Shown piece after piece: positions 1-56,478 of a DNA stretch of 56,478 nt. The DNA is taken from positions 1 through 56,478 of the forward strand of contig LFSE01000038.1 in assembly GCA_001513075.1 (NCBI GenBank). The letters run 5' to 3'. This stretch comes from Clostridiales bacterium DTU074. GTDB taxonomy: Bacteria > Bacillota > Clostridia > Caldicoprobacterales > Caldicoprobacteraceae. The notes under the pieces are model-generated. The model saw only the letters and a list, made by a program, of their open reading frames with translations. It was not told the DNA's origin and searched no databases. Position 1 is the first letter of the stretch, and each line of letters starts with the position of its first letter. The position numbers and the translations under genes are program-made.

Positions 1-2
1 CC

Positions 3-383
3 CTTGATCAGATAAAAGAAATATGTGCTTTTCTTGAAGAACAGGAAGACCTGCTTAGGAAAAGGCATATAGCGAGTACAAATATAACACTGGAATACTG
101 CGAGAATTCCGTGATTCAATGCAGCGGGAGTATTACCGTCATGGGGCGGGGAAGTTACAGGTCAAATCTGATTGCAAAAAATCATATATTGCAAAAGAGA
201 GCAGATGGTGTGGTAATAGGAGGGGCTCTTGTAGCCGGTAAGATGATAAAAGCCGGAATTGTAGGCTCTACCGCTGGTATAAAAACTTATTGCAGGATTC
301 TTGATGCCGATGGCAGTTTTAAGGCTACCCAATGTCATCTAAATACAATAATAAGGGTTGGTGAACAGGTAACAACATATTAG
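3..383 (+). CDS. DUF342 / FapA-like polymer-binding protein, C-terminal part (5' end outside window)
   Basis: The frame is open from the left edge to a TAG at 381-383, so the gene begins before the window. The visible 126 residues start with a charged, probably coiled-coil stretch and continue into short hydrophobic strands with regularly spaced glycines (GVVIGGALVAGKMIKAGIVG, then GSTAGIKT). This is the pattern of the right-handed beta-helix of DUF342 (FapA) proteins, which in Firmicutes are cytoplasmic and linked to flagellar or surface regulation. The family call rests on this glycine/valine pattern only. The first in-frame start codon inside the window (111) is not taken as the gene start because coding continues upstream of it. 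Confidence 0.72.
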   Translation, partial: LDQIKEICAFLEEQEDLLRKRHIASTNITLEYCENSVIQCSGSITVMGRGSYRSNLIAKNHILQKRADGVVIGGALVAGKMIKAGIVGSTAGIKTYCRILDADGSFKATQCHLNTIIRVGEQVTTY

Positions 384-480
384 GAAGGACAGCAGAAGTA
401 GTTGTCATACCATGCGGATGACTGTTTCAGAAAACTCATTTATCGTATCTCCTAATTGATAACATTAAGGAGCCTAAGAA

Positions 481-858
481 TTGGCTCATTTTGAAATGGT
501 GGGCTCCATGGTGTACCAGTTGATGAAGGGAGCTTGTCCGGAGGAGATTAAATTAGCCGATGTCGGAACCTATTATGCCGATCACGACAATGCCGTGTAT
601 CCGAGCACGGGAACCGGTGTACCTTTTACAGCAGCCTATATTCAATCCAAAGGGGATCCAATAGCGGATCTTCATGAAAATCTGGCGGCCGAGCAGAAGG
701 CCAGGGCGACATACGAGCATCTTATCAATTTGGCTGATGATCCAGATGTGATCGATCCTCTGAGATTCTTGCGGGAGCGGGAGGTCGTCCATTTTCAGAG
801 GTTCGGTGAGGTGCTGCAGAAGGTACGGGAATACCTGGAGTCAAAAAAATATTACTGA
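481..858 (+). pseudogene. cotJC: 5'-truncated CotJC-like spore coat manganese catalase
   Basis: The 125 residues match the C-terminal two thirds of CotJC, a roughly 190-residue spore coat protein of the Mn-catalase (ferritin-like) family. Diagnostic pieces are AYIQSKGDPIADLHENLAAE, ARATYEHLI and LREREVVHFQRF, the last holding the C-terminal metal-ligand Glu and His. The first about 65 residues are absent. The Glu of the usual EELAH motif is encoded by GAA at 478-480, just ahead of the TTG used as start, but a TAA at 475-477 precedes it, and stops at 460 and 466 close the frame further up. An AAGGAG at 467-472 sits 8 nt before TTG 481, so a short product could still be made, without the N-terminal metal ligands. 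The usual partners cotJA and cotJB are not present in the window. A decayed gene or an assembly join are both possible. Confidence 0.78.
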
Positions 859-883
859 AATAATATGCATACATTAAATACTC

Positions 884-911
884 ACAGCATTCTATACGCC
901 GGCATATATTG
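884..911 (+). promoter_or_regulatory. SigmaK-like promoter of first small hydrophobic gene
   Basis: AC at 884-885, 17 nt, then CATATATTG at 903-911. This fits the mother-cell SigmaK pattern (AC, about 16-17 nt, CATANNNTA) except for the final base. The same arrangement, with the same 17-nt spacing, lies before the second copy of the gene at 1341-1368. The call is by pattern and conservation between the copies. Confidence 0.5.
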
Positions 912-970
912 TTGGTAGAGGCAGAGCTTGAGAGCTCATCTGGAAATGTATTAAAAGGAGGTACGGTTGA

Positions 971-1168
971 ATGAGTTTCTTTGGTGGCAGAAGATTGGGA
1001 GAGGATGATAGCTTGCTCTTTTTCTTCCTACTGCTGGTGATCATATTCTGTAATTGCGGTATATTCAAGGAGTCCGATGAATTATTGTTCTTCTTCCTTA
1101 TCCTCGTAGTATTGTTTAACAATGATTGTATATTCCGAGGATTTGGAACATCTTCCAGCGAGAGCTAA
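971..1168 (+). CDS. Small hydrophobic two-repeat protein, copy 1 (predicted spore-associated)
   Basis: A 65-residue protein starting at ATG 971 after an excellent AAAGGAGGT. A short GGRRLGEDD head is followed by two tandem copies of a 22-23 residue hydrophobic module: DSLLFFFLLLVIIFCNCGIF and DELLFFFLILVVLFNNDCIF. Each module could span a membrane or form a sticky hydrophobic helix, and each ends in a Cys/Asn-rich turn. The next gene (1416) is a paralogue. Over 45 aligned codons the two differ synonymously in 19 codons and change only 3 amino acids, which shows selection on the protein. I do not recognise a named family. The SigmaK-like promoter and the adjacent coat gene remnant suggest a mother-cell or spore-surface role, which is inference. 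Confidence 0.82.
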   Translation: MSFFGGRRLGEDDSLLFFFLLLVIIFCNCGIFKESDELLFFFLILVVLFNNDCIFRGFGTSSSES

Positions 1169-1188
1169 AAAACTGGCTGTGGTAAGCA

Positions 1189-1225
1189 GGGGGAGTGCCG
1201 CTGAATGCGCGCTTCCTCTTTTTGC
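1189..1225 (+). terminator. Intrinsic terminator after small gene copy 1
   Basis: A 10-bp stem with G-U pairs, GGGGGAGTGC at 1189-1198 against the arm at 1209-1218, is followed by CTTTTTG. A related hairpin follows the second gene copy, so the whole unit of promoter, gene and terminator was duplicated. Confidence 0.55.
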
Positions 1226-1340
1226 TTTCTAAAAAAGCAATAATTCCGAATGCCGAACTATGCTCGAGTGTCCTGCTGCAAGTATAGTCGGTTTTGTTAA
1301 CTGGATAACTTCAGCAAAAAATGGATATTATTCAATATTC

Positions 1341-1368
1341 ACAGTATTTTATACTATAGCATATATTG
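1341..1368 (+). promoter_or_regulatory. SigmaK-like promoter of second small hydrophobic gene
   Basis: AC at 1341-1342, 17 nt, then CATATATTG at 1360-1368, matching the element before copy 1. The flanking TATTCACAG-like sequence is shared with copy 1, while other intergenic bases have diverged. Confidence 0.5.
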
Positions 1369-1415
1369 TAGTGAAGGTGCATTTAAGTTACTATTCATGA
1401 AGGAGGTATTGACAT

Positions 1416-1610
1416 ATGGGATTTTTTGGTAGGAGAATGGGCCAAGACGATGATAGCTTACTCTTTTTCTTTCTGCTGTTGGTGATTATATTCTGCAATT
1501 GCGGAATATTCAGAGAGTCAGATGAGCTGTTGTTTTTCTTCCTCATCTTGGTGGTCTTGTTTAATGGAGATGGCATTTTCAGGGGGATCAGGGATTCAAA
1601 AGAATGCTAA
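1416..1610 (+). CDS. Small hydrophobic two-repeat protein, copy 2
   Basis: A 64-residue paralogue of the product at 971-1168, starting at ATG 1416 after AAGGAGG. It has the same plan: a GRRMGQDD head, module DSLLFFFLLLVIIFCNCGIF (identical to copy 1), module DELLFFFLILVVLFNGDGIF, and a short polar tail ending in Cys. The second module has lost the Cys found in copy 1. Differences in the core are almost all third-position changes. The gene has its own SigmaK-like promoter and its own terminator, so it is an independent unit in tandem with copy 1. Function unknown; a spore-envelope or mother-cell membrane protein is my best inference. Confidence 0.82.
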   Translation: MGFFGRRMGQDDDSLLFFFLLLVIIFCNCGIFRESDELLFFFLILVVLFNGDGIFRGIRDSKEC

Positions 1611-1630
1611 AGCATTGAGTGTGGCAAGGA

Positions 1631-1668
1631 AAGGGAGTGATGCGGAGTGCACACTTCCTTTTTTATTT
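1631..1668 (+). terminator. Intrinsic terminator after small gene copy 2
   Basis: Stem AAGGGAGTG (1631-1639) with CACTTCCTT (1652-1660), one G-U pair, followed directly by a T-rich run. Confidence 0.75.
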
Positions 1669-1771
1669 TTATAAGATTATCAAAACGGGTAGTGAAAGGT
1701 TGGTAAAAGAATCAGAATCCGTTAACATAAGCGGCAGTCCGCCATCATAGAATGTGATAGGGGGTGGTGGG

Positions 1772-2611
1772 ATGACATACTCCAGCCGTTATTTAAGAAT
1801 TACCGATCCCTTAATGGAGGGTATCGATGTTACCAATATCCAACAGCGTCTCAGCGAACTAGGGTTCTATGATGGCGAGATAACCGGGGTATATGATAGA
1901 CAGAATGCCGAAGCAGTCCGGAATTTTCAGCAGCAAAACGGTTTGACGGCTGACGGCATTGTAGGACCAAACACATGGAATGCGGTTGGTATAAGCTCGG
2001 ATTTGCTCCAATACTTTAGCACTGAATATAATATTACCATTGACATCGAAGAGAAGGAACTGACCCTGAGACAAGGCGAACAAATTATAAAGGTGTATCC
2101 TGTGGCGGTAGGAAAGCCTTCTACCCCAACACCTACTGGCAACTGGAGGATTATCCAAAAAACACTGAACCCGGGAGGACCCTTTGGAGCCCGATGGATG
2201 AGATTGAGCGTGCCCTGGGGAGGTTACGGCATACATGGTACTGATCAGCCTGAGAGTATAGGTACTGCAGCCAGCCATGGATGTGTCAGGATGCTCAATG
2301 AGGATGTTATTGAGCTATATGACATTGTACCCCTCGGAACAGAGGTAAAAATAACCGGGATTACTGTTACCGGCAGGACCTTGTATTTAGGTGTACAACC
2401 GGGAGAGGATGTAAGGAATGTACAGGAGATTCTGCAGGAGCTCGGATACTACGGAGGGCCAATAGATGCGGTATACGACGAAGAGGTAAGGGATGCAGTT
2501 CTTGAACTTCAAAAGGACTACGGCTTGATACCGGACGGAGTGGTAGGACCGAATACATATGAGATATTGGGAAAGCTTGGGGATATTTTGGTTAATAGTC
2601 AGGAACCCTAA
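1772..2611 (+). CDS. L,D-transpeptidase (YkuD domain) with two peptidoglycan-binding domains
   Basis: A 279-residue protein. Residues about 10-70 are a PG_binding_1 domain (QRLSELGFYDGEITGVYD, ending DGIVGPNTW). Residues about 90-200 are a YkuD catalytic domain with the HGT and SHGCVRM motifs; the nucleophile is Cys171. Residues about 210-275 are a second PG_binding_1 domain ending DGVVGPNTY. Such enzymes make 3-3 peptidoglycan cross-links. There is no signal peptide or membrane segment, which is unusual for a wall enzyme but is also known for the Bacillus spore enzyme YkuD. I place the start at ATG 1772, right after GGGGGTGGTGG, rather than at GTG 1754, which lies ahead of that site. It follows the spore-type genes and has its own terminator. 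Confidence 0.9.
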   Translation: MTYSSRYLRITDPLMEGIDVTNIQQRLSELGFYDGEITGVYDRQNAEAVRNFQQQNGLTADGIVGPNTWNAVGISSDLLQYFSTEYNITIDIEEKELTLRQGEQIIKVYPVAVGKPSTPTPTGNWRIIQKTLNPGGPFGARWMRLSVPWGGYGIHGTDQPESIGTAASHGCVRMLNEDVIELYDIVPLGTEVKITGITVTGRTLYLGVQPGEDVRNVQEILQELGYYGGPIDAVYDEEVRDAVLELQKDYGLIPDGVVGPNTYEILGKLGDILVNSQEP

Positions 2612-2654
2612 GTACCAACGCTTTTGTTAAGTAGGACTGTTTTAATTATTAACT

Positions 2655-2702
2655 AGGCCTTGGGAAGGAATGGTACATTTCCTCGTGAGGCCTTTTAATT
2701 TT
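2655..2702 (+). terminator. Intrinsic terminator after L,D-transpeptidase gene
   Basis: AGGCCT (2655-2660) pairs with AGGCCT (2688-2693). An inner AGGAA/TTCCT stem lies within it, and a TTTTAATTTT run follows. Confidence 0.75.
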
Positions 2703-2712
2703 ATCGCTTGTT

Positions 2713-2742
2713 TTGTGTTTTGATGCGTTATAGGGTTATAAT
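2713..2742 (+). promoter_or_regulatory. SigmaA-like promoter upstream of polX
   Basis: TTGTGT at 2713-2718, 18 nt, TATAAT at 2737-2742. A related sequence (TATAGGGTGATAATAAGGAT) lies about 60 nt downstream, so a second start site is possible. Confidence 0.45.
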
Positions 2743-2822
2743 ATGGATAAAGGGTGTCCCCTGAGCAACCCTGTCAATTTTTTCGCACCAGTATAGGGTG
2801 ATAATAAGGATGGAAGGGAGGC

Positions 2823-4562
2823 ATGGCGGTGGACAAAAAGGATGTTGCAAAGATATTGGAAGAGATTGGTTTGCTCTTGCAAATTAAAGGTGAAAACCCT
2901 TTTAAAGTTCGTGCTTACGAGAGGGGCGCAAGAGCCGTTGAGATGCTGAATGAGGACTTGGATACTCTTGTGAAAGAAAAGAGATTGAATCAGATAGATG
3001 GGATAGGCAAAGCTTTGGAACAGAAGATTGAAGAGCTGGTTACCACGGGACGTCTCAGGTATTATGAGGATTTGAAGAAGGAATTTCCCGAAACCCTGTT
3101 TGAGCTGCTCAAGATCCCGGGCTTAGGGCCAAAAAGGGTGCACATATTATACAATGAACTAGGTATAAGTACGCTTGGCGAGCTTGAATATGCCTGCATG
3201 GAAAACCGATTGTTGAATTTGCCCGGCTTTGGTAAGAAGGTTCAGGAAAACATACTGAAGGGGCTGGAATACCTCAAACGCTACAGGGATAGATTTTTGT
3301 TGCCCGATGCACTTATGCTGGGCGACAGCATTCTAGATCGAATAAAAGAACACCCTCGGGTTGTACAGGCTAATTTGGCCGGGAGTTTGAGACGAAAGAG
3401 GGAGCTGATCAAGGACATCGATATTCTGGTAAGCAGTCTTCAGCCCGAGGAGGTTATGGATTACTTTGTTAAAATTCCCGAAGTTAAGGATGTTGTCGGG
3501 AAGGGCGAGACCAAATCCAGCGTCCGGTTGGAAAACGGGATGGCAGCTGATTTAAGGGTTGTGCAGCCGGAACAGTATCCATATGCATTGCATCACTTTA
3601 CAGGTAGCAAAGAGCATAATACAGCAATGCGACATTATGCGAAAGGCATTGGTTTGAAGATGAACGAATACGGCCTGTTTGAGGAGCACACTCAGAAAAT
3701 AATCCCCTGCAGGAGTGAAGAGGAGGTGTTCCAGGCTCTTGGGATGCAGTATATAGTTCCTGAACTGAGGGAGGATATGGGAGAAATTCAATCAGCGCTG
3801 GAACACCGGCTGCCAAATGTGGTTCAGAAAGAGGACATAAAGGGTATTTTTCATGTTCACAGCCATTACAGCGATGGTATAAGCGGTATTGCGGAACTCG
3901 CAGCTGAAGCAAAAGCACTGGGATATGGGTACATAGGCATATCGGATCACAGTCAGTCGGCATTTTATGCCCAAGGTTTGAAAAAAGATGATATTCTGCG
4001 GCAGCATCAGGAGATTGACCGGTTGAATTCAGCATTGGACGGTTTTAGGATATTAAAAGGCATAGAAGTTGATATATTGCCCGACGGAAGCCTGGATTAC
4101 CCCGATGATCTATTGGCCACCTTTGACTTTGTCATAGCAGCGGTTCATTCAAGGTTTTCTATGAATAAGGATGAGATGACCCGGCGTATTATCGATGCGC
4201 TGGACAATCCCTATGTTACCGTGTTGGCTCATCCTACCGGGAGGCTTCTGCTTTCCCGTCAGGAATACCCTTTGAATATGGAAAAGATTCTGGAAAAGGC
4301 TGCAGAAAAGGGAGTTTATATGGAAATCAACGCTAATCCCCACAGATTGGATCTGGACTGGCGTTTGTGCAAAATCGGTAAAGACCTTGGAGTTAAATTT
4401 GTAATTGGCACTGATGCTCATGACCTGGACAGCTTAAGATTTAGTGTATATGGCGTGTGGATGGCACAAAAAGGCTGGCTAGAAAAGGGGGATATTTTAA
4501 ACTGTTTGGATTATCATGAATTGGAAGGCATGCTGAGGGCGGCAAGGAGACAGCAAAATTAA
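2823..4562 (+). CDS. polX: DNA polymerase/3'-5' exonuclease PolX
   Basis: A 579-residue family X DNA polymerase fused to a PHP phosphoesterase domain, the usual bacterial PolX layout and length. Residues 1-90 form the 8-kDa helix-hairpin-helix DNA-binding part and a second HhH follows (IPGLGPKRVHILY). The polymerase nucleotidyl-transfer motif is GSLRRKRELIKDIDIL, with Asp198 and Asp200 as metal ligands. The PHP domain begins near residue 342 (HVHSHYSDG; His344, His346, His348) and ends with GTDAHD. PolX fills short gaps in base-excision repair and trims 3' ends. The start at ATG 2823 follows GGAAGGGAGGC. It stands alone in this window; in Bacillus it neighbours mutS2. Confidence 0.95.
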   Translation: MAVDKKDVAKILEEIGLLLQIKGENPFKVRAYERGARAVEMLNEDLDTLVKEKRLNQIDGIGKALEQKIEELVTTGRLRYYEDLKKEFPETLFELLKIPGLGPKRVHILYNELGISTLGELEYACMENRLLNLPGFGKKVQENILKGLEYLKRYRDRFLLPDALMLGDSILDRIKEHPRVVQANLAGSLRRKRELIKDIDILVSSLQPEEVMDYFVKIPEVKDVVGKGETKSSVRLENGMAADLRVVQPEQYPYALHHFTGSKEHNTAMRHYAKGIGLKMNEYGLFEEHTQKIIPCRSEEEVFQALGMQYIVPELREDMGEIQSALEHRLPNVVQKEDIKGIFHVHSHYSDGISGIAELAAEAKALGYGYIGISDHSQSAFYAQGLKKDDILRQHQEIDRLNSALDGFRILKGIEVDILPDGSLDYPDDLLATFDFVIAAVHSRFSMNKDEMTRRIIDALDNPYVTVLAHPTGRLLLSRQEYPLNMEKILEKAAEKGVYMEINANPHRLDLDWRLCKIGKDLGVKFVIGTDAHDLDSLRFSVYGVWMAQKGWLEKGDILNCLDYHELEGMLRAARRQQN

Positions 4563-4870
4563 TGTTTAATGAAAATGAAAGAGATGAATAATATTTGGAA
4601 CTAATGAGAAGAGAAATGCCGTTTCTGAAAAATTACTATATAGATTAGAGTTTTCCGTTTTTGATCTTGGAGTTGGAAGGATATGATATATTTCTAATTG
4701 AAATAAAGAATGCAAGGAATGATAAGAATTGCAAGAAAGCCCATTCATGCTTTCCTGTAGTGAGAACAAAAAGATTGGGTGATTTCCCGGACATATATGA
4801 TAAAATATAGTACAGACACGGTTTCTTTTTTAATAATCTAGAACAAAAAATGGTAAGGGGTACTGAACAG
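4563..4870. other. AT-rich intergenic stretch without a recognisable gene
   Basis: About 308 bases between polX and the HAD phosphatase gene. Short frames on both strands have no ribosome site or family resemblance. The only candidate signal is a weak promoter-like TTGGGT (4775) and TATGAT (4796) with 15-nt spacing. The start of the next gene is set by AAGGGG at 4855-4860. Confidence 0.5.
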
Positions 4871-5656
4871 ATGAGAATTGACCAGTTAAAAGAAAAGAAA
4901 TATTTCGTTTTGGACATGGATGGCACTTTTTATCTTGGAGATAAATTATTGGACGGTTCACTTGACTTTGTGAAACGAACAGAGGAGGCGGGCAAGCGTT
5001 TCATATTTTTCACCAACAATTCGTCAAAAAATTCTTCAGTTTATAAGCAGAAACTGGCCGGTATGGGATGTTTTGTCGATGAATCAAATATTGTTACATC
5101 AGGCATGGTGACGGTAGAATACCTGAAAAGACATTACAAAAACTGCCAGGTATATCTTTTGGGAACACCCATGCTTCACGAGGAATTTCATAAAAATGGA
5201 ATACCAATAGTTGAGGATAAGCCCGATGTAGTTGTAGTAGGTTTTGATACTACACTGACCTATGATAAGCTCAGCCGAGCCTGTGCCTTTATCCGCCAGG
5301 GTCTTCCCTTTATTGCTACTCATCTGGACTTAAACTGTCCCACCGAGGACGGATTTATTCCCGACTGTGGTGCCATATGTGCTTTTATAACTGCTTCAAC
5401 CGGGGTCAGACCCAAATATCTGGGCAAGCCATTTATTGAGACTCTGGAATACTTGCTGAAGTATCTGGGCTGTAGCCGAGAGGAAATGGTTTTCATAGGT
5501 GATCGCTTGTACACCGACATAGCCATAGGGGTTAAGCACGGCGTAACCAGCGTGCTTGTGCTGACTGGTGAAACCAAACGGGAGGATTTGGAAAGATCCG
5601 ATATTAAGCCGGATTTTGTTTTTAACCGTCTGGCAGATTTGATACCCTTTATTTGA
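4871..5656 (+). CDS. HAD-superfamily phosphatase, NagD/AraL-like
   Basis: A 261-residue HAD hydrolase of the NagD/AraL (4-nitrophenylphosphatase) group. Motif I is DMDGTFYLGD (nucleophile Asp15, Asp17), motif II is FFTNNSSKN, and the C-terminal motif is FIGDRLYTDI; the C2-type cap lies between motifs II and III. Members dephosphorylate sugar phosphates or nucleotides, but the substrate cannot be read from the sequence. I chose ATG 4871, 10 nt after AAGGGG, over ATG 4850, which precedes that site. It is a single-gene unit followed by a weak hairpin. Confidence 0.9.
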   Translation: MRIDQLKEKKYFVLDMDGTFYLGDKLLDGSLDFVKRTEEAGKRFIFFTNNSSKNSSVYKQKLAGMGCFVDESNIVTSGMVTVEYLKRHYKNCQVYLLGTPMLHEEFHKNGIPIVEDKPDVVVVGFDTTLTYDKLSRACAFIRQGLPFIATHLDLNCPTEDGFIPDCGAICAFITASTGVRPKYLGKPFIETLEYLLKYLGCSREEMVFIGDRLYTDIAIGVKHGVTSVLVLTGETKREDLERSDIKPDFVFNRLADLIPFI

Positions 5657-5665
5657 CAAAAACAA

Positions 5666-5695
5666 AAGGACCGCTTATTATTAGCGGCCCTTATG
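5666..5695 (+). terminator. Hairpin after HAD phosphatase gene
   Basis: Arms AAGGACCGCTTA and TTAGCGGCCCTT (one mismatch) close on a short loop. The downstream T-tract is poor, so termination strength is uncertain. Confidence 0.5.
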
Positions 5696-5857
5696 TAAGG
5701 GGTTTGGGGGTTTGGGTAACTTTTTCGTTTATTATTTTAACCATATTTAAAAGAAATAAACATGATTTTTAAATTTTTATGGGGAATTTTATGCCAATAA
5801 GCACTTTGTATGATAGAATATAAAGGCAGTATTAATAAGAAGGAGTGGAGCAGTAAA

Positions 5858-6739
5858 ATGTCGATTAAGGTTATTCTTGATACTGACATCGGAAGCGACA
5901 TTGACGATGCTGTGTGTTTGGCCTATCTTCTCTCAAACCCTGAATGTCAGCTTATGGGAGTGACCACGGTGAGCGGCGAGGCTGAGAAACGGGCCATGAT
6001 GGCCAGTGTTCTGTGTAACGTGGCCGGAAAGGATGTACCGATTTATCCTGGAGCCGAAGAACCCCTCATTGGGCGGCAAAGGCAGCCGATGGCTCCCCAG
6101 GCCAGGGTATTGGGTAACTGGAAACATGAGACGAAATTTCCCAAAGGCGAGGCAATTGAATTCATGCGAAGAACGATCCGTGAAAACCCAGGGGAAATAG
6201 TTCTGCTTGCCATCGGGCCTCTTACCAATGTAGCGCTGCTGTTCAAAACCGATCAGGAAATACCGAAGCTGCTTAAAGGGCTGGTTTTGATGTGCGGCGT
6301 TTTTACCAACAGCCTGCCGGGAGTAGGTCCTCTGGAGTGGAACGCCATATGTGACCCATATGCTACCGCTATCGTGTATGCCGGTCAGACTAAAGTGCAT
6401 CGCTCCATAGGCTTGGATGTGACGTGTCAGGTGACCATGGATTCGGCTGAAGTTCGAAGCAAGTTCAAAGCTCCTTTGCTTGAACCGGTACTTGATTTTG
6501 CTTCGGTATGGTTTGAGAAAATCGATAGAATTACCTTCCATGATCCGCTGGCGGCTACCACCATATTTGATAGCCGGATATGCACATTCAAAAAAGGGAA
6601 TATTGATATTGAGCTGGCCAGCGACAGATTGAGAGGGATGACGCATTGGGAAGCCGATCCCGAGAATGGGAGGCATGAAGTAGCACTGGAAGTTAATAGG
6701 GACAGGTTTTTTGAGCATTATCTGTCGGTGTTTGACTGA
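5858..6739 (+). CDS. Nucleoside hydrolase (inosine/uridine-preferring family)
   Basis: A 293-residue nucleoside hydrolase. The calcium-binding signature DTDIGSDIDDA sits at residues 8-18, and the C-terminal HDPL motif (FHDPLAA) supplies another active-site His/Asp. These enzymes split ribonucleosides into base and ribose in the cytoplasm for salvage. The start is ATG 5858 after AGAAGGAGTGGAG; the frame is open further up but lacks a ribosome site there. It lies before a GH2 glycosidase, so release and use of sugars is a plausible common theme, though a 92-nt gap separates them. Base specificity cannot be assigned. Confidence 0.92.
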   Translation: MSIKVILDTDIGSDIDDAVCLAYLLSNPECQLMGVTTVSGEAEKRAMMASVLCNVAGKDVPIYPGAEEPLIGRQRQPMAPQARVLGNWKHETKFPKGEAIEFMRRTIRENPGEIVLLAIGPLTNVALLFKTDQEIPKLLKGLVLMCGVFTNSLPGVGPLEWNAICDPYATAIVYAGQTKVHRSIGLDVTCQVTMDSAEVRSKFKAPLLEPVLDFASVWFEKIDRITFHDPLAATTIFDSRICTFKKGNIDIELASDRLRGMTHWEADPENGRHEVALEVNRDRFFEHYLSVFD

Positions 6740-6831
6740 AAACAAGACGCAATTGAAATATTTTAGAAAAATACTTGGGATATTAATAATATTAAGAATA
6801 TTAAGGATATTTTAAAAGGAGGATTTCTGAC

Positions 6832-8559
6832 ATGAGTTGTAAATCCCATGATGTTCCAAGGCCGGAATATCCAAGACCGAACATGGTGCGGGATAAATGG
6901 TTAAATTTAAATGGTTGTTGGGAGTTTGAAATTGATCACGGGCGAAGTGGAAAGGCAAGAAAGCTTTTTGAAGCCGAAGGACTGAATGGGAAAATTATCG
7001 TTCCCTTTTGTCCCGAAAGCAAGCTATCCGGAGTGGAATACAAGGATTTTATGGCTGCGGTGTGGTACAGGAAGGAGTTTACTCTCCCCGATGATTGGAA
7101 TTCTGGCAGGGTGCTGATTCATTTCGGTGCTGTAGACTATGATTCCGAAGTATGGGTTAACGGCCAGTCTGTAGGTACCCATCGTGGGGGATACACCCCG
7201 TTTACTTTTGATATTACCGATTTTTTGAAGAAGGGAATAAATGTTGTAACGGTATATGCCGAGGATGACGTCCGTTCGGGGCTTCAACCCGGGGGAAAGC
7301 AGTGTCCCGACTATTATTCCCGAGGCTGCCACTACACAAGAACCACCGGTATATGGCAGACGGTATGGTTGGAAAATGTTCCAGACAGTTACATATCTTC
7401 TTTCAGGATGATACCCGATCCGGACAACGGATGTATCCACATGGAGGTGCGTTTTGGAGGCAGGCTAATCGGAGGCGAACTTGCAGTAAAGGCTTTCTTT
7501 GATGGAAAGGAAACAGGAAGGGGTATGGCCAGGATAAGCGGAGATGCGGCCAGGCTCAGACTGGACTTGTCGGAAGTACACCTTTGGGAGCCGGGAAATC
7601 CCCAATTGTATGACTTGGAGCTGACGTTGCAAAAGGAGGGCCAGTGCATTGACCGGATAAGCAGCTATGCTGGTTTGCGGTCCATTACCGTAGAGGACAA
7701 TAAGATCCTCATAAACGGAAAGCCTGTATTCCAGAGGCTTGTATTGGATCAGGGATTTTATCCTGACGGAATATATACCGCTCCTACCGATGAAGATCTG
7801 AAACGAGACATTGAGATTTCGATGGGACTTGGCTTCAACGGGGCCAGGCTGCATCAGAAGATCTTTGAACCCCGCTTCCTGTACTGGGCCGATAAGCTGG
7901 GATATCTGGTGTGGGGAGAACATGCAAGCTGGGGTCTTGACATATCCGGTCCCGAGGGTTTGGAACGCTTCCTTCCCGAATGGTTAGAAGCTCTGGAGAG
8001 GGATTTCAACCATCCTTCCATTGTTGGATGGTGTCCTTTTAATGAAACTTCAAGGAGCCAGGATGAAGAGGTATTGAGGACCGTTTACAGAGTTACCAAG
8101 ATGGTGGACAGCACCCGTCCGGTTATCGATACCAGCGGTTATATCCATGTTGTTACCGATATTGAGGATATCCACGATTATGAGCAAAATCCTGAGATCT
8201 TTAAACAGAGATATGAGCCGTTAAAGGAAGGCAAGGGAATAGTGGCCGATCATCTTGGGGGTTTGAAGTATAGCAAAAACCTGTGCTTTGTCAGCGAATA
8301 CGGCGGTATCTGGTGGAGCCCGAAACGGGAGGGCTGGGGTTATGGAGCTCGCCCTCAAAGCGAGGAGGAATTTATCCAGCGCTATAAGGCTCTGACGGAA
8401 GCTCTGCTTAATCATCCCAAGATGTGTGCTTTCTGCTATACCCAGCTATATGATGTGGAGCAGGAGGTAAACGGTCTCTACACATATGACAGGAAGCCCA
8501 AATTTGATCCTGGGGTTATAAAGGCTATCAATACGCAAAAGGCGGCTATAGAGGAATAA
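6832..8559 (+). CDS. Glycoside hydrolase family 2 protein (beta-galactosidase/beta-glucuronidase type)
   Basis: A 575-residue GH2 enzyme with a jelly-roll sugar-binding domain (about 1-180, including WYRKEFTLP and VWVNGQSVGTHRGGYTPF), an Ig-like domain (about 185-285) and a TIM-barrel catalytic domain. The acid/base is Glu405 in HPSIVGWCPFNETS and the nucleophile is Glu489 in FVSEYGG. No signal peptide is seen, so it acts inside the cell on imported oligosaccharides or glycosides. It lacks the extra C-terminal domains of large LacZ enzymes and is close to beta-glucuronidase size. Start at ATG 6832 after AAAAGGAGG. The exact substrate is unknown. Confidence 0.9.
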   Translation: MSCKSHDVPRPEYPRPNMVRDKWLNLNGCWEFEIDHGRSGKARKLFEAEGLNGKIIVPFCPESKLSGVEYKDFMAAVWYRKEFTLPDDWNSGRVLIHFGAVDYDSEVWVNGQSVGTHRGGYTPFTFDITDFLKKGINVVTVYAEDDVRSGLQPGGKQCPDYYSRGCHYTRTTGIWQTVWLENVPDSYISSFRMIPDPDNGCIHMEVRFGGRLIGGELAVKAFFDGKETGRGMARISGDAARLRLDLSEVHLWEPGNPQLYDLELTLQKEGQCIDRISSYAGLRSITVEDNKILINGKPVFQRLVLDQGFYPDGIYTAPTDEDLKRDIEISMGLGFNGARLHQKIFEPRFLYWADKLGYLVWGEHASWGLDISGPEGLERFLPEWLEALERDFNHPSIVGWCPFNETSRSQDEEVLRTVYRVTKMVDSTRPVIDTSGYIHVVTDIEDIHDYEQNPEIFKQRYEPLKEGKGIVADHLGGLKYSKNLCFVSEYGGIWWSPKREGWGYGARPQSEEEFIQRYKALTEALLNHPKMCAFCYTQLYDVEQEVNGLYTYDRKPKFDPGVIKAINTQKAAIEE

Positions 8560-8609
8560 CATCCTGGCTTATGTTGATATTCGAATCCGTATCGGATGGA
8601 TGATAAAGC

Positions 8610-8681
8610 TGATGGCATATGATGGACAGGTTTTCATCGGTACTTCCGTAGTTTGCCGGACCAATTATGCATATGCCATCA
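8610..8681 (+). other. 12-bp perfect inverted repeat, possible structured leader of ddh
   Basis: TGATGGCATATG at 8610-8621 is the exact reverse complement of CATATGCCATCA at 8670-8681. The 48-nt interior can form a smaller TCCG/CGGA stem. It lies between the GH2 stop and the ddh start, about 120 nt upstream of ddh. No T-run follows directly, so it is not a standard terminator. It does not resemble the lysine riboswitch. Confidence 0.45.
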
Positions 8682-8802
8682 CGTACACCCTTGTTTTATT
8701 GCTTATATTGCCTTCCTGACAGATTTATCGATGGTTTGCAGCATTGGAAAAGGCAGCATAAAGATGATTTTATTCCAAAGGATATGAAAACGGAGGCTGA
8801 TT

Positions 8803-9780
8803 ATGGATCAGACGATCAGGGTTGGAATTGTTGGATACGGCAATCTTGGACGCGGTGTAAGCATGGCGGTCAGGCAGAATCCGGATTTTGAACTGGTGGC
8901 TGTATTTACGCGGAGGCCGCCGGAACAGGTGAAGGCCGATGTACAGCTTGTTCACATCTCCCAACTGGAGGATTACAAGGGAAAGATTGACGTGATGATC
9001 TTATGTGGGGGCTCGGCCACCGATTTGCCGCAACAGGGGCCGGTAATTGCGGAAATGTTCAATACTGTGGACAGTTATGATAACCATGGAAAAATACCCG
9101 AGTATTTTGCATTGATTGATGAGGCGGCCAAAAAGGGAAACAGGCTCAGCTTGATCTCGGCTGGCTGGGATCCGGGCCTGTTTTCGCTGATGAGATTGTT
9201 AGGCCAGGTTGTGCTGCCAAAGGGGTATAGCTACACATTTTGGGGTAAGGGAGTGAGCCAGGGTCATTCCGATGCCGTCCGCAGGATAGCCGGTGTTAAA
9301 GATGCGGTACAGTACACCATTCCGGTAGAGGCGGCTGTACAAAGAGTGCGGAGTGGAGAAAATCCCAGCCTCACAACAAGGGATAAACATTATCGGGTAT
9401 GTTATGTTGTGGCTGAAGAAGGGGCGGATCCAGAGCGCATTGAACGGGAGATTAAAGGTATGCCCAACTACTTTGCTGATTATGACACAACGGTATATTT
9501 CATTTCCCATGAGGAGCTAAAAGCCAATCATTCGGGCATGCCTCACGGGGGAATGGTAATCCGTTCGGGAGAAACCGGCCTGTCAACCAAGCAGATGATG
9601 GAGTTCAGCCTGACTTTGGGGAGCAATCCGGAATTCACTTCCAGCGTACTGGTGGCATATGCCAGGGCGGTGTATCGAATGGCAGCAGAGGGACACAAAG
9701 GTGCGCGTACTGTTTTTGATATACCCTTTGCATATCTGTCCCCCAAAACCGGTTACGAGATAATGAAAGAACTCTTATAG
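8803..9780 (+). CDS. ddh: meso-Diaminopimelate D-dehydrogenase
   Basis: A 325-residue protein matching Ddh in length and sequence. It has an N-terminal NADPH Rossmann motif GIVGYGNLGRGV, substrate-pocket motifs (CGGSATDLPQQGP, NTVDSYDNHGKI) and SAGWDPGLFSL, HGGMVIR and GSNPEFT further on. The enzyme reductively aminates tetrahydrodipicolinate to meso-DAP in one step, giving a direct route to peptidoglycan DAP and lysine. Start at ATG 8803 after ACGGAGGC. It is a monocistronic gene with a 243-nt upstream region that holds an inverted repeat. Other lysine genes are not nearby. Confidence 0.95.
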   Translation: MDQTIRVGIVGYGNLGRGVSMAVRQNPDFELVAVFTRRPPEQVKADVQLVHISQLEDYKGKIDVMILCGGSATDLPQQGPVIAEMFNTVDSYDNHGKIPEYFALIDEAAKKGNRLSLISAGWDPGLFSLMRLLGQVVLPKGYSYTFWGKGVSQGHSDAVRRIAGVKDAVQYTIPVEAAVQRVRSGENPSLTTRDKHYRVCYVVAEEGADPERIEREIKGMPNYFADYDTTVYFISHEELKANHSGMPHGGMVIRSGETGLSTKQMMEFSLTLGSNPEFTSSVLVAYARAVYRMAAEGHKGARTVFDIPFAYLSPKTGYEIMKELL

Positions 9781-9804
9781 GCACATGAAAAACTGCCCGA
9801 AAGC

Positions 9805-9833
9805 TTGCGTCGCGTAAATGATCTGTTTATAAT
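9805..9833 (+). promoter_or_regulatory. SigmaA-like promoter of tkt
   Basis: TTGCGT at 9805-9810, 17 nt, TATAAT at 9828-9833. This would give an untranslated leader of about 170 nt before tkt, in which I see no known riboswitch. Confidence 0.5.
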
Positions 9834-10009
9834 AAGTTAATAGATGAGCACCGGGCAGAATATGGCTCAATCGTATCATGCCAACAAAGCCCTGGTATTT
9901 TGAATCATGTCGTCAATAACACGCGGCTGAACGCCGGGGCTGAAATTGGTTTGGTTCTGTATAACCATACAGGTGTGAAACTATAACAATGCGTGACAGG
10001 AGGTAAAAA

Positions 10010-11998
10010 ATGAATTCGATTGAACAGCTGTGTATAAATACTATTAGGGTGTTATCGGCTGAAGCCGTGGAAAAGGCAAAATCGGGGCATCCCGGGATGC
10101 CGTTGGGTGCAGCTCCAATGGCATATACGCTATGGTCCAGACATATGAAACACAATCCCGGCAATCCTAAATGGGCTAATCGAGATCGGTTTGTGCTGTC
10201 AGCCGGTCATGCATCAATGCTTATCTATTCGCTGCTTCATCTTTTCGGATACGACCTTACCATTGAGGATATAAAGAATTTCAGGCAATTTGGGAGCAGA
10301 ACTCCCGGCCATCCGGAATACGGGCACACCCCGGGAGTGGAAACCACAACCGGTCCTCTTGGTCAGGGATTTGCCAATGCTGTGGGCATGGCCATGGCCG
10401 AGGCTTATCTTGCTGCCAAATTTAATCGTCCGGGATATAACATTGTGGATCACTATACATATGTTCTGGCCGGCGATGGCTGCATGATGGAGGGAGTCAG
10501 CTATGAAGCTGCATCGCTGGCAGGTACATTGAAATTGGGCAAGCTGATTGTACTGTATGATTCCAATTCCATAACCATTGAAGGTTCAACCGATATTGCA
10601 TTCAGGGAAGATGTGGGCAAACGGTTTGAAGCTCAGGGCTGGCAGGTTTTGAGGGTACAGGATGGCAATGACATCGAAGCAATCGATAAGGCTGTAGCCC
10701 AGGCCAAAACCGAAACTAATAAACCTTCATTGATTATCATCACAACCGAGATCGCTTACGGCTGCCCTGCAAAGCAGGGGGATGCATCAGCCCATGGTGA
10801 GCCGCTGGGGGCGGAGAATATTCAGCGGATGAAGGAATATTTAAACTGGCCCGGCCAGGAGCCTTTCCATGTTCCTGAAGAGGTAAAAAGATACAGGGAT
10901 GAAATAGTGGAAAAGGGGAAAAGAGCTGAGAAAGAGTGGAACCATCTGTGGGAAGCTTATTCAAAGGAATACCCACAGTTAGCTGAAGAGTGGAAACTGT
11001 GGCACGGCGATGATTTGCCCGGTCAACTGCTGGATGCTGAGGAATTCTGGAGCTTTGAGGGCAGTATGGCAACCCGTGCTGCGTCGGGTGAGGTTATAAA
11101 TCGTTTGGCCAGGTTTGTTCCCAATCTTATCGGAGGGTCGGCGGATTTGGCGCCGTCGAACAAAACGATCATGAAGGGGCGAGGCGATTTTTCTGCAGAA
11201 GATCGCAGCGGCTCCAATCTTCATTTTGGTGTGCGTGAGCATGCCATGGCAGCTATCGCCAATGGAATGACGCTTCATGGAGGACTGAGGGTCTATGTTG
11301 CTACATTCTTTGTGTTTACCGATTACATGAAACCCGCGATGAGGTTGAGTGCGCTCATGGGGTTGCCCGTCACCTATGTTCTTACCCATGACAGCATAGG
11401 TGTGGGCGAAGATGGTCCTACCCATCAGCCTGTGGAACACCTGCCTGCGTTAAGAAGCATTCCCAATTTTACCGTATTCCGACCTGCCGATTCAAAGGAG
11501 ACGGCTGCCGGCTGGTATACGGCAATGACAAGAAGAACAGGACCGACGGCGCTGATACTTACACGACAGAATCTTCCTCTATATCAGGAGACCGGGAAGG
11601 AAGCCTTAAAAGGTGCATACATCCTGTTGGATTCTGAAAAGGAAACGCCGGATATCATACTCATGGCTTCCGGTTCGGAGGTACAGCTTATATATGAAGC
11701 TCACAAAGTTCTTAAAGAAAAAGGAATAGATGCCCGGGTGGTAAGCATGCCGTCATGGGAGATCTTTGAGGAACAGCCGGATGAATATAAGCAGAAGGTG
11801 CTTCCCCCCAGTGTGAAAGCCCGATTGGCAGTGGAAGCGGGGGCTTCCCTGGGCTGGCACAGGTATGTGGGACTGGACGGAGAAATTATATCTATAGACA
11901 GATTTGGGGCTTCCGGTCCGGCAAGCGTTTTGTTTAAGGAATACGGCTTTACCGTAGACAGGGTTGTTGAATGTGCTTTAAAGTTGCTGGGGCGCTGA
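10010..11998 (+). CDS. tkt: Transketolase
   Basis: A 662-residue full-length transketolase, close to the family norm of about 660. The thiamine-diphosphate/Mg motif is [13 protein letters not shown] (GDG at 155-157). Other family blocks are SGHPGMPLG near the N-terminus, [15 protein letters not shown] and [15 protein letters not shown]. It moves two-carbon units between pentose- and hexose-phosphates in the pentose phosphate pathway in the cytoplasm. Start at ATG 10010 after ACAGGAGGT. It is a single gene with its own likely promoter, and its 3' end converges on the minus-strand genes that follow. Confidence 0.97.
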
Positions 11999-12054
11999 AT
12001 AGCAGCGTTCCAAGCTTGTGAAAATCATGTTTTTGGAGGAAGGGCCTTAATGTC

Positions 12055-12333
12055 CTATAGTGGCTCATCATCGGATATGACTTCGAGCTCAAGAGTGTCG
12101 AAGTTAATGCGTTCTATGAAATTATCCTGGGTTAGAACTGTTCTTTTGTATTCCTGGTATTCCCTTTGGTTTTTTTCAAGCCAAATGGGACGTTCCAGGT
12201 CCAAATTGTAACAGATTTCTTCAATACAGCGATGGAGCCGATCTTGTTCTGAAAGGTCGGCTCCATTGTATTCGGAAACCATGTCCATGATAATTTTGTT
12301 GTTTTTGCGTACAATACCCCACAGCCTAAACAT
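12055..12333 (-). CDS. Small acidic protein of unknown function
   Basis: A 92-residue protein read leftward from 12333, with GGATGG about 7 nt before the ATG. It is rich in acidic and charged residues, has no membrane segment and no motif I recognise; a central block reads LHRCIEEICYNLDLERPIWL. It converges with tkt with only about 56 nt between stops, and follows the flavin reductase-like gene on the same strand after 127 nt. Coding is supported by length, the ribosome site and reasonable codon use. I cannot assign a function. Confidence 0.65.
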   Translation of the reverse strand: MFRLWGIVRKNNKIIMDMVSEYNGADLSEQDRLHRCIEEICYNLDLERPIWLEKNQREYQEYKRTVLTQDNFIERINFDTLELEVISDDEPL

Positions 12334-12460
12334 GCGATACCATCCTTTATTGCCGAATTTCGATAAGATTTAAAATCGATTTATGTGTCGGAATCAAGAA
12401 GTTGCATATGAACAAGCCGGTTGTCTGTCTGGTTCTCGTAAAAGCGTGGCATATGAATGA

Positions 12461-12961
12461 TTATTCGGTTGTATAGCAGGCCACAATTTCACCCAGGAAA
12501 AAGGTATGGTAATCGGGATAGAATTTACGGTCGATTTCGGGATCTAAATTTTCGGGTACCAGATCATGCCTGCATATCACCTTGCATTCATAGTGCAGCC
12601 AGCACTCGCCGATTACCGGTGTATTAACCTTTTCACCGGGCACGGGAGTAAGGTTGCATTCCTTGAACTTGTCGAAATCACGCCCGGACTTTGTTCCGCA
12701 GAAGGTCAATGCAGCTTTTAAATCCTCCTTTGGCGGGACGCTGACCGTAAATTCACCTGATTTTTCGATGAGACCATGGGTGTATCTGGATTTTCTGACA
12801 GGTACCAGAAACACTGGCCTCCCCCAGAAGAAAACAATTCCTCCCCAGCCGATGACCATGGTGTTTACCTTCTCGCCTCGGGAGGTTAGGAAAAGCCCGC
12901 CCGATTTTAGCTGTTTTTCCACTTCGCAAAGATATTGATTATATGCTACTTCCCTTCTCAC
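12461..12961 (-). CDS. Flavin reductase-like FMN-binding domain protein
   Basis: A 166-residue protein of the flavin reductase-like (split-barrel, FMN-binding) family. Matching parts are GGLFLTSRGEKVNTMVIGWG, the PVFLVPVRKSRYTHGLIEKS block and GEFTVSVP, typical of DIM6/NTAB-type proteins in anaerobes. It probably binds FMN and transfers electrons to an unknown partner. The start is a GTG at 12961 (minus strand), preceded by GTGGAGGGA at a good distance; an in-frame GTG at 12976 overlaps that ribosome site. A good SigmaA promoter lies upstream on the same strand. Confidence 0.85.
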   Translation of the reverse strand: MRREVAYNQYLCEVEKQLKSGGLFLTSRGEKVNTMVIGWGGIVFFWGRPVFLVPVRKSRYTHGLIEKSGEFTVSVPPKEDLKAALTFCGTKSGRDFDKFKECNLTPVPGEKVNTPVIGECWLHYECKVICRHDLVPENLDPEIDRKFYPDYHTFFLGEIVACYTTE

Positions 12962-13042
12962 GACAGATCCCTCCACTCATTTGTAACTACAGTATTTTCT
13001 CTAGTTTTTTGCAGATAGCTATGTCCTTTATTCCTTAATCTA

Positions 13043-13071
13043 ACTATACTATTTTTTGCATATGGTTGCAA
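13043..13071 (-). promoter_or_regulatory. SigmaA promoter of the flavin reductase-like gene
   Basis: Read on the minus strand: TTGCAA (13071-13066), 17 nt, TATAGT (13048-13043). Spacing is ideal and the gene starts about 80 nt downstream. Confidence 0.6.
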
Positions 13072-13186
13072 GGTAAATACGTATCAAAATGGGTTGAATT
13101 ATGTTTTATTTATCAATATACCATGGTAACGGAGGTGTTTTTTTGGTACAATATAGCTGAAAATTATAATTTAGGGAGGGATATCC

Positions 13187-14056
13187 ATGAGTATTTTCCA
13201 GATAGGGGTTATGGTAGATTCTTTTCGTTTGGAATTGGAGGAGGGTTTAAAGAAGGCCAGGGAGGTAGGAGCAGCTGGAGTGCAGATATATGCTACGGCA
13301 GGCCGGATGGCTCCTGAGAATCTATCGAGTGCTCAACGGAAGGAAATCCTTGATATCATTAAATCCAACGGCCTGGTTGTATCAGCAATATGCGGAGATC
13401 TCGGAGGACATGGTTTTGCCAAAGCGGAAGACAATCCATGGAAAATTGAAAAATCCAAGAGAATTATGGATCTTGCCAAGGATTTGGAGGCCAATATTGT
13501 AACCACCCATATTGGTGTCGTACCCGAAGATGAGAATCATCCCAGATGGAAAGTGCTTCAGGATGCATGCGGTGAGCTGGCTGAATATGCAGATAATGTA
13601 GGGGCTTTCTTCGCCATTGAAACCGGCCCTGAGAAAGCCGTCACCTTGAAGAGGTTTTTGGACAGCCTGGGCAGCCGCGGCGTATCCGTTAATTATGATC
13701 CTGCTAATTTGGTTATGGTTACCGGGGACGATCCTGTGGAAGCCGTATACACTCTGAAAGACTATATCGTACATACCCATGCAAAAGACGGCATTATGAA
13801 AAAACAGACCGATCCGGAGATTATATACAATTACTTTGCAGAGGGTGGAATTGAGGATCTGCGTCTGGGAGATTATTTCCTTGAAACCCCCTTGGGTGAG
13901 GGTCATGTTGATTTTGACCGATATCTAAAGGCTTTACAAGAAGTCGGATACCGTGGTTTTCTTACCATTGAGCGGGAAGTGGGGGATGATCCCGAAAAGG
14001 ACATCCGACAGGCGGTTGTGTTTTTGAAGGAAAAATTAAAGGCATTGGGTATATAG
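13187..14056 (+). CDS. Sugar phosphate isomerase/epimerase family (TIM barrel)
   Basis: A 289-residue protein of the AP-endonuclease-2-like TIM barrel family. Conserved metal-binding regions are THIGVVPED, FAIETGPE (Glu), VNYDPANLVM (Asp), VHTHAKDGI (His and Asp) and TIEREVGDD (Glu). Members act as isomerases, epimerases or dehydratases on sugars and inositol derivatives. Start at ATG 13187 after AGGGAGGG. It is transcribed away from the flavin reductase-like gene. The substrate is unknown; proximity to GH2, nucleoside hydrolase and tkt genes fits sugar metabolism, but it is not in one operon with them. Confidence 0.88.
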   Translation: MSIFQIGVMVDSFRLELEEGLKKAREVGAAGVQIYATAGRMAPENLSSAQRKEILDIIKSNGLVVSAICGDLGGHGFAKAEDNPWKIEKSKRIMDLAKDLEANIVTTHIGVVPEDENHPRWKVLQDACGELAEYADNVGAFFAIETGPEKAVTLKRFLDSLGSRGVSVNYDPANLVMVTGDDPVEAVYTLKDYIVHTHAKDGIMKKQTDPEIIYNYFAEGGIEDLRLGDYFLETPLGEGHVDFDRYLKALQEVGYRGFLTIEREVGDDPEKDIRQAVVFLKEKLKALGI

Positions 14057-14067
14057 GTTCGTTTCCT

Positions 14068-14085
14068 CCAACCATCGACGGTTGG
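14068..14085 (+). terminator. Hairpin after isomerase/epimerase gene
   Basis: CCAACC (14068-14073) pairs with GGTTGG (14080-14085), 12 nt after the stop codon. Only a mixed GTTTCCCTC follows, so it is a weak terminator or an mRNA 3' stabiliser. Confidence 0.35.
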
Positions 14086-14206
14086 GTTTCCCTCTGCAGG
14101 ATCGGGGGATAATGGTTTAAGAGTACCGGGTACTCAGAAGAATAATTGCAGATCTTGGCTGATGCGGAAAGCAAAATAAGGCTTAACAGTACGGGGGAGC
14201 TTAAAA

Positions 14207-14362
14207 ATGATTGATATTTTATCAATAGTAATTGCTGTGCTGGCCATCTATTTTATTATGAAAATTGCTTTTAAAATTTTGAAAGCGTTTTTGGTGCTGT
14301 TGGTTATCGGGGTGCTGGCGTATATATTGATGAATTATGGTTTTTTGAGTGGCCTGTTTTGA
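14207..14362 (+). CDS. Tiny hydrophobic membrane protein, 51 residues
   Basis: Starts at ATG 14207 after GGGGGAG and ends at TGA 14360-14362. The sequence is almost wholly hydrophobic, with one segment at about residues 3-21 (SIVIAVLAIYFIM) and a second at about 26-42 (LVLLVIGVLAYILM), joined by a short Lys-containing turn, so a two-helix membrane hairpin is likely. A good terminator follows 40 nt later, so it looks like a complete short transcription unit. No family is recognised. Confidence 0.6.
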   Translation: MIDILSIVIAVLAIYFIMKIAFKILKAFLVLLVIGVLAYILMNYGFLSGLF

Positions 14363-14402
14363 GAGAATTGCCTCCAAACTTGATAAGGGCTTTCGTCTTG
14401 TC

Positions 14403-14433
14403 GGGCTGCTTTCCTTAAGAAGGCAGCCCTTTA
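14403..14433 (+). terminator. Intrinsic terminator after the tiny membrane protein gene
   Basis: GGGCTGC (14403-14409) pairs with GCAGCCC (14423-14429), followed by TTTAAT. Confidence 0.65.
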
Positions 14434-14451
14434 ATGATCAACAATGCTCAA

Positions 14452-14491
14452 CCGGCGCAGGCTGAGCTGAAAGCGCGCAGACAGCTGCCGG
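14452..14491 (+). other. GC-rich region able to fold, upstream of mrnC
   Basis: CCGGC (14452-14456) plus AGCTG (14465-14469) can pair with CAGCT plus GCCGG (14482-14491). The composition is richer in G+C than the flanks. A 56-codon open frame (ATG 14434 to TAG 14604) crosses this region but has no ribosome site and overlaps the -10 at 14575. A structured leader or gene relic is possible; function unknown. Confidence 0.3.
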
Positions 14492-14574
14492 CTGAAAACC
14501 CCTATCGGGAATACCGGGCTGACCGGCAGGGACAAAAATATACAAATGGGTATTTTGTTTTTCCATATATGGTG

Positions 14575-14580
14575 TATAAT
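14575..14580 (+). promoter_or_regulatory. Probable -10 element of the mrnC operon
   Basis: TATAAT preceded by a GGTG. The -35 is poor (ATTTTG at 17-nt spacing, or TTGTTT at 14 nt). It lies 75 nt before the mrnC start. Confidence 0.4.
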
Positions 14581-14654
14581 AACCATAAAGACCCCATGAA
14601 ATAGCCATGGCGCTATGGGGTTGCCAGTTGATTAAATGGAGCGGAAGGACCGGA

Positions 14655-15101
14655 ATGAATGAACTACTTGGATATTTGAAGAAAAAACTCGGGAGAGAAA
14701 TGGATGAAAACCGGGTAAGAATGATGCATCCTCTTGTCCTTGCCTATATCGGCGATACGATATATGACCTCTTTGTACGGACATATCTGCTCATGCGGTA
14801 TGATGTACCGGTTCATAAGCTGCATGTGAAAGCCATTGATTTTGTTAAGGCAAAGGCCCAGGCTGATACTCTTCATCGGATTGAGGAGTTCCTTACTCAG
14901 GAAGAACGGGATGTGGTAAGAAGGGGAAGAAATGCCAAGCCTGGTTCTGTCCCCAAGAATGCCGATATAATAGAATACCGATGGGCTACCGGATTTGAGT
15001 CGCTTTTTGGATATCTGTATTTGCTTGGTAAGGATGAAAGGCTCTTTGAAATATTGGACCATATACTGGATAATGCAGGGGAGGAGAAAGGGAATGGGTG
15101 A
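14655..15101 (+). CDS. mrnC: Mini-ribonuclease III (MrnC)
   Basis: A 148-residue protein with the RNase III catalytic fold but no double-stranded RNA-binding domain. Typical motifs are LAYIGDTIYDLFVRTYL near the N-terminus (Asp of the catalytic core), RRGRNAK in the middle, and YRWATGFESLFGYLYL with the second acidic site. MrnC trims 23S rRNA precursor ends in Firmicutes. I chose ATG 14655 after GGAAGG; the frame extends to 14607 without a better ribosome site. It heads the mrnC-thyX-rlmB-rae1 operon. cysS, which usually lies just upstream of mrnC, is not present here. Confidence 0.93.
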   Translation: MNELLGYLKKKLGREMDENRVRMMHPLVLAYIGDTIYDLFVRTYLLMRYDVPVHKLHVKAIDFVKAKAQADTLHRIEEFLTQEERDVVRRGRNAKPGSVPKNADIIEYRWATGFESLFGYLYLLGKDERLFEILDHILDNAGEEKGNG

Positions 15102-15852
15102 AGTTTGTTTGCACGTGGAGCTGTTGAGCCATACACCCGATCCACAGGGAATAGTTGCTATGGCTGCCAAGCTATGCTACTCATCGGTTGATATAGACAG
15201 GCTCAAGGAGGGTATTGAACGGGCCGATCAATCCAGTTTTATCGCTAAGCTGATGGATATGGGGCACCTCTCCCCGGTAGAGCATGCAAGTTTTACCTTT
15301 GGAGTGGAGGGAGTATCCAGGAGTTTGCTTGCTCAGATAACACGACACAGGATAGCCAGCTTCAGCGTTAAGTCTCAAAGGTATGTAACAGAAAAATCCA
15401 AGGACGGTAAAACCTTTAACTATATAATTCCCGAAGGGATTAAAGCTCTGGGTCAGCACAGCGTAGAGAAATTTAAGCAGCAGATGTTGCAAATCCAGGA
15501 GTGGTATGACGAGTGGCTGGAGCTGTTGGGTGACAAGGGAGAATCCTCAAACGAGGATGCAAGATTTGTGCTGCCGAATGCTGCTGAGACAAAATTTCTG
15601 GTTACTATGAATGCCCGGGAGTTGCTGCATTTTTTCAGTCTAAGGTGCTGTAACAGAGCCCAGTGGGAAATCAGAGCCCTGGCCAAAGAAATGCTTAAAT
15701 TGGTTTTGCCTGTGGCGCCCAATATATTTATGAATGCCGGACCGGCTTGCATCAGGGGTAAATGTCCCGAAGGCAGCATGAGCTGCGGAAGGGCTGAGGA
15801 GGTCCGCAGGGAGTTTGAAGATATATACAGGCGTTTTGGAGGATTGAAATGA
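15094..15852 (+). CDS. thyX: FAD-dependent thymidylate synthase ThyX
   Basis: A 252-residue flavin-dependent thymidylate synthase. The ThyX signature RHR(X7)S is present as RHRIASFSVKS at residues 84-94, followed by QRY, and the C-terminal NARELLHFFSLRCCNRAQWE block supports it. It methylates dUMP using methylene-tetrahydrofolate, FAD and NADPH. Start at ATG 15094, inside the last codons of mrnC (8-nt overlap) and after GGGGAGGAGAAAGGG, which implies translational coupling. Presence of thyX here agrees with the mrnC-thyX-rlmB order of many clostridia. Confidence 0.96.
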   Translation: MGEVCLHVELLSHTPDPQGIVAMAAKLCYSSVDIDRLKEGIERADQSSFIAKLMDMGHLSPVEHASFTFGVEGVSRSLLAQITRHRIASFSVKSQRYVTEKSKDGKTFNYIIPEGIKALGQHSVEKFKQQMLQIQEWYDEWLELLGDKGESSNEDARFVLPNAAETKFLVTMNARELLHFFSLRCCNRAQWEIRALAKEMLKLVLPVAPNIFMNAGPACIRGKCPEGSMSCGRAEEVRREFEDIYRRFGGLK

Positions 15853-16604
15853 GCGATCGTCATGATATTGATGAGTCCCGATGGCAGATAGAGGGCAGAA
15901 ATCCGGTTATGGAGGCTCTGCGTTCAGGGCGCACTATTGAAAAGATTTTGGTGGTAAAGGGTCTCAGAGAAGGCGGGATCCGAAATATACTGTCAACGGC
16001 AAAGGATATGGGGATCGTGATTCAGGAAGTCGACAGAAGGCTGCTGAACAGTATATCCCAAACCCGGGCCCACCAGGGTATCATCGCTGTGACTACACCC
16101 TATTCCTACGTTTCTGTGGAGGATATTCTTGAGAAGGCCAAAAAGGCTGAAGAACCGCCTTTTATACTGGTGCTTGACGAAATAGAGGACCCTCATAATC
16201 TTGGGGCAATTATCAGAACGGCTGAGTGCTGCGGGGTTCACGGCATCATAATTCCCAAGAGAAGGGCTGCAGGATTGACGCCGGCTGCTGTCAAAGCTTC
16301 GGCGGGTGCGGTAGAGCATATTCCAATAGCCAAGGTGAATAGCATAGCCTGGGCGCTGGAGTTATTAAAGAAGCACGGCCTATGGGTAGCGGGAGCTGAC
16401 GCCGGCGGAAAGCCGTATACCCTTCATGATATGAAAGGACCGATTGCATTGGTAATAGGCAGCGAGGGTAAGGGATTAAGGCGCTTGGTCAGAGAAAAGT
16501 GTGATTTTCTGGTGGGGATTCCCATGAAAGGTAAGATAAACTCCCTTAATGCCTCGGTGGCTGCTGCGGTACTTATGTATGAAATAGTAAGGCAAAGAGG
16601 GTGA
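15849..16604 (+). CDS. rlmB: 23S rRNA (guanosine-2'-O-)-methyltransferase RlmB (TrmH/SpoU family)
   Basis: A 251-residue SPOUT methyltransferase. The N-terminal substrate-binding domain begins with EGRNPVMEALRSG. The three SpoU motifs are present: LDEIEDPHNLGAIIRTAEC, IALVIGSEGKGLRRLV and IPMKGKINSLNASVAAAV. It 2'-O-methylates a guanosine of 23S rRNA. The ATG overlaps the thyX stop (ATGA), a tight coupling. The next gene, rae1, follows after 12 nt. Confidence 0.95.
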   Translation: MSDRHDIDESRWQIEGRNPVMEALRSGRTIEKILVVKGLREGGIRNILSTAKDMGIVIQEVDRRLLNSISQTRAHQGIIAVTTPYSYVSVEDILEKAKKAEEPPFILVLDEIEDPHNLGAIIRTAECCGVHGIIIPKRRAAGLTPAAVKASAGAVEHIPIAKVNSIAWALELLKKHGLWVAGADAGGKPYTLHDMKGPIALVIGSEGKGLRRLVREKCDFLVGIPMKGKINSLNASVAAAVLMYEIVRQRG

Positions 16605-16616
16605 GGAGGATGAGGC

Positions 16617-17129
16617 TTGGAAGAATACCTGTTGGTTGACGGATATAATATTATAAATTCCTGGCCTGTGCTTCATTCCATAGCGATTGATGATCTGGAG
16701 CACGCCAGAATGAAACTTATTGAAATCCTGCAGGATTATCAGGGTTACAGGGGAGGGCGCATCATAATAGTGTTTGATGCCCACTTAACAAAGGATGGTG
16801 TCGAGAAGCACGAGTATTATGGAAATGTGGAAGTGGTGTTTACAAAGACCAATGAGACGGCGGATAATTACATTGAACGGTGGGTAAATTCCAATGCCGG
16901 AATAGGCGTTATAAGGGTGGCCACATCCGATTACTTACAGCAGGTTATTGTGTTGTCCAGAGGAGGGACCCGGATGTCGGCCAGAGAATTGTATTTAGAG
17001 GTGGAGGCCGCTGAAAAAGAGCGCAACCGTGAGTATGTGAATAAAATAAAATATAACGGTAATTCGTTGGGAGCCATGCTAAAACCGTCGGTTATGCAAA
17101 AATTAGAGCGCTGGAGGAGGCGCATATAG
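16617..17129 (+). CDS. rae1: NYN-domain endoribonuclease Rae1 (YacP family)
   Basis: A 170-residue PIN-like NYN nuclease of the YacP/Rae1 family. Motifs are LLVDGYNIINSW (first Asp), IIIVFDAH (second Asp), TNETADNYIERWV (Glu/Asp) and VATSDYLQQ. Rae1 cleaves mRNA on the ribosome in Bacillus. The start is TTG 16617, 8 nt after GAGGAGGATGAG; an ATG at 16609 is out of frame. It closes the mrnC operon and precedes sigH, the canonical order in Firmicutes. Confidence 0.92.
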   Translation: MEEYLLVDGYNIINSWPVLHSIAIDDLEHARMKLIEILQDYQGYRGGRIIIVFDAHLTKDGVEKHEYYGNVEVVFTKTNETADNYIERWVNSNAGIGVIRVATSDYLQQVIVLSRGGTRMSARELYLEVEAAEKERNREYVNKIKYNGNSLGAMLKPSVMQKLERWRRRI

Positions 17130-17130
17130 C

Positions 17131-17160
17131 TTGACTTATAAACATTGGATAATGTATAAT
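17131..17160 (+). promoter_or_regulatory. SigmaA promoter of sigH
   Basis: TTGACT at 17131-17136, 18 nt, TATAAT at 17155-17160, just after the rae1 stop. sigH can thus be transcribed apart from the upstream operon. Confidence 0.7.
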
Positions 17161-17212
17161 GCTAGATAGCATGCTGTATCTATAGACTAGAAGGTTTTGG
17201 GGGAGATAGTGG

Positions 17213-17854
17213 GTGAAGGTAAACACAGCAGAGCAAGGGTATAATCGTTTCAGCTTAATGATGGACGAAGAGATAGTTGATTATGCAAGAAATGGCGATG
17301 CCGAAGCACTGGAGTACCTGATATATAAATACAAAAACTTTGTTAAAGCTAAAGCACGTTCCTATTTTTTAATTGGTGCCGATCGGGAAGATATTATCCA
17401 GGAGGGAATGATAGGTTTATACAAAGCTATACGCGATTACAGGCATGAGAAACTTTCATCCTTCCGCGCTTTTGCTGAGCTGTGTATAACCCGACAGATC
17501 ATAACCGCCATAAAAACGGCTACCAGGCAGAAACATATTCCCCTCAATTCATATATTTCCCTCAATAAACCTATTTACGATGAAGAGTCAGACAGAACTC
17601 TGATGGATGTTATATCGGGGGCTAAAATTTCAGACCCGGAGGAGCTGATTATAAGCCGGGAAGAATTTGGTGATATTGAATCTAAAATAAGCGAACTGTT
17701 AAGCGATCTCGAGCAAGAAGTTCTAAATTCGTATCTTCAGGGCAAATCCTACCAAGAGATTGCCATGGATCTGGACAGGCATGTTAAATCCATCGATAAC
17801 GCGCTACAGCGAGTTAAAAGGAAGTTGGAAAGATATCTGGAAGGAAAGGATTAA
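17213..17854 (+). CDS. sigH: RNA polymerase sigma factor SigH (Spo0H)
   Basis: A 213-residue sigma-70 family factor matching SigH, the sigma factor of the transition to sporulation. Region 2 contains DADREDIIQEGMIGLYKAIR-type residues (seen here as GADREDIIQEGMIGLYKAIR), and region 4 has the helix-turn-helix LQGKSYQEIAMDLDRHVKSI. Start at GTG 17213 after GGGGGAG. The gene follows rae1 as in Bacillus. Downstream one would expect rpmG-secE-nusG, in many clostridia after a tuf copy; here two tRNAs and tuf follow and then rpsJ. Confidence 0.95.
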   Translation: MKVNTAEQGYNRFSLMMDEEIVDYARNGDAEALEYLIYKYKNFVKAKARSYFLIGADREDIIQEGMIGLYKAIRDYRHEKLSSFRAFAELCITRQIITAIKTATRQKHIPLNSYISLNKPIYDEESDRTLMDVISGAKISDPEELIISREEFGDIESKISELLSDLEQEVLNSYLQGKSYQEIAMDLDRHVKSIDNALQRVKRKLERYLEGKD

Positions 17855-17906
17855 AAGGATATTTTATTTTTTGCGAATAAGCGTATAAAAGCATACAAAT
17901 TTGATG

Positions 17907-17935
17907 TTGACAAATGAAAAATAGAAGGGTACAAT
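17907..17935 (+). promoter_or_regulatory. SigmaA promoter of the tRNA pair
   Basis: TTGACA at 17907-17912, 17 nt, TACAAT at 17930-17935, 40 nt before the tRNA-Gly gene. Confidence 0.75.
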
Positions 17936-17975
17936 ATATGTTGCTGCAGATTATAGTTTTGATACCCTGTATTAT

Positions 17976-18049
17976 GCGGGTGTAGTTCAATGGTAGAACT
18001 CCAGCTTCCCAAGCTGGCAGCGTGGGTTCGATTCCCATCACCCGCTCCA
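17976..18049 (+). tRNA. tRNA-Gly (anticodon CCC)
   Basis: A 74-nt gene with encoded CCA. The acceptor stem GCGGGTG pairs with CACCCGC. The anticodon arm is CCAGC-TTCCCAA-GCTGG with anticodon CCC, and the T loop is GGGTTCGATTCCC. It reads GGG codons. It is transcribed with the tRNA-Thr that follows. Confidence 0.95.
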
Positions 18050-18076
18050 GTTTTGATAGTTTCAATTTTTATTAAT

Positions 18077-18152
18077 GCCCATGTAGCTCAGTCGGCAGAG
18101 CGCCGCCATGGTAAGGCGGAGGTCACCGGTTCAAGTCCGGTCGTGGGCTCCA
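18077..18152 (+). tRNA. tRNA-Thr (anticodon GGT)
   Basis: A 76-nt gene with encoded CCA. The acceptor stem GCCCATG pairs with CGTGGGC (one G-U). The anticodon arm is CCGCC-ATGGTAA-GGCGG with anticodon GGT, and the T arm is CCGGTTCAAGTCCGG. Gly and Thr tRNAs just before tuf are also seen in other bacteria (for example glyT-thrT-tufB of E. coli). Confidence 0.95.
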
Positions 18153-18168
18153 TTATAAAATATAAATG

Positions 18169-18188
18169 AAGAGATTATTTCTCTTTTT
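18169..18188 (+). terminator. Small terminator after the tRNA pair
   Basis: AAGAG (18169-18173) pairs with CTCTT (18181-18185) and runs into TTTTTGTTTT. Confidence 0.45.
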
Positions 18189-18239
18189 GTTTTAATGGCT
18201 TGGTCACAAGGACTCTCCATGTTAGACGGTATGGAGATG

Positions 18240-18388
18240 AATTGTGGTTGGCGGAAGCTCATTCAGCTCGGGTACATATTGTATTCGGTGAGGGGTTAGT
18301 AGAAGACTACCCGGATTAACGCCTGTGGAGATGGGAAAAACTATCGGTGAAGCAGGAAGCCTGCGATTCAGTTGTAGGAAAATTCAAT
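18240..18388 (+). mobile_element. Probable IS200/IS605-type tnpB 3' end / omega-RNA remnant
   Basis: The bases between tRNA-Thr and tuf resemble the 3' end of IS605-family tnpB genes. One frame, open from about 18288, reads RRLPGLTPVEMGKTIGEAGS, like the TPVE...EAGS tails of many TnpB proteins; upstream, beyond a stop, GTYCIR is in the same frame. The DNA GGTGAAGCAGGAAGCCTGCG is typical of the omega-RNA end. It runs into a 7-bp hairpin CCTGCGA-TTCAG-TTGTAGG (18360-18378) and then AATTCAAT, the layout of an IS605 right end. No transposase or tnpB body is present, so it is a dead fragment. The match is from memory of the family, not from a search. Confidence 0.5.
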
Positions 18389-18428
18389 TATACAAGATGC
18401 AGCTAACACAAAAGGGAGGAAAAGAGAG

Positions 18429-19640
18429 ATGGCTAAAGCGAAATTTGAGAGGACGAAACCGCATGTAAACGTAGGAACGATAGGACACGTAGACCACGGG
18501 AAGACGACATTGACAGCGGCGATAACGATGGTTCTGGCGAAATATGGCCGGGCTCAGGCGACGGATTATGAAGCAATAGACAAGGCGCCGGAGGAGAAGG
18601 AGAGAGGGATAACGATAAACACATCCCACGTGGAGTATGAGACCGAGAATCGGCACTATGCTCACGTAGACTGTCCCGGACACGCTGACTATGTAAAGAA
18701 CATGATAACGGGAGCGGCTCAGATGGACGGAGCCATACTTGTTGTATCGGCGGCTGACGGGGTAATGCCACAGACTCGGGAGCACATACTGTTGGCGAGG
18801 CAGGTAGACGTGCCTTATATAGTGGTATATTTGAACAAGGTAGACATGGTAGATGACGAGGAATTGTTAGAGCTGGTGGAGATGGAAGTAAGGGAGTTAT
18901 TGAACGAGTATGATTTTCCTGGGGATGAAATACCTATAATACGTGGTTCGGCATTGAAGGCATTGGAAGCAGCCAAGAGCGGCGAAGACGTAGAGACAAA
19001 TGAGTGGTGTAAGTCGATATTTGAGTTGATGGAGGCAGTGGATGAATATATACCGACGCCGGAGAGAGATGTAGACAAGCCGTTCCTGATGCCGGTAGAG
19101 GACGTATTTTCGATAACAGGTCGTGGGACTGTAGCGACTGGCAGGGTAGAGAGAGGGACGCTGAAGGTATCGGATACAGTAGAGATAGTAGGGTTAATGG
19201 ACGAACCGAGGGCGACGGTAGTAACAGGAGTAGAGATGTTCAGGAAGCTGTTGGATCAGGCAGTGGCAGGAGACAACATAGGAGCGTTGTTGAGGGGTAT
19301 TCAGCGGGACGAGATAGAGCGGGGTCAGGTATTGGCCAAGCCGGGGAGCATAAAGCCTCACACGACATTTAAAGCGCAGGTATACGTATTGACGAAGGAA
19401 GAGGGAGGCAGGCACACACCCTTTTTCAACGGATACCGTCCGCAGTTTTATTTCAGGACGACAGATGTAACGGGAGTAATAGAGCTGCCAGAGGGAGTAG
19501 AGATGGTAATGCCGGGAGACAACGTAAACATGAAGGTAAAGCTGATAACGCCGATAGCGATAGAAGAGGGACTGAGGTTTGCAATCAGGGAAGGCGGCAG
19601 GACGGTAGGTGCCGGTGCCGTAACCGAAATCATCGAATAA
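18429..19640 (+). CDS. tuf: Elongation factor Tu
   Basis: A 403-residue EF-Tu, complete. GTPase motifs are [10 protein letters not shown] (P-loop), DCPGHADY (switch II) and NKVDM; domains 2 and 3 follow with [12 protein letters not shown] and [20 protein letters not shown]. It delivers aminoacyl-tRNA to the ribosome. Start at ATG 18429 after AAGGGAGG. Codon use is very uneven: Ile is almost always ATA and Val GTA, with many ACG, unlike adjacent genes, up to about 19580; the last about 20 codons use ATC, ACC and GCC. Upstream neighbours are sigH and tRNAs and the downstream neighbour is rpsJ, so it may be a fusion of two tuf loci. I see no clear promoter just upstream. Confidence 0.98.
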
Positions 19641-19799
19641 AAAATGTTTGATTTTGCACTGTTGATAATATAAAATTAAAGAGTTGTGTATCGGTATAAT
19701 GCATATATGTGGCTGGCAGTTCGCGGCAGGAGCAGGATTATTAATGGTGTTTTATAAGGCAGCCGGTTAAAACCTATTGGTATAAAAAGGAGGGAAAAC

Positions 19800-20108
19800 A
19801 TGGCGACTCAAAAAATTAGAATTAAATTAAAGGCTTATGATCACAGCTTAATCGATCAGTCAGCCCAGAGAATAGTGGATACTGCAAAAAAGACCGGAGC
19901 TAGAGTGTCGGGTCCGATTCCCCTTCCTGTTGAGAAGAGTGTAATTACCATACTTCGTGCTCCGCATAAATATAAAGATTCACGTGAGCAGTTTGAGATG
20001 AGAACTCATAAGAGGCTTATCGATATTTTGAGCCCTACTCCAAGAACTGTTGATTCGCTGATGAGGCTGGATTTGCCGGCTGGGGTGGATATTGAGATCA
20101 AACTGTAA
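19800..20108 (+). CDS. rpsJ: 30S ribosomal protein S10
   Basis: A 102-residue S10 (NusE), recognised by [18 protein letters not shown] and the C-terminal [20 protein letters not shown]. It binds 16S rRNA in the 30S head and also partners NusB/NusG in transcription antitermination. Start at ATG 19800 after AAAGGAGGG. It is the first gene of the S10 operon; the 159-nt gap after tuf holds a TATAAT (19695) without a matching -35, so read-through from tuf is possible. Confidence 0.98.
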
Positions 20109-20145
20109 ACGATGAAGAGCTACTTCTAGAATGGAGGTTGAGATG

Positions 20146-20775
20146 ATGGATAAGGCAATACTGGGTAGGAAGATAGGGATGACTCAGGTTTTTCAGGAAA
20201 ACGGTTCATTGGTACCAGTAACGGTTATTGAAGCGGGACCCTGTGTCGTCACCCAAATCAAAACCCGGGAAAAAGAAGGATACAATGCTCTTCAGATCGG
20301 TTTTTCGGATATCAGGGAAAAACTTTTGAACAAACCTCTAAAGGGGCATTTTGATAGAGCAAAGGTTCCTTACAAAAGGTATCTGCGGGAAATAAGGGTT
20401 TCCAACGTTGAGGATTACAAAGTTGGAAGCGAGATAAAAGCGGATATTTTTTCCGCAGGCGATAAGGTTGATGTGACCGGGTATTCAAAAGGAAAGGGTT
20501 TTGCCGGCAGCATTAAAAGGTTTAATTACGGGAGAGGGCCTGAAAGTCACGGTTCCAAGTATCACAGAGGCCCAGGTTCTTTGGGGTCCACAACTTCACC
20601 GGGTCGGGTGCTGAAGGGCAAAGGACTTCCCGGCAGAAAAGGCATGGACAGGGTAACTGTTCAGAATCTGGAAGTCATCAAGGTTGACCCCGAGCATAAC
20701 CTAGTGCTTGTGAAGGGTTCGGTGCCGGGCGCAAAAGGAAGCCTGGTTATGATAAAGAAATCGGTTAAGCAATAA
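20146..20775 (+). CDS. rplC: 50S ribosomal protein L3
   Basis: A 209-residue L3 with the family start [14 protein letters not shown] and the long conserved loop [19 protein letters not shown] that reaches the peptidyl transferase centre. It starts 50S assembly on 23S rRNA. GGAGG at 20133-20137 sits 8 nt before ATG 20146; the preceding ATG 20143 is possible but closer. It follows rpsJ after 37 nt. Confidence 0.97.
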
Positions 20776-20814
20776 ACAGAGAAAAAGGGGTATATCTTGA
20801 AGGGAGGAAAAGCA

Positions 20815-21438
20815 ATGCCCAATGTAGATTTGTACAATATTGAGGGTACCCCTGTAGGTCAAATTTATTTAAATGACGGGGTATTTGGCACAGAAGTAAA
20901 TAAAGCGGTTTTGTACCAGGTAGTAAAGATGCAGCTGGCCAACAAACGGCAGGGCACGCAGTCAGCTTTGACCCGTGGAGAAGTTCGAGGCGGAGGCAGA
21001 AAGCCGTGGAGGCAGAAGGGAACCGGCCGGGCAAGACACGGCAGCATTCGTTCCCCGATATGGATAAAAGGTGGTGTTGTATTTGCGCCTAAGCCGAGGA
21101 ATTATTCATATACGTTGCCTAAAAAAATCCGCAGGCTGGCTATGAAGAGTGCTCTGTCTTCAAAGGTTCAAAACAACGAGATTATTGTGCTCGATTCGAT
21201 TAATCTGCCAGAAGCCAAGACAAAGGAAATGGTTAAGGTGCTGAAAAATCTGAATGTTGAAAGAAAAGCTCTTATTGTTTTGCCTGGCAAGGACGAGGTT
21301 GTTCAGAGGGCTGCACGTAACATACCTGGTGTTAAGTTAGCCTATACAAATACACTTAATGTTTTGGATATTTTAAAATATGATAAGTTCATTGTTACGC
21401 AGGATGCTGTGCGCCAGATAGAGGAGGTGTACGCCTGA
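20815..21438 (+). CDS. rplD: 50S ribosomal protein L4
   Basis: A 207-residue L4. The extended loop that lines the exit tunnel is recognisable ([20 protein letters not shown]), where macrolide-resistance changes occur in other species; the motif appears normal. The start is ATG 20815 after AAGGGAGG; a TTG at 20797 lies before that site. Its stop overlaps the rplW start by one base. Confidence 0.97.
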
Positions 21439-21734
21439 TGAAGAATCCGCATGATATAATTATTAGGCCGGTCCTGACTGAAAAAAGCTATAACGATATG
21501 CAGGACAGAAAGTATACGTTTATAGTAGATATCAATGCCAACAAAACCGAAATTAAGAAGGCCATTGAGCAGATATTTGGTGTAAAGGTTGAAAAGGTAA
21601 ACACCATCAGACAGCGGGGTAAATTGAAGAGAATGGGCGTTTACATGGGCAGGAGGCCTTCATACAAAAAGGCTATTATCAAATTAACTCCTGACAGCAA
21701 AGAAATACCGTTCTTTGAAGGAATGGCACAATAG
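21438..21734 (+). CDS. rplW: 50S ribosomal protein L23
   Basis: A 98-residue L23, recognised by [12 protein letters not shown] and the basic C-terminal loop ([20 protein letters not shown]). It sits at the tunnel exit and is the docking point for trigger factor and SRP. ATG 21438 overlaps the rplD stop codon (TGATG), so the two are translationally coupled. rplB follows after 12 nt. Confidence 0.97.
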
Positions 21735-21746
21735 GGAGGGAAGAAG

Positions 21747-22574
21747 ATGGCGATTAAAAGATACAATCCAACCTCCCCTGGCAGGCGGCATATGACGGTT
21801 TCTACCTTTGAGGAAATAACGAAGAAAAAACCCGAGAGATCATTGGTGGTTATCCTTAAGAAGAATTCCGGTAGAAACAACGAGGGTCGTATTACCGTCC
21901 GGCATAGAGGAGGGGCAAATAAAAGGAAGTATAGAATTATAGATTTTAAACGTGATAAGGACAATGTCCCGGCCAAGGTAGCGGCCATTGAATATGATCC
22001 GAACAGAACTGCTAATATAGCCCTGCTGCACTACAGGGATGGAGAAAAGCGATATATAATTGCCCCGCACGGCTTACAGGTGGGAGATACCGTGGTTTCG
22101 GGCGAGGATGTAGATATAAAAGTAGGAAATGCATTACCGTTGAGGAACATTCCCACCGGTACAATAATCCATAACATTGAACTCTATCCGGGCAGAGGAG
22201 GCCAGCTGGTAAGAGCTGCAGGCAATGCTGCCCAGCTTATGGCAAAGGAAGGAGATTTTGCCCAGATCAGGCTGCCCTCAGGTGAAGTAAGAATGGTACG
22301 CTTGGAATGCAGGGCGACAATCGGGCAGGTAGGAAATCTTGATCACGAGAATATTTCAATCGGTAAAGCCGGGCGAAAGCGGCACATGGGAATACGGCCT
22401 ACGGTGCGTGGTTCGGCCATGAATCCGGTGGATCATCCTCACGGTGGCGGAGAAGGAAAAGCACCCGTTGGAAGGCCGGCACCGGTTACTCCTTGGGGCA
22501 AGCCTACATTGGGATACAAGACCCGTAAGAAAAACAAGGAATCTGATAAATACATTATTAAACGTAGGGATTAG
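21747..22574 (+). CDS. rplB: 50S ribosomal protein L2
   Basis: A 275-residue L2 of normal length. It has [17 protein letters not shown] near the N-terminus and the conserved [19 protein letters not shown] loop near the C-terminus, with the His needed at the peptidyl transferase centre. It binds 23S rRNA and bridges the subunits. Start at ATG 21747 after AGGGAGGG, 12 nt after rplW. Confidence 0.98.
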
Positions 22575-22612
22575 CTGTTGTAATACGGTTGGGTGAAGGG
22601 AGGCGAAGTTTA

Positions 22613-22897
22613 ATGAGTCGTTCGGTTAAAAAAGGCCCATATGTCCATGAAAGTCTGTTAAAAAAGATAAGGGCAATGAATGAGTCGGGCAAGAAAACGG
22701 TAATCAAGACTTGGTCCAGAGCCTCTACCATTATACCTGAAATGGTAGGGCATACGATTGCTGTTCATGACGGTCGTAAGCATGTTCCCATATATATAAC
22801 GGAGGAAATGGTGGGGCATAAACTGGGTGAATTTGCTCCCACCAGGACGTTTAGAGGACATGGAGATAAAACTGAAAGATCCACAGCGCTAAAATAA
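22613..22897 (+). CDS. rpsS: 30S ribosomal protein S19
   Basis: A 94-residue S19 beginning [18 protein letters not shown], with [15 protein letters not shown] and the tail [14 protein letters not shown]. It binds S13 and 16S rRNA in the 30S head. ATG 22613 follows GAAGGGAGGCG; the frame extends upstream past that ribosome site and is not used. Confidence 0.97.
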
Positions 22898-22921
22898 CCA
22901 TTCGGGAAGGAGGCACTACAG

Positions 22922-23311
22922 GTGGCAACCAGGATAAGAGAAAAAGCCAGAGCTCGTCAAAAGAACAAGGATACGCGTCCCCGGGCTATTGCTAGATATG
23001 TTCGGATGTCTCCCAGAAAAGTAAAAGTAGTAATTGATCTGATACGGGGCAAAAGAGTTGGCGAGGCTTTATCAATATTGGCTCATACACCCAGGGCAGC
23101 AGCTGAGCCCGTTACAAAACTTTTGAAATCAGCAATTGCCAATGCGGAAAACAATATGAATATGAATCAGGATAATCTGTATGTTGCTGAGGTATATGCC
23201 AACCAGGGACCAACTCTTAAACGCATAAGGCCGCGTGCAAGAGGTATGGCCTACAGGATTCGCAAGAGAACCAGTCATATTACCATTGTGCTGGATGAAA
23301 TCAAAGAGTAA
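22922..23311 (+). CDS. rplV: 50S ribosomal protein L22
   Basis: A 129-residue L22. The core begins [20 protein letters not shown] and the beta-hairpin loop that lines the exit tunnel is near [18 protein letters not shown]. The N-terminus carries a basic extension of about 20 residues ([16 protein letters not shown]) compared with the shortest family members. Start at GTG 22922 after AAGGAGG. Confidence 0.96.
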
Positions 23312-23325
23312 GGAGGGATTGGCTC

Positions 23326-24003
23326 GTGGGACAAAAGGTACATCCCCATGGATTAAGAGTCGGCATTATTAAGGATTGGGATGCAAAATGGTTCGCAAAT
23401 AAAAAGAATTTCCCTGATCTTCTTATTGAAGATGTAAAGATCAGGGAAACGATAAAGAAGAAATTGTACAATGCGGGTATTTCCAGAATTCAAATCGAGC
23501 GGGCAGCAAACAGAATAAGGATAAATATTCATACTGCCAAACCGGGGATCGTAATCGGTAAAGGCGGATCTGGGATTGAGGCTTTAAGACAAGACTTGGA
23601 GAAGCTTACCCAAAAAACCGTTGTTATCAATATAATTGAGATTAAGGTTCCGGATCTTGATGCACAATTGGTAGCCGAGAACATCGCCGCTCAACTTGAA
23701 AGAAGGATTTCGTTTAGACGTGCCATGAAGCAGGCAATGTCAAGAACGATGAAAGCAGGGGCAAAAGGTATTAAAACCATGGTGTCCGGAAGATTAGGCG
23801 GTGCTGAAATAGCCAGAAGCGAAAGATATCATGAGGGTACAATACCTTTGCAAACCCTGCGGGCCGACATTGATTATGGATTTGCCGAAGCTCATACCAC
23901 ATATGGACGTATTGGTGTAAAGGTATGGATATACAAGGGCGAAGTTCTCCCCAGGAAGGACCAACCAAAAGGAGAAGGGGGAAAAGCAAATGTTGATGCC
24001 TAA
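23326..24003 (+). CDS. rpsC: 30S ribosomal protein S3
   Basis: A 225-residue S3 beginning [20 protein letters not shown], with the KH domain GXXG loop ([10 protein letters not shown]) and the C-terminal half containing [20 protein letters not shown]. It lies at the mRNA entry channel and has helicase activity. Start at GTG 23326 after AAGGAGG. It overlaps rplP by 14 nt. Confidence 0.98.
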
Positions 24004-24427
24004 GAGAGTTAAATATAGAAAAGTGCAGCGTGGAAGGATGAAGGGAAAGGCCAATAAGGGAAATTATATCTCATACGGTGAATACGGATTGCAGGCAACC
24101 GAGCCGGGCTGGGTTACCAGCAACCAGATCGAGGCAGCCCGTGTTGCCCTTACCCGATACATGAGAAGGGGCGGAAAGGTATGGGTTAAGATCTTTCCCC
24201 ATAAACCGGTAACCAAGAAGCCCGCTGAAACCCGAATGGGAAGCGGTAAAGGTTCTCCCGAGTATTGGGTGGCTGTGGTGAAACCCGGACGTGTCATGTT
24301 TGAAGTAGCTGGAGTTCCGGAGGATGTTGCCCGCGAAGCTTTACGTTTGGCTAGACACAAACTGCCTATAAAGTGCAAGTTTGTAAAAAGAGAAGAATTG
24401 GGTGGTGAAGTAAATGAAGGCCAGTGA
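23990..24427 (+). CDS. rplP: 50S ribosomal protein L16
   Basis: A 145-residue L16 with the typical start [17 protein letters not shown] and the loop [17 protein letters not shown]. It contacts tRNA in the A site. I keep ATG 23990 because the family starts with MLMPK and AAGGGGGAAAAG precedes it; ATG 23996 is an alternative. It overlaps rpsC and rpmC by 14 nt each, so the three are tightly coupled. Confidence 0.97.
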
Positions 24428-24617
24428 GTTAAGAGAGATGACCAATGAGGAATTGAATGAGAGGGTTAACGAATTAAAAGCTGAACTGTTTAACCTTCGC
24501 TTTCAACTAGCTACCGGCCAGCTGGAAAACCCAATGAGGATCCGGGAAGTCAAAAGAAATATAGCCCGTATTAAGACGATATTGCGTGAACGGGAGCTTA
24601 AAGCTGCTGAAATGTAG
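24414..24617 (+). CDS. rpmC: 50S ribosomal protein L29
   Basis: A 67-residue L29: a helical hairpin with [20 protein letters not shown] and [18 protein letters not shown]. It sits by L23 at the tunnel exit. The start overlaps the end of rplP by 14 nt and has GGTGGTG upstream. Confidence 0.96.
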
Positions 24618-24665
24618 TATGAAAGTATCATACTATTATCGTGATTAAGAAGGGAGGAACAGGGA

Positions 24666-24929
24666 GTGGCCCAGAAGGAACGTGGTAGAAGAAAAGTGCG
24701 GATCGGTACCGTTGTAAGCGATAAGATGGATAAAACCATTGTGGTGGCCGTTGAAACCAGAGTAAAACATAAACTCTATGGTAAAATTGTAAAGCAGACC
24801 AAGAAGTTTAAGGTTCATGACGAAAATAATGAGTGCCGGATTGGTGATAAGGTAAAGATTATGGAAACACGCCCGCTTAGCAGGGAAAAACGCTGGAGAC
24901 TGGTTGAAATAATAGAGAAAGCACAGTGA
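24666..24929 (+). CDS. rpsQ: 30S ribosomal protein S17
   Basis: An 87-residue S17 with [20 protein letters not shown], an OB fold, and the end [17 protein letters not shown]. It binds 16S rRNA early in assembly. The start is GTG 24666 after GGGAGGAACAGGGA. The preceding 48-nt gap is longer than most in this operon but holds no clear signal. Confidence 0.96.
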
Positions 24930-24958
24930 TATAAACATGCAGGGAGGAGGGAACACAG

Positions 24959-25327
24959 ATGGTGCAGCAACAAACCCGACTAAAGGTAGCTGACAACACT
25001 GGAGCAAAGGAGATAATGTGCATCAGGGTATTGGGAGGTTCGGTTCGAAAGTACGGCAATATTGGCGATGTTATCGTGGCTTCCGTTAAAAGCGCAACTC
25101 CCGGCGGTGTTGTCAAAAAGGGAGATATAGTTAAGGCTGTGATTGTTCGCACTAAGAAGGGCATAAAAAGGCCCGACGGTTCTTATATCAAGTTTGACGA
25201 TAATGCTGCGGTTATTATAAATGATGCAAAACAGCCCAGGGGAACTCGAATTTTTGGGCCCGTGGCTAGGGAGTTAAGGGAGAAGGATTATATGAGGATC
25301 GTGTCCCTGGCTCCTGAGGTATTATAG
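24959..25327 (+). CDS. rplN: 50S ribosomal protein L14
   Basis: A 122-residue L14, length and sequence standard: [20 protein letters not shown] at the start and [20 protein letters not shown] at the end. It forms a bridge to the 30S and binds the silencing factor RsfS. Start at ATG 24959 after AGGGAGGAGGG. Confidence 0.98.
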
Positions 25328-25344
25328 GCAAGGAGGTGGCTGAA

Positions 25345-25677
25345 TTGGCGGTGCGTAGAAAACTCCATGTGCGAAAAGGCGATACAGTTGAGGTTATATC
25401 CGGGAAGGACAAAAATGTACGCGGCAAGGTAATAGCAGCTTTTCCCCGGGAAGGAAAAGTGCTTGTCGAAAATGTCAATATGATTTCCAAACATCAAAAG
25501 CCACGTGGAATGAATCAGCCGGGCGGAATAATTCGCAGAGAGGCACCCATTTATGCCAGCAAGGTGATGTTGGTTTGCAATAAATGTAATCAAAGGACCC
25601 GAGTTGGTCGAAAGATATTGGAAGATGGGAAAAAGGTTAGAGTTTGCAAAAAATGCGGTGAAACATTTAATGACTAG
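25345..25677 (+). CDS. rplX: 50S ribosomal protein L24
   Basis: A 110-residue L24 with the N-terminal KOW motif (HVRKGDTVEVISGKDKNVRG) and a C-terminal CNKC...CKKC pair that can hold zinc, a common form in Firmicutes. It starts 50S assembly with L3. I chose TTG 25345, 7 nt after AAGGAGG; the upstream GTG 25336 lies inside that ribosome site. Confidence 0.96.
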   Translation: MAVRRKLHVRKGDTVEVISGKDKNVRGKVIAAFPREGKVLVENVNMISKHQKPRGMNQPGGIIRREAPIYASKVMLVCNKCNQRTRVGRKILEDGKKVRVCKKCGETFND

Positions 25678-25702
25678 CTTTCGTGAAGGGAGGTAAGTGG
25701 TC

Positions 25703-26248
25703 GTGCCACGATTAAAGGAATTATATAAACAATCCGTTGTTCCTGCGATGATGGAAAAGTTCGGATATAAAAATCCGATGGAAGTGCCCCGGCTACACAA
25801 AGTAGTAGTTAATATGGGTGTGGGTGATGCAAAGGAGAACCCGAGATTTTTGGAGGCGGCTATGGAGGATCTGGCTGCTATTACCGGCCAAAAACCTGTA
25901 GTGACTGTAGCTAAGAAATCGGTGGCTTCTTTCAAGGTTAGGGCCGGCATGAAAATAGGTTGTAAAGTTACGCTGCGCGGGGACCGGATGTATGAATTTT
26001 TAGATCGCTTGTTTAATGCCGCTCTTCCAAGGGTTCGGGATTTCCGAGGTACTTCTCCGAAATCATTTGACGGACGCGGCAATTATGCGTTGGGAATAAG
26101 AGAACAATTGATATTCCCGGAGATAAATTATGACAAGGTTGAAAAAGTAAGAGGTATGGATATTATTATCGTTACAACTGCAAAGACCGATGAGGAAGCA
26201 AAAGAGCTGCTGGCATTGCTTGGAATGCCATTTTCAAAACAGGAGTAA
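25703..26248 (+). CDS. rplE: 50S ribosomal protein L5
   Basis: A 181-residue L5 with [13 protein letters not shown] near the N-terminus and [20 protein letters not shown] in the middle. It carries 5S rRNA in the central protuberance. Two GTG codons (25697 and 25703) are possible; GGGAGG at 25688 fits 25703 better and gives the usual MPRLKELY start. Confidence 0.97.
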
Positions 26249-26261
26249 GGAGGGGAAGTGA

Positions 26262-26447
26262 GTGGCAAAAAAATCGATGATAGCAAAACAACGGCGGAAA
26301 CCCAAGTTTTCAACCAGGGCTTACAATCGCTGCCGTTTGTGCGGACGTCCTCACGCTTATTTGAGAAAATTTGGTGTATGTCGTATATGTTTCAGAGAAT
26401 TGGCATATAAAGGCCAGATCCCTGGCGTCAAGAAGGCAAGCTGGTAA
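26262..26447 (+). CDS. rpsN: 30S ribosomal protein S14, type Z (zinc form)
   Basis: A 61-residue S14 of the short zinc-binding type: [20 protein letters not shown] gives the two CXXC pairs. This form is standard in the spc operon of Firmicutes, whereas zinc-free long S14 forms are usually encoded elsewhere and expressed under zinc lack. Start at GTG 26262 after AAGGAGGGGA. Confidence 0.97.
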
Positions 26448-26476
26448 GCTGGACAGACAGGAAGGAGGTATAATGT

Positions 26477-26875
26477 ATGGCTATGACCGATCCAATTGCT
26501 GATATGCTAACGCGAATTCGCAATGCTTTGGTGGTTAAGCATGAAACGGTGGAAGTACCCGCTTCTAATATAAAGAGAGCTATTGCACAAATACTGGCAC
26601 AGGAAGGCTATATTAAAGGATTTACCGAAATTGACGATGGTAAACAGGGTATTTTAAGGATAGCTTTAAAGTACGGCCCGAATAATCAGCGGGTTATAAC
26701 CGGCTTAAAGAGGATAAGTAAACCCGGCTTGAGAGTATATGCCAAGAAGGATCAAATTCCCAAGGTTTTAGGCGGGCTGGGTATTGCGATTATATCCACA
26801 TCCAAAGGAGTTATGACCGACAAGAAGGCCAGAGAGGAAGGGCTGGGCGGAGAGGTACTCTGTTATATCTGGTAA
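26477..26875 (+). CDS. rpsH: 30S ribosomal protein S8
   Basis: A 132-residue S8 starting with [20 protein letters not shown] and ending [20 protein letters not shown]. It binds the central domain of 16S rRNA and in E. coli is the translational regulator of the spc operon. Start at ATG 26477 after GGAAGGAGG. Confidence 0.97.
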
Positions 26876-26909
26876 TTTATACTTTAGCAAAATGGAGGTG
26901 TGCAGCAAG

Positions 26910-27449
26910 ATGTCGAGGATAGGCAAACGTCCTGTGGCTGTTCCAGCTGGAGTCACCGTTACCGTTGGTGAAGATAATCTGGTTACGGTAAAAGGCCCCA
27001 AAGGAGAACTAAGCCATCGCATTCATCAGGATATTAAAATCGTTGTGGATGACAATCAGATAAGGGTGGAACGTCCTACTGACGATAAATTCCATAAGGC
27101 CCTGCACGGTTTGAGCCGGACGCTGATCCATAATATGGTGGAGGGCGTAACCCAGGGTTTCCAAAAGAGCCTGGAACTTGTCGGGGTTGGATATAGGGCT
27201 CAGAAGCAGGGGAAGAAGCTTGTACTGACGGTAGGATACTCCCATCCGGTTGAGATAAATGAGGAAGCTGGTATTGAATTTGAAGTTCCGGCACCGAATA
27301 GGATTATCGTAAAAGGCATAGACAAACAGAAGGTAGGTGCTATGGCTTCTATAATAAGAGGCGTAAGACCGCCGGAGCCGTACAAGGGCAAAGGTATAAA
27401 ATATGAAAATGAAAAAATACAGCGTAAAGTTGGAAAAGCCGGTAGCTAA
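26910..27449 (+). CDS. rplF: 50S ribosomal protein L6
   Basis: A 179-residue L6 with the start [16 protein letters not shown], two repeated alpha/beta domains, and [20 protein letters not shown] in the second half. It lies near the factor-binding site. ATG 26910 is used, 11 nt after GGAGG; the frame is open back to 26892, where the codon overlaps the ribosome site. Confidence 0.97.
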
Positions 27450-27470
27450 TAGGGGAAGGAGTGAAACAGG

Positions 27471-27839
27471 GTGATAAAAACTGTGGATAGAAATGTTGCC
27501 AGAAAAGTTCGGCATATGCGCTTAAGGAAAAAAATTAAAGGAACCGAAAACAGACCTCGGCTTAATGTATATAAGAGCTTAAAGCATACCTACGTACAGA
27601 TAATCAATGACGAGGCAGGCCATACCCTGGTATCAGCTTCCACCCTTGATCCGGAGCTGAGAGACAAACTTGGCGGCAAAACCAAAAAGGAGGCCGCCAG
27701 GATGGTTGGAGATTTAGTTGCCAAAAGGGCATTGGAAAAGGGGATAAAAAAGGTGGTTTTTGACCGGGGAGGCTATGTATATCACGGTAGAGTACAGGAA
27801 GTAGCGGCCGGAGCGCGGGAAGCCGGACTGGAGTTTTAA
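27471..27839 (+). CDS. rplR: 50S ribosomal protein L18
   Basis: A 122-residue L18 with the basic N-terminus, [20 protein letters not shown], and the end [20 protein letters not shown]. It binds 5S rRNA with L5. Start at GTG 27471 after GGGGAAGGAG; rpsE follows after 13 nt. Confidence 0.97.
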
Positions 27840-27852
27840 AGGAGGGTAATGC

Positions 27853-28353
27853 ATGCAGCGGATAGATGCAAGTACATTAGACCTTAAAGAACGGGTTGTA
27901 AGCATAAATCGCGTATCTAAGGTAGTCAAGGGAGGAAAAAATTTCAGATTTAGCACCCTTGTCGTTGTGGGAGATGAGAATGGACACGTAGGTGTGGGAC
28001 TTGGAAAAGCTGCTGAAATTCCCGATGCCATCAGAAAGGGCGTTGAGAATGCGAAGAAGCAGATGATAAAAGTCCCTATTGTAAATACTACAATACCTCA
28101 CGATGTGGTTGGTGAATTTGGTTCGGGCAAGGTGCTCATGTTGCCGGCCAGCGAGGGTACCGGAGTTATTGCAGGCGGACCGGTACGTGCTGTTCTGGAA
28201 CTTGCCGGTATTCGGGACATCTTGACTAAGTCGATAGGCTCAAATAATCCCATTAACATGGTCTATGCTGTAATGGACGGCCTTTCAAAGTTGAGGACTG
28301 CTGAGGAAGTGGCCAGACTTCGTGGGAAAAAAGTAGAAGAGATCTTAGGTTAA
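27853..28353 (+). CDS. rpsE: 30S ribosomal protein S5
   Basis: A 166-residue S5 with the dsRBD-like start [20 protein letters not shown] and the C-terminal [20 protein letters not shown]. It works with S4 at the decoding-accuracy site. Start at ATG 27853 after AAAGGAGGG. Confidence 0.98.
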
Positions 28354-28368
28354 GGGGGTAAGCGACTG

Positions 28369-28554
28369 ATGGCCAAATTAAAGATAACGCAGGTTCGCAG
28401 CACTATTGGCTGTAGATATAATCAAATCGCAACCATGGAGGCTCTGGGCCTGAAGAAAATAGGAAGTCAAAAGATCCATGAAGATACCCCGTCGATACGC
28501 GGAATGATAAAAAAAGTGCAACATCTGGTGAATGTTGAAGAAATCGAGGAATAA
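28369..28554 (+). CDS. rpmD: 50S ribosomal protein L30
   Basis: A 61-residue L30 recognised by [20 protein letters not shown] and [20 protein letters not shown]. It is a small 23S rRNA-binding protein found in this position in most bacteria. Start at ATG 28369 with TTAGGTTAAGGGGGTAAG upstream. Confidence 0.96.
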
Positions 28555-28568
28555 AGGAGGTGTATCAG

Positions 28569-29009
28569 GTGAAGTTACATGAGCTGAGAGCTCCTGAGGG
28601 CGCTAAAACTGAGCCTAAGCGAAAGGGAAGAGGGATCGGTTCCGGGCTTGGCAAAACAGCGGGGCGAGGACATAAGGGACAAAAGGCCAGGAGCGGCGGA
28701 GGAGTACGTCCAGGCTTTGAAGGTGGACAGATGCCTTTGAGCAGGCGTATTCCAAAGAGGGGATTTACCAATATCTTTTCCAAGGAGTTCACCATAGTAA
28801 ATGTTGGTGAGCTGGAGATATTTGAGCCTGGTACGGTTATTACCCCTGAACTTTTAAAAGAAAAAGGTGTTATTAAGAAGATCAACGATGGTGTTAAAAT
28901 ATTAGGTGACGGCGAACTGACAAAGAACCTCACGGTTAAGGCACATAGGTTTAGCAAGTCAGCCAGGGAAAAAATTGAAGCCGTTGGGGGAAAGGCAGAG
29001 GTGATATAA
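28569..29009 (+). CDS. rplO: 50S ribosomal protein L15
   Basis: A 146-residue L15 with the Gly/Arg/Lys-rich N-terminal tail ([20 protein letters not shown]) and the globular domain ending [18 protein letters not shown]. It is a late 50S assembly protein. GTG 28569 follows AAAGGAGGTG. secY begins one base after its stop. Confidence 0.97.
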
Positions 29010-29010
29010 A

Positions 29011-30273
29011 GTGTTAAACACCTTCAAAAACGCCTGGAAGATAGAGGATCTGAGAAAAAAAATAATATATACGCTTTTGATGCTTCTGGTTTACAGGGTA
29101 GGGACTTTTATTCCAGTTCCCGGCATTGACAGCAGCTACATGAGAGATTTGGTGAGCGGGAACACTTTGTTGGGACTGCTGGATATTATTTCCGGAGGTG
29201 CGTTTGGTAATTTTACCGTGCTTGCAATGGGTATAACCCCTTATATCAATGCATCAATCATCATGAATCTTCTAACGGTGGCTATCCCCAGGCTTGAGCA
29301 GCTGGCTAAGGAAGGAGAAGAGGGCCGAAAGAAAATCGCCCAGTATTCCCGTTATTTAACCGTAATACTTGCCTTTATACAGGCAATCGGTTTTACCTAT
29401 GGTCTTGCTCAGGGGGCTTTACAGAATAAGACTGTCTGGGGATATTTTGTAGTGGCTTTGACATTGACTGCAGGCACCGCTTTCCTGATGTGGCTGGGGG
29501 AACAGATTACTGATAAGGGAATAGGTAACGGTATATCGCTTATTATATTTACCAGCATAATCTCCAGGCTTCCGATTGCCATTGCGTCCTTATGGCAGCT
29601 TGCTTTTGTAACAAAGACCATGAGTCCATGGAATATACCAGTTATTATAGTGTTTGCCATCCTAATGATAGCCGGCGTGATATTCGTGGATTCGGGTGAA
29701 CGGAGGATACCGGTACAGTATTCAAAGCGAGTGGTAGGCCGCAGGGTATACGGAGGACAGTCAACCCATATTCCTATAAAGGTTAATTCCTCCGGGGTGT
29801 TGCCGATCATATTCGCGGTGTCCATACTTTCATTGCCACAGATTATTGCTCAATTTTTCCCCGCATCCGGTTTCTATGTCTGGGTAGATAAGTATTTTGA
29901 TCAGCGAAGCGCTCTTTACGGGGTATTATACGCTCTGTTTATTATATTCTTTACCTTTTTCTATACGCAGATATCATTTAATCCTATTGAGGTTGCAAAT
30001 AATCTGAAGCAGTACGGTGGCTTTGTACAGGGCATCAGGCCGGGAAGGCCTACTGCAGAATACTTGATGCGTATATCAAACCGTATGACCCTGGTTGGCG
30101 CGCTGTTCCTTGCGACAGTGGCTATTGTTCCCATAGCTGCATCGGGTGCATCGGGAATACCGATGTATTTTGGCGGTACGGCTGTGTTGATTGTGGTTGG
30201 TGTGGCCCTTGAATCGGTCAAACAGCTGGAGGCTCAGATGCTCATGCGGCATTACAGGGGATTCTTAAAATAA
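29011..30273 (+). CDS. secY: Protein translocase subunit SecY
   Basis: A 420-residue SecY with ten predicted membrane helices, the channel of the Sec translocon. Diagnostic parts are [12 protein letters not shown] in TM1, [14 protein letters not shown] (plug/TM2-3 area), [20 protein letters not shown] with the cytosolic loop, and YEQIS-like [15 protein letters not shown] 29011 lies one base after rplO and has AGGCAGAGGTGA upstream, so it is coupled to rplO. The next gene is map after only 13 nt; adk, normally between secY and map, is missing. Confidence 0.98.
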
Positions 30274-30286
30274 AGGGTTGTGCATC

Positions 30287-31036
30287 ATGATAATAATAAA
30301 ATCAAAGGCCGAACTGGAAATAATGAGAATGGCCGGGAGGATAGTGGCCGGAGCCCATGCGCTGGTTGCCAGGAGCATCAGGGTTGGGATAACCACTATG
30401 GAGCTGAACAGGCTTGTTGAGGAGTATATATACAGCCATAATGCCATTCCTTCATTTAAAGGGTATAACGGTTTCCCGGCAAGTATATGTACCTCAATAA
30501 ATGAACAGGTGATTCATGGCATTCCCGGTCCGATTCCGCTTAAGAACGGTGATATTATCAGCGTTGATATAGGGGTCATGTATAACGGATATCATGGTGA
30601 CGCAGCAAGGACCTATCCGGTCGGCGATGTTCATCCTCGAGCTCAGCGCTTGATAGAAGTTACCGAGGAGGCCTTCTTTGCCGGCTTAAAATATGCCAGG
30701 CCGGGATGCCGCCTATTTGACATATCCCATGCAATAGGAGATTACGTTGAAAAGAACGGCTATTCGGTGGTCAAAGCTTTTGTTGGGCACGGTATAGGAC
30801 AAAATATGCATGAGGATCCTCAAATACCCAATTATGGCCCTCCTGGGAAGGGTGTTCGATTGCGCCCTGGCATGACATTGGCAATTGAGCCAATGATAAA
30901 CGAGGGCACCGATCAGGTGGTTATATTGGATGACGGATGGACCGTTGTAACGCAGGATGGTAGTTTATCGGCTCATTTTGAACACACTATAGCTATCACT
31001 GACGGTGAACCCATAATATTAACGGAGGAAGCGTAG
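30287..31036 (+). CDS. map: Methionine aminopeptidase, type I
   Basis: A 249-residue MetAP Ia. Metal ligands are seen in [20 protein letters not shown] (two Asp), [19 protein letters not shown] (His), LAIEPM (Glu) and FEHTIAIT (Glu). It removes the initiator Met from new proteins. I chose ATG 30287; a TTG at 30278 is also in frame. The ribosome site AAAGGGTTG is modest. Its stop touches the next gene, a KOW protein. Confidence 0.97.
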
Positions 31037-31324
31037 GTGTGTGTTATGGGTTATAGCGATGAATTCCAACTGGGAAGGGTTGTAAAAGCCAAAGCGGGGA
31101 GGGACAAAGGTAAATTCTTTGTAGTGGTAGGACGGATAGATCATGAGTACGTTTTAATAGCCAACGGAAGGACCAGATCTATTGATAAACCGAAGAAAAA
31201 AAAGATTAAACATCTGGAAGCTAAGCCGGATATGATATATAATTTGAGAGATAAAATTATTGAGGGTAAACGGATTTTTGACGCTGAGATACGAAAATGC
31301 CTGGAAATGATGGGATATGAATAG
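31037..31324 (+). CDS. KOW-domain RNA-binding protein (L14e/L6e/L27e-like)
   Basis: A 95-residue protein with an N-terminal KOW motif ([20 protein letters not shown]) and a basic stretch [10 protein letters not shown]. Proteins of this kind occur between map and infA in many Firmicutes and are annotated as L14e-like RNA-binding proteins; the precise job is not established. Start at GTG 31037 directly after the map stop, 8 nt from GGAGG; ATG 31046 is less well placed. Confidence 0.88.
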
Positions 31325-31338
31325 GAGGGGTGAACTGT

Positions 31339-31557
31339 TTGGCCAGGGAAGATGTAATTGAGGTTGAGGGTACTGTTGTTGAGGCGTTACCCAATGCCAT
31401 GTTTCAGGTAGAACTGGAGAACGGACACAGGATTTTGGCGCATATTTCCGGGAAACTTCGTATGAATTACATTCGGATTTTACCTGGAGATAAGGTAACT
31501 GTGGAGCTGTCACCGTATGATTTGACTCGTGGCCGGATTACATGGCGTGTTAAATAG
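31339..31557 (+). CDS. infA: Translation initiation factor IF-1
   Basis: A 72-residue IF-1, the exact usual length: an OB fold with [19 protein letters not shown] and [20 protein letters not shown]. It blocks the A site during initiation. I chose TTG 31339, about 9 nt after GGAGGGG, which gives the normal [11 protein letters not shown] start. It is placed between the KOW gene and rpmJ, as in Bacillus. Confidence 0.97.
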
Positions 31558-31573
31558 CAAGGAGGGATGCTGT

Positions 31574-31687
31574 ATGAAGGTACGGCCGTCAGTTAAGGCT
31601 ATATGCGAAAAGTGCAAAATAATAAGAAGAAAAGGCAAGATAATGGTTATTTGTGAGAATCCCAGACACAAGCAAAAACAAGGATAA
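31574..31687 (+). CDS. rpmJ: 50S ribosomal protein L36 (zinc form)
   Basis: A 37-residue protein from ATG 31574 after AAGGAGGG to TAA 31685-31687: [20 protein letters not shown] then [13 protein letters not shown]. The CXXC...C...H set makes the zinc-binding form. It is the smallest 50S protein and lies in its standard place between infA and rpsM. Confidence 0.97.
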
Positions 31688-31749
31688 AGCGGAAGTTTGA
31701 AATATGAGAAAAATTGGAATAATGGGAATATAAGCATGGAGGTGTGAAA

Positions 31750-32121
31750 ATGGCACGTATTGCCGGTATTGATCTTCCTCGTGAAAAGCGAGTGGAAATT
31801 GGTTTGACCTATATCTATGGTATCGGAAGAGCTAAGGCAAATGAAATTTTAGCTGCAACCGGTATCAATCCGGATACAAGGATCAAGGATTTGACCGAAG
31901 CTGAGGTTGCAAAATTAAGGGACTATATCGATAAAAACGTCAAGGTTGAAGGTGATCTTCGCAGGGAAGTTGGCCTCAACATCAAACGTTTGATGGAGAT
32001 AGGCTGTTACAGGGGAATTCGGCACAGGCGAGGACTGCCGGTTCGAGGGCAGAGTACAAAACAAAACGCAAGAACGCGAAAAGGGCCTAGGCGGCCTGTG
32101 GGTATCAAAAAGAAGAAATAG
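31750..32121 (+). CDS. rpsM: 30S ribosomal protein S13
   Basis: A 123-residue S13 beginning [20 protein letters not shown] and ending with the basic [18 protein letters not shown] tail that reaches the P-site tRNA. Start at ATG 31750 after ATGGAGGTG. The 62-nt gap behind rpmJ is the longest so far in the operon and marks the start of the alpha part (rpsM-rpsK-rpsD-rpoA-rplQ). Confidence 0.97.
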
Positions 32122-32133
32122 GGAGGGACATGA

Positions 32134-32526
32134 ATGGCAAAGCAGGTTCGACGAGCAAAAAGACGACGTGAAAAAAAGAATATAGAGCATGGTGCTGCAC
32201 ATATCCGTTCCACTTTTAACAATACTATCGTTACTATAACAGATGTTAACGGTAATGCAATATCCTGGTCCAGTGCTGGTGCGCTTGGCTTTAGAGGTTC
32301 AAGAAAGAGCACTCCTTTTGCGGCTCAGATGGCAGCGGAAACAGCTGCTAAAGCTGCTATGGAGCATGGCATGAAATCGGTTGAGGTTTACGTAAAGGGT
32401 CCCGGTGCCGGGCGGGAAGCCGCTATTCGTTCGTTACAGGCGGCAGGTTTGGAAGTAAGCCTTATAAAGGACGTTACTCCGATACCTCACAATGGTTGTC
32501 GGCCGCCCAAACGTAGAAGGGTATAG
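32134..32526 (+). CDS. rpsK: 30S ribosomal protein S11
   Basis: A 130-residue S11 with [20 protein letters not shown] and the end [20 protein letters not shown]. It forms part of the mRNA exit site in the platform. Start at ATG 32134 after AGGGAGGG. Confidence 0.98.
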
Positions 32527-32558
32527 ATTATTCAAATATTTGGAGGTGTTAAAATCTA

Positions 32559-33188
32559 ATGGCGAGATATACAGGTTCGGTATGTCGACTTTGCAGACGA
32601 GAGGGTATAAAGCTGTATCTTAAAGGAGATCGCTGTTATTCAGATAAATGTGCTATTGCACGAAGACAATTTGCTCCGGGACAGCACGGCAGGAACAGAA
32701 GAAAGCTTTCAGAGTATGGTCTACAGCTTAGAGAAAAGCAAAAGGCCAGAAGATTGTACGGTGTTCTTGAACGGCAGTTTGAAAGATACTTTGAGATGGC
32801 CGAACGCATGAAGGGGGTTACCGGTGAAAACCTTTTAGTTTTGTTGGAGAGAAGGTTGGACAATGTGGTATATCGTATGGGTTTGGCCAGCTCTCGAGCT
32901 CAGGCGCGTCAACTGGTTAACCATGGGCATATTACTGTAAACGGAAAAAGGGTTAACATTCCCTCGTATCTTGTTAGCATAGGCGATACCATTGCTGTTG
33001 CCGAAAAGAGCGCTTCGAAGATGGAGCATTTCAAAGCTCTCAAGGAACATGGGCCTGCCGGTACGATAGTTCCATGGTTACAGGTTGATTACGATAAGCT
33101 GGAAGGTACGGTCAATGCATTCCCAACGCGCGAAGAGATCGATGTACCGATACAGGAGCATTTAATTGTTGAGCTTTATTCCAAGTAA
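32559..33188 (+). CDS. rpsD: 30S ribosomal protein S4
   Basis: A 209-residue S4. The N-terminus has a CRLC...CYSDKC zinc-type cysteine set found in many Firmicutes, and the S4 RNA-binding domain is at [20 protein letters not shown]. It starts 30S assembly and, in other bacteria, represses its own operon. Start at ATG 32559 after TGGAGGTG. Confidence 0.98.
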
Positions 33189-33261
33189 TGGAATGAAATA
33201 TCCGAATATCGCCCTCGTAATAGATGTGTGTTCAATAATATTATGAGGAGGGTTTGTCCGT

Positions 33262-34209
33262 ATGTTAGAAATTGAAAAGCCTAAAATCGAGATAGTGGAG
33301 ATGAGCAAAGACAACCGGTACGGGAAATTTGTGATAGAACCTCTGGAGAGGGGATTCGGCATTACTTTGGGGAATTCATTGAGAAGGGTGCTGTTATCCT
33401 CCTTACCCGGAGCTGCTGTAACTTCGATCAAGGTAGATGGAGCTCTCCATGAATTCTCGGTAATACCAGGGGTGAAAGAGGATCTGGTGGAGATAATACT
33501 CAACCTGAAAGAGCTGTGCATTAGGATGGACGGAGATAAACCCCGGGTAATGACCATTAATGCCCAAGGCGCCGGCGAGATAACCGCTGCCGATATTGTA
33601 GCCGATCCCGATATAGATATACTGAACCCTGATCTGCATATTGCAACCCTGAACGATGATGCCAGGCTGTATATGGAAATGACCGTGGAAAAGGGCAGGG
33701 GCTATGTACCGGCCGAGAGGAACAAACAGCCGAGCCAGCCAATTGGAGTTATTCCGGTTGATTCCATATTTACACCTATACGTAAGGTGAATTATACCGT
33801 AGAGGATACTCGTGTAGGACAGATCACGGATTATGACAAGCTTACCCTTGAGGTTTGGACAAACGGGGCGCTTAAGCCCGATGAGGCAACAAGTTTGGCT
33901 GCAAAAATTTTGAGCGAGCATTTGATGTTGTTTATTAATTTAACCGAACATGTAAATGATGTAGAGATAATGGTTGAGAAGGAAGAGGATAAGAAAGAGA
34001 AAGTGCTTGAAATGACCATTGAAGAGCTGGATCTGTCGGTGCGTTCATATAACTGTCTGAAGCGAGCCGGTATAAATACGGTGGATGAACTGATCCAGAG
34101 AACTCCTGAGGATATGATGAAGGTACGAAACCTGGGTAAGAAGTCCCTGGAAGAAGTGCAGCAAAAGCTTGCTGCTCTCGGATTAAGCTTGAAAAAAAGC
34201 GAAGATTGA
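33262..34209 (+). CDS. rpoA: DNA-directed RNA polymerase subunit alpha
   Basis: A 315-residue alpha subunit. The N-terminal dimerisation domain has [21 protein letters not shown] linker ([20 protein letters not shown]) leads to the C-terminal DNA-contact domain with [20 protein letters not shown] and [13 protein letters not shown]. Start at ATG 33262 after GAGGAGGG. The 73-nt gap from rpsD has no obvious promoter. Confidence 0.98.
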
Positions 34210-34248
34210 GCAAATATGAAAGATCAATAGTATCAAGGAGGCGATATA

Positions 34249-34764
34249 ATGGCTAGACGCAGAAAACTGGGCAGGGCCGGTGATCAAAGACGGGCGTTGC
34301 TTCGCAATCAAGTCTCTGCACTTTTGTGGCATGGTAAGATCGTTACCACCGAAGCAAGGGCCAAAGAAGTAAGGCGCATTGCGGAAAAGCTGATTACGCT
34401 GGCCGTTAATGAATATGATAAATCGGTTAAGGTACAGAAGGAAGTCAATAATGAAAAAGGGCAAACGGTTACAATAGAGGTTACCAATGATACTCCTTCC
34501 AAGTTGAATGCCAGACGAAAGATGATGGCATATCTGTATGATCTGCGGGAGCCCAAGAGGAGAGATGAGTCCAAGAGTGAGTACAAGGAGCGCAATCGAG
34601 AGGTAAAGCATCCGCTGATCGAAAAGCTGTTTAACGATTACGGACCAAAATACAGAAAGAGGAATGAAGAAAAGAATTGCGTGGGTGGATATACCAGGAT
34701 TGTCAAGCTAGGACCAAGAAGGGGAGATGGCGCCGAAGAGGTGTTGCTGGAACTGGTTGAATGA
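34249..34764 (+). CDS. rplQ: 50S ribosomal protein L17, extended form
   Basis: A 171-residue L17, longer than the common 112-127. The N-terminus ([20 protein letters not shown]) and C-terminus ([20 protein letters not shown]) are standard. The extra length is in the middle: a charged insert at about residues 60-115 (around [17 protein letters not shown] and [18 protein letters not shown]). Longer L17 forms are known in some clostridia. L17 sits on the 50S back side. Start at ATG 34249 after AAGGAGGCG. A strong terminator follows. Confidence 0.96.
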
Positions 34765-34775
34765 AATTCTTGATT

Positions 34776-34811
34776 GGATTAAGTGATAAGCTTAATCCAT
34801 AATTTTTTTTG
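34776..34811 (+). terminator. Terminator closing the S10-spc-alpha operon
   Basis: GGATTAAG (34776-34783) pairs perfectly with CTTAATCC (34791-34798), followed by AT and a run of eight T. Confidence 0.92.
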
Positions 34812-34889
34812 AGGATTATTCCTATTGATCAGCCATTGTGATATTATATTATGAAAGATCATATACAAAGGCCAATAAAGGAGATTAGT

Positions 34890-35726
34890 ATGGATTTGAT
34901 GATACAAGTAAACGACGTTCACTTTGACTATTTGAGCCATGAAGGCCAGGAGATAGCGGCGCTAAATGGAGTTACCCTGGATGTGAAGAAAGGCGAGTTC
35001 ATAGTAATCATCGGTCATAATGGTTCAGGAAAATCTACCCTGGCAAAGCATCTGAATGCATTGTTAAAACCCAGCAAAGGTATTGTATATATAAAAGGCA
35101 TGGATACGAGAGATCAGGATAAGCTATGGGATATTCGCCAAACAGCAGGAATGGTCTTTCAAAATCCAGATAATCAGATAGTTGCAACAATTGTAGAGGA
35201 AGATGTGGCCTTCGGCCCCGAGAATCTCGGGTTGCCTCCTGAGGAGATACGAAAAAGGGTGGATGAAGCATTAAAAACCGTAGGCATGGATAAATATGCC
35301 CATTCCGCCCCCCATTATTTATCGGGGGGACAGAAGCAAAGGGTTGCTATAGCCGGCATTATTGCCATGAAGCCTGAAATTATCGTGCTGGATGAACCGA
35401 CGGCTATGTTGGATCCGTCGGGAAGAAGGGAAGTAATTGAAACCATAAAATACCTTAACAAACATGAAGGAATTACGGTGGTTCACATAACCCATTACAT
35501 GGAAGAAGCGGTGGATGCCGATAAGGTTATAGTAATGGAGCAGGGAAGAATAGTGCTGCAGGGGACACCGGAGGATGTGTTTTCCAAGGTGGAGGTTTTA
35601 AAAGAGATAGGGCTGGATGTGCCGCAGGTTACCGAGCTGGCGTACAGACTCAGGGCAGAGGGATTGGACATTCCTCTCAATTTACTTAAAGTGGAAGAGA
35701 TGGTGGATGCCATATGCCAATTATAG
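34890..35726 (+). CDS. ecfA1: ECF transporter ATPase EcfA1
   Basis: A 278-residue ABC ATPase: Walker [10 protein letters not shown], signature [15 protein letters not shown] and Walker [16 protein letters not shown]. With EcfA2 and EcfT it forms the shared energising module of vitamin and metal ECF transporters; substrate-binding S proteins are encoded elsewhere. I chose ATG 34890, 6 nt after AAAGGAG, over ATG 34851, which lacks one. It overlaps ecfA2 by 13 nt, and the rplQ-ecfA1-ecfA2-ecfT-truA order is conserved in Firmicutes. Confidence 0.95.
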
Positions 35727-36577
35727 TTGAGAATCTGACCCATATATATATGGAAGGAAGTCCTTTTGAAGCAGTTGCTCTGGATGACGTCAGCTTTGAA
35801 ATACAGGATGGAGAATTTGTCGGCTTGATAGGCCATACCGGTTCCGGAAAATCCACGCTGGTTCAGCATCTTAACGGTCTTTTGAAGCCAACAAAAGGCA
35901 GGATTATTGTGGATGGTGTGGACATTACGGCAAAAACAAAATCTCCCAAATGGCTGCGACAGCATGTGGGCTTGGTGTTTCAGTACCCGGAACATCAGCT
36001 GTTTGAAGAAACCGTGTATCTTGACATTGCTTTTGGTCCGAAGAATTTGAACCTTCCCGATGATGAAGTGGAAAAGCGAGTCAGGGAAGCTATGGAGCTG
36101 GTAGGTCTGGACTATGAATTCTTAAAAGATCGATCCCCCTTTGAAATCAGCGGCGGGCAGAGAAGGCGAGTTGCAATAGCAGGTGTCCTGGCAATGAAGC
36201 CCAAGGTTCTCATTTTGGATGAACCCACCGCCGGCCTGGATCCCAGGGGAAGGGATGAAATCCTCGGCCAGATAAAGGATTTGCATAAAGAACGGGGTAT
36301 GACCATTATCCTGGTTTCCCACAGCATGGAGGATATTGCTAAACTGGTTGATCGGATTATAGTTATGAATAAAAATCGTATTGCTTTGATTGGAAAGCCG
36401 GAAGAGGTCTTTTCCCATGTTGATGAGCTGTATGACATGGGCTTGGGCATTCCGCAGATAACTCATGTTATAAGGGGATTAAGGAAGCGGGGAATGGATT
36501 TGCCTGAAAACATATATACAGTGGAACAAGCAGCTGCGGCCATTCTGGAAAAGATAAGGGGGAGAAGAAATGCTTAG
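35714..36577 (+). CDS. ecfA2: ECF transporter ATPase EcfA2
   Basis: A 287-residue ABC ATPase with Walker [10 protein letters not shown], signature [15 protein letters not shown] and Walker [16 protein letters not shown]. It pairs with EcfA1 to form the asymmetric ATPase dimer on the inner side of the membrane. ATG 35714 is inside the end of ecfA1; its own end overlaps ecfT by 8 nt, so the three proteins are likely made in step. Confidence 0.95.
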
Positions 36578-37370
36578 GGATATTACAATAGGACAGTTTT
36601 TCCCCGGGCAATCATCCATCCATAGGCTGGATCCACGGGTTAAGATAGTTATTACGTTTGTATTCATTGTCATTATATTCTTTGTAAAGAGCTTTATCGG
36701 CTATGCAATGATATTGGCCTATATGTCATTGGCTGTTGCCCTTTCGGGTGTCCCGGTCAGATATATGCTCAAAGGTTTAAAGCCCCTGCTGTTTATAATA
36801 GCGTTGACTTTTTTTATAAATATCTTCTTTACGTCGGGTGAAAGGGTTATCTTCAAATTCTGGTTTCTTACCCTGACCCGGGAAGGCCTGTTACAGGGGA
36901 TTTTTATGGCCTTGCGTTTGATCTTTCTGGTGGCCGGCACATCCCTGTTGACCTTAACCACATCTCCCATAGCTTTGACGGACGGTATAGAACATCTGTT
37001 ACAGCCACTGAAGGTCCTCCGTTTTCCGGTCCATGAACTGGCAATGATGATGACCATTGCCTTAAGGTTTATACCTACCCTTCTGGAGGAGACCGACAAG
37101 ATAATGAAAGCCCAAATGGCCAGGGGCGCTGATTTTGAAAGTGGCAATTTATTTCAGCGGGCAAGAGCTCTCGTGCCCCTTTTGGTACCCCTGTTCATAA
37201 GTGCCTTTAGACGGGCCGATGAACTGGCCATGGCAATGGAATCCCGATGTTACCGCGGGGGAGAAAACCGTACCAGGATGAAAACGCTAAAAACCGCCGG
37301 TCGGGATTATATAGCCCTTGCCGTGTCAGCATTGTTGGTGCTGGGTATATTGCTTAATAGCTATCTCTAG
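36570..37370 (+). CDS. ecfT: ECF transporter transmembrane protein EcfT
   Basis: A 266-residue membrane protein with about five or six helices and the two cytosolic coupling helices bearing Ala-Arg-Gly type motifs ([12 protein letters not shown] and [14 protein letters not shown]) that bind the ATPases. It links the S component to EcfA1A2. ATG 36570 overlaps ecfA2 by 8 nt, after GGGGGAG. Confidence 0.95.
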
Positions 37371-37430
37371 CATATTTGTTATAAGGATAATTTGGGGAGC
37401 AAAGAAAGGAATGGAGAGCGTTTGCTGGTC

Positions 37431-38177
37431 ATGAAAAATATCAAATTGCTGATAGAATATGACGGCACCAACTACAACGGCTGGCAGCGACAGGCCAATG
37501 CTCTTTCGATACAACAGGTGCTGGAGGAGGCTTTATTCAAGCTGACCGGTGAAGATACTACACTGATCGGTTCAGGTCGGACTGACAGCGGAGTGCATGC
37601 AAAAGGCCAGGTGGCAAACTTTTTTACCAAGTCTTCAATTCCGCCTGATAGGTTCAGCTACGCTATAAACGCCTTGCTCCCTCCGGATATACGCATACTT
37701 CATTCCCGGGAAGTTCCAATGGATTTCCATGCCAGGTATAGCGCCGTGGCAAAGCGTTATAAGTATTCGATATTTATGCGTCCCCATGCCCCGGCCATTG
37801 GCAGGAACTATTATTACCATATAGTTGATATTCTTGACGCGGATGCAATGAATGAAGCTGCCAGGTATATAATAGGCACCCATGATTTTAAAGCCTTTCA
37901 GAGTGCTGGTAGCGGCGTAAAAGATACCGTTCGCACCGTTTATGAGGCCTGTTGGAAGCTGGAGCCGCCTTGCTGTTTGTATTTTTACATAAAGGGAAAT
38001 GGTTTTTTATATAATATGGTACGCATACTTGTGGGAACCTTTATTGAGATTGGGAGGCATAAAATGGAGCCTGCCGATATGAAGAGCATATTGGAATCGG
38101 GAGAACGGGAAAATGCGGGACCGACCGCTCCGCCCCACGGGCTGTGTCTGGAACGGGTTTATTATAGGAATTATTAA
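37431..38177 (+). CDS. truA: tRNA pseudouridine(38-40) synthase TruA
   Basis: A 248-residue TruA with the catalytic motif GSGRTDSGVHAKGQVANF (active Asp) and the start KNIKLLIEYDGTNYNGWQRQ. It modifies positions 38-40 in the anticodon arm of tRNAs. I chose ATG 37431; TTG 37422 is also in frame and nearer to GGAGAG, so the exact start is uncertain by three codons. It follows ecfT after 60 nt. Confidence 0.95.
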   Translation: MKNIKLLIEYDGTNYNGWQRQANALSIQQVLEEALFKLTGEDTTLIGSGRTDSGVHAKGQVANFFTKSSIPPDRFSYAINALLPPDIRILHSREVPMDFHARYSAVAKRYKYSIFMRPHAPAIGRNYYYHIVDILDADAMNEAARYIIGTHDFKAFQSAGSGVKDTVRTVYEACWKLEPPCCLYFYIKGNGFLYNMVRILVGTFIEIGRHKMEPADMKSILESGERENAGPTAPPHGLCLERVYYRNY

Positions 38178-38280
38178 GCTTGTCGGCATTATTGAAGATC
38201 TATGGAGAATATTGCAGCCTTTCACAGGATAAAACCTGAAGCAAAGCTGTAATATAGATAAAATGGTAAGGAGGATAAAG

Positions 38281-38742
38281 ATGAGCGGAAAAGGTTTGCT
38301 GGGTACCAGGGTTATTACTCAAATCGGAATTGTTGTTCGAGATATTGATGCCGTTTCGCAGGCTTATGCCGATTTTTTAGGGGTAGAGAAACCCCGGTGG
38401 TTCTGGACGGCCGGATATGATAAGGCTCATACCGAGCTTTACGGCAAACCCAGCGATGCCAGGGCCAAACTGGCTTTTTTCGACATGGGTTCGCTGCAAT
38501 TGGAGTTGATAGAACCTGATGAAAATCCGAGTACATGGAGGGAGTTTCTGGATAAGCATGGCGAAGGGGTTCACCACATTGCCTTTGTTATAAAGGATAT
38601 GGACGGAAAGATCAGGGCAATGGAGCAGAACGGCATGCCATTGATTCAGCGGGGCGATTACGACGGAGGAAGATATGCATATATAGATACTGCCAAGCAG
38701 CTTAAGGTGTTGATCGAGCTGTTGGAAAACTTTGATAAATAG
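38281..38742 (+). CDS. VOC-fold (glyoxalase/methylmalonyl-CoA epimerase-like) protein
   Basis: A 153-residue single-module pair of the vicinal-oxygen-chelate fold. ITQIGIVVRDIDAVSQAYAD opens the first half and GEGVHHIAFVIKDMDGKI the second. Likely metal ligands are Glu of LQLELIEP and His of VHHIAF. The first half has Gln-Ile-Gly where many members have a metal-binding His, so chemistry may differ. Candidates are methylmalonyl-CoA epimerase, glyoxalase or a binding protein. ATG 38281 follows AAGGAGG. It lies between truA and rplM, which are usually adjacent. Confidence 0.82.
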   Translation: MSGKGLLGTRVITQIGIVVRDIDAVSQAYADFLGVEKPRWFWTAGYDKAHTELYGKPSDARAKLAFFDMGSLQLELIEPDENPSTWREFLDKHGEGVHHIAFVIKDMDGKIRAMEQNGMPLIQRGDYDGGRYAYIDTAKQLKVLIELLENFDK

Positions 38743-38841
38743 TATAAAAAACAGGTAGGGTTTTCTGAACATGTCAATCAGGCGGGGATGCAATGGACAA
38801 ATAAAAGTGCGGGAAAAGCGATGAAATGGCTAAAAACTCCC

Positions 38842-38870
38842 TTGACACCTTGTCAGGCTTGCGTTACAAT
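38842..38870 (+). promoter_or_regulatory. SigmaA promoter of rplM-rpsI
   Basis: TTGACA (38842-38847), 17 nt, TACAAT (38865-38870). It gives a leader of about 135 nt, which contains a GATCC/GGATC hairpin at 38888-38906 and a seven-T run (about 38951) but no clear attenuator. L13 leaders are known in Firmicutes; I cannot confirm the consensus here. Confidence 0.75.
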
Positions 38871-39013
38871 ATAATTTGGTTTAATGAGATCCACTGGCCC
38901 CGGATCATCGGAACAGAATGAAAGTATACCTGATTTAACGGAAAGCAGTCTTTTTTTATGTTCGGTTGTGAATACTGGTACGATAATATTGTGAAATAAC
39001 AGGAGGAAACGGC

Positions 39014-39442
39014 ATGAAGACCTATGTAGCTAAGCCAAACGCAGTTGCTAGAAAATGGTATGTTGTAGATGCAAGCGGCAAACCTCTTGGGAGGTTGGCG
39101 TCAGAAATAGCTAAAATATTGAGGGGAAAGCATAAACCCATATATACTCCCCATGTTGATACCGGTGATTTTGTGATTGTGGTAAATGCTGAGAAAGTGC
39201 AGCTGACCGGTAAGAAACTGGATCAGAAGATGTATCGCCGACATTCTCAGTATCCCGGTGGGTTTAAGGAGACTCCCTACAGGGAGTTGATAGCCAGGAA
39301 GCCTGATTTTGTTATATATAAAGCGGTGAAGGGCATGCTGCCAAAAAACAGATTGGGGCGCAAGATGCTTAAAAAGCTGCGCGTGTATGCTGGGCCCACT
39401 CATAAGCATCAAGCTCAGAAGCCCGAACGGCTTGAGCTGTAA
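39014..39442 (+). CDS. rplM: 50S ribosomal protein L13
   Basis: A 142-residue L13 with [20 protein letters not shown] and [20 protein letters not shown], the standard length. It is an early 50S assembly protein. Start at ATG 39014 after CAGGAGG. It forms the usual two-gene operon with rpsI, here with a strong promoter of its own. Confidence 0.98.
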
Positions 39443-39471
39443 TAAAGGCCACAGGAAAGGAGGGGTATATT

Positions 39472-39864
39472 TTGGCACAGGTACAGTACTATGGAACCGG
39501 AAGAAGGAAAAAGGCCATTGCCAGGGTAAGGCTTATTCCTGGTGAAGGAAGAGTGATCATCAACGGAAGGGATATGGATGATTATTTTGGTCTGGAGACT
39601 TTGAAAGTAACGGTCAGGCAGCCCCTGGAGCTTACCGAAACGATGGGTAAGTTTGATGTGGTCGCAAATGTTAAGGGTGGTGGGTACAGCGGACAGGCCG
39701 GTGCTATCCGCCATGGTATAGCCAGGGCGTTGTTGAAGGCTGATGAAGGACTTCGGCCCTTACTCAAAAAAGCAGGCTTCTTAACACGGGATCCAAGAAT
39801 GAAGGAAAGAAAAAAATATGGCTTGAAAGGCGCAAGAAGAGCTCCGCAATTTTCCAAGAGGTAG
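39472..39864 (+). CDS. rpsI: 30S ribosomal protein S9
   Basis: A 130-residue S9 beginning [18 protein letters not shown] and ending RRAPQFSKR, the C-terminal tail that touches P-site tRNA. The start is TTG 39472, 9 nt after AAAGGAGGGG. It follows rplM after 29 nt and is closed by a terminator. Confidence 0.97.
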
Positions 39865-39927
39865 AGTTTTTTGTTTATTTACACACGAGTTTGTTCAAAC
39901 TTACAAAGTTTACTTATCGCAATTGCC

Positions 39928-39965
39928 AACCGTCAGGGGGAAAATTCCTTTTGGCGGTTTTTTTA
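39928..39965 (+). terminator. Terminator after rpsI
   Basis: AACCGTCA (39928-39935) pairs with TGGCGGTT (39952-39959), one G-U, with an inner GGGGGAA/TTCCTTT stem. A TTTTTTTATTAT run follows. Confidence 0.88.
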
Positions 39966-40075
39966 TTATATAAAAGTCGGGTACTCGTATTTATCCAATT
40001 TCGATGTCTCCCGATAGCAATTATATGGGATTGGTGATATAATAAGAGCGATTGTTAGAAAAATGGAGGTTTGGG

Positions 40076-41290
40076 ATGTGCCATATGAGTATCAGAAATA
40101 ACTATAAACATACGCTTATAGCAAGCTACATAGGTTATATAACCCAGGCGATTATAAACAATTTTGCACCGCTACTATTTTTGACATTTCAGAATACTTA
40201 TAACATACCTCTGGGCAAGATCACCTTGCTGGTAACGATAAATTTTGGTATGCAGCTGGTAGTCGATCTGCTGTCAGCCAGATTTGTTGACAGAATAGGA
40301 TATAAGGTGTCCATTGTAATAGCCCATATTGCTTCTGCCACCGGAATTATGGGTTTGGCGGTATTTCCCGGACTGTTTGCCAATCCATATAATGGCTTGT
40401 TGCTGGCCATCTCCTTGTATGCAATAGGTGGCGGTTTGATTGAAGTATTGGTCAGCCCGATAGTTGAAGCGTGTCCCACGGAAAATAAGCCGGCTGTAAT
40501 GAGTCTGCTTCATTCCTTTTATTGCTGGGGGCATGTTTTGGTAATTTTGTGTTCTACATTGTTTTTTGTTGTTTTCGGGATTGAAAACTGGAGAATTCTT
40601 GCATTTATCTGGGCTGCCGTTCCCCTGTTCAATGCCTTCTATTATTCTCAGGTTCCGATTGCAATGCTTAATGAAGATGGTGAAAGTATGCCTGTAAGGC
40701 AGCTGCTGTTGACAAAGATGTTCTGGATATTTGTACTTTTAATGATATGCTCGGGCGCCTCGGAACAGGCCATGAGCCAGTGGGCATCTGCTTTTGCTGA
40801 AGCCGGACTTAAGGTGTCCAAAACGATAGGAGATCTTGCGGGACCATGCATGTTTGCGATACTTATGGGCTGCTCCCGCATATTATATTCTGGCTTAAGC
40901 GAAAAGGTTAACCTGAAGGTATTTATGATGGTCAGCAGCGGTCTCTGTATTGCCAGCTATTTGCTTGCCGCCTTATCTCCCTACCCGGCGCTTGCATTTA
41001 TAGGGTGTGGTTTATGCGGTGCGGCGGTAGGTATTATGTGGCCAGGAACATTCAGCCTTGCTGCTGAAAACTGTCCGCGGGGGGGGACCGCCATGTTTGC
41101 TTTCCTGGCCCTGGCCGGGGATTTGGGTTGCTCTGCAGGTCCTACGCTTGTTGGCTTTGTTGCCGAAAAATTTAATGACAACCTAAAAGCCGGGCTGGGC
41201 TTGGCTATAATATTCCCGGTTTTGCTCATTCTGGGCTTGCTACTATTGAAAAGGATGAGGGTTTCTTCGGTCAAAGATTGTTCACATTGA
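40076..41290 (+). CDS. Major facilitator superfamily transporter
   Basis: A 404-residue membrane protein with about twelve predicted helices. The cytosolic loop 2-3 has the MFS signature in the form DLLSARFVDRIGYK. Other helices carry GGGLIEVLVSPIVEACP and CGAAVGIMWPGTFSLAAENC, resembling fucose-permease-like MFS proteins that carry sugars. The start is ATG 40076, 7 nt after GGAGG at 40064; TTG 40052 is upstream of that site. The substrate is unknown, and the gene has no metabolic partner beside it. Confidence 0.85.
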   Translation: MCHMSIRNNYKHTLIASYIGYITQAIINNFAPLLFLTFQNTYNIPLGKITLLVTINFGMQLVVDLLSARFVDRIGYKVSIVIAHIASATGIMGLAVFPGLFANPYNGLLLAISLYAIGGGLIEVLVSPIVEACPTENKPAVMSLLHSFYCWGHVLVILCSTLFFVVFGIENWRILAFIWAAVPLFNAFYYSQVPIAMLNEDGESMPVRQLLLTKMFWIFVLLMICSGASEQAMSQWASAFAEAGLKVSKTIGDLAGPCMFAILMGCSRILYSGLSEKVNLKVFMMVSSGLCIASYLLAALSPYPALAFIGCGLCGAAVGIMWPGTFSLAAENCPRGGTAMFAFLALAGDLGCSAGPTLVGFVAEKFNDNLKAGLGLAIIFPVLLILGLLLLKRMRVSSVKDCSH

Positions 41291-41309
41291 AATGGTTTTG
41301 GGGTATAAT
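41281..41309 (+). promoter_or_regulatory. SigmaA-like promoter before trxB
   Basis: TTCACA (41281-41286), 17 nt, TATAAT (41304-41309). The -35 overlaps the last codons of the MFS gene. The leader would be about 200 nt with no recognised element. Confidence 0.45.
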
Positions 41310-41512
41310 ATTTCTGTTAATATCTGTTGGACGAAGTAATAATAGGAGTTTTGCAGAAAAGAAGGATAAAAAGATTGTACCCTGTACAGATGGTTTACTG
41401 TGTGTAGGCAAAGGGCGCAGAACGGCAGTACAGGAAACCGGGTCGATGTGCAGCTAAGATACGTATGCAGATATCAAAAATGTTTAGACAAATCCTGGGA
41501 GGTGTTGCTGTC

Positions 41513-42433
41513 ATGCTTAAGGATATAATAATTGTAGGAGGACGAGTTGCCGGTCTTACGGCAGGGCTGTACGCCAAGAGAGGCGGGATGGATACACTGC
41601 TCATTGAAAAGATGTTTTCAGGGGGACAGATAGCTACTACATATATGGTGGAGAACTATCCAGGCTTTGATGAGCCCATTGGCGGGCCAGAACTTGCTAT
41701 GAAGCTGGAAGCCCATGCTCGCAAGTTTGGGCTGGAGATACTGTATGATGAGGTAATAGAGCTAAAGCTTGATGATAAGATCAAAACGGTTGTAACCACT
41801 GGTGGGGAATACCAGGCCAAAGCCCTTATACTGTGTATGGGGGCCCAACCTAAGATGCTCGGCCTGGAGAAGGAGGAACTATTCCGCGGAAGGGGTGTAT
41901 CCTATTGCGCTACCTGCGATGGAGCTTTTTATAAGGAAAAAGATGTGGCAATTGTAGGTGGTGGCGATACCGCTGTTGAGGATGCTGTTTTTTTGGCGCA
42001 ACACGCCAGGAAGGTTTACCTTATTCATAGACGTGATGCCCTTAGGGCTTCGAAGATATTGCAGAACAGGATGTTTCAGAACCCAAAAATTGAGGTGTTA
42101 TGGAATACGGTGGTTGACGAGATACTGGGAGAACAGGAGGTAGAGGGTTTACTTCTTAGAAATGTAAAGGACGGTACTAAAAGGGATTTGAAGGTAGACG
42201 GCTTATTCGTTGCAATCGGCATACAGCCCAACAGCGAATTAATCCGGGGCAAGATAACCACGAATGAAATAGGTTTTGTGATAGCCGATGAAAATATGGC
42301 CACCAATATACCCGGAGTTTTTGTTGCCGGGGATTTGCGCCAAAAGCCATTGTGGCAGATCATAACGGCCGCAGCCGACGGCGCTGTTGCTTCGATATCC
42401 GCCCAAAGATATATAATGGAAGAGTTTGCATAA
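41513..42433 (+). CDS. trxB: Thioredoxin-disulfide reductase family protein
   Basis: A 306-residue flavoprotein with the redox motif CATCD (Cys132, Cys135), the NADPH-binding motif VGGGDTAVEDA and the FAD-binding C-terminal motif GVFVAGDLRQKPLWQIITAA. It transfers electrons from NADPH (or ferredoxin in some clostridia) to thioredoxin. The N-terminal FAD motif, normally GXGPAG, reads GGRVAG (residues 9-14): the second invariant Gly is Arg and Pro is Val, which is unusual and may alter FAD binding. Start at ATG 41513 after GGGAGG; the open frame back to 41465 lacks one. No thioredoxin gene is nearby. It could be a specialised paralogue. Confidence 0.88.
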   Translation: MLKDIIIVGGRVAGLTAGLYAKRGGMDTLLIEKMFSGGQIATTYMVENYPGFDEPIGGPELAMKLEAHARKFGLEILYDEVIELKLDDKIKTVVTTGGEYQAKALILCMGAQPKMLGLEKEELFRGRGVSYCATCDGAFYKEKDVAIVGGGDTAVEDAVFLAQHARKVYLIHRRDALRASKILQNRMFQNPKIEVLWNTVVDEILGEQEVEGLLLRNVKDGTKRDLKVDGLFVAIGIQPNSELIRGKITTNEIGFVIADENMATNIPGVFVAGDLRQKPLWQIITAAADGAVASISAQRYIMEEFA

Positions 42434-42458
42434 TATAACCGGCAGGAGGTAATAAAAT

Positions 42459-43808
42459 ATGTCAAGGATGTTTGGAACTGACGGAGTAAGAGGAATTGCC
42501 AACAAGGATTTAAGCTTTGAATTGGCTTTTAACCTTGGGAAGGCAGGAGCTTACATATTGTCAAAGGGCAAGAGCAGGCCAAGGATATTAATTGGTAAGG
42601 ACACAAGGGCATCAGGAGATATGCTGGAATCAGCCTTGGTGGCCGGAATATGCTGTGCTGGTGGCGAGGCTCTGATTGCCGGTGTGATAACCACTCCGGC
42701 GGTAGCTTATCTTACCCGTCATTATGGTGTTGATGCCGGTGTTGTAATATCTGCTTCCCACAACCCAATGGAATATAACGGTATAAAGTTTTTTGACAGC
42801 AACGGTTATAAGCTTCCCGACGAGATTGAGGACGAAATAGAGGCTGTTATTAGCGGCAAGATTGCTGCCGAGATTCCCGCACCTATCGGTGCCGGAATAG
42901 GACGAAAGGTATGCGTGCCTAATGCCATTCAGGATTATATCAGCTTTCTGAAGAGTACAATAAACGTTGATCTTAACGGATTAAAGATAGCTCTGGACTG
43001 TGCAAACGGTGCTGCATACAAGGTTGCTCCCCTGGTTTTTTCCCAGCTGGGCGCAGAGGTGCAAGCAATCCATAATACACCGGATGGCAATAATATTAAC
43101 GAAACATGCGGTTCTACCCATCCTGAAAAGCTTCAGAGGTTTGTGCTGGAGATTGAGGCTGATGTAGGTTTAGCCTTTGATGGGGATGCTGACAGATTGA
43201 TAGCGGTGGATGAAACTGGCAAGCTTGTGGATGGGGATCAGATCATGGTGATATGCGGATTGGACATGAAAAGAAGGGGAATGTTGAAAAGGGATACCGT
43301 GGTAGGAACGGTTATGAGCAATATCGGCGTTGATATTGCCCTGAAAAAGGCAGGTTGTAACCTCGTTCGGACCAAAGTAGGTGACAGGTACGTCCTTGAG
43401 GAAATGCTCAAAAACGGGTATAGCTTTGGAGGTGAACAATCGGGGCACATAATATTCTTGGATCACGGGACCACCGGTGATGGACTTTTAACAGCCTTGC
43501 AGTTGTTATCGGTAATTAGAAGGGAAGCCAGAAAATTATCCGAATTAGCCTCCATTATGCCCAGGTTTCCCCAGGTGCTGATAAATGCCAAGGTTGATCC
43601 TGCAAAGAAGGACAGATATACTGAAGATCCGGTTATTATGGAAGAAATAAAACGCATTGAAGAGATGTTCAACCATGAGGGCAGGGTGCTCATACGTCCG
43701 TCAGGAACCGAACCATTGATCCGTGTAATGATCGAGGGAGCGGAACAAAGGGAGATAGAGGAATGCGCTGCCAGATTGGCAAGGCTAATTGAGCAACGTC
43801 TGAATTAA
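42459..43808 (+). CDS. glmM: Phosphoglucosamine mutase
   Basis: A 449-residue GlmM starting [14 protein letters not shown]. The phosphoserine motif is [15 protein letters not shown] (Ser100), the metal loop is FDGDADRLI, and the sugar motif is GGEQSGHII, with [12 protein letters not shown] at the phosphate-binding end. It turns glucosamine-6-phosphate into glucosamine-1-phosphate for UDP-GlcNAc and the cell wall. Start at ATG 42459 after CAGGAGGT, 25 nt after trxB. Confidence 0.97.
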
Positions 43809-43879
43809 TGGCAAAGATTAAATAGGCTGGTCAATGATAGAATGGAATTTTGTAGAACAAAATAAATATTATTTATATC

Positions 43880-43907
43880 TTGTAATCATATATGGAGATG
43901 TTATACT
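43880..43907 (+). promoter_or_regulatory. SigmaA promoter of the DUF4321-maf-mre operon
   Basis: TTGTAA (43880-43885), 16 nt, TATACT (43902-43907), about 50 nt before the first start codon. Confidence 0.6.
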
Positions 43908-43955
43908 AAATTTAAGTGAGGTTGTTATTCTACACTTTAGAAGGAGTTGTATAAC

Positions 43956-44219
43956 ATGAGAAGGGGAAGTTCAAGGAGCGCCTGGACTCTGTTTCTATTC
44001 ATCTTTGCAGGAATTATCATTGGGAGCGTGATAGGTAATATATTGGCTCAGTATTTTGAGGCTCCCATATTTAAACAATCTTTCCAGATTGGTACCAAAG
44101 ACGCTCCGTGGTCCATTGATCTGGTCGTTATAAGTCTTGCTTTGGGAATCACGATAACGATTAACTTCGGCACTGTGCTGGGAGTGCTTCTGGGAATTTT
44201 ATTCTATTTAAGATCGTAA
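43956..44219 (+). CDS. DUF4321 small membrane protein
   Basis: An 87-residue protein with two membrane segments (FLFIFAGIIIGSVIGNILA and ALGITITINFGTVLGVLLGI) around a short outside loop. It matches the DUF4321 proteins found before maf/mreB in clostridia, of unknown function. The position suggests a link to the elongasome. ATG 43956 follows AGAAGGAG; its stop is one base from the maf start. Confidence 0.82.
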   Translation: MRRGSSRSAWTLFLFIFAGIIIGSVIGNILAQYFEAPIFKQSFQIGTKDAPWSIDLVVISLALGITITINFGTVLGVLLGILFYLRS

Positions 44220-44220
44220 A

Positions 44221-44838
44221 ATGCGAATAATACTGGCTTCATCCTCACCCAGACGAAAAGAGCTTATGGCCCGGATGGGCATACAATTTGAGGTCATTCC
44301 CAGCAATTGCGAAGAAGTGTTTCTCCCCGGCCGATCTCACGTTGAGATTGCAGTAGAATTAGCCCTTCGAAAGGCAAGGGATGTTGCAGACAAAATACAG
44401 GAATCGGCTTTGGTGATTGGCGCTGATACAATAGTGATCAAGCAGGATAAGATACTGGGGAAACCGAAAGACGCGGATGAAGCATATTTAATGCTTTGCG
44501 AGCTGCAGGGTCAGGTCCACCAAGTGATAACGGGACTGGCTATTATAGATACACGAAATCACAGATATCTGACCGACTATGAGATAACTCAGGTTGAGTT
44601 TGCCTCTTTAACGCCGCAGGAAATTAAATGGTATATTTCTACACAAGAACCTATGGATAAAGCCGGTGCCTATGCCATCCAGGGTTTAGGAGGAATATTG
44701 GTGAAAAGAATAGAAGGATGCTACTATAACGTTGTAGGGCTTCCGCTTCACCGGCTTTGGATGATGCTTAAACAGATGGGAATGCAGAAGATTGTTGGTG
44801 GGCAGTTTTGCTCTGATGGAGTGTTATCAAAAGGCTAA
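44221..44838 (+). CDS. maf: Maf-family nucleotide pyrophosphatase
   Basis: A 205-residue Maf protein with the start RIILASSSPRRKELMARMG, the catalytic motif VIGADTIV and the later SLTPQEIKWYI and AGAYAIQGLGG. It hydrolyses non-canonical or certain canonical nucleoside triphosphates and is linked to septum control. The C-terminus extends about 10 residues past the usual end. ATG 44221 is one base after the DUF4321 stop. radC, often found between maf and mreB, is absent. Confidence 0.95.
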   Translation: MRIILASSSPRRKELMARMGIQFEVIPSNCEEVFLPGRSHVEIAVELALRKARDVADKIQESALVIGADTIVIKQDKILGKPKDADEAYLMLCELQGQVHQVITGLAIIDTRNHRYLTDYEITQVEFASLTPQEIKWYISTQEPMDKAGAYAIQGLGGILVKRIEGCYYNVVGLPLHRLWMMLKQMGMQKIVGGQFCSDGVLSKG

Positions 44839-44895
44839 TAAGTGGAAATAATTATAGAGGATCAAAGAAATATTTTGGAAGGAGCAAGAAATACA

Positions 44896-45927
44896 ATGGG
44901 AGCATTCAATATATTTAGCAAGGATTTGGGTATCGATTTGGGAACGGCTAATACGCTGGTACATATCCGTGGAAAAGGAATTGTTATTCGTGAACCTTCA
45001 GTGGTTGCCATCAGAAGTGATACCAAGCAGGTATTGGCTGTTGGCGAGGAAGCCAAAAGGATGATTGGGAGAACTCCGGGTAACATCATTGCCATCAGGC
45101 CTATGAGAGATGGTGTAATAGCCGATTTTGATGTTACCCAGGAGATGCTGAAATATTTTATAAGAAGAGCCATAAGAAGAACGATTATGCTCCATCCCCG
45201 GGTGGTAATATCCGTACCCTCCGGTGTTACCGAGGTGGAGAAGCGGGCTGTATATGAAGCTGCCAGGCAGGCTGGAGCCAGGGAGGCCTATCTGATTGAA
45301 GAGCCAATGGCTGCAGCCATTGGTGCCGGACTGCCTGTTCATGAGCCTACAGGGAGCATGATTGTTGATATCGGAGGGGGCACAAGCGAGGTAGCCGTTA
45401 TTTCGCTGGGAGGAATTGTTACCAGCCGATCTTTAAGAATTGGCGGAAATAAATTGGATGATGCGCTCATCTACTATATTAAGAAAGAGTACAATCTGAT
45501 GATAGGTGAACGCACGGCCGAAGAGATAAAGATAAAGGTAGGTTCAGCGTATCCCAAGGAAGAGGAGGAATCCATTGATGTCCGTGGAAGGGACTTGATA
45601 ACAGGTCTCCCAAAAACCCTTACCGTTACATCGTCGGAGATACTCGAAGCTTTAAAGGAACCTGTAAGTCAGATAGTGGAAGCCATAAAGCTCACTTTGG
45701 AAAGAACCCCTCCCGAGCTTGCTGCCGATATTATGGACAAGGGTATAATGCTCACAGGCGGCGGGGCCCTTCTCGATGGAATTGATAAACTGATTGCACA
45801 GGAAACCGGTATGCCCGTTCATATTGCTGAGTCGCCCCTGGATAGTGTGGCGCAGGGCACCGGAAAGGTATTGGAAGAATTGGAGACTTTAAAGAGAGTG
45901 ACCATCTCATCTAAGAATATAGGATAG
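44896..45927 (+). CDS. mreB: Rod shape-determining protein MreB
   Basis: A 343-residue bacterial actin. Phosphate-binding loop 1 is [14 protein letters not shown], the connecting segment is [14 protein letters not shown], phosphate 2 is [14 protein letters not shown] and the adenosine motif is [14 protein letters not shown]. MreB filaments guide lateral wall synthesis under the membrane. ATG 44896 is 11 nt after GGAAGGAG; an upstream GTG (44842) is in frame but lacks that site. Confidence 0.97.
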
Positions 45928-45934
45928 GATAGCT

Positions 45935-46780
45935 ATGGCTTTGTTTCGTTTTTTTCGGAATCGCCCGTTGGTAATAATTGTAATTGTATCTATTCTTTTG
46001 ATTATTGCTGCTGTATTTACCTCACGGAATGATGGAAACATGGGCATTGTTGAGGGAATAGTGGGGGATATTATATCCCCCATCCAAAAGATAATATATG
46101 GCGCTACTTCATACGTCTATAATTCCATCTTGGATATAAAGGAAAGGCGCGAGCTTTTGGCTAACTACCAGCAACTAAAAGAACGGGTGGCTTATCTGGA
46201 GAAGGAATTGATTCGAATGAATGAATTGGAAAAGCAGAATCAGCGGCTAAGAAAGCTCCTGGATTTTGCCACCGAAAGGGAGGAGTTTGTGGTTACCGGC
46301 GCCAGAATTACGGGGAAGGATCCGGGAAATTGGTTTGATGTTTTTACAATTGATAAGGGTAAGAATGACGGCATAGCTGTTAACATGGCGGTGGTAACCG
46401 AACAGGGGCTGGTAGGACGCATTATAGAGGTCGGGCCGGATTGGGCCAAAGTGCAGGCCATAATTGACGGCAGAAGTTCAATAAGCGGGATTATTGAAAG
46501 AACCAGAGATAATGGGGTGGTGAAAGGGAATAATCTCTTTGGTTTTGAGGATGGTACCTGCAGCATGATATACTTGCCCCTTGATTCGGAGATAGTTGAG
46601 GGGGACAAGGTAATTACGTCGGGTTTGGGCGGCATTCTTCCCAAAGGCATATATATCGGAGAAGTCAAAGAAGTAACCCGTGCAAAGCGGGATCTTTACA
46701 AGACTGCCATTATTGAACCGGCCGTAGATTTCCGCCGCTTGGAAGAGGTGCTGATTGTTAAAGCAAGAACAGACGACTGA
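45935..46780 (+). CDS. mreC: Rod shape-determining protein MreC
   Basis: A 281-residue protein with one N-terminal membrane helix (LVIIVIVSILLIIAAVF), a coiled coil (about 70-110, LKERVAYLEKELIRMNELEK) and the extracytoplasmic beta-barrel domain with GRIIEVGPDWAKVQAI and SGLGGILPKGIYIG. It links MreB to PBP2. ATG 45935 follows the mreB stop by 7 nt. Confidence 0.96.
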   Translation: MALFRFFRNRPLVIIVIVSILLIIAAVFTSRNDGNMGIVEGIVGDIISPIQKIIYGATSYVYNSILDIKERRELLANYQQLKERVAYLEKELIRMNELEKQNQRLRKLLDFATEREEFVVTGARITGKDPGNWFDVFTIDKGKNDGIAVNMAVVTEQGLVGRIIEVGPDWAKVQAIIDGRSSISGIIERTRDNGVVKGNNLFGFEDGTCSMIYLPLDSEIVEGDKVITSGLGGILPKGIYIGEVKEVTRAKRDLYKTAIIEPAVDFRRLEEVLIVKARTDD

Positions 46781-46843
46781 TCCGGTTTCTTGGCAAATTT
46801 GCTTAATACGAGTATAACAAATATACGGTAAAGGATAGAAAAG

Positions 46844-47353
46844 ATGAAGGGTTGGGTTATTTGCGGGATATTGTTGGGTAATGTTATTCTTCAGTCCTCT
46901 TTGTTTCCGTTTATTCAAATATATGGTGTTCAGCCTGATTCCCTGGCTGTCCTGGTTGTATCCTTTGCATTGCTGGCAGGAAATCCTACCTCGGCTGTTG
47001 TGGGTTTTTTCGGTGGTTTGCTGCAGGATATTCTTTATGGACAGGGTGTCGGGATATATGCGCTTCAGTACATGCTGGCGGGATACATAGTCGGTTTGGT
47101 TTACGGTAAGGTATTTGCTGATAAGATGTTGGTTTGTATGTTTTTTGTTGTGCTGACGGTTTTCTTCAGAGAGCTGCTTGTGTTTATCCAGCTGTTTTTT
47201 ACCGGTCTGGATGTATCGCTGTATAAAGCGCTTTTGACGGTTATACTGCCCGAAATAGCGTATACCCTGCTAATAACGCCTTTGACATATTTTTTGATGA
47301 GAAGGCTGTATAGGTACAGGTTTATGAATCGACGCTGGCATTTTGGCAGCTAG
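46844..47353 (+). CDS. mreD: Rod shape-determining protein MreD
   Basis: A 169-residue membrane protein with about five helices and the motif FFGGLLQDILYGQGVGIYAL typical of MreD. It is part of the elongasome. ATG 46844 is 63 nt after mreC; the ribosome site AAAGGATAG is weak. A terminator lies 150 nt downstream. Confidence 0.93.
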   Translation: MKGWVICGILLGNVILQSSLFPFIQIYGVQPDSLAVLVVSFALLAGNPTSAVVGFFGGLLQDILYGQGVGIYALQYMLAGYIVGLVYGKVFADKMLVCMFFVVLTVFFRELLVFIQLFFTGLDVSLYKALLTVILPEIAYTLLITPLTYFLMRRLYRYRFMNRRWHFGS

Positions 47354-47504
47354 CCGTGAGGGATTGACGGCAGTTGTACCCCTTTTCCGGTTGGGTTGCC
47401 TGACGGTATAGTTGTAAACGGATTAGAGGGGATGGCATGGTCTTTTTTTGGGTAACATGATGAATATAGCTGTAAAGATGGTGTGGGTAAGTGTGGGAGC
47501 AGAG

Positions 47505-47532
47505 AAGGGGTAAAATATACCTCTTTTTTATT
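47505..47532 (+). terminator. Terminator after the mre operon
   Basis: AAGGGGTA (47505-47512) pairs with TACCTCTT (47518-47525), one G-U, followed by TTTTTATTTAT. The 150 nt between mreD and this hairpin hold no gene I can support. Confidence 0.75.
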
Positions 47533-47614
47533 TATATGTTGCATGATAGAATAAGATGTTAGGTTATATACCTATTTGCATGCAGTGAGGTAGGGATGTA
47601 CAGGGGGTCAGCAA

Positions 47615-50059
47615 ATGCTCAAACTGTTAAAAAATCGCTATTTTTTGTTTGGAGTTATATGTGTAATAGGATTTACCATATTATTAGGCCAGCTTGCCTA
47701 TATTACGGTGAAAATGGGGGACACATATTATACATTGTCAATGGAGCGAAAATCGGTGGAGCTTCTTCTCAAAGGGAGCCGGGGAAATATCTATGATCGA
47801 AACGGTATTCCGATGGCTATGAATAAGCAGTTTTTTGTGGTGGAACTGGCAAGGGAGAGAATCCCGTCAAAGGACGAGGAACTGAATCAGCTGATCTATG
47901 ACGTCATAAGAGTTATCGAGGATAACGGTGATACGGATCGTTTGATGGATAACATCCCGATAAAGATGAGGGAAAACGGTCAGCTTTATTATATATGGGA
48001 AGAAAAGGATATTGAAGTTCAACGCAAGGAATTTGAGCGCTGGAAGAAAAATGCGGGTATAAAAGTCGATCTTTCAGCCCCGGAAATGCTCAAATATCTC
48101 AGGGAAAGGTTTAAAATCGACGATGCTTTATCGGATGATGTAGCACGCCGGATGATCTCCATCCGCCTGGATATATATATGAACCGTTATCGTCCCAATC
48201 CCATACGTGTGGCCACTGATGTCAACCAAAAAACCGTTGCCCAGATCGAAGCATACAGCAGCCAGCTCCCTGGCTTACAGGTGTCGGTGGAGACTGGGCG
48301 TTACTACCCCATGGGAGAAGTAGCTGCACATATTATTGGATATGTGGGCAGCATAAGTACGGAGGATATTGAGGAATACAAAGCAAAGGGCATTGATTTG
48401 AAGGAGGCCGGCTACGATCTGTCGGTGGACAGGATTGGTAAGCGGGGCATCGAAAAATATGCCGAGAAATGGTTAACCGCAAATACGAAGGACAAGCACG
48501 GAAAGATGTGGGCGGAAGTAAATTCTACAGGAAAGGTAGTTCGGGTATTGAGAGAAGAGCCGCCGGAGGATGGCAACAGCGTTATCCTTACGCTGGACAG
48601 CCGGCTTCAAAAGGCAGCCGAGGACATTTTGGGTGAAGAGATACAGAAAATGGCTAACGGAGATCCGCCATACACCGGTGATAAGTATGCGCCTCTAGCC
48701 GAGAGAGGTGCTGCCGTTGTACTTGATGTTAATACGGGTGAAGTATTAGCCCTTGCTAGTTATCCGTCTTTTGATCTCAATTTATTCATTCCTTCCATAT
48801 CCAATGAGGAATTCAAACAATTGTTGGAGGGAAAGGGTAAGCCCCTGACGTCGGTAGCTTTTCAGGAGCGTTTTGCTCCCGGTTCAGTATTCAAGATGTT
48901 GGTTGGTATAGCGGGTTTGATGGAAGGAAAAATAAGCCTGCATGAGCAGATCTACGATGCCTATATGTATGACAAGTATAGCAAAGGACAGGGACCCCGG
49001 TGCTGGGCCCGGCCCGGATATCATGGAAACGAGGATTTTATGGACGCTATAAAGCACTCATGCGACTATTTTTTCTATGAAGTTGCCGATCGCCTTGGAA
49101 TTGAGAAGATAAATGAATGGGGTAAGCGTTTTGGTCTGGATGGGTATACGGGCTTAGAGATCGAAGAAGTGGAATCTTCCATTGGAGGTCCCGAAAGGAA
49201 GTACTACGACAATCGCTTTAACATAATTTACGGGATAAGGAAATATATGACCGATGCAGGTTGTTTTGATGGTGTCGACCCTGAAACCCAGGAACAGCAC
49301 ATTCAGAGGCTTGCTGATCTGCCCTACGATACTCCCGGCTTGGAAATAATGGAGATCATACGGGAGGAATTGGGGTATTTCAACGAGGAAGGGGATAAAG
49401 ACTTTTTGAGGCGGCAGCAGATCAAGCTGTCGGATCTGGCAAATAAGATAAAGTATAACGTGCTGATACCGTACAAAAAGTGGAATCCCCTGGAGACCGT
49501 AATTACCGGCATAGGCCAGGGATATGTGCAGGTTACCCCTCTTGCCCTGGCTAGGTATATAGCAGCCCTCGCCAATGGAGGCAAGGTGTTGGAAGCCCAT
49601 GTAACCAAAGCGGTGGTGTCTCCTGAAGGAAATATTATAAACGAAACCAGGCCGGTAGTTGTGAATGAGGTTGGAGCTGACGAGAAATATATCGATGCTG
49701 CCCGCCAGGCTATGCATAAGGTAATATATGACAGGTCCGTTGCCGGGGGAGGAGCCGGTACGGCCATTAGTTACTTTGCAGATATAGATCCAAGCATAAC
49801 TCTGGGAGGAAAAACCGGAACCGCACAGACATCGGGACATACCGATCCCGAGGAGCGTTCAAGGAGAAATACAGCGGTGTTTGTAGCTTTTACTCCTTAT
49901 GAAGAACCCGAAATAGCGGTGGCCGTCATGATCCCCAATGGTCGTACCGCCAGCAATGCGGGTTGGATTGTGCGCCGTATAATAGAGGAATATTACCGCA
50001 TAAAGAACACCCAGAGAAGTTTTGAAAAAGTTTATGATGTAAATCGATTAAAGCAATAA
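47615..50059 (+). CDS. mrdA: Penicillin-binding protein 2 (elongasome transpeptidase)
   Basis: An 814-residue class B PBP. It has one N-terminal membrane anchor (about 7-30), a pedestal domain with RGNIYDRNGIPMA, and the transpeptidase domain with SVFK (Ser424, Lys427), SCD (equivalent to SXN) and KTG (residues 733-735, GGKTGTAQTSG). It cross-links side-wall peptidoglycan with RodA. It is longer than E. coli PBP2 (633), with an insert of about 90 charged residues before the KTG motif (around DAGCFDGVDPETQEQHIQ) and one in the N-terminal part. ATG 47615 follows AGGGGGTC. The position after mreBCD is standard. Confidence 0.94.
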   Translation: MLKLLKNRYFLFGVICVIGFTILLGQLAYITVKMGDTYYTLSMERKSVELLLKGSRGNIYDRNGIPMAMNKQFFVVELARERIPSKDEELNQLIYDVIRVIEDNGDTDRLMDNIPIKMRENGQLYYIWEEKDIEVQRKEFERWKKNAGIKVDLSAPEMLKYLRERFKIDDALSDDVARRMISIRLDIYMNRYRPNPIRVATDVNQKTVAQIEAYSSQLPGLQVSVETGRYYPMGEVAAHIIGYVGSISTEDIEEYKAKGIDLKEAGYDLSVDRIGKRGIEKYAEKWLTANTKDKHGKMWAEVNSTGKVVRVLREEPPEDGNSVILTLDSRLQKAAEDILGEEIQKMANGDPPYTGDKYAPLAERGAAVVLDVNTGEVLALASYPSFDLNLFIPSISNEEFKQLLEGKGKPLTSVAFQERFAPGSVFKMLVGIAGLMEGKISLHEQIYDAYMYDKYSKGQGPRCWARPGYHGNEDFMDAIKHSCDYFFYEVADRLGIEKINEWGKRFGLDGYTGLEIEEVESSIGGPERKYYDNRFNIIYGIRKYMTDAGCFDGVDPETQEQHIQRLADLPYDTPGLEIMEIIREELGYFNEEGDKDFLRRQQIKLSDLANKIKYNVLIPYKKWNPLETVITGIGQGYVQVTPLALARYIAALANGGKVLEAHVTKAVVSPEGNIINETRPVVVNEVGADEKYIDAARQAMHKVIYDRSVAGGGAGTAISYFADIDPSITLGGKTGTAQTSGHTDPEERSRRNTAVFVAFTPYEEPEIAVAVMIPNGRTASNAGWIVRRIIEEYYRIKNTQRSFEKVYDVNRLKQ

Positions 50060-50147
50060 TGTTTTGTGGATTTATGCAGGAATTTGGGGATAGTTTGGCG
50101 AATATTGCATGATATGACAATAAACAAGGCTTATGGGGGAAATTATG

Positions 50148-50792
50148 ATGAATCACGATGCGGTAGTATTCAAGGGTGTGCGCAATGGAATAAAGATTTA
50201 TATAGACTCCGATTACAGCAGCGAAGATATACTGGATACGTTAAAACGAAAAATAGAAGCAGGTAAACGTTTTTTTCAAGGTTCTGAGATAAACCTCACA
50301 TTTACCGGCAAGAAATTAACCGCTGGGGAACAACAGGCCATTATCGAGCTGGTTTCCCGGGAAATAAATATTGGAAGCATAACCTTTGATATTGGGAAGA
50401 CGGTTTATTCTGATCCCGAGCCTGTTGAATTTTTTGATGGCATAGAAGAAGGAATAACCCGATTTGTCAGGGGTACCATCCGAAGCGGACAGCTTGTGAG
50501 CTATCGGGGGAATGTGGTCATAATTGGAGACGTGAATCCCGGCGGAGAGATAATTGCCGAGGGCAACATTGTGGTAATGGGAACTTTACGTGGGATGGCC
50601 CATGCAGGGGCCGGCGGGAATAATAAAGCCGTTGTAGTGGCATTTAGCCTTCAGCCTACCCAGCTCCGAATCGGGACTGTAATAGCCAGACCTCCGGAGG
50701 GTGAGGTGGTTAAAGCCCTGTATCCCGAAATTGCGTATGTTCGGGATGGAAATTTGGTAATAGAACCCTATTTACCCAATAAAGGCAGGTAG
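50148..50792 (+). CDS. minC: Septum site-determining protein MinC
   Basis: A 214-residue MinC. The N-terminal FtsZ-inhibiting domain is at about 1-95. The C-terminal beta-helix has GTIRSGQLVSYRGNVVIIGD and NPGGEIIAEGNIVVMGTLRG, ending RIGTVIARPP. With MinD it prevents polar septa. Several ATGs compete (50133, 50145, 50148); GGGGGA at 50135 best fits 50148. Confidence 0.95.
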   Translation: MNHDAVVFKGVRNGIKIYIDSDYSSEDILDTLKRKIEAGKRFFQGSEINLTFTGKKLTAGEQQAIIELVSREINIGSITFDIGKTVYSDPEPVEFFDGIEEGITRFVRGTIRSGQLVSYRGNVVIIGDVNPGGEIIAEGNIVVMGTLRGMAHAGAGGNNKAVVVAFSLQPTQLRIGTVIARPPEGEVVKALYPEIAYVRDGNLVIEPYLPNKGR

Positions 50793-50947
50793 TATATAAT
50801 ATAACAAGGTTTTGCAGATGTCCATTGGCTGGGCGGGAGCTGTTTGACAATGGAGTAACAGGAATTCAGCTGTTCGGCTTTTTTAGTGTAACATGAAGTT
50901 AATTTAAGCGTGGTAATAAAATAGAGTTATATAGGAGGAATAGACAT

Positions 50948-51757
50948 ATGGGAGAGGTAATAGTTATTACGTCGGGGAAAGGAGGAGTTGGTAAAACCAC
51001 TGCTACAGCCAATATTGGGACGGCTCTGGCGCTGAGCGGCAAGAGGGTGGTGTTGGTTGATGCCGACATTGGTCTCCGTAATCTCGATGTGGTTATGGGA
51101 CTTGAGAACAGGATTGTCTATGACTTGGTTGATGTTGTGGAGAAGGTTTGCCGTTTGAAACAGGCTCTTATCCGGGACAAGCGCTTTGAAGGTTTGTATC
51201 TGCTGCCGGCCGCTCAGACAAAGGACAAAACTGCCGTTTCACCCCAGCAGATGCAGGAGCTGTGCAACCAATTGAGGGAAGAGTTTGATTATGTGCTTAT
51301 CGATTGCCCGGCGGGAATTGAACAGGGATTCAAAAATGCAATAGCTGGAGCGGATAAGGCTGCGGTGGTCACGGTACCCGAGGTATCGGCAGTGCGAGAT
51401 GCTGATCGCATCATTGGACTTCTGGCGTCCAATGATATAATGGACCCCAGGCTTATAATCAACAGGCTTAGGTTGGATATGGTTAAACGGGGCGATATGA
51501 TGGATATAGATGACACCATCGATATATTGGGCATAGATTTGCTTGGAGTTGTTCCCGATGATGAACGGGTTGTCGTATCCACAAACAGGGGCGAGCCTGT
51601 AGTGTTGGATGATGATTCATTGGCAGGACGGGCTTATAAAAATATTGCCAAAAGACTTATGGGGGAAGATATACCCATTATGGAACTGAATACCGATGAA
51701 GGCTTTTTGGCAAGATTAAAACGCTTGTTTAATGCAGGCAAAAAGCGGGCCTTATAG
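50948..51757 (+). CDS. minD: Septum site-determining protein MinD
   Basis: A 269-residue ParA-type ATPase with deviant Walker A TSGKGGVGKTTATANIG, Walker B YVLIDCPAGIE and a C-terminal amphipathic helix (FLARLKRLFNAGKKRAL) for membrane binding. It recruits MinC and is displaced by MinE. ATG 50948 follows AGGAGG. The 155-nt gap from minC has a TTGACA (50844) but no matching -10. Confidence 0.97.
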   Translation: MGEVIVITSGKGGVGKTTATANIGTALALSGKRVVLVDADIGLRNLDVVMGLENRIVYDLVDVVEKVCRLKQALIRDKRFEGLYLLPAAQTKDKTAVSPQQMQELCNQLREEFDYVLIDCPAGIEQGFKNAIAGADKAAVVTVPEVSAVRDADRIIGLLASNDIMDPRLIINRLRLDMVKRGDMMDIDDTIDILGIDLLGVVPDDERVVVSTNRGEPVVLDDDSLAGRAYKNIAKRLMGEDIPIMELNTDEGFLARLKRLFNAGKKRAL

Positions 51758-51777
51758 TAAGGATGAGGGGGATTGCT

Positions 51778-52068
51778 GTGATTGATTTGTTTAAATTCTT
51801 TGGTAAGGGAGAAAGTAAAAGCAAGGATATTGCTAAAGAGCGATTAAAGTTGGTATTGATCCATGATCGGGCCAATATTTCCCCTAAATATTTGGACATG
51901 ATCAAAGATGATGTTATAAAGGTGATTTCCAGCTATATGGAGATAGATGAGGAGGGTTTGGATATCCGCCTGTCCCGTATACCGCAGGAGGACGATACAT
52001 ATAGTACCGCACTGATTGCCAATATCCCGATAAAGAAAGTTAAAAACTTGGGACCAAATAAAGGATAG
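51778..52068 (+). CDS. minE: Cell division topological specificity factor MinE
   Basis: A 96-residue MinE with the anti-MinCD segment AKERLKLVLIHDRANISPKY and the beta-strand/dimer part. It stimulates MinD ATPase and makes the Min system oscillate, in contrast to the DivIVA-based system of Bacillus. GTG 51778 is used, after GAGGGGG; ATG 51763 overlaps that site. Confidence 0.94.
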   Translation: MIDLFKFFGKGESKSKDIAKERLKLVLIHDRANISPKYLDMIKDDVIKVISSYMEIDEEGLDIRLSRIPQEDDTYSTALIANIPIKKVKNLGPNKG

Positions 52069-52094
52069 AGATTGCAGATGCAATCTCTTTTTTA
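52067..52094 (+). terminator. Terminator after minE
   Basis: AGAGATTGC (52067-52075) pairs perfectly with GCAATCTCT (52080-52088) and runs into TTTTTTT. Confidence 0.93.
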
Positions 52095-52131
52095 ATGGCA
52101 GAGGCTTCCTATTTCATTATTGGCGTTGCTG

Positions 52132-52140
52132 TGCTATAAT
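52132..52140 (+). promoter_or_regulatory. Extended -10 promoter of rodA
   Basis: TGCTATAAT (TGnTATAAT) at 52132-52140, 37 nt before the rodA start; the -35 is weak (TTTCAT at 17-nt spacing). Confidence 0.55.
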
Positions 52141-52177
52141 GGTACAGGACAAACAGTTTGTTTTACAGGGGGAATAG

Positions 52178-53329
52178 ATGTTTAACAAAAAACTTATCAA
52201 AAATTTTGATTTTGGTATTCTTATTCTGATAACGCTGCTGACATGTTTCGGTTTAGTGGGAATCAGCGTTGCCATGCGCTCGCCAGTTGAAGGTACGGAA
52301 GAAGGTTTGATGGATATTATTGGCAACTTCGATATGTACCATGTTCGGCTGCATTTGTTGTGGTTTGCAGCCGGGCTTGTTGGCATGTTAATTGTGGCCA
52401 GCATTGACTACCATATATTGGTGGATCTTTCCCCTTATATGTACTGGGCGGTCATAGGGATGCTCATATATGTATCCGTCAGAGGTCATGTAGCCGGTAA
52501 CGCACGCAGCTGGATAGATCTGGGAGGTTTCTTTGCCCAACCTTCCGAATTTGCAAAAATTGCTTTAATTATGACTATGGCCAAGGTTATGGCGAAAAAA
52601 AAGGATGAAGGGGAAGGCTTTCTTCGCATAAAGGATCTGTTCCCCGTTTTTCTTCAGCTTGCAATTCCCATGGCCCTTATTATAGATCAGCCCGATTTTG
52701 GTACTGCAATGGTCTTTATAGCCATTGTGTTTGGGATGCTGTTTGCTGCCGGTATAAGTTATAAAATACTGCTGGGAGCGGCAGGAGCCGCTGTTGCAGC
52801 CGTACCGGTGGTATGGGATCTGCTTTTGTCCGATGTTCAAAGGAACCGGATACTGGTATTCCTGAATCCCGGGATGGATCCTCTGGGTACAGGTTACCAT
52901 GTGGTACAGTCAATGATTGCTATCGGCTCGGGAAGATTATACGGCAAGGGAATCTTAACCGATAATACATTGAGCCAGCTCAATTTTGTTCCGGCTAAGC
53001 ATACCGATTTTATTTTTTCGGTTACTGTAGAAGCCCTTGGCTTTGTGGGTGGGGCTATCATAATAGTGTTGTATTTGCTGCTGATACTGAGGACCATATA
53101 CCTGGCATACAGGGCAAAGGATACCCTGGGAAGCCTTATAATTGTGGGCGTGGTATCCATGATAATATTTCACGTGTTCGAAAACATCGGGATGACGATG
53201 GGATTGATGCCGGTTACCGGGATTCCGCTGCCCTTTATGAGCTATGGAGGAAGCTCCATGCTTACCAATATGTTTGCCTACGGTCTGGTCTTAAATGTGG
53301 CTATGCGCAGGCAAAAGATCAGGTTTTGA
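52178..53329 (+). CDS. rodA: Peptidoglycan glycosyltransferase RodA (SEDS family)
   Basis: A 383-residue membrane protein with about ten helices. SEDS motifs include ARSWIDLGGFFAQPSEFAKI, ALIIDQPDFGTAM (conserved Asp) and TGIPLPFMSYGGSSML near the C-terminus. It polymerises glycan strands for the elongasome together with PBP2. ATG 52178 follows AGGGGGAA. FtsW is a close paralogue, but the mre/PBP2 context favours RodA. Confidence 0.93.
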   Translation: MFNKKLIKNFDFGILILITLLTCFGLVGISVAMRSPVEGTEEGLMDIIGNFDMYHVRLHLLWFAAGLVGMLIVASIDYHILVDLSPYMYWAVIGMLIYVSVRGHVAGNARSWIDLGGFFAQPSEFAKIALIMTMAKVMAKKKDEGEGFLRIKDLFPVFLQLAIPMALIIDQPDFGTAMVFIAIVFGMLFAAGISYKILLGAAGAAVAAVPVVWDLLLSDVQRNRILVFLNPGMDPLGTGYHVVQSMIAIGSGRLYGKGILTDNTLSQLNFVPAKHTDFIFSVTVEALGFVGGAIIIVLYLLLILRTIYLAYRAKDTLGSLIIVGVVSMIIFHVFENIGMTMGLMPVTGIPLPFMSYGGSSMLTNMFAYGLVLNVAMRRQKIRF

Positions 53330-53371
53330 ATCGAGCTGTGAACCAATTGATATGCTGGGGGGTAAGTTCTG

Positions 53372-53800
53372 TTGAATATTGCATTGATTGCCCATGACAG
53401 AAAAAAGGAGGAAATGGTAAACTTCTGCATTGCCTATAAGAATATTCTGGCCAAGCATTCATTATGCGCCACCGGCACAACGGGCAGACTTATAGCCGAG
53501 GCCACCGGCTTGAAAATACACCGCTTTCTTTCGGGCCCCTTGGGCGGCGATCAGCAGATAGGGGCCATAGTGGCGTACAACAAAATCGATTTGGTTATAT
53601 TTATGCGGGATCCGTTGACCGCACAGCCTCATGAGCCAGATATAAATGCATTGTTGAGGCTTTGTGATGTGCACAACATCCCCCTGGCCACAAATATGGC
53701 TACGGCAGAAGCCATGGTTAAGGCCCTTGAACGGGGCGATCTGGATTGGAGGCTGATAGTGAATCCTTCAGCCGATGACAACGTATTTGACAGATGGTAA
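53372..53800 (+). CDS. mgsA: Methylglyoxal synthase
   Basis: A 142-residue MgsA. Motifs are [30 protein letters not shown] (phosphate binding), [13 protein letters not shown] and [14 protein letters not shown] with the catalytic Asp. It converts dihydroxyacetone phosphate to methylglyoxal, bypassing lower glycolysis under phosphate limitation. The start is TTG 53372, after GGGGGGTAAG. It follows rodA after 42 nt, a pairing seen in other clostridia. Confidence 0.95.
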
Positions 53801-53888
53801 GCACCCATTACAGTTGTGCGAATCCAAATCATATTCTCCATTCCCTTAAAATATACTTTTATTGATGAGGAGGGAATGGGGATTGGAA

Positions 53889-54707
53889 ATGAAAAGGAGC
53901 GTTTATACAAAAACAAGAGGTCTGCGACCGGTAAGGCGGCGTTCCAGAATTAATTTACCCATTATTCCGGGCGGTGTTCGCAGAAAGACGTCCTATAGAA
54001 GATTGGATGGCAGTGATAAACAGCAGAGAATGGCCATTTTGTCGGTCAGGTTGGCCGTTTCAGCCGTAATTGTTATCGTGGTCATACTCCTGAAGAGCAT
54101 AGATATTCCGGCAAGCCGCTGGGCAATAGAAAGGGTTAAAGAGGCTATAACTTACGATTTTAGTATAAGCGAAACCCTGGGTAAGCTGAAATTTGTCTCC
54201 AGATACTTACCCAACTTTCAAGCCGTTTTTGGGGAACAGGATATGGAGATGCAGCCTTCTTCTTCGGAAGGGGAGAGCGGGAAAGCAGACAGCGGCGCAG
54301 AAACACAGCCGCCCGTATTTACTGCCCCGGCCGAGGGTAAAGTGGTTGGCCTTTTTGGGGAGATCTATGAAGATGATGGCGGAGGCAGCAATCGGGGCAT
54401 TGATATTGTTTCCCAGGAGCAGGGCTGGGTTTATGCTGCTGCCGATGGACAGGTTATTGCAATAGGGGAAGATGAGGACTATGGAAAATATGTAAAGGTG
54501 GATCATGGGAACGGATGGATGTCTTTCTATTCCGGCTGTTCAGATATTCAGGCCGAGGTTGGTTCACCGATCAAACAGGGGGATAGGATTGGAAAAATGG
54601 GTGTAAATTCTTCAGGGGAATACCAATTGCATTTTGAAACGTGGAAGGATGAACAACCCGTGGATCCCCTGCCGCTGATCCAAGAGGACAGTAAGGTTAT
54701 CCAATGA
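53889..54707 (+). CDS. spoIVFA: SpoIVFA-like protein with degenerate M23 domain
   Basis: A 272-residue protein: a basic N-terminal tail (about 1-40), one membrane helix (about 48-66, SAVIVIVVILL), a spacer and a C-terminal M23/LytM-type domain from about 150. The catalytic residues are not kept: the HXXXD position reads NRGID and the HXH position reads QLH, so it should not cut peptidoglycan. That, and its place before spoIVFB, marks it as SpoIVFA, the anchor and inhibitor of SpoIVFB in the outer forespore membrane. ATG 53889 follows GGAATGGGGA; TTG 53883 is a possible alternative start. Confidence 0.85.
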   Translation: MKRSVYTKTRGLRPVRRRSRINLPIIPGGVRRKTSYRRLDGSDKQQRMAILSVRLAVSAVIVIVVILLKSIDIPASRWAIERVKEAITYDFSISETLGKLKFVSRYLPNFQAVFGEQDMEMQPSSSEGESGKADSGAETQPPVFTAPAEGKVVGLFGEIYEDDGGGSNRGIDIVSQEQGWVYAAADGQVIAIGEDEDYGKYVKVDHGNGWMSFYSGCSDIQAEVGSPIKQGDRIGKMGVNSSGEYQLHFETWKDEQPVDPLPLIQEDSKVIQ

Positions 54708-54728
54708 GTTTCAATAAGGTCGGCGGTT

Positions 54729-55619
54729 ATGAAGATTGGTGTATTGTTCAACATAGATATCTATATCAGCAAAATGCTGTTGTTGCTTATGATTGTGGCT
54801 GTGTTGATTGGAGAAGGGGCACGACTTGCCGTTTTTTTTGTGATCATTTTTGTGCATGAAACGGCGCACGTTATGATGGCGAGATTATTGGACTTAAGGG
54901 TAAATGAAATTGAGCTCCTTCCCTTTGGCGGAGCCGTGAGGATTGAGTCTCTGGTCGAGCTTAGCCCCAGAGACGAAGCCCTTATTGCTGCAGCCGGACC
55001 TTTGTCCAATATTGTGTTACTCACCGGATATTTGGCATTTCGCAGTCTTAACGTGCTTAGTTTGGAGAATCAGGATGTGTTTATCCAGGCAAATTTAGCT
55101 ATAGCCGGCTTTAATCTTTTACCTGTTCTTCCACTGGACGGCGGCAGAATGCTCAGGGCTGTGTTATCCCGGGAAATGGGAATAAAGAAGGCTACGCGTA
55201 TCACAGCTTTCGGCGGCTTTTTGCTTGCCCTGCTGCTTGTTATGATCGGTCTGTATGCCCTTTATTACAGAATATTTAATCCGACGCTTTTTGTAACAGC
55301 CGGCTTTCTGGCATATTCGGCCGTTAAGGAAAGCAGGATGGCGGCCTATATACTCATTCGTGATATTACCTACAAAAAGGATATGTTGTTGAAAGCAGGT
55401 GTACTGCCGGTTAGGGAAATAACCGTCTTGTATGATCTGGCGGTTAAAGATATAATAAAAAATTTTATACCCCGTTGTTACCATTATGTGGTAATAGTGG
55501 ATGAGCATTTAAGGGTCAAAGGCCGTTTAAGCGAGGCTGATATAGTGCGGGGGATTTTGGAATACGGTTTGGATACCCCCGTGGTCATGCTGATGGGAAA
55601 TAAACGCCACATTGGTTGA
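54729..55619 (+). CDS. spoIVFB: Site-2 metalloprotease SpoIVFB (M50 family)
   Basis: A 296-residue intramembrane protease. HETAH (His43, Glu44, His47) is the zinc motif in a membrane helix and NLLPVLPLDGGR supplies the third ligand Asp137. The C-terminal part resembles a CBS domain (VKDIIKNFIPRCYHYVVIVD), which in SpoIVFB senses ATP. In sporulation it cleaves pro-SigmaK in the mother cell. ATG 54729 is 21 nt after spoIVFA, with AAGGTCGGCGG before it. This pair would govern the SigmaK-like promoters at the left of the window. Confidence 0.94.
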   Translation: MKIGVLFNIDIYISKMLLLLMIVAVLIGEGARLAVFFVIIFVHETAHVMMARLLDLRVNEIELLPFGGAVRIESLVELSPRDEALIAAAGPLSNIVLLTGYLAFRSLNVLSLENQDVFIQANLAIAGFNLLPVLPLDGGRMLRAVLSREMGIKKATRITAFGGFLLALLLVMIGLYALYYRIFNPTLFVTAGFLAYSAVKESRMAAYILIRDITYKKDMLLKAGVLPVREITVLYDLAVKDIIKNFIPRCYHYVVIVDEHLRVKGRLSEADIVRGILEYGLDTPVVMLMGNKRHIG

Positions 55620-55671
55620 TATTTTGGGAACAATAAAATAATGAAGTAATAATATTAAGGAGGCAGCTTGG

Positions 55672-56478
55672 ATGGACAAAGCCGTTTTGGACAGAATAAT
55701 CGGACAAGTTAGCAAACCCGTCCGATATATTGGTAATGAATACAATATGGTTGTGAAGGATCCTTCTAAGGTTAATATACGATTTGCTTTCGCTTTTCCC
55801 GATGTATACGAAGTGGGTATGTCTCATCTCGGTATGAAGATACTGTACCATCTTATAAATGAGCGGGAGGACACCTACTGCCAGCGGGTTTTTGCCCCGT
55901 GGGTGGATATGGAGGAAAAGATGAGGGAGAACGGATTGCCGCTGTTTGCCTTGGAAACCGGGGAGCCGATTGCCGACTTTGATTTTATAGGCTTTACACT
56001 TCAATACGAGATGAGCTACACAAATGTGATAAATATGCTGGATCTGGCAGGGGTCCCTCTGATGAGATGGGAGAGGGACAAAAGCCATCCCTTTGTTATA
56101 GCAGGCGGACCCTGCGCCTATAATGCCGAACCCCTGGCAGATTTTTTGGATCTGGTGGTCATGGGGGACGGAGAAGAGGTGGTTGACCAGCTGTTGGATG
56201 AGTATAGGGAATGGAAGAAGCGGGGTGCTGCTCGCCAGGACTTTTTGGTCAGGGCAGCTGGCATACCGGGAGTATATGTTCCCGGCTTTTATGATGTGGA
56301 TTACAACCATGACGGTACGATCCGCTCAATTAAACCCAACCGTCCCGATGTACCCCCGGTTGTTCGGAAACGGTTGGTCAAAGACCTGGAAAATGCCTAT
56401 TATCCAAGGACTATGATCGTGCCCTATATGAACATAGTACACGATCGCATTACCCTTGAGGTATTCAGAGGATGTACA
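55672..56478 (+). CDS. Radical SAM protein, TIGR03960 family (3' end outside window)
   Basis: The frame runs from ATG 55672 (after TAAGGAGG) to the window edge without a stop, 269 codons. The N-terminal B12-binding-like part has FAFPDVYEVGMSHLGMKILY and VIAGGPCAYNAEPLADFLDL, and the window ends at LEVFRGCT, just at the first Cys of the radical SAM CXXXCXXC motif. This matches the TIGR03960 family, which in clostridia precedes a TIGR03936 partner, rng and rplU, and follows spoIVFB. The reaction is not established. Confidence 0.88.
   Translation, partial: MDKAVLDRIIGQVSKPVRYIGNEYNMVVKDPSKVNIRFAFAFPDVYEVGMSHLGMKILYHLINEREDTYCQRVFAPWVDMEEKMRENGLPLFALETGEPIADFDFIGFTLQYEMSYTNVINMLDLAGVPLMRWERDKSHPFVIAGGPCAYNAEPLADFLDLVVMGDGEEVVDQLLDEYREWKKRGAARQDFLVRAAGIPGVYVPGFYDVDYNHDGTIRSIKPNRPDVPPVVRKRLVKDLENAYYPRTMIVPYMNIVHDRITLEVFRGCT

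Follow-up and report, generated by a model that had tools for sequence, protein, structure and literature searches.

Two small paralogous genes of a clostridial genome encode tiny proteins with two hydrophobic segments each, which in our moderately confident reading are membrane hairpins produced by the mother cell at a late stage, under sigma-K control, and placed in the outer spore envelope. The genes lie in the window, a stretch of 56,478 nucleotides which is the entire contig C114 of the 2.56 Mb draft genome of Clostridiales bacterium DTU074 (G000), a member of the same family as Caldicoprobacter. The relatives compared include G003 (C. algeriensis TH7C1), G004 (C. oshimai DSM 21659) and G006, a Caldicoprobacter relative. 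The protein family is nearly confined to endospore formers and apparently expressed late in the mother cell, and hence is a probable building block of the spore envelope; the window proteins are probably such a missing block. Knowledge of the clostridial spore coat is patchy, and gene callers and proteomics readily overlook tiny hydrophobic proteins. The sequence signature, the promoter signature and the host range define together a testable late mother-cell gene set in about 15 families.

Both genes reside on the forward strand, at the positions given in the first-pass annotation. Gene 1 (971-1168) encodes a 65-residue protein with a C-terminus of the FRGFGTSSSES type, gene 2 (1416-1610) a 64-residue protein of the GIFRGIRDSKEC type; the matches to the family HMM have E values of 2.5e-24 and 7e-26, respectively. 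Each protein has two motif copies (LLFFFLLLVIIF / LLFFFLILVVLF), the hydrophobic blocks being LLFFFLLLVIIFCNCGIF and LLFFFLILVVLF. Both reading frames start with ATG, shortly preceded by the ribosome-binding site AAGGAGG (955-961 and 1400-1406, both forward). Further upstream are found promoter-like elements of the form CAC-N17-CATATATT, at 883-910 for gene 1 (AC 884-885, CATA 903-906) and 1340-1367 for gene 2 (AC 1341-1342, CATA 1360-1363), both on the forward strand. On the same strand, fold predictions place a probable intrinsic terminator downstream of each gene, a long G+C-rich hairpin followed by a T run at 1188-1225, and a long hairpin with a T run at its end at 1627-1672; a simple terminator scanner listed neither. 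Having its own AAGGAGG, promoter-like element and hairpin with T residues, each gene looks like a complete single-gene unit. No further copies were found in the G000 genome.

The two proteins are 85% identical over the matched part. In 44 gap-free core codons, compared by the Nei-Gojobori method, 24 codons are identical, 17 feature synonymous changes only, and 3 amino-acid changes; an earlier count had given 19 and 3 over 45 codons. Synonymous sites are saturated (20.3 of 27 changed), nonsynonymous sites little changed (5.7 of 105; Fisher p = 6e-13). In five genomes of the window's family dN/dS is at most 0.12 wherever dS is unsaturated, which is far below 1, and no value near 1 was observed. 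The proposal that the protein sequence is held by purifying selection is thus confirmed, for the pair as between genomes. Similarity between the repeats, which are offset by 445-457 nt, extends over 40 nt of the promoter (80%), 38 nt encompassing the ribosome site and start (71%), and 141 nt of the coding core (79%). Judged from this alignment, the duplicated piece is the whole unit, made by promoter, ribosome site and start, and coding core.

The duplication had been regarded as old in the first-pass annotation, and for the window pair this view is right. Two paralogue types, one ending with RDSKEC, the other with STKES or SSSES, can be traced through the window's family, so the duplication is probably older than the genus split. 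The view has to be qualified elsewhere. In Caldicoprobacter (L083, 6315-6970) the two types are found in the opposite order relative to window positions 971-1610. In C. oshimai dS between the two copies is 0.43, and between the first copy and its G006 counterpart 0.81; since the copies are closer to each other, gene conversion is suggested, with partial homogenisation of the C. oshimai copies.

A profile (A1) built from 47 sequences was run against 392 sampled genomes of the class, and 40 have relatives. Two of the 40 are doubtful, G173 (E 8e-4) and G269 (a match inside a 586-residue frame), and the result is unaltered by them. The family is carried by 20 of the 22 genomes of the window's own order, and spreads over about 15 clostridial families, including the cultured Caldicoprobacter and Alkaliphilus; weak matches were found in 4 genomes of the phylum outside the class. 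The 100 distinct members measure 31-86 residues, lengths which depend on start codons picked by the ribosome site. According to the pattern used, 76 members have two blocks and 23 have one. The block consensus is S-L-L-F-F-F-L-L-L-V-x-x-F, present in one or two copies per protein. Four positions of the first block are identical in 99 of 99 copies, and Phe/Leu exchange at the others is very rare, though the pattern by which the blocks were gathered fixes part of this invariance; the unselected alignment of the 47 sequences has 15 invariant columns. A single base separates Leu from Phe codons. As hydrophobic residues normally replace one another with ease, the near-invariance of the Leu/Phe block points to specific assembly, rather than to mere greasiness. 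The block is followed by C-x-C in 68 of the 100 members, and many short members with a single motif are rich in Gly and Cys. Gene arrays are common: five genes are arrayed in G058, four in Alkaliphilus peptidifermentans, and some genomes have five to six copies.

The lack of a recognised family name, pointed out in the first-pass annotation, holds for the whole set. Scans of Pfam and NCBIfam with the 47 members at E 0.1 gave no meaningful match, and those with the window proteins, and with 8 proteins mostly of a single block (E 10, filters of HMMER switched on), chance-level matches at most. A profile search of PDB returned a weak match to a chain 4 helix of NDH-1 alone (E 0.02), and profile searches retrieved no clear match to a characterised non-spore family. 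Text searches of the literature, on the peptide as well as on spore proteins that are small and hydrophobic, found nothing relevant, nor any proteomic data from purified spores. By these comparisons the family is previously unnamed and undescribed, and neither Pfam nor NCBIfam has a model of it. Another kind of tiny hydrophobic protein, marked by a W-IIIII-LLxFF block (for example MPEAKWDGGFFWIIIIILLIFFFVPMINEK), adjoins some family members (L155 at 1247 and 1892; L156-L158), and the W-IIIII-LLxFF and LLFFFLLLV block types occur together in one protein in L124-L126.

The SpoIVA ATPase, used as a marker of endospore formers, was sought in the same 392 class genomes. The family was found in 39 of 290 SpoIVA-positive genomes vs 1 of 102 negative ones (p = 5e-5); outside the window's order, all 20 family-bearing genomes are SpoIVA-positive (p = 0.0014). 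These p-values overstate independence, as sampled genomes are related. The sole negative carrier is G010, a draft genome of 92% completeness. Three GTDB families (f5, f47 and f48) contain both kinds of genome, and in each a sampled genome lacking SpoIVA is devoid of the protein family, and a relative bearing SpoIVA has it; all 4 further genomes of the phylum with the family have SpoIVA. Hence 39 of the 40 carrier genomes of the class are SpoIVA-positive, and the family is near-confined to endospore formers. It is absent from 251 of the 290 SpoIVA-positive genomes, and therefore not essential to sporulation in general.

Promoter sequences provide a second link to sporulation. In C. difficile, sigma-K and sigma-E promoters have similar -10 boxes, and are told apart by the -35 box, AC for sigma-K and ATA for sigma-E (PMC3789822); the spacing in B. 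subtilis sigma-K promoters is compatible with that observed here (PMC517825). Regions upstream of 100 family members were scanned. AC-N17-CATA precedes 45 members and AC-N16-CATA 27; most other spacings, like shuffled sequence, give about 5. Taken together, AC-N15-17-CATA marks 74 of 100 members, vs 11.8 +/- 3.3 in shuffles, and is present in 15 of 17-18 taxon groups. Conservation extends to unselected columns, as the eighth position of CATAnnnT is T in 61 of the 74, and C precedes AC in 57. With CAC fixed, the base 5' of ATA is C in 52 members and T in 7, vs 1.8 and 3.3 in shuffles. The two-box motif AC-N16-19-CATAnnnT was found upstream of 62 of 100 members, vs about 7 of 100 other genes at the same loci. 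Both window genes carry CAC-N17-CATATATTGT, which fits a -35 AC and a -10 CATA...T at about 16-17 nt. As a control for sigma-E, the -35 ATA was sought and is not enriched (2 seen vs 3.8 expected). The G000 genome has an unbroken sigK. We infer a sigma-K-type promoter ahead of about three quarters of the members, both window genes included, and hence late mother-cell expression. The genes had been put forward as candidates for spore or mother-cell proteins, a suggestion that these promoters and the near-confinement to SpoIVA genomes strengthen.

One may argue that the promoters are merely sigma-K-like, and that the genes encode ordinary membrane proteins of growing cells, for instance if sigma-A reads TTCACA-N18-TATATT; a sigma-A-like scan does score 10/12 at 1338. 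This we regard as very improbable. Conserved throughout the family are the C of CATA and the AC at its fixed distance, but not a TATAAT reading; strict sigma-A sites precede 0 of 100 members, and sigma-A is rejected as a family-wide explanation. The region has 8 sigma-A-like sites vs 5.7 in shuffled sequence, close to chance, and the restriction to SpoIVA genomes also speaks against this reading. Very improbable, too, is a tandem type I toxin, whose small hydrophobic product would be kept in check by antisense RNA. The proteins are tiny, hydrophobic and encoded in tandem, but the sigma-K promoter is conserved in sequence and spacing, constraint is strong across saturated synonymous divergence, and the family is tied to sporeformers. 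No Rfam antitoxin RNA was found in 800-1800, where an antisense RNA outside Rfam is possible, and one member used as query had no match on 72,556 plasmids.

The sigma-K-driven membrane hairpin is the reading that we prefer. AlphaFold predicts, with moderate confidence (core pLDDT 73-80, mean 66, pTM 0.41), a hairpin of two helices spanning residues 11-29 and 35-59; Foldseek searches of PDB with this model gave no match. Hydropathy reaches 2.3-2.9 over 17 residues. The hydrophobic stretches measure about 16 residues only, which is short for a membrane helix, and are flanked by acidic residues, as at membrane interfaces. Each gene would be transcribed alone, late and in the mother cell, from its own sigma-K-type promoter. 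The protein is predicted to form a helical hairpin, with acidic residues in the turn and ahead of both segments, and to insert into a membrane that faces the mother cell; the likeliest one is the outer forespore membrane beneath the coat. Once there, or in adjacent material, it may have a structural role: the near-invariant LLFFFLLLV faces would pack on one another or on a partner, the frequent C-x-C may permit cross-linking, and the outcome would be a hydrophobic layer or anchor within the outer spore envelope. Gene arrays would provide a high dose, consistent with a structural role. A bolder version, to which we give little credence, is that the family is an unnamed spore-envelope class of Clostridia, in which the LLFFFLLLV face is almost invariant, despite the one-base distance of Leu and Phe codons, because the sigma-K-driven hairpins self-assemble into a defined proteolipid layer that separates the coat from the outer forespore membrane.

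The nearest rival to the membrane hairpin is an aggregating protein of the coat or crust, in which the blocks would stack as beta or amyloid-like material cross-linked by C-x-C disulfides, rather than form membrane helices. Sigma-K timing and SpoIVA restriction fit this equally well, as do the shortness of the F/I/V-rich blocks, the frequency of C-x-C, and the many Gly/Cys-rich members with one motif. The helices predicted by AlphaFold and the acidic borders of the blocks argue against it, and so do the members in f33, which have no C-x-C following the first block; we deem it rather improbable. Less likely still is a late lysis protein, a holin-like hairpin permeabilising the mother-cell membrane for spore release. 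Such a role would suit the size, the pair of hydrophobic segments and the late timing in the mother cell, but no holin family was matched in the Pfam and NCBIfam scans, single-segment members of 31-50 residues exist, five to six copies may reside in one genome, and no conserved lysin partner was found at the loci examined.

In C. oshimai the pair is part of the order cotJB, cotJC, pair, short-chain dehydrogenase, YkuD/PG-binding protein; a likely cotJA lies just upstream of cotJB, both genes being assigned by eye. The order in the window is the same, minus the dehydrogenase. The 3' part of cotJC, coding for a Mn-catalase-like spore coat protein, is found at 476-858 (forward; Pfam Mn_catalase, E 7e-31), and a gene with PG-binding and YkuD L,D-transpeptidase domains at 1754-2611 (forward), a neighbour conserved in Caldicoprobacter. 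Outside the window's family neither cotJ nor another coat operon directly adjoins members at the loci examined, nor is there a common conserved partner gene. A gene for an MGDG-synthase-like glycosyltransferase lies directly downstream of a member in five f3/f4 loci (L088, L091, L095, L097, L137).

The cotJC gene of the window lacks about the first 60 codons, and has the crossover core AAGAAT at 476-481. The 5' part resides on contig C100, beside a gene for a large serine recombinase of 525 residues. A single contig of G006 carries both halves, separated by 8,069 bp in which the gene for a different large serine recombinase (544 residues) is found; the inverted arms of this element, GATGAGCAATAT(T/C)GTTAACGAT, surround a shared ATAGGTAC, and ends of the same kind were found in C. 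algeriensis. The gene is intact in G004 and G005. Joining the flanks at the shared core restores a cotJC of 190 codons in all three split genomes (G000, G006 and C. algeriensis; window 476-858, L151 863-1066, L150 1307-9945, L082 4398-6420, L152 9067-9276). As read from the assemblies, two unlike large-serine-recombinase elements, one in G000 and the other in G006 and C. algeriensis, interrupt cotJC at the same few codons. Halves with a cut at codons 61-66 are also seen elsewhere in the order, in G010, in G013 and, as a second copy, in G026 (fragments from other families: L163 1152-1532, L164 2-211, L166 4-198, L165 1138-1587). In G010 and G013 the GAAGAAT core coincides with contig ends, which a mixture of integrated and excised forms would produce. 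Considering the analogy to skin, gin and similar elements excised in sporulation (PMC5595907), the cotJC elements are probably skin-like developmental intervening elements, with predicted excision in sporulation. An earlier report of cotJC as a target of such elements was not found in the literature searched, of which coverage is partial. A single instance of a sigma-E-like promoter (AATATT-N15-CATATAGT) is seen in L151 at about 2770-2800, some 125 nt before the G000 recombinase gene (1078-2652, reverse), and would fit mother-cell-specific excision. A truncated FapA-like beta-solenoid gene lies at the contig edge (window 3-383), just inside the right end of the element.

Three known systems come close to the family. 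Coat operons of the cotJ type (CotJC, CotCB, CotD) are sigma-K dependent in C. difficile (PMC3789822), a dependence that the pair would share, and in C. oshimai the pair lies directly 3' of cotJB-cotJC; it differs in having separate promoters and in being unrelated to CotJ in sequence, and family members elsewhere do not adjoin cotJ. Small two-segment holins resemble the predicted hairpin in size and hydrophobic segments, but the family has no holin match, includes single-block members, and is not accompanied by a conserved lysin gene. YjcZ-type proteins, such as the product of B. subtilis yjcZ, are very small and carry a hydrophobic block, like the members of the family. In B. subtilis, yjcZ is part of the sigma-K regulon (PMC517825); the sigma-K-type motif precedes 74 of 100 members of the family, whose expression may depend on sigma-K too. 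In contrast to YjcZ-type proteins, no member matches a curated Pfam or NCBIfam model for tiny sporulation proteins, and the family, found here in Clostridia, is marked by the LLFFFLLLV motif, in most members arranged in two blocks.
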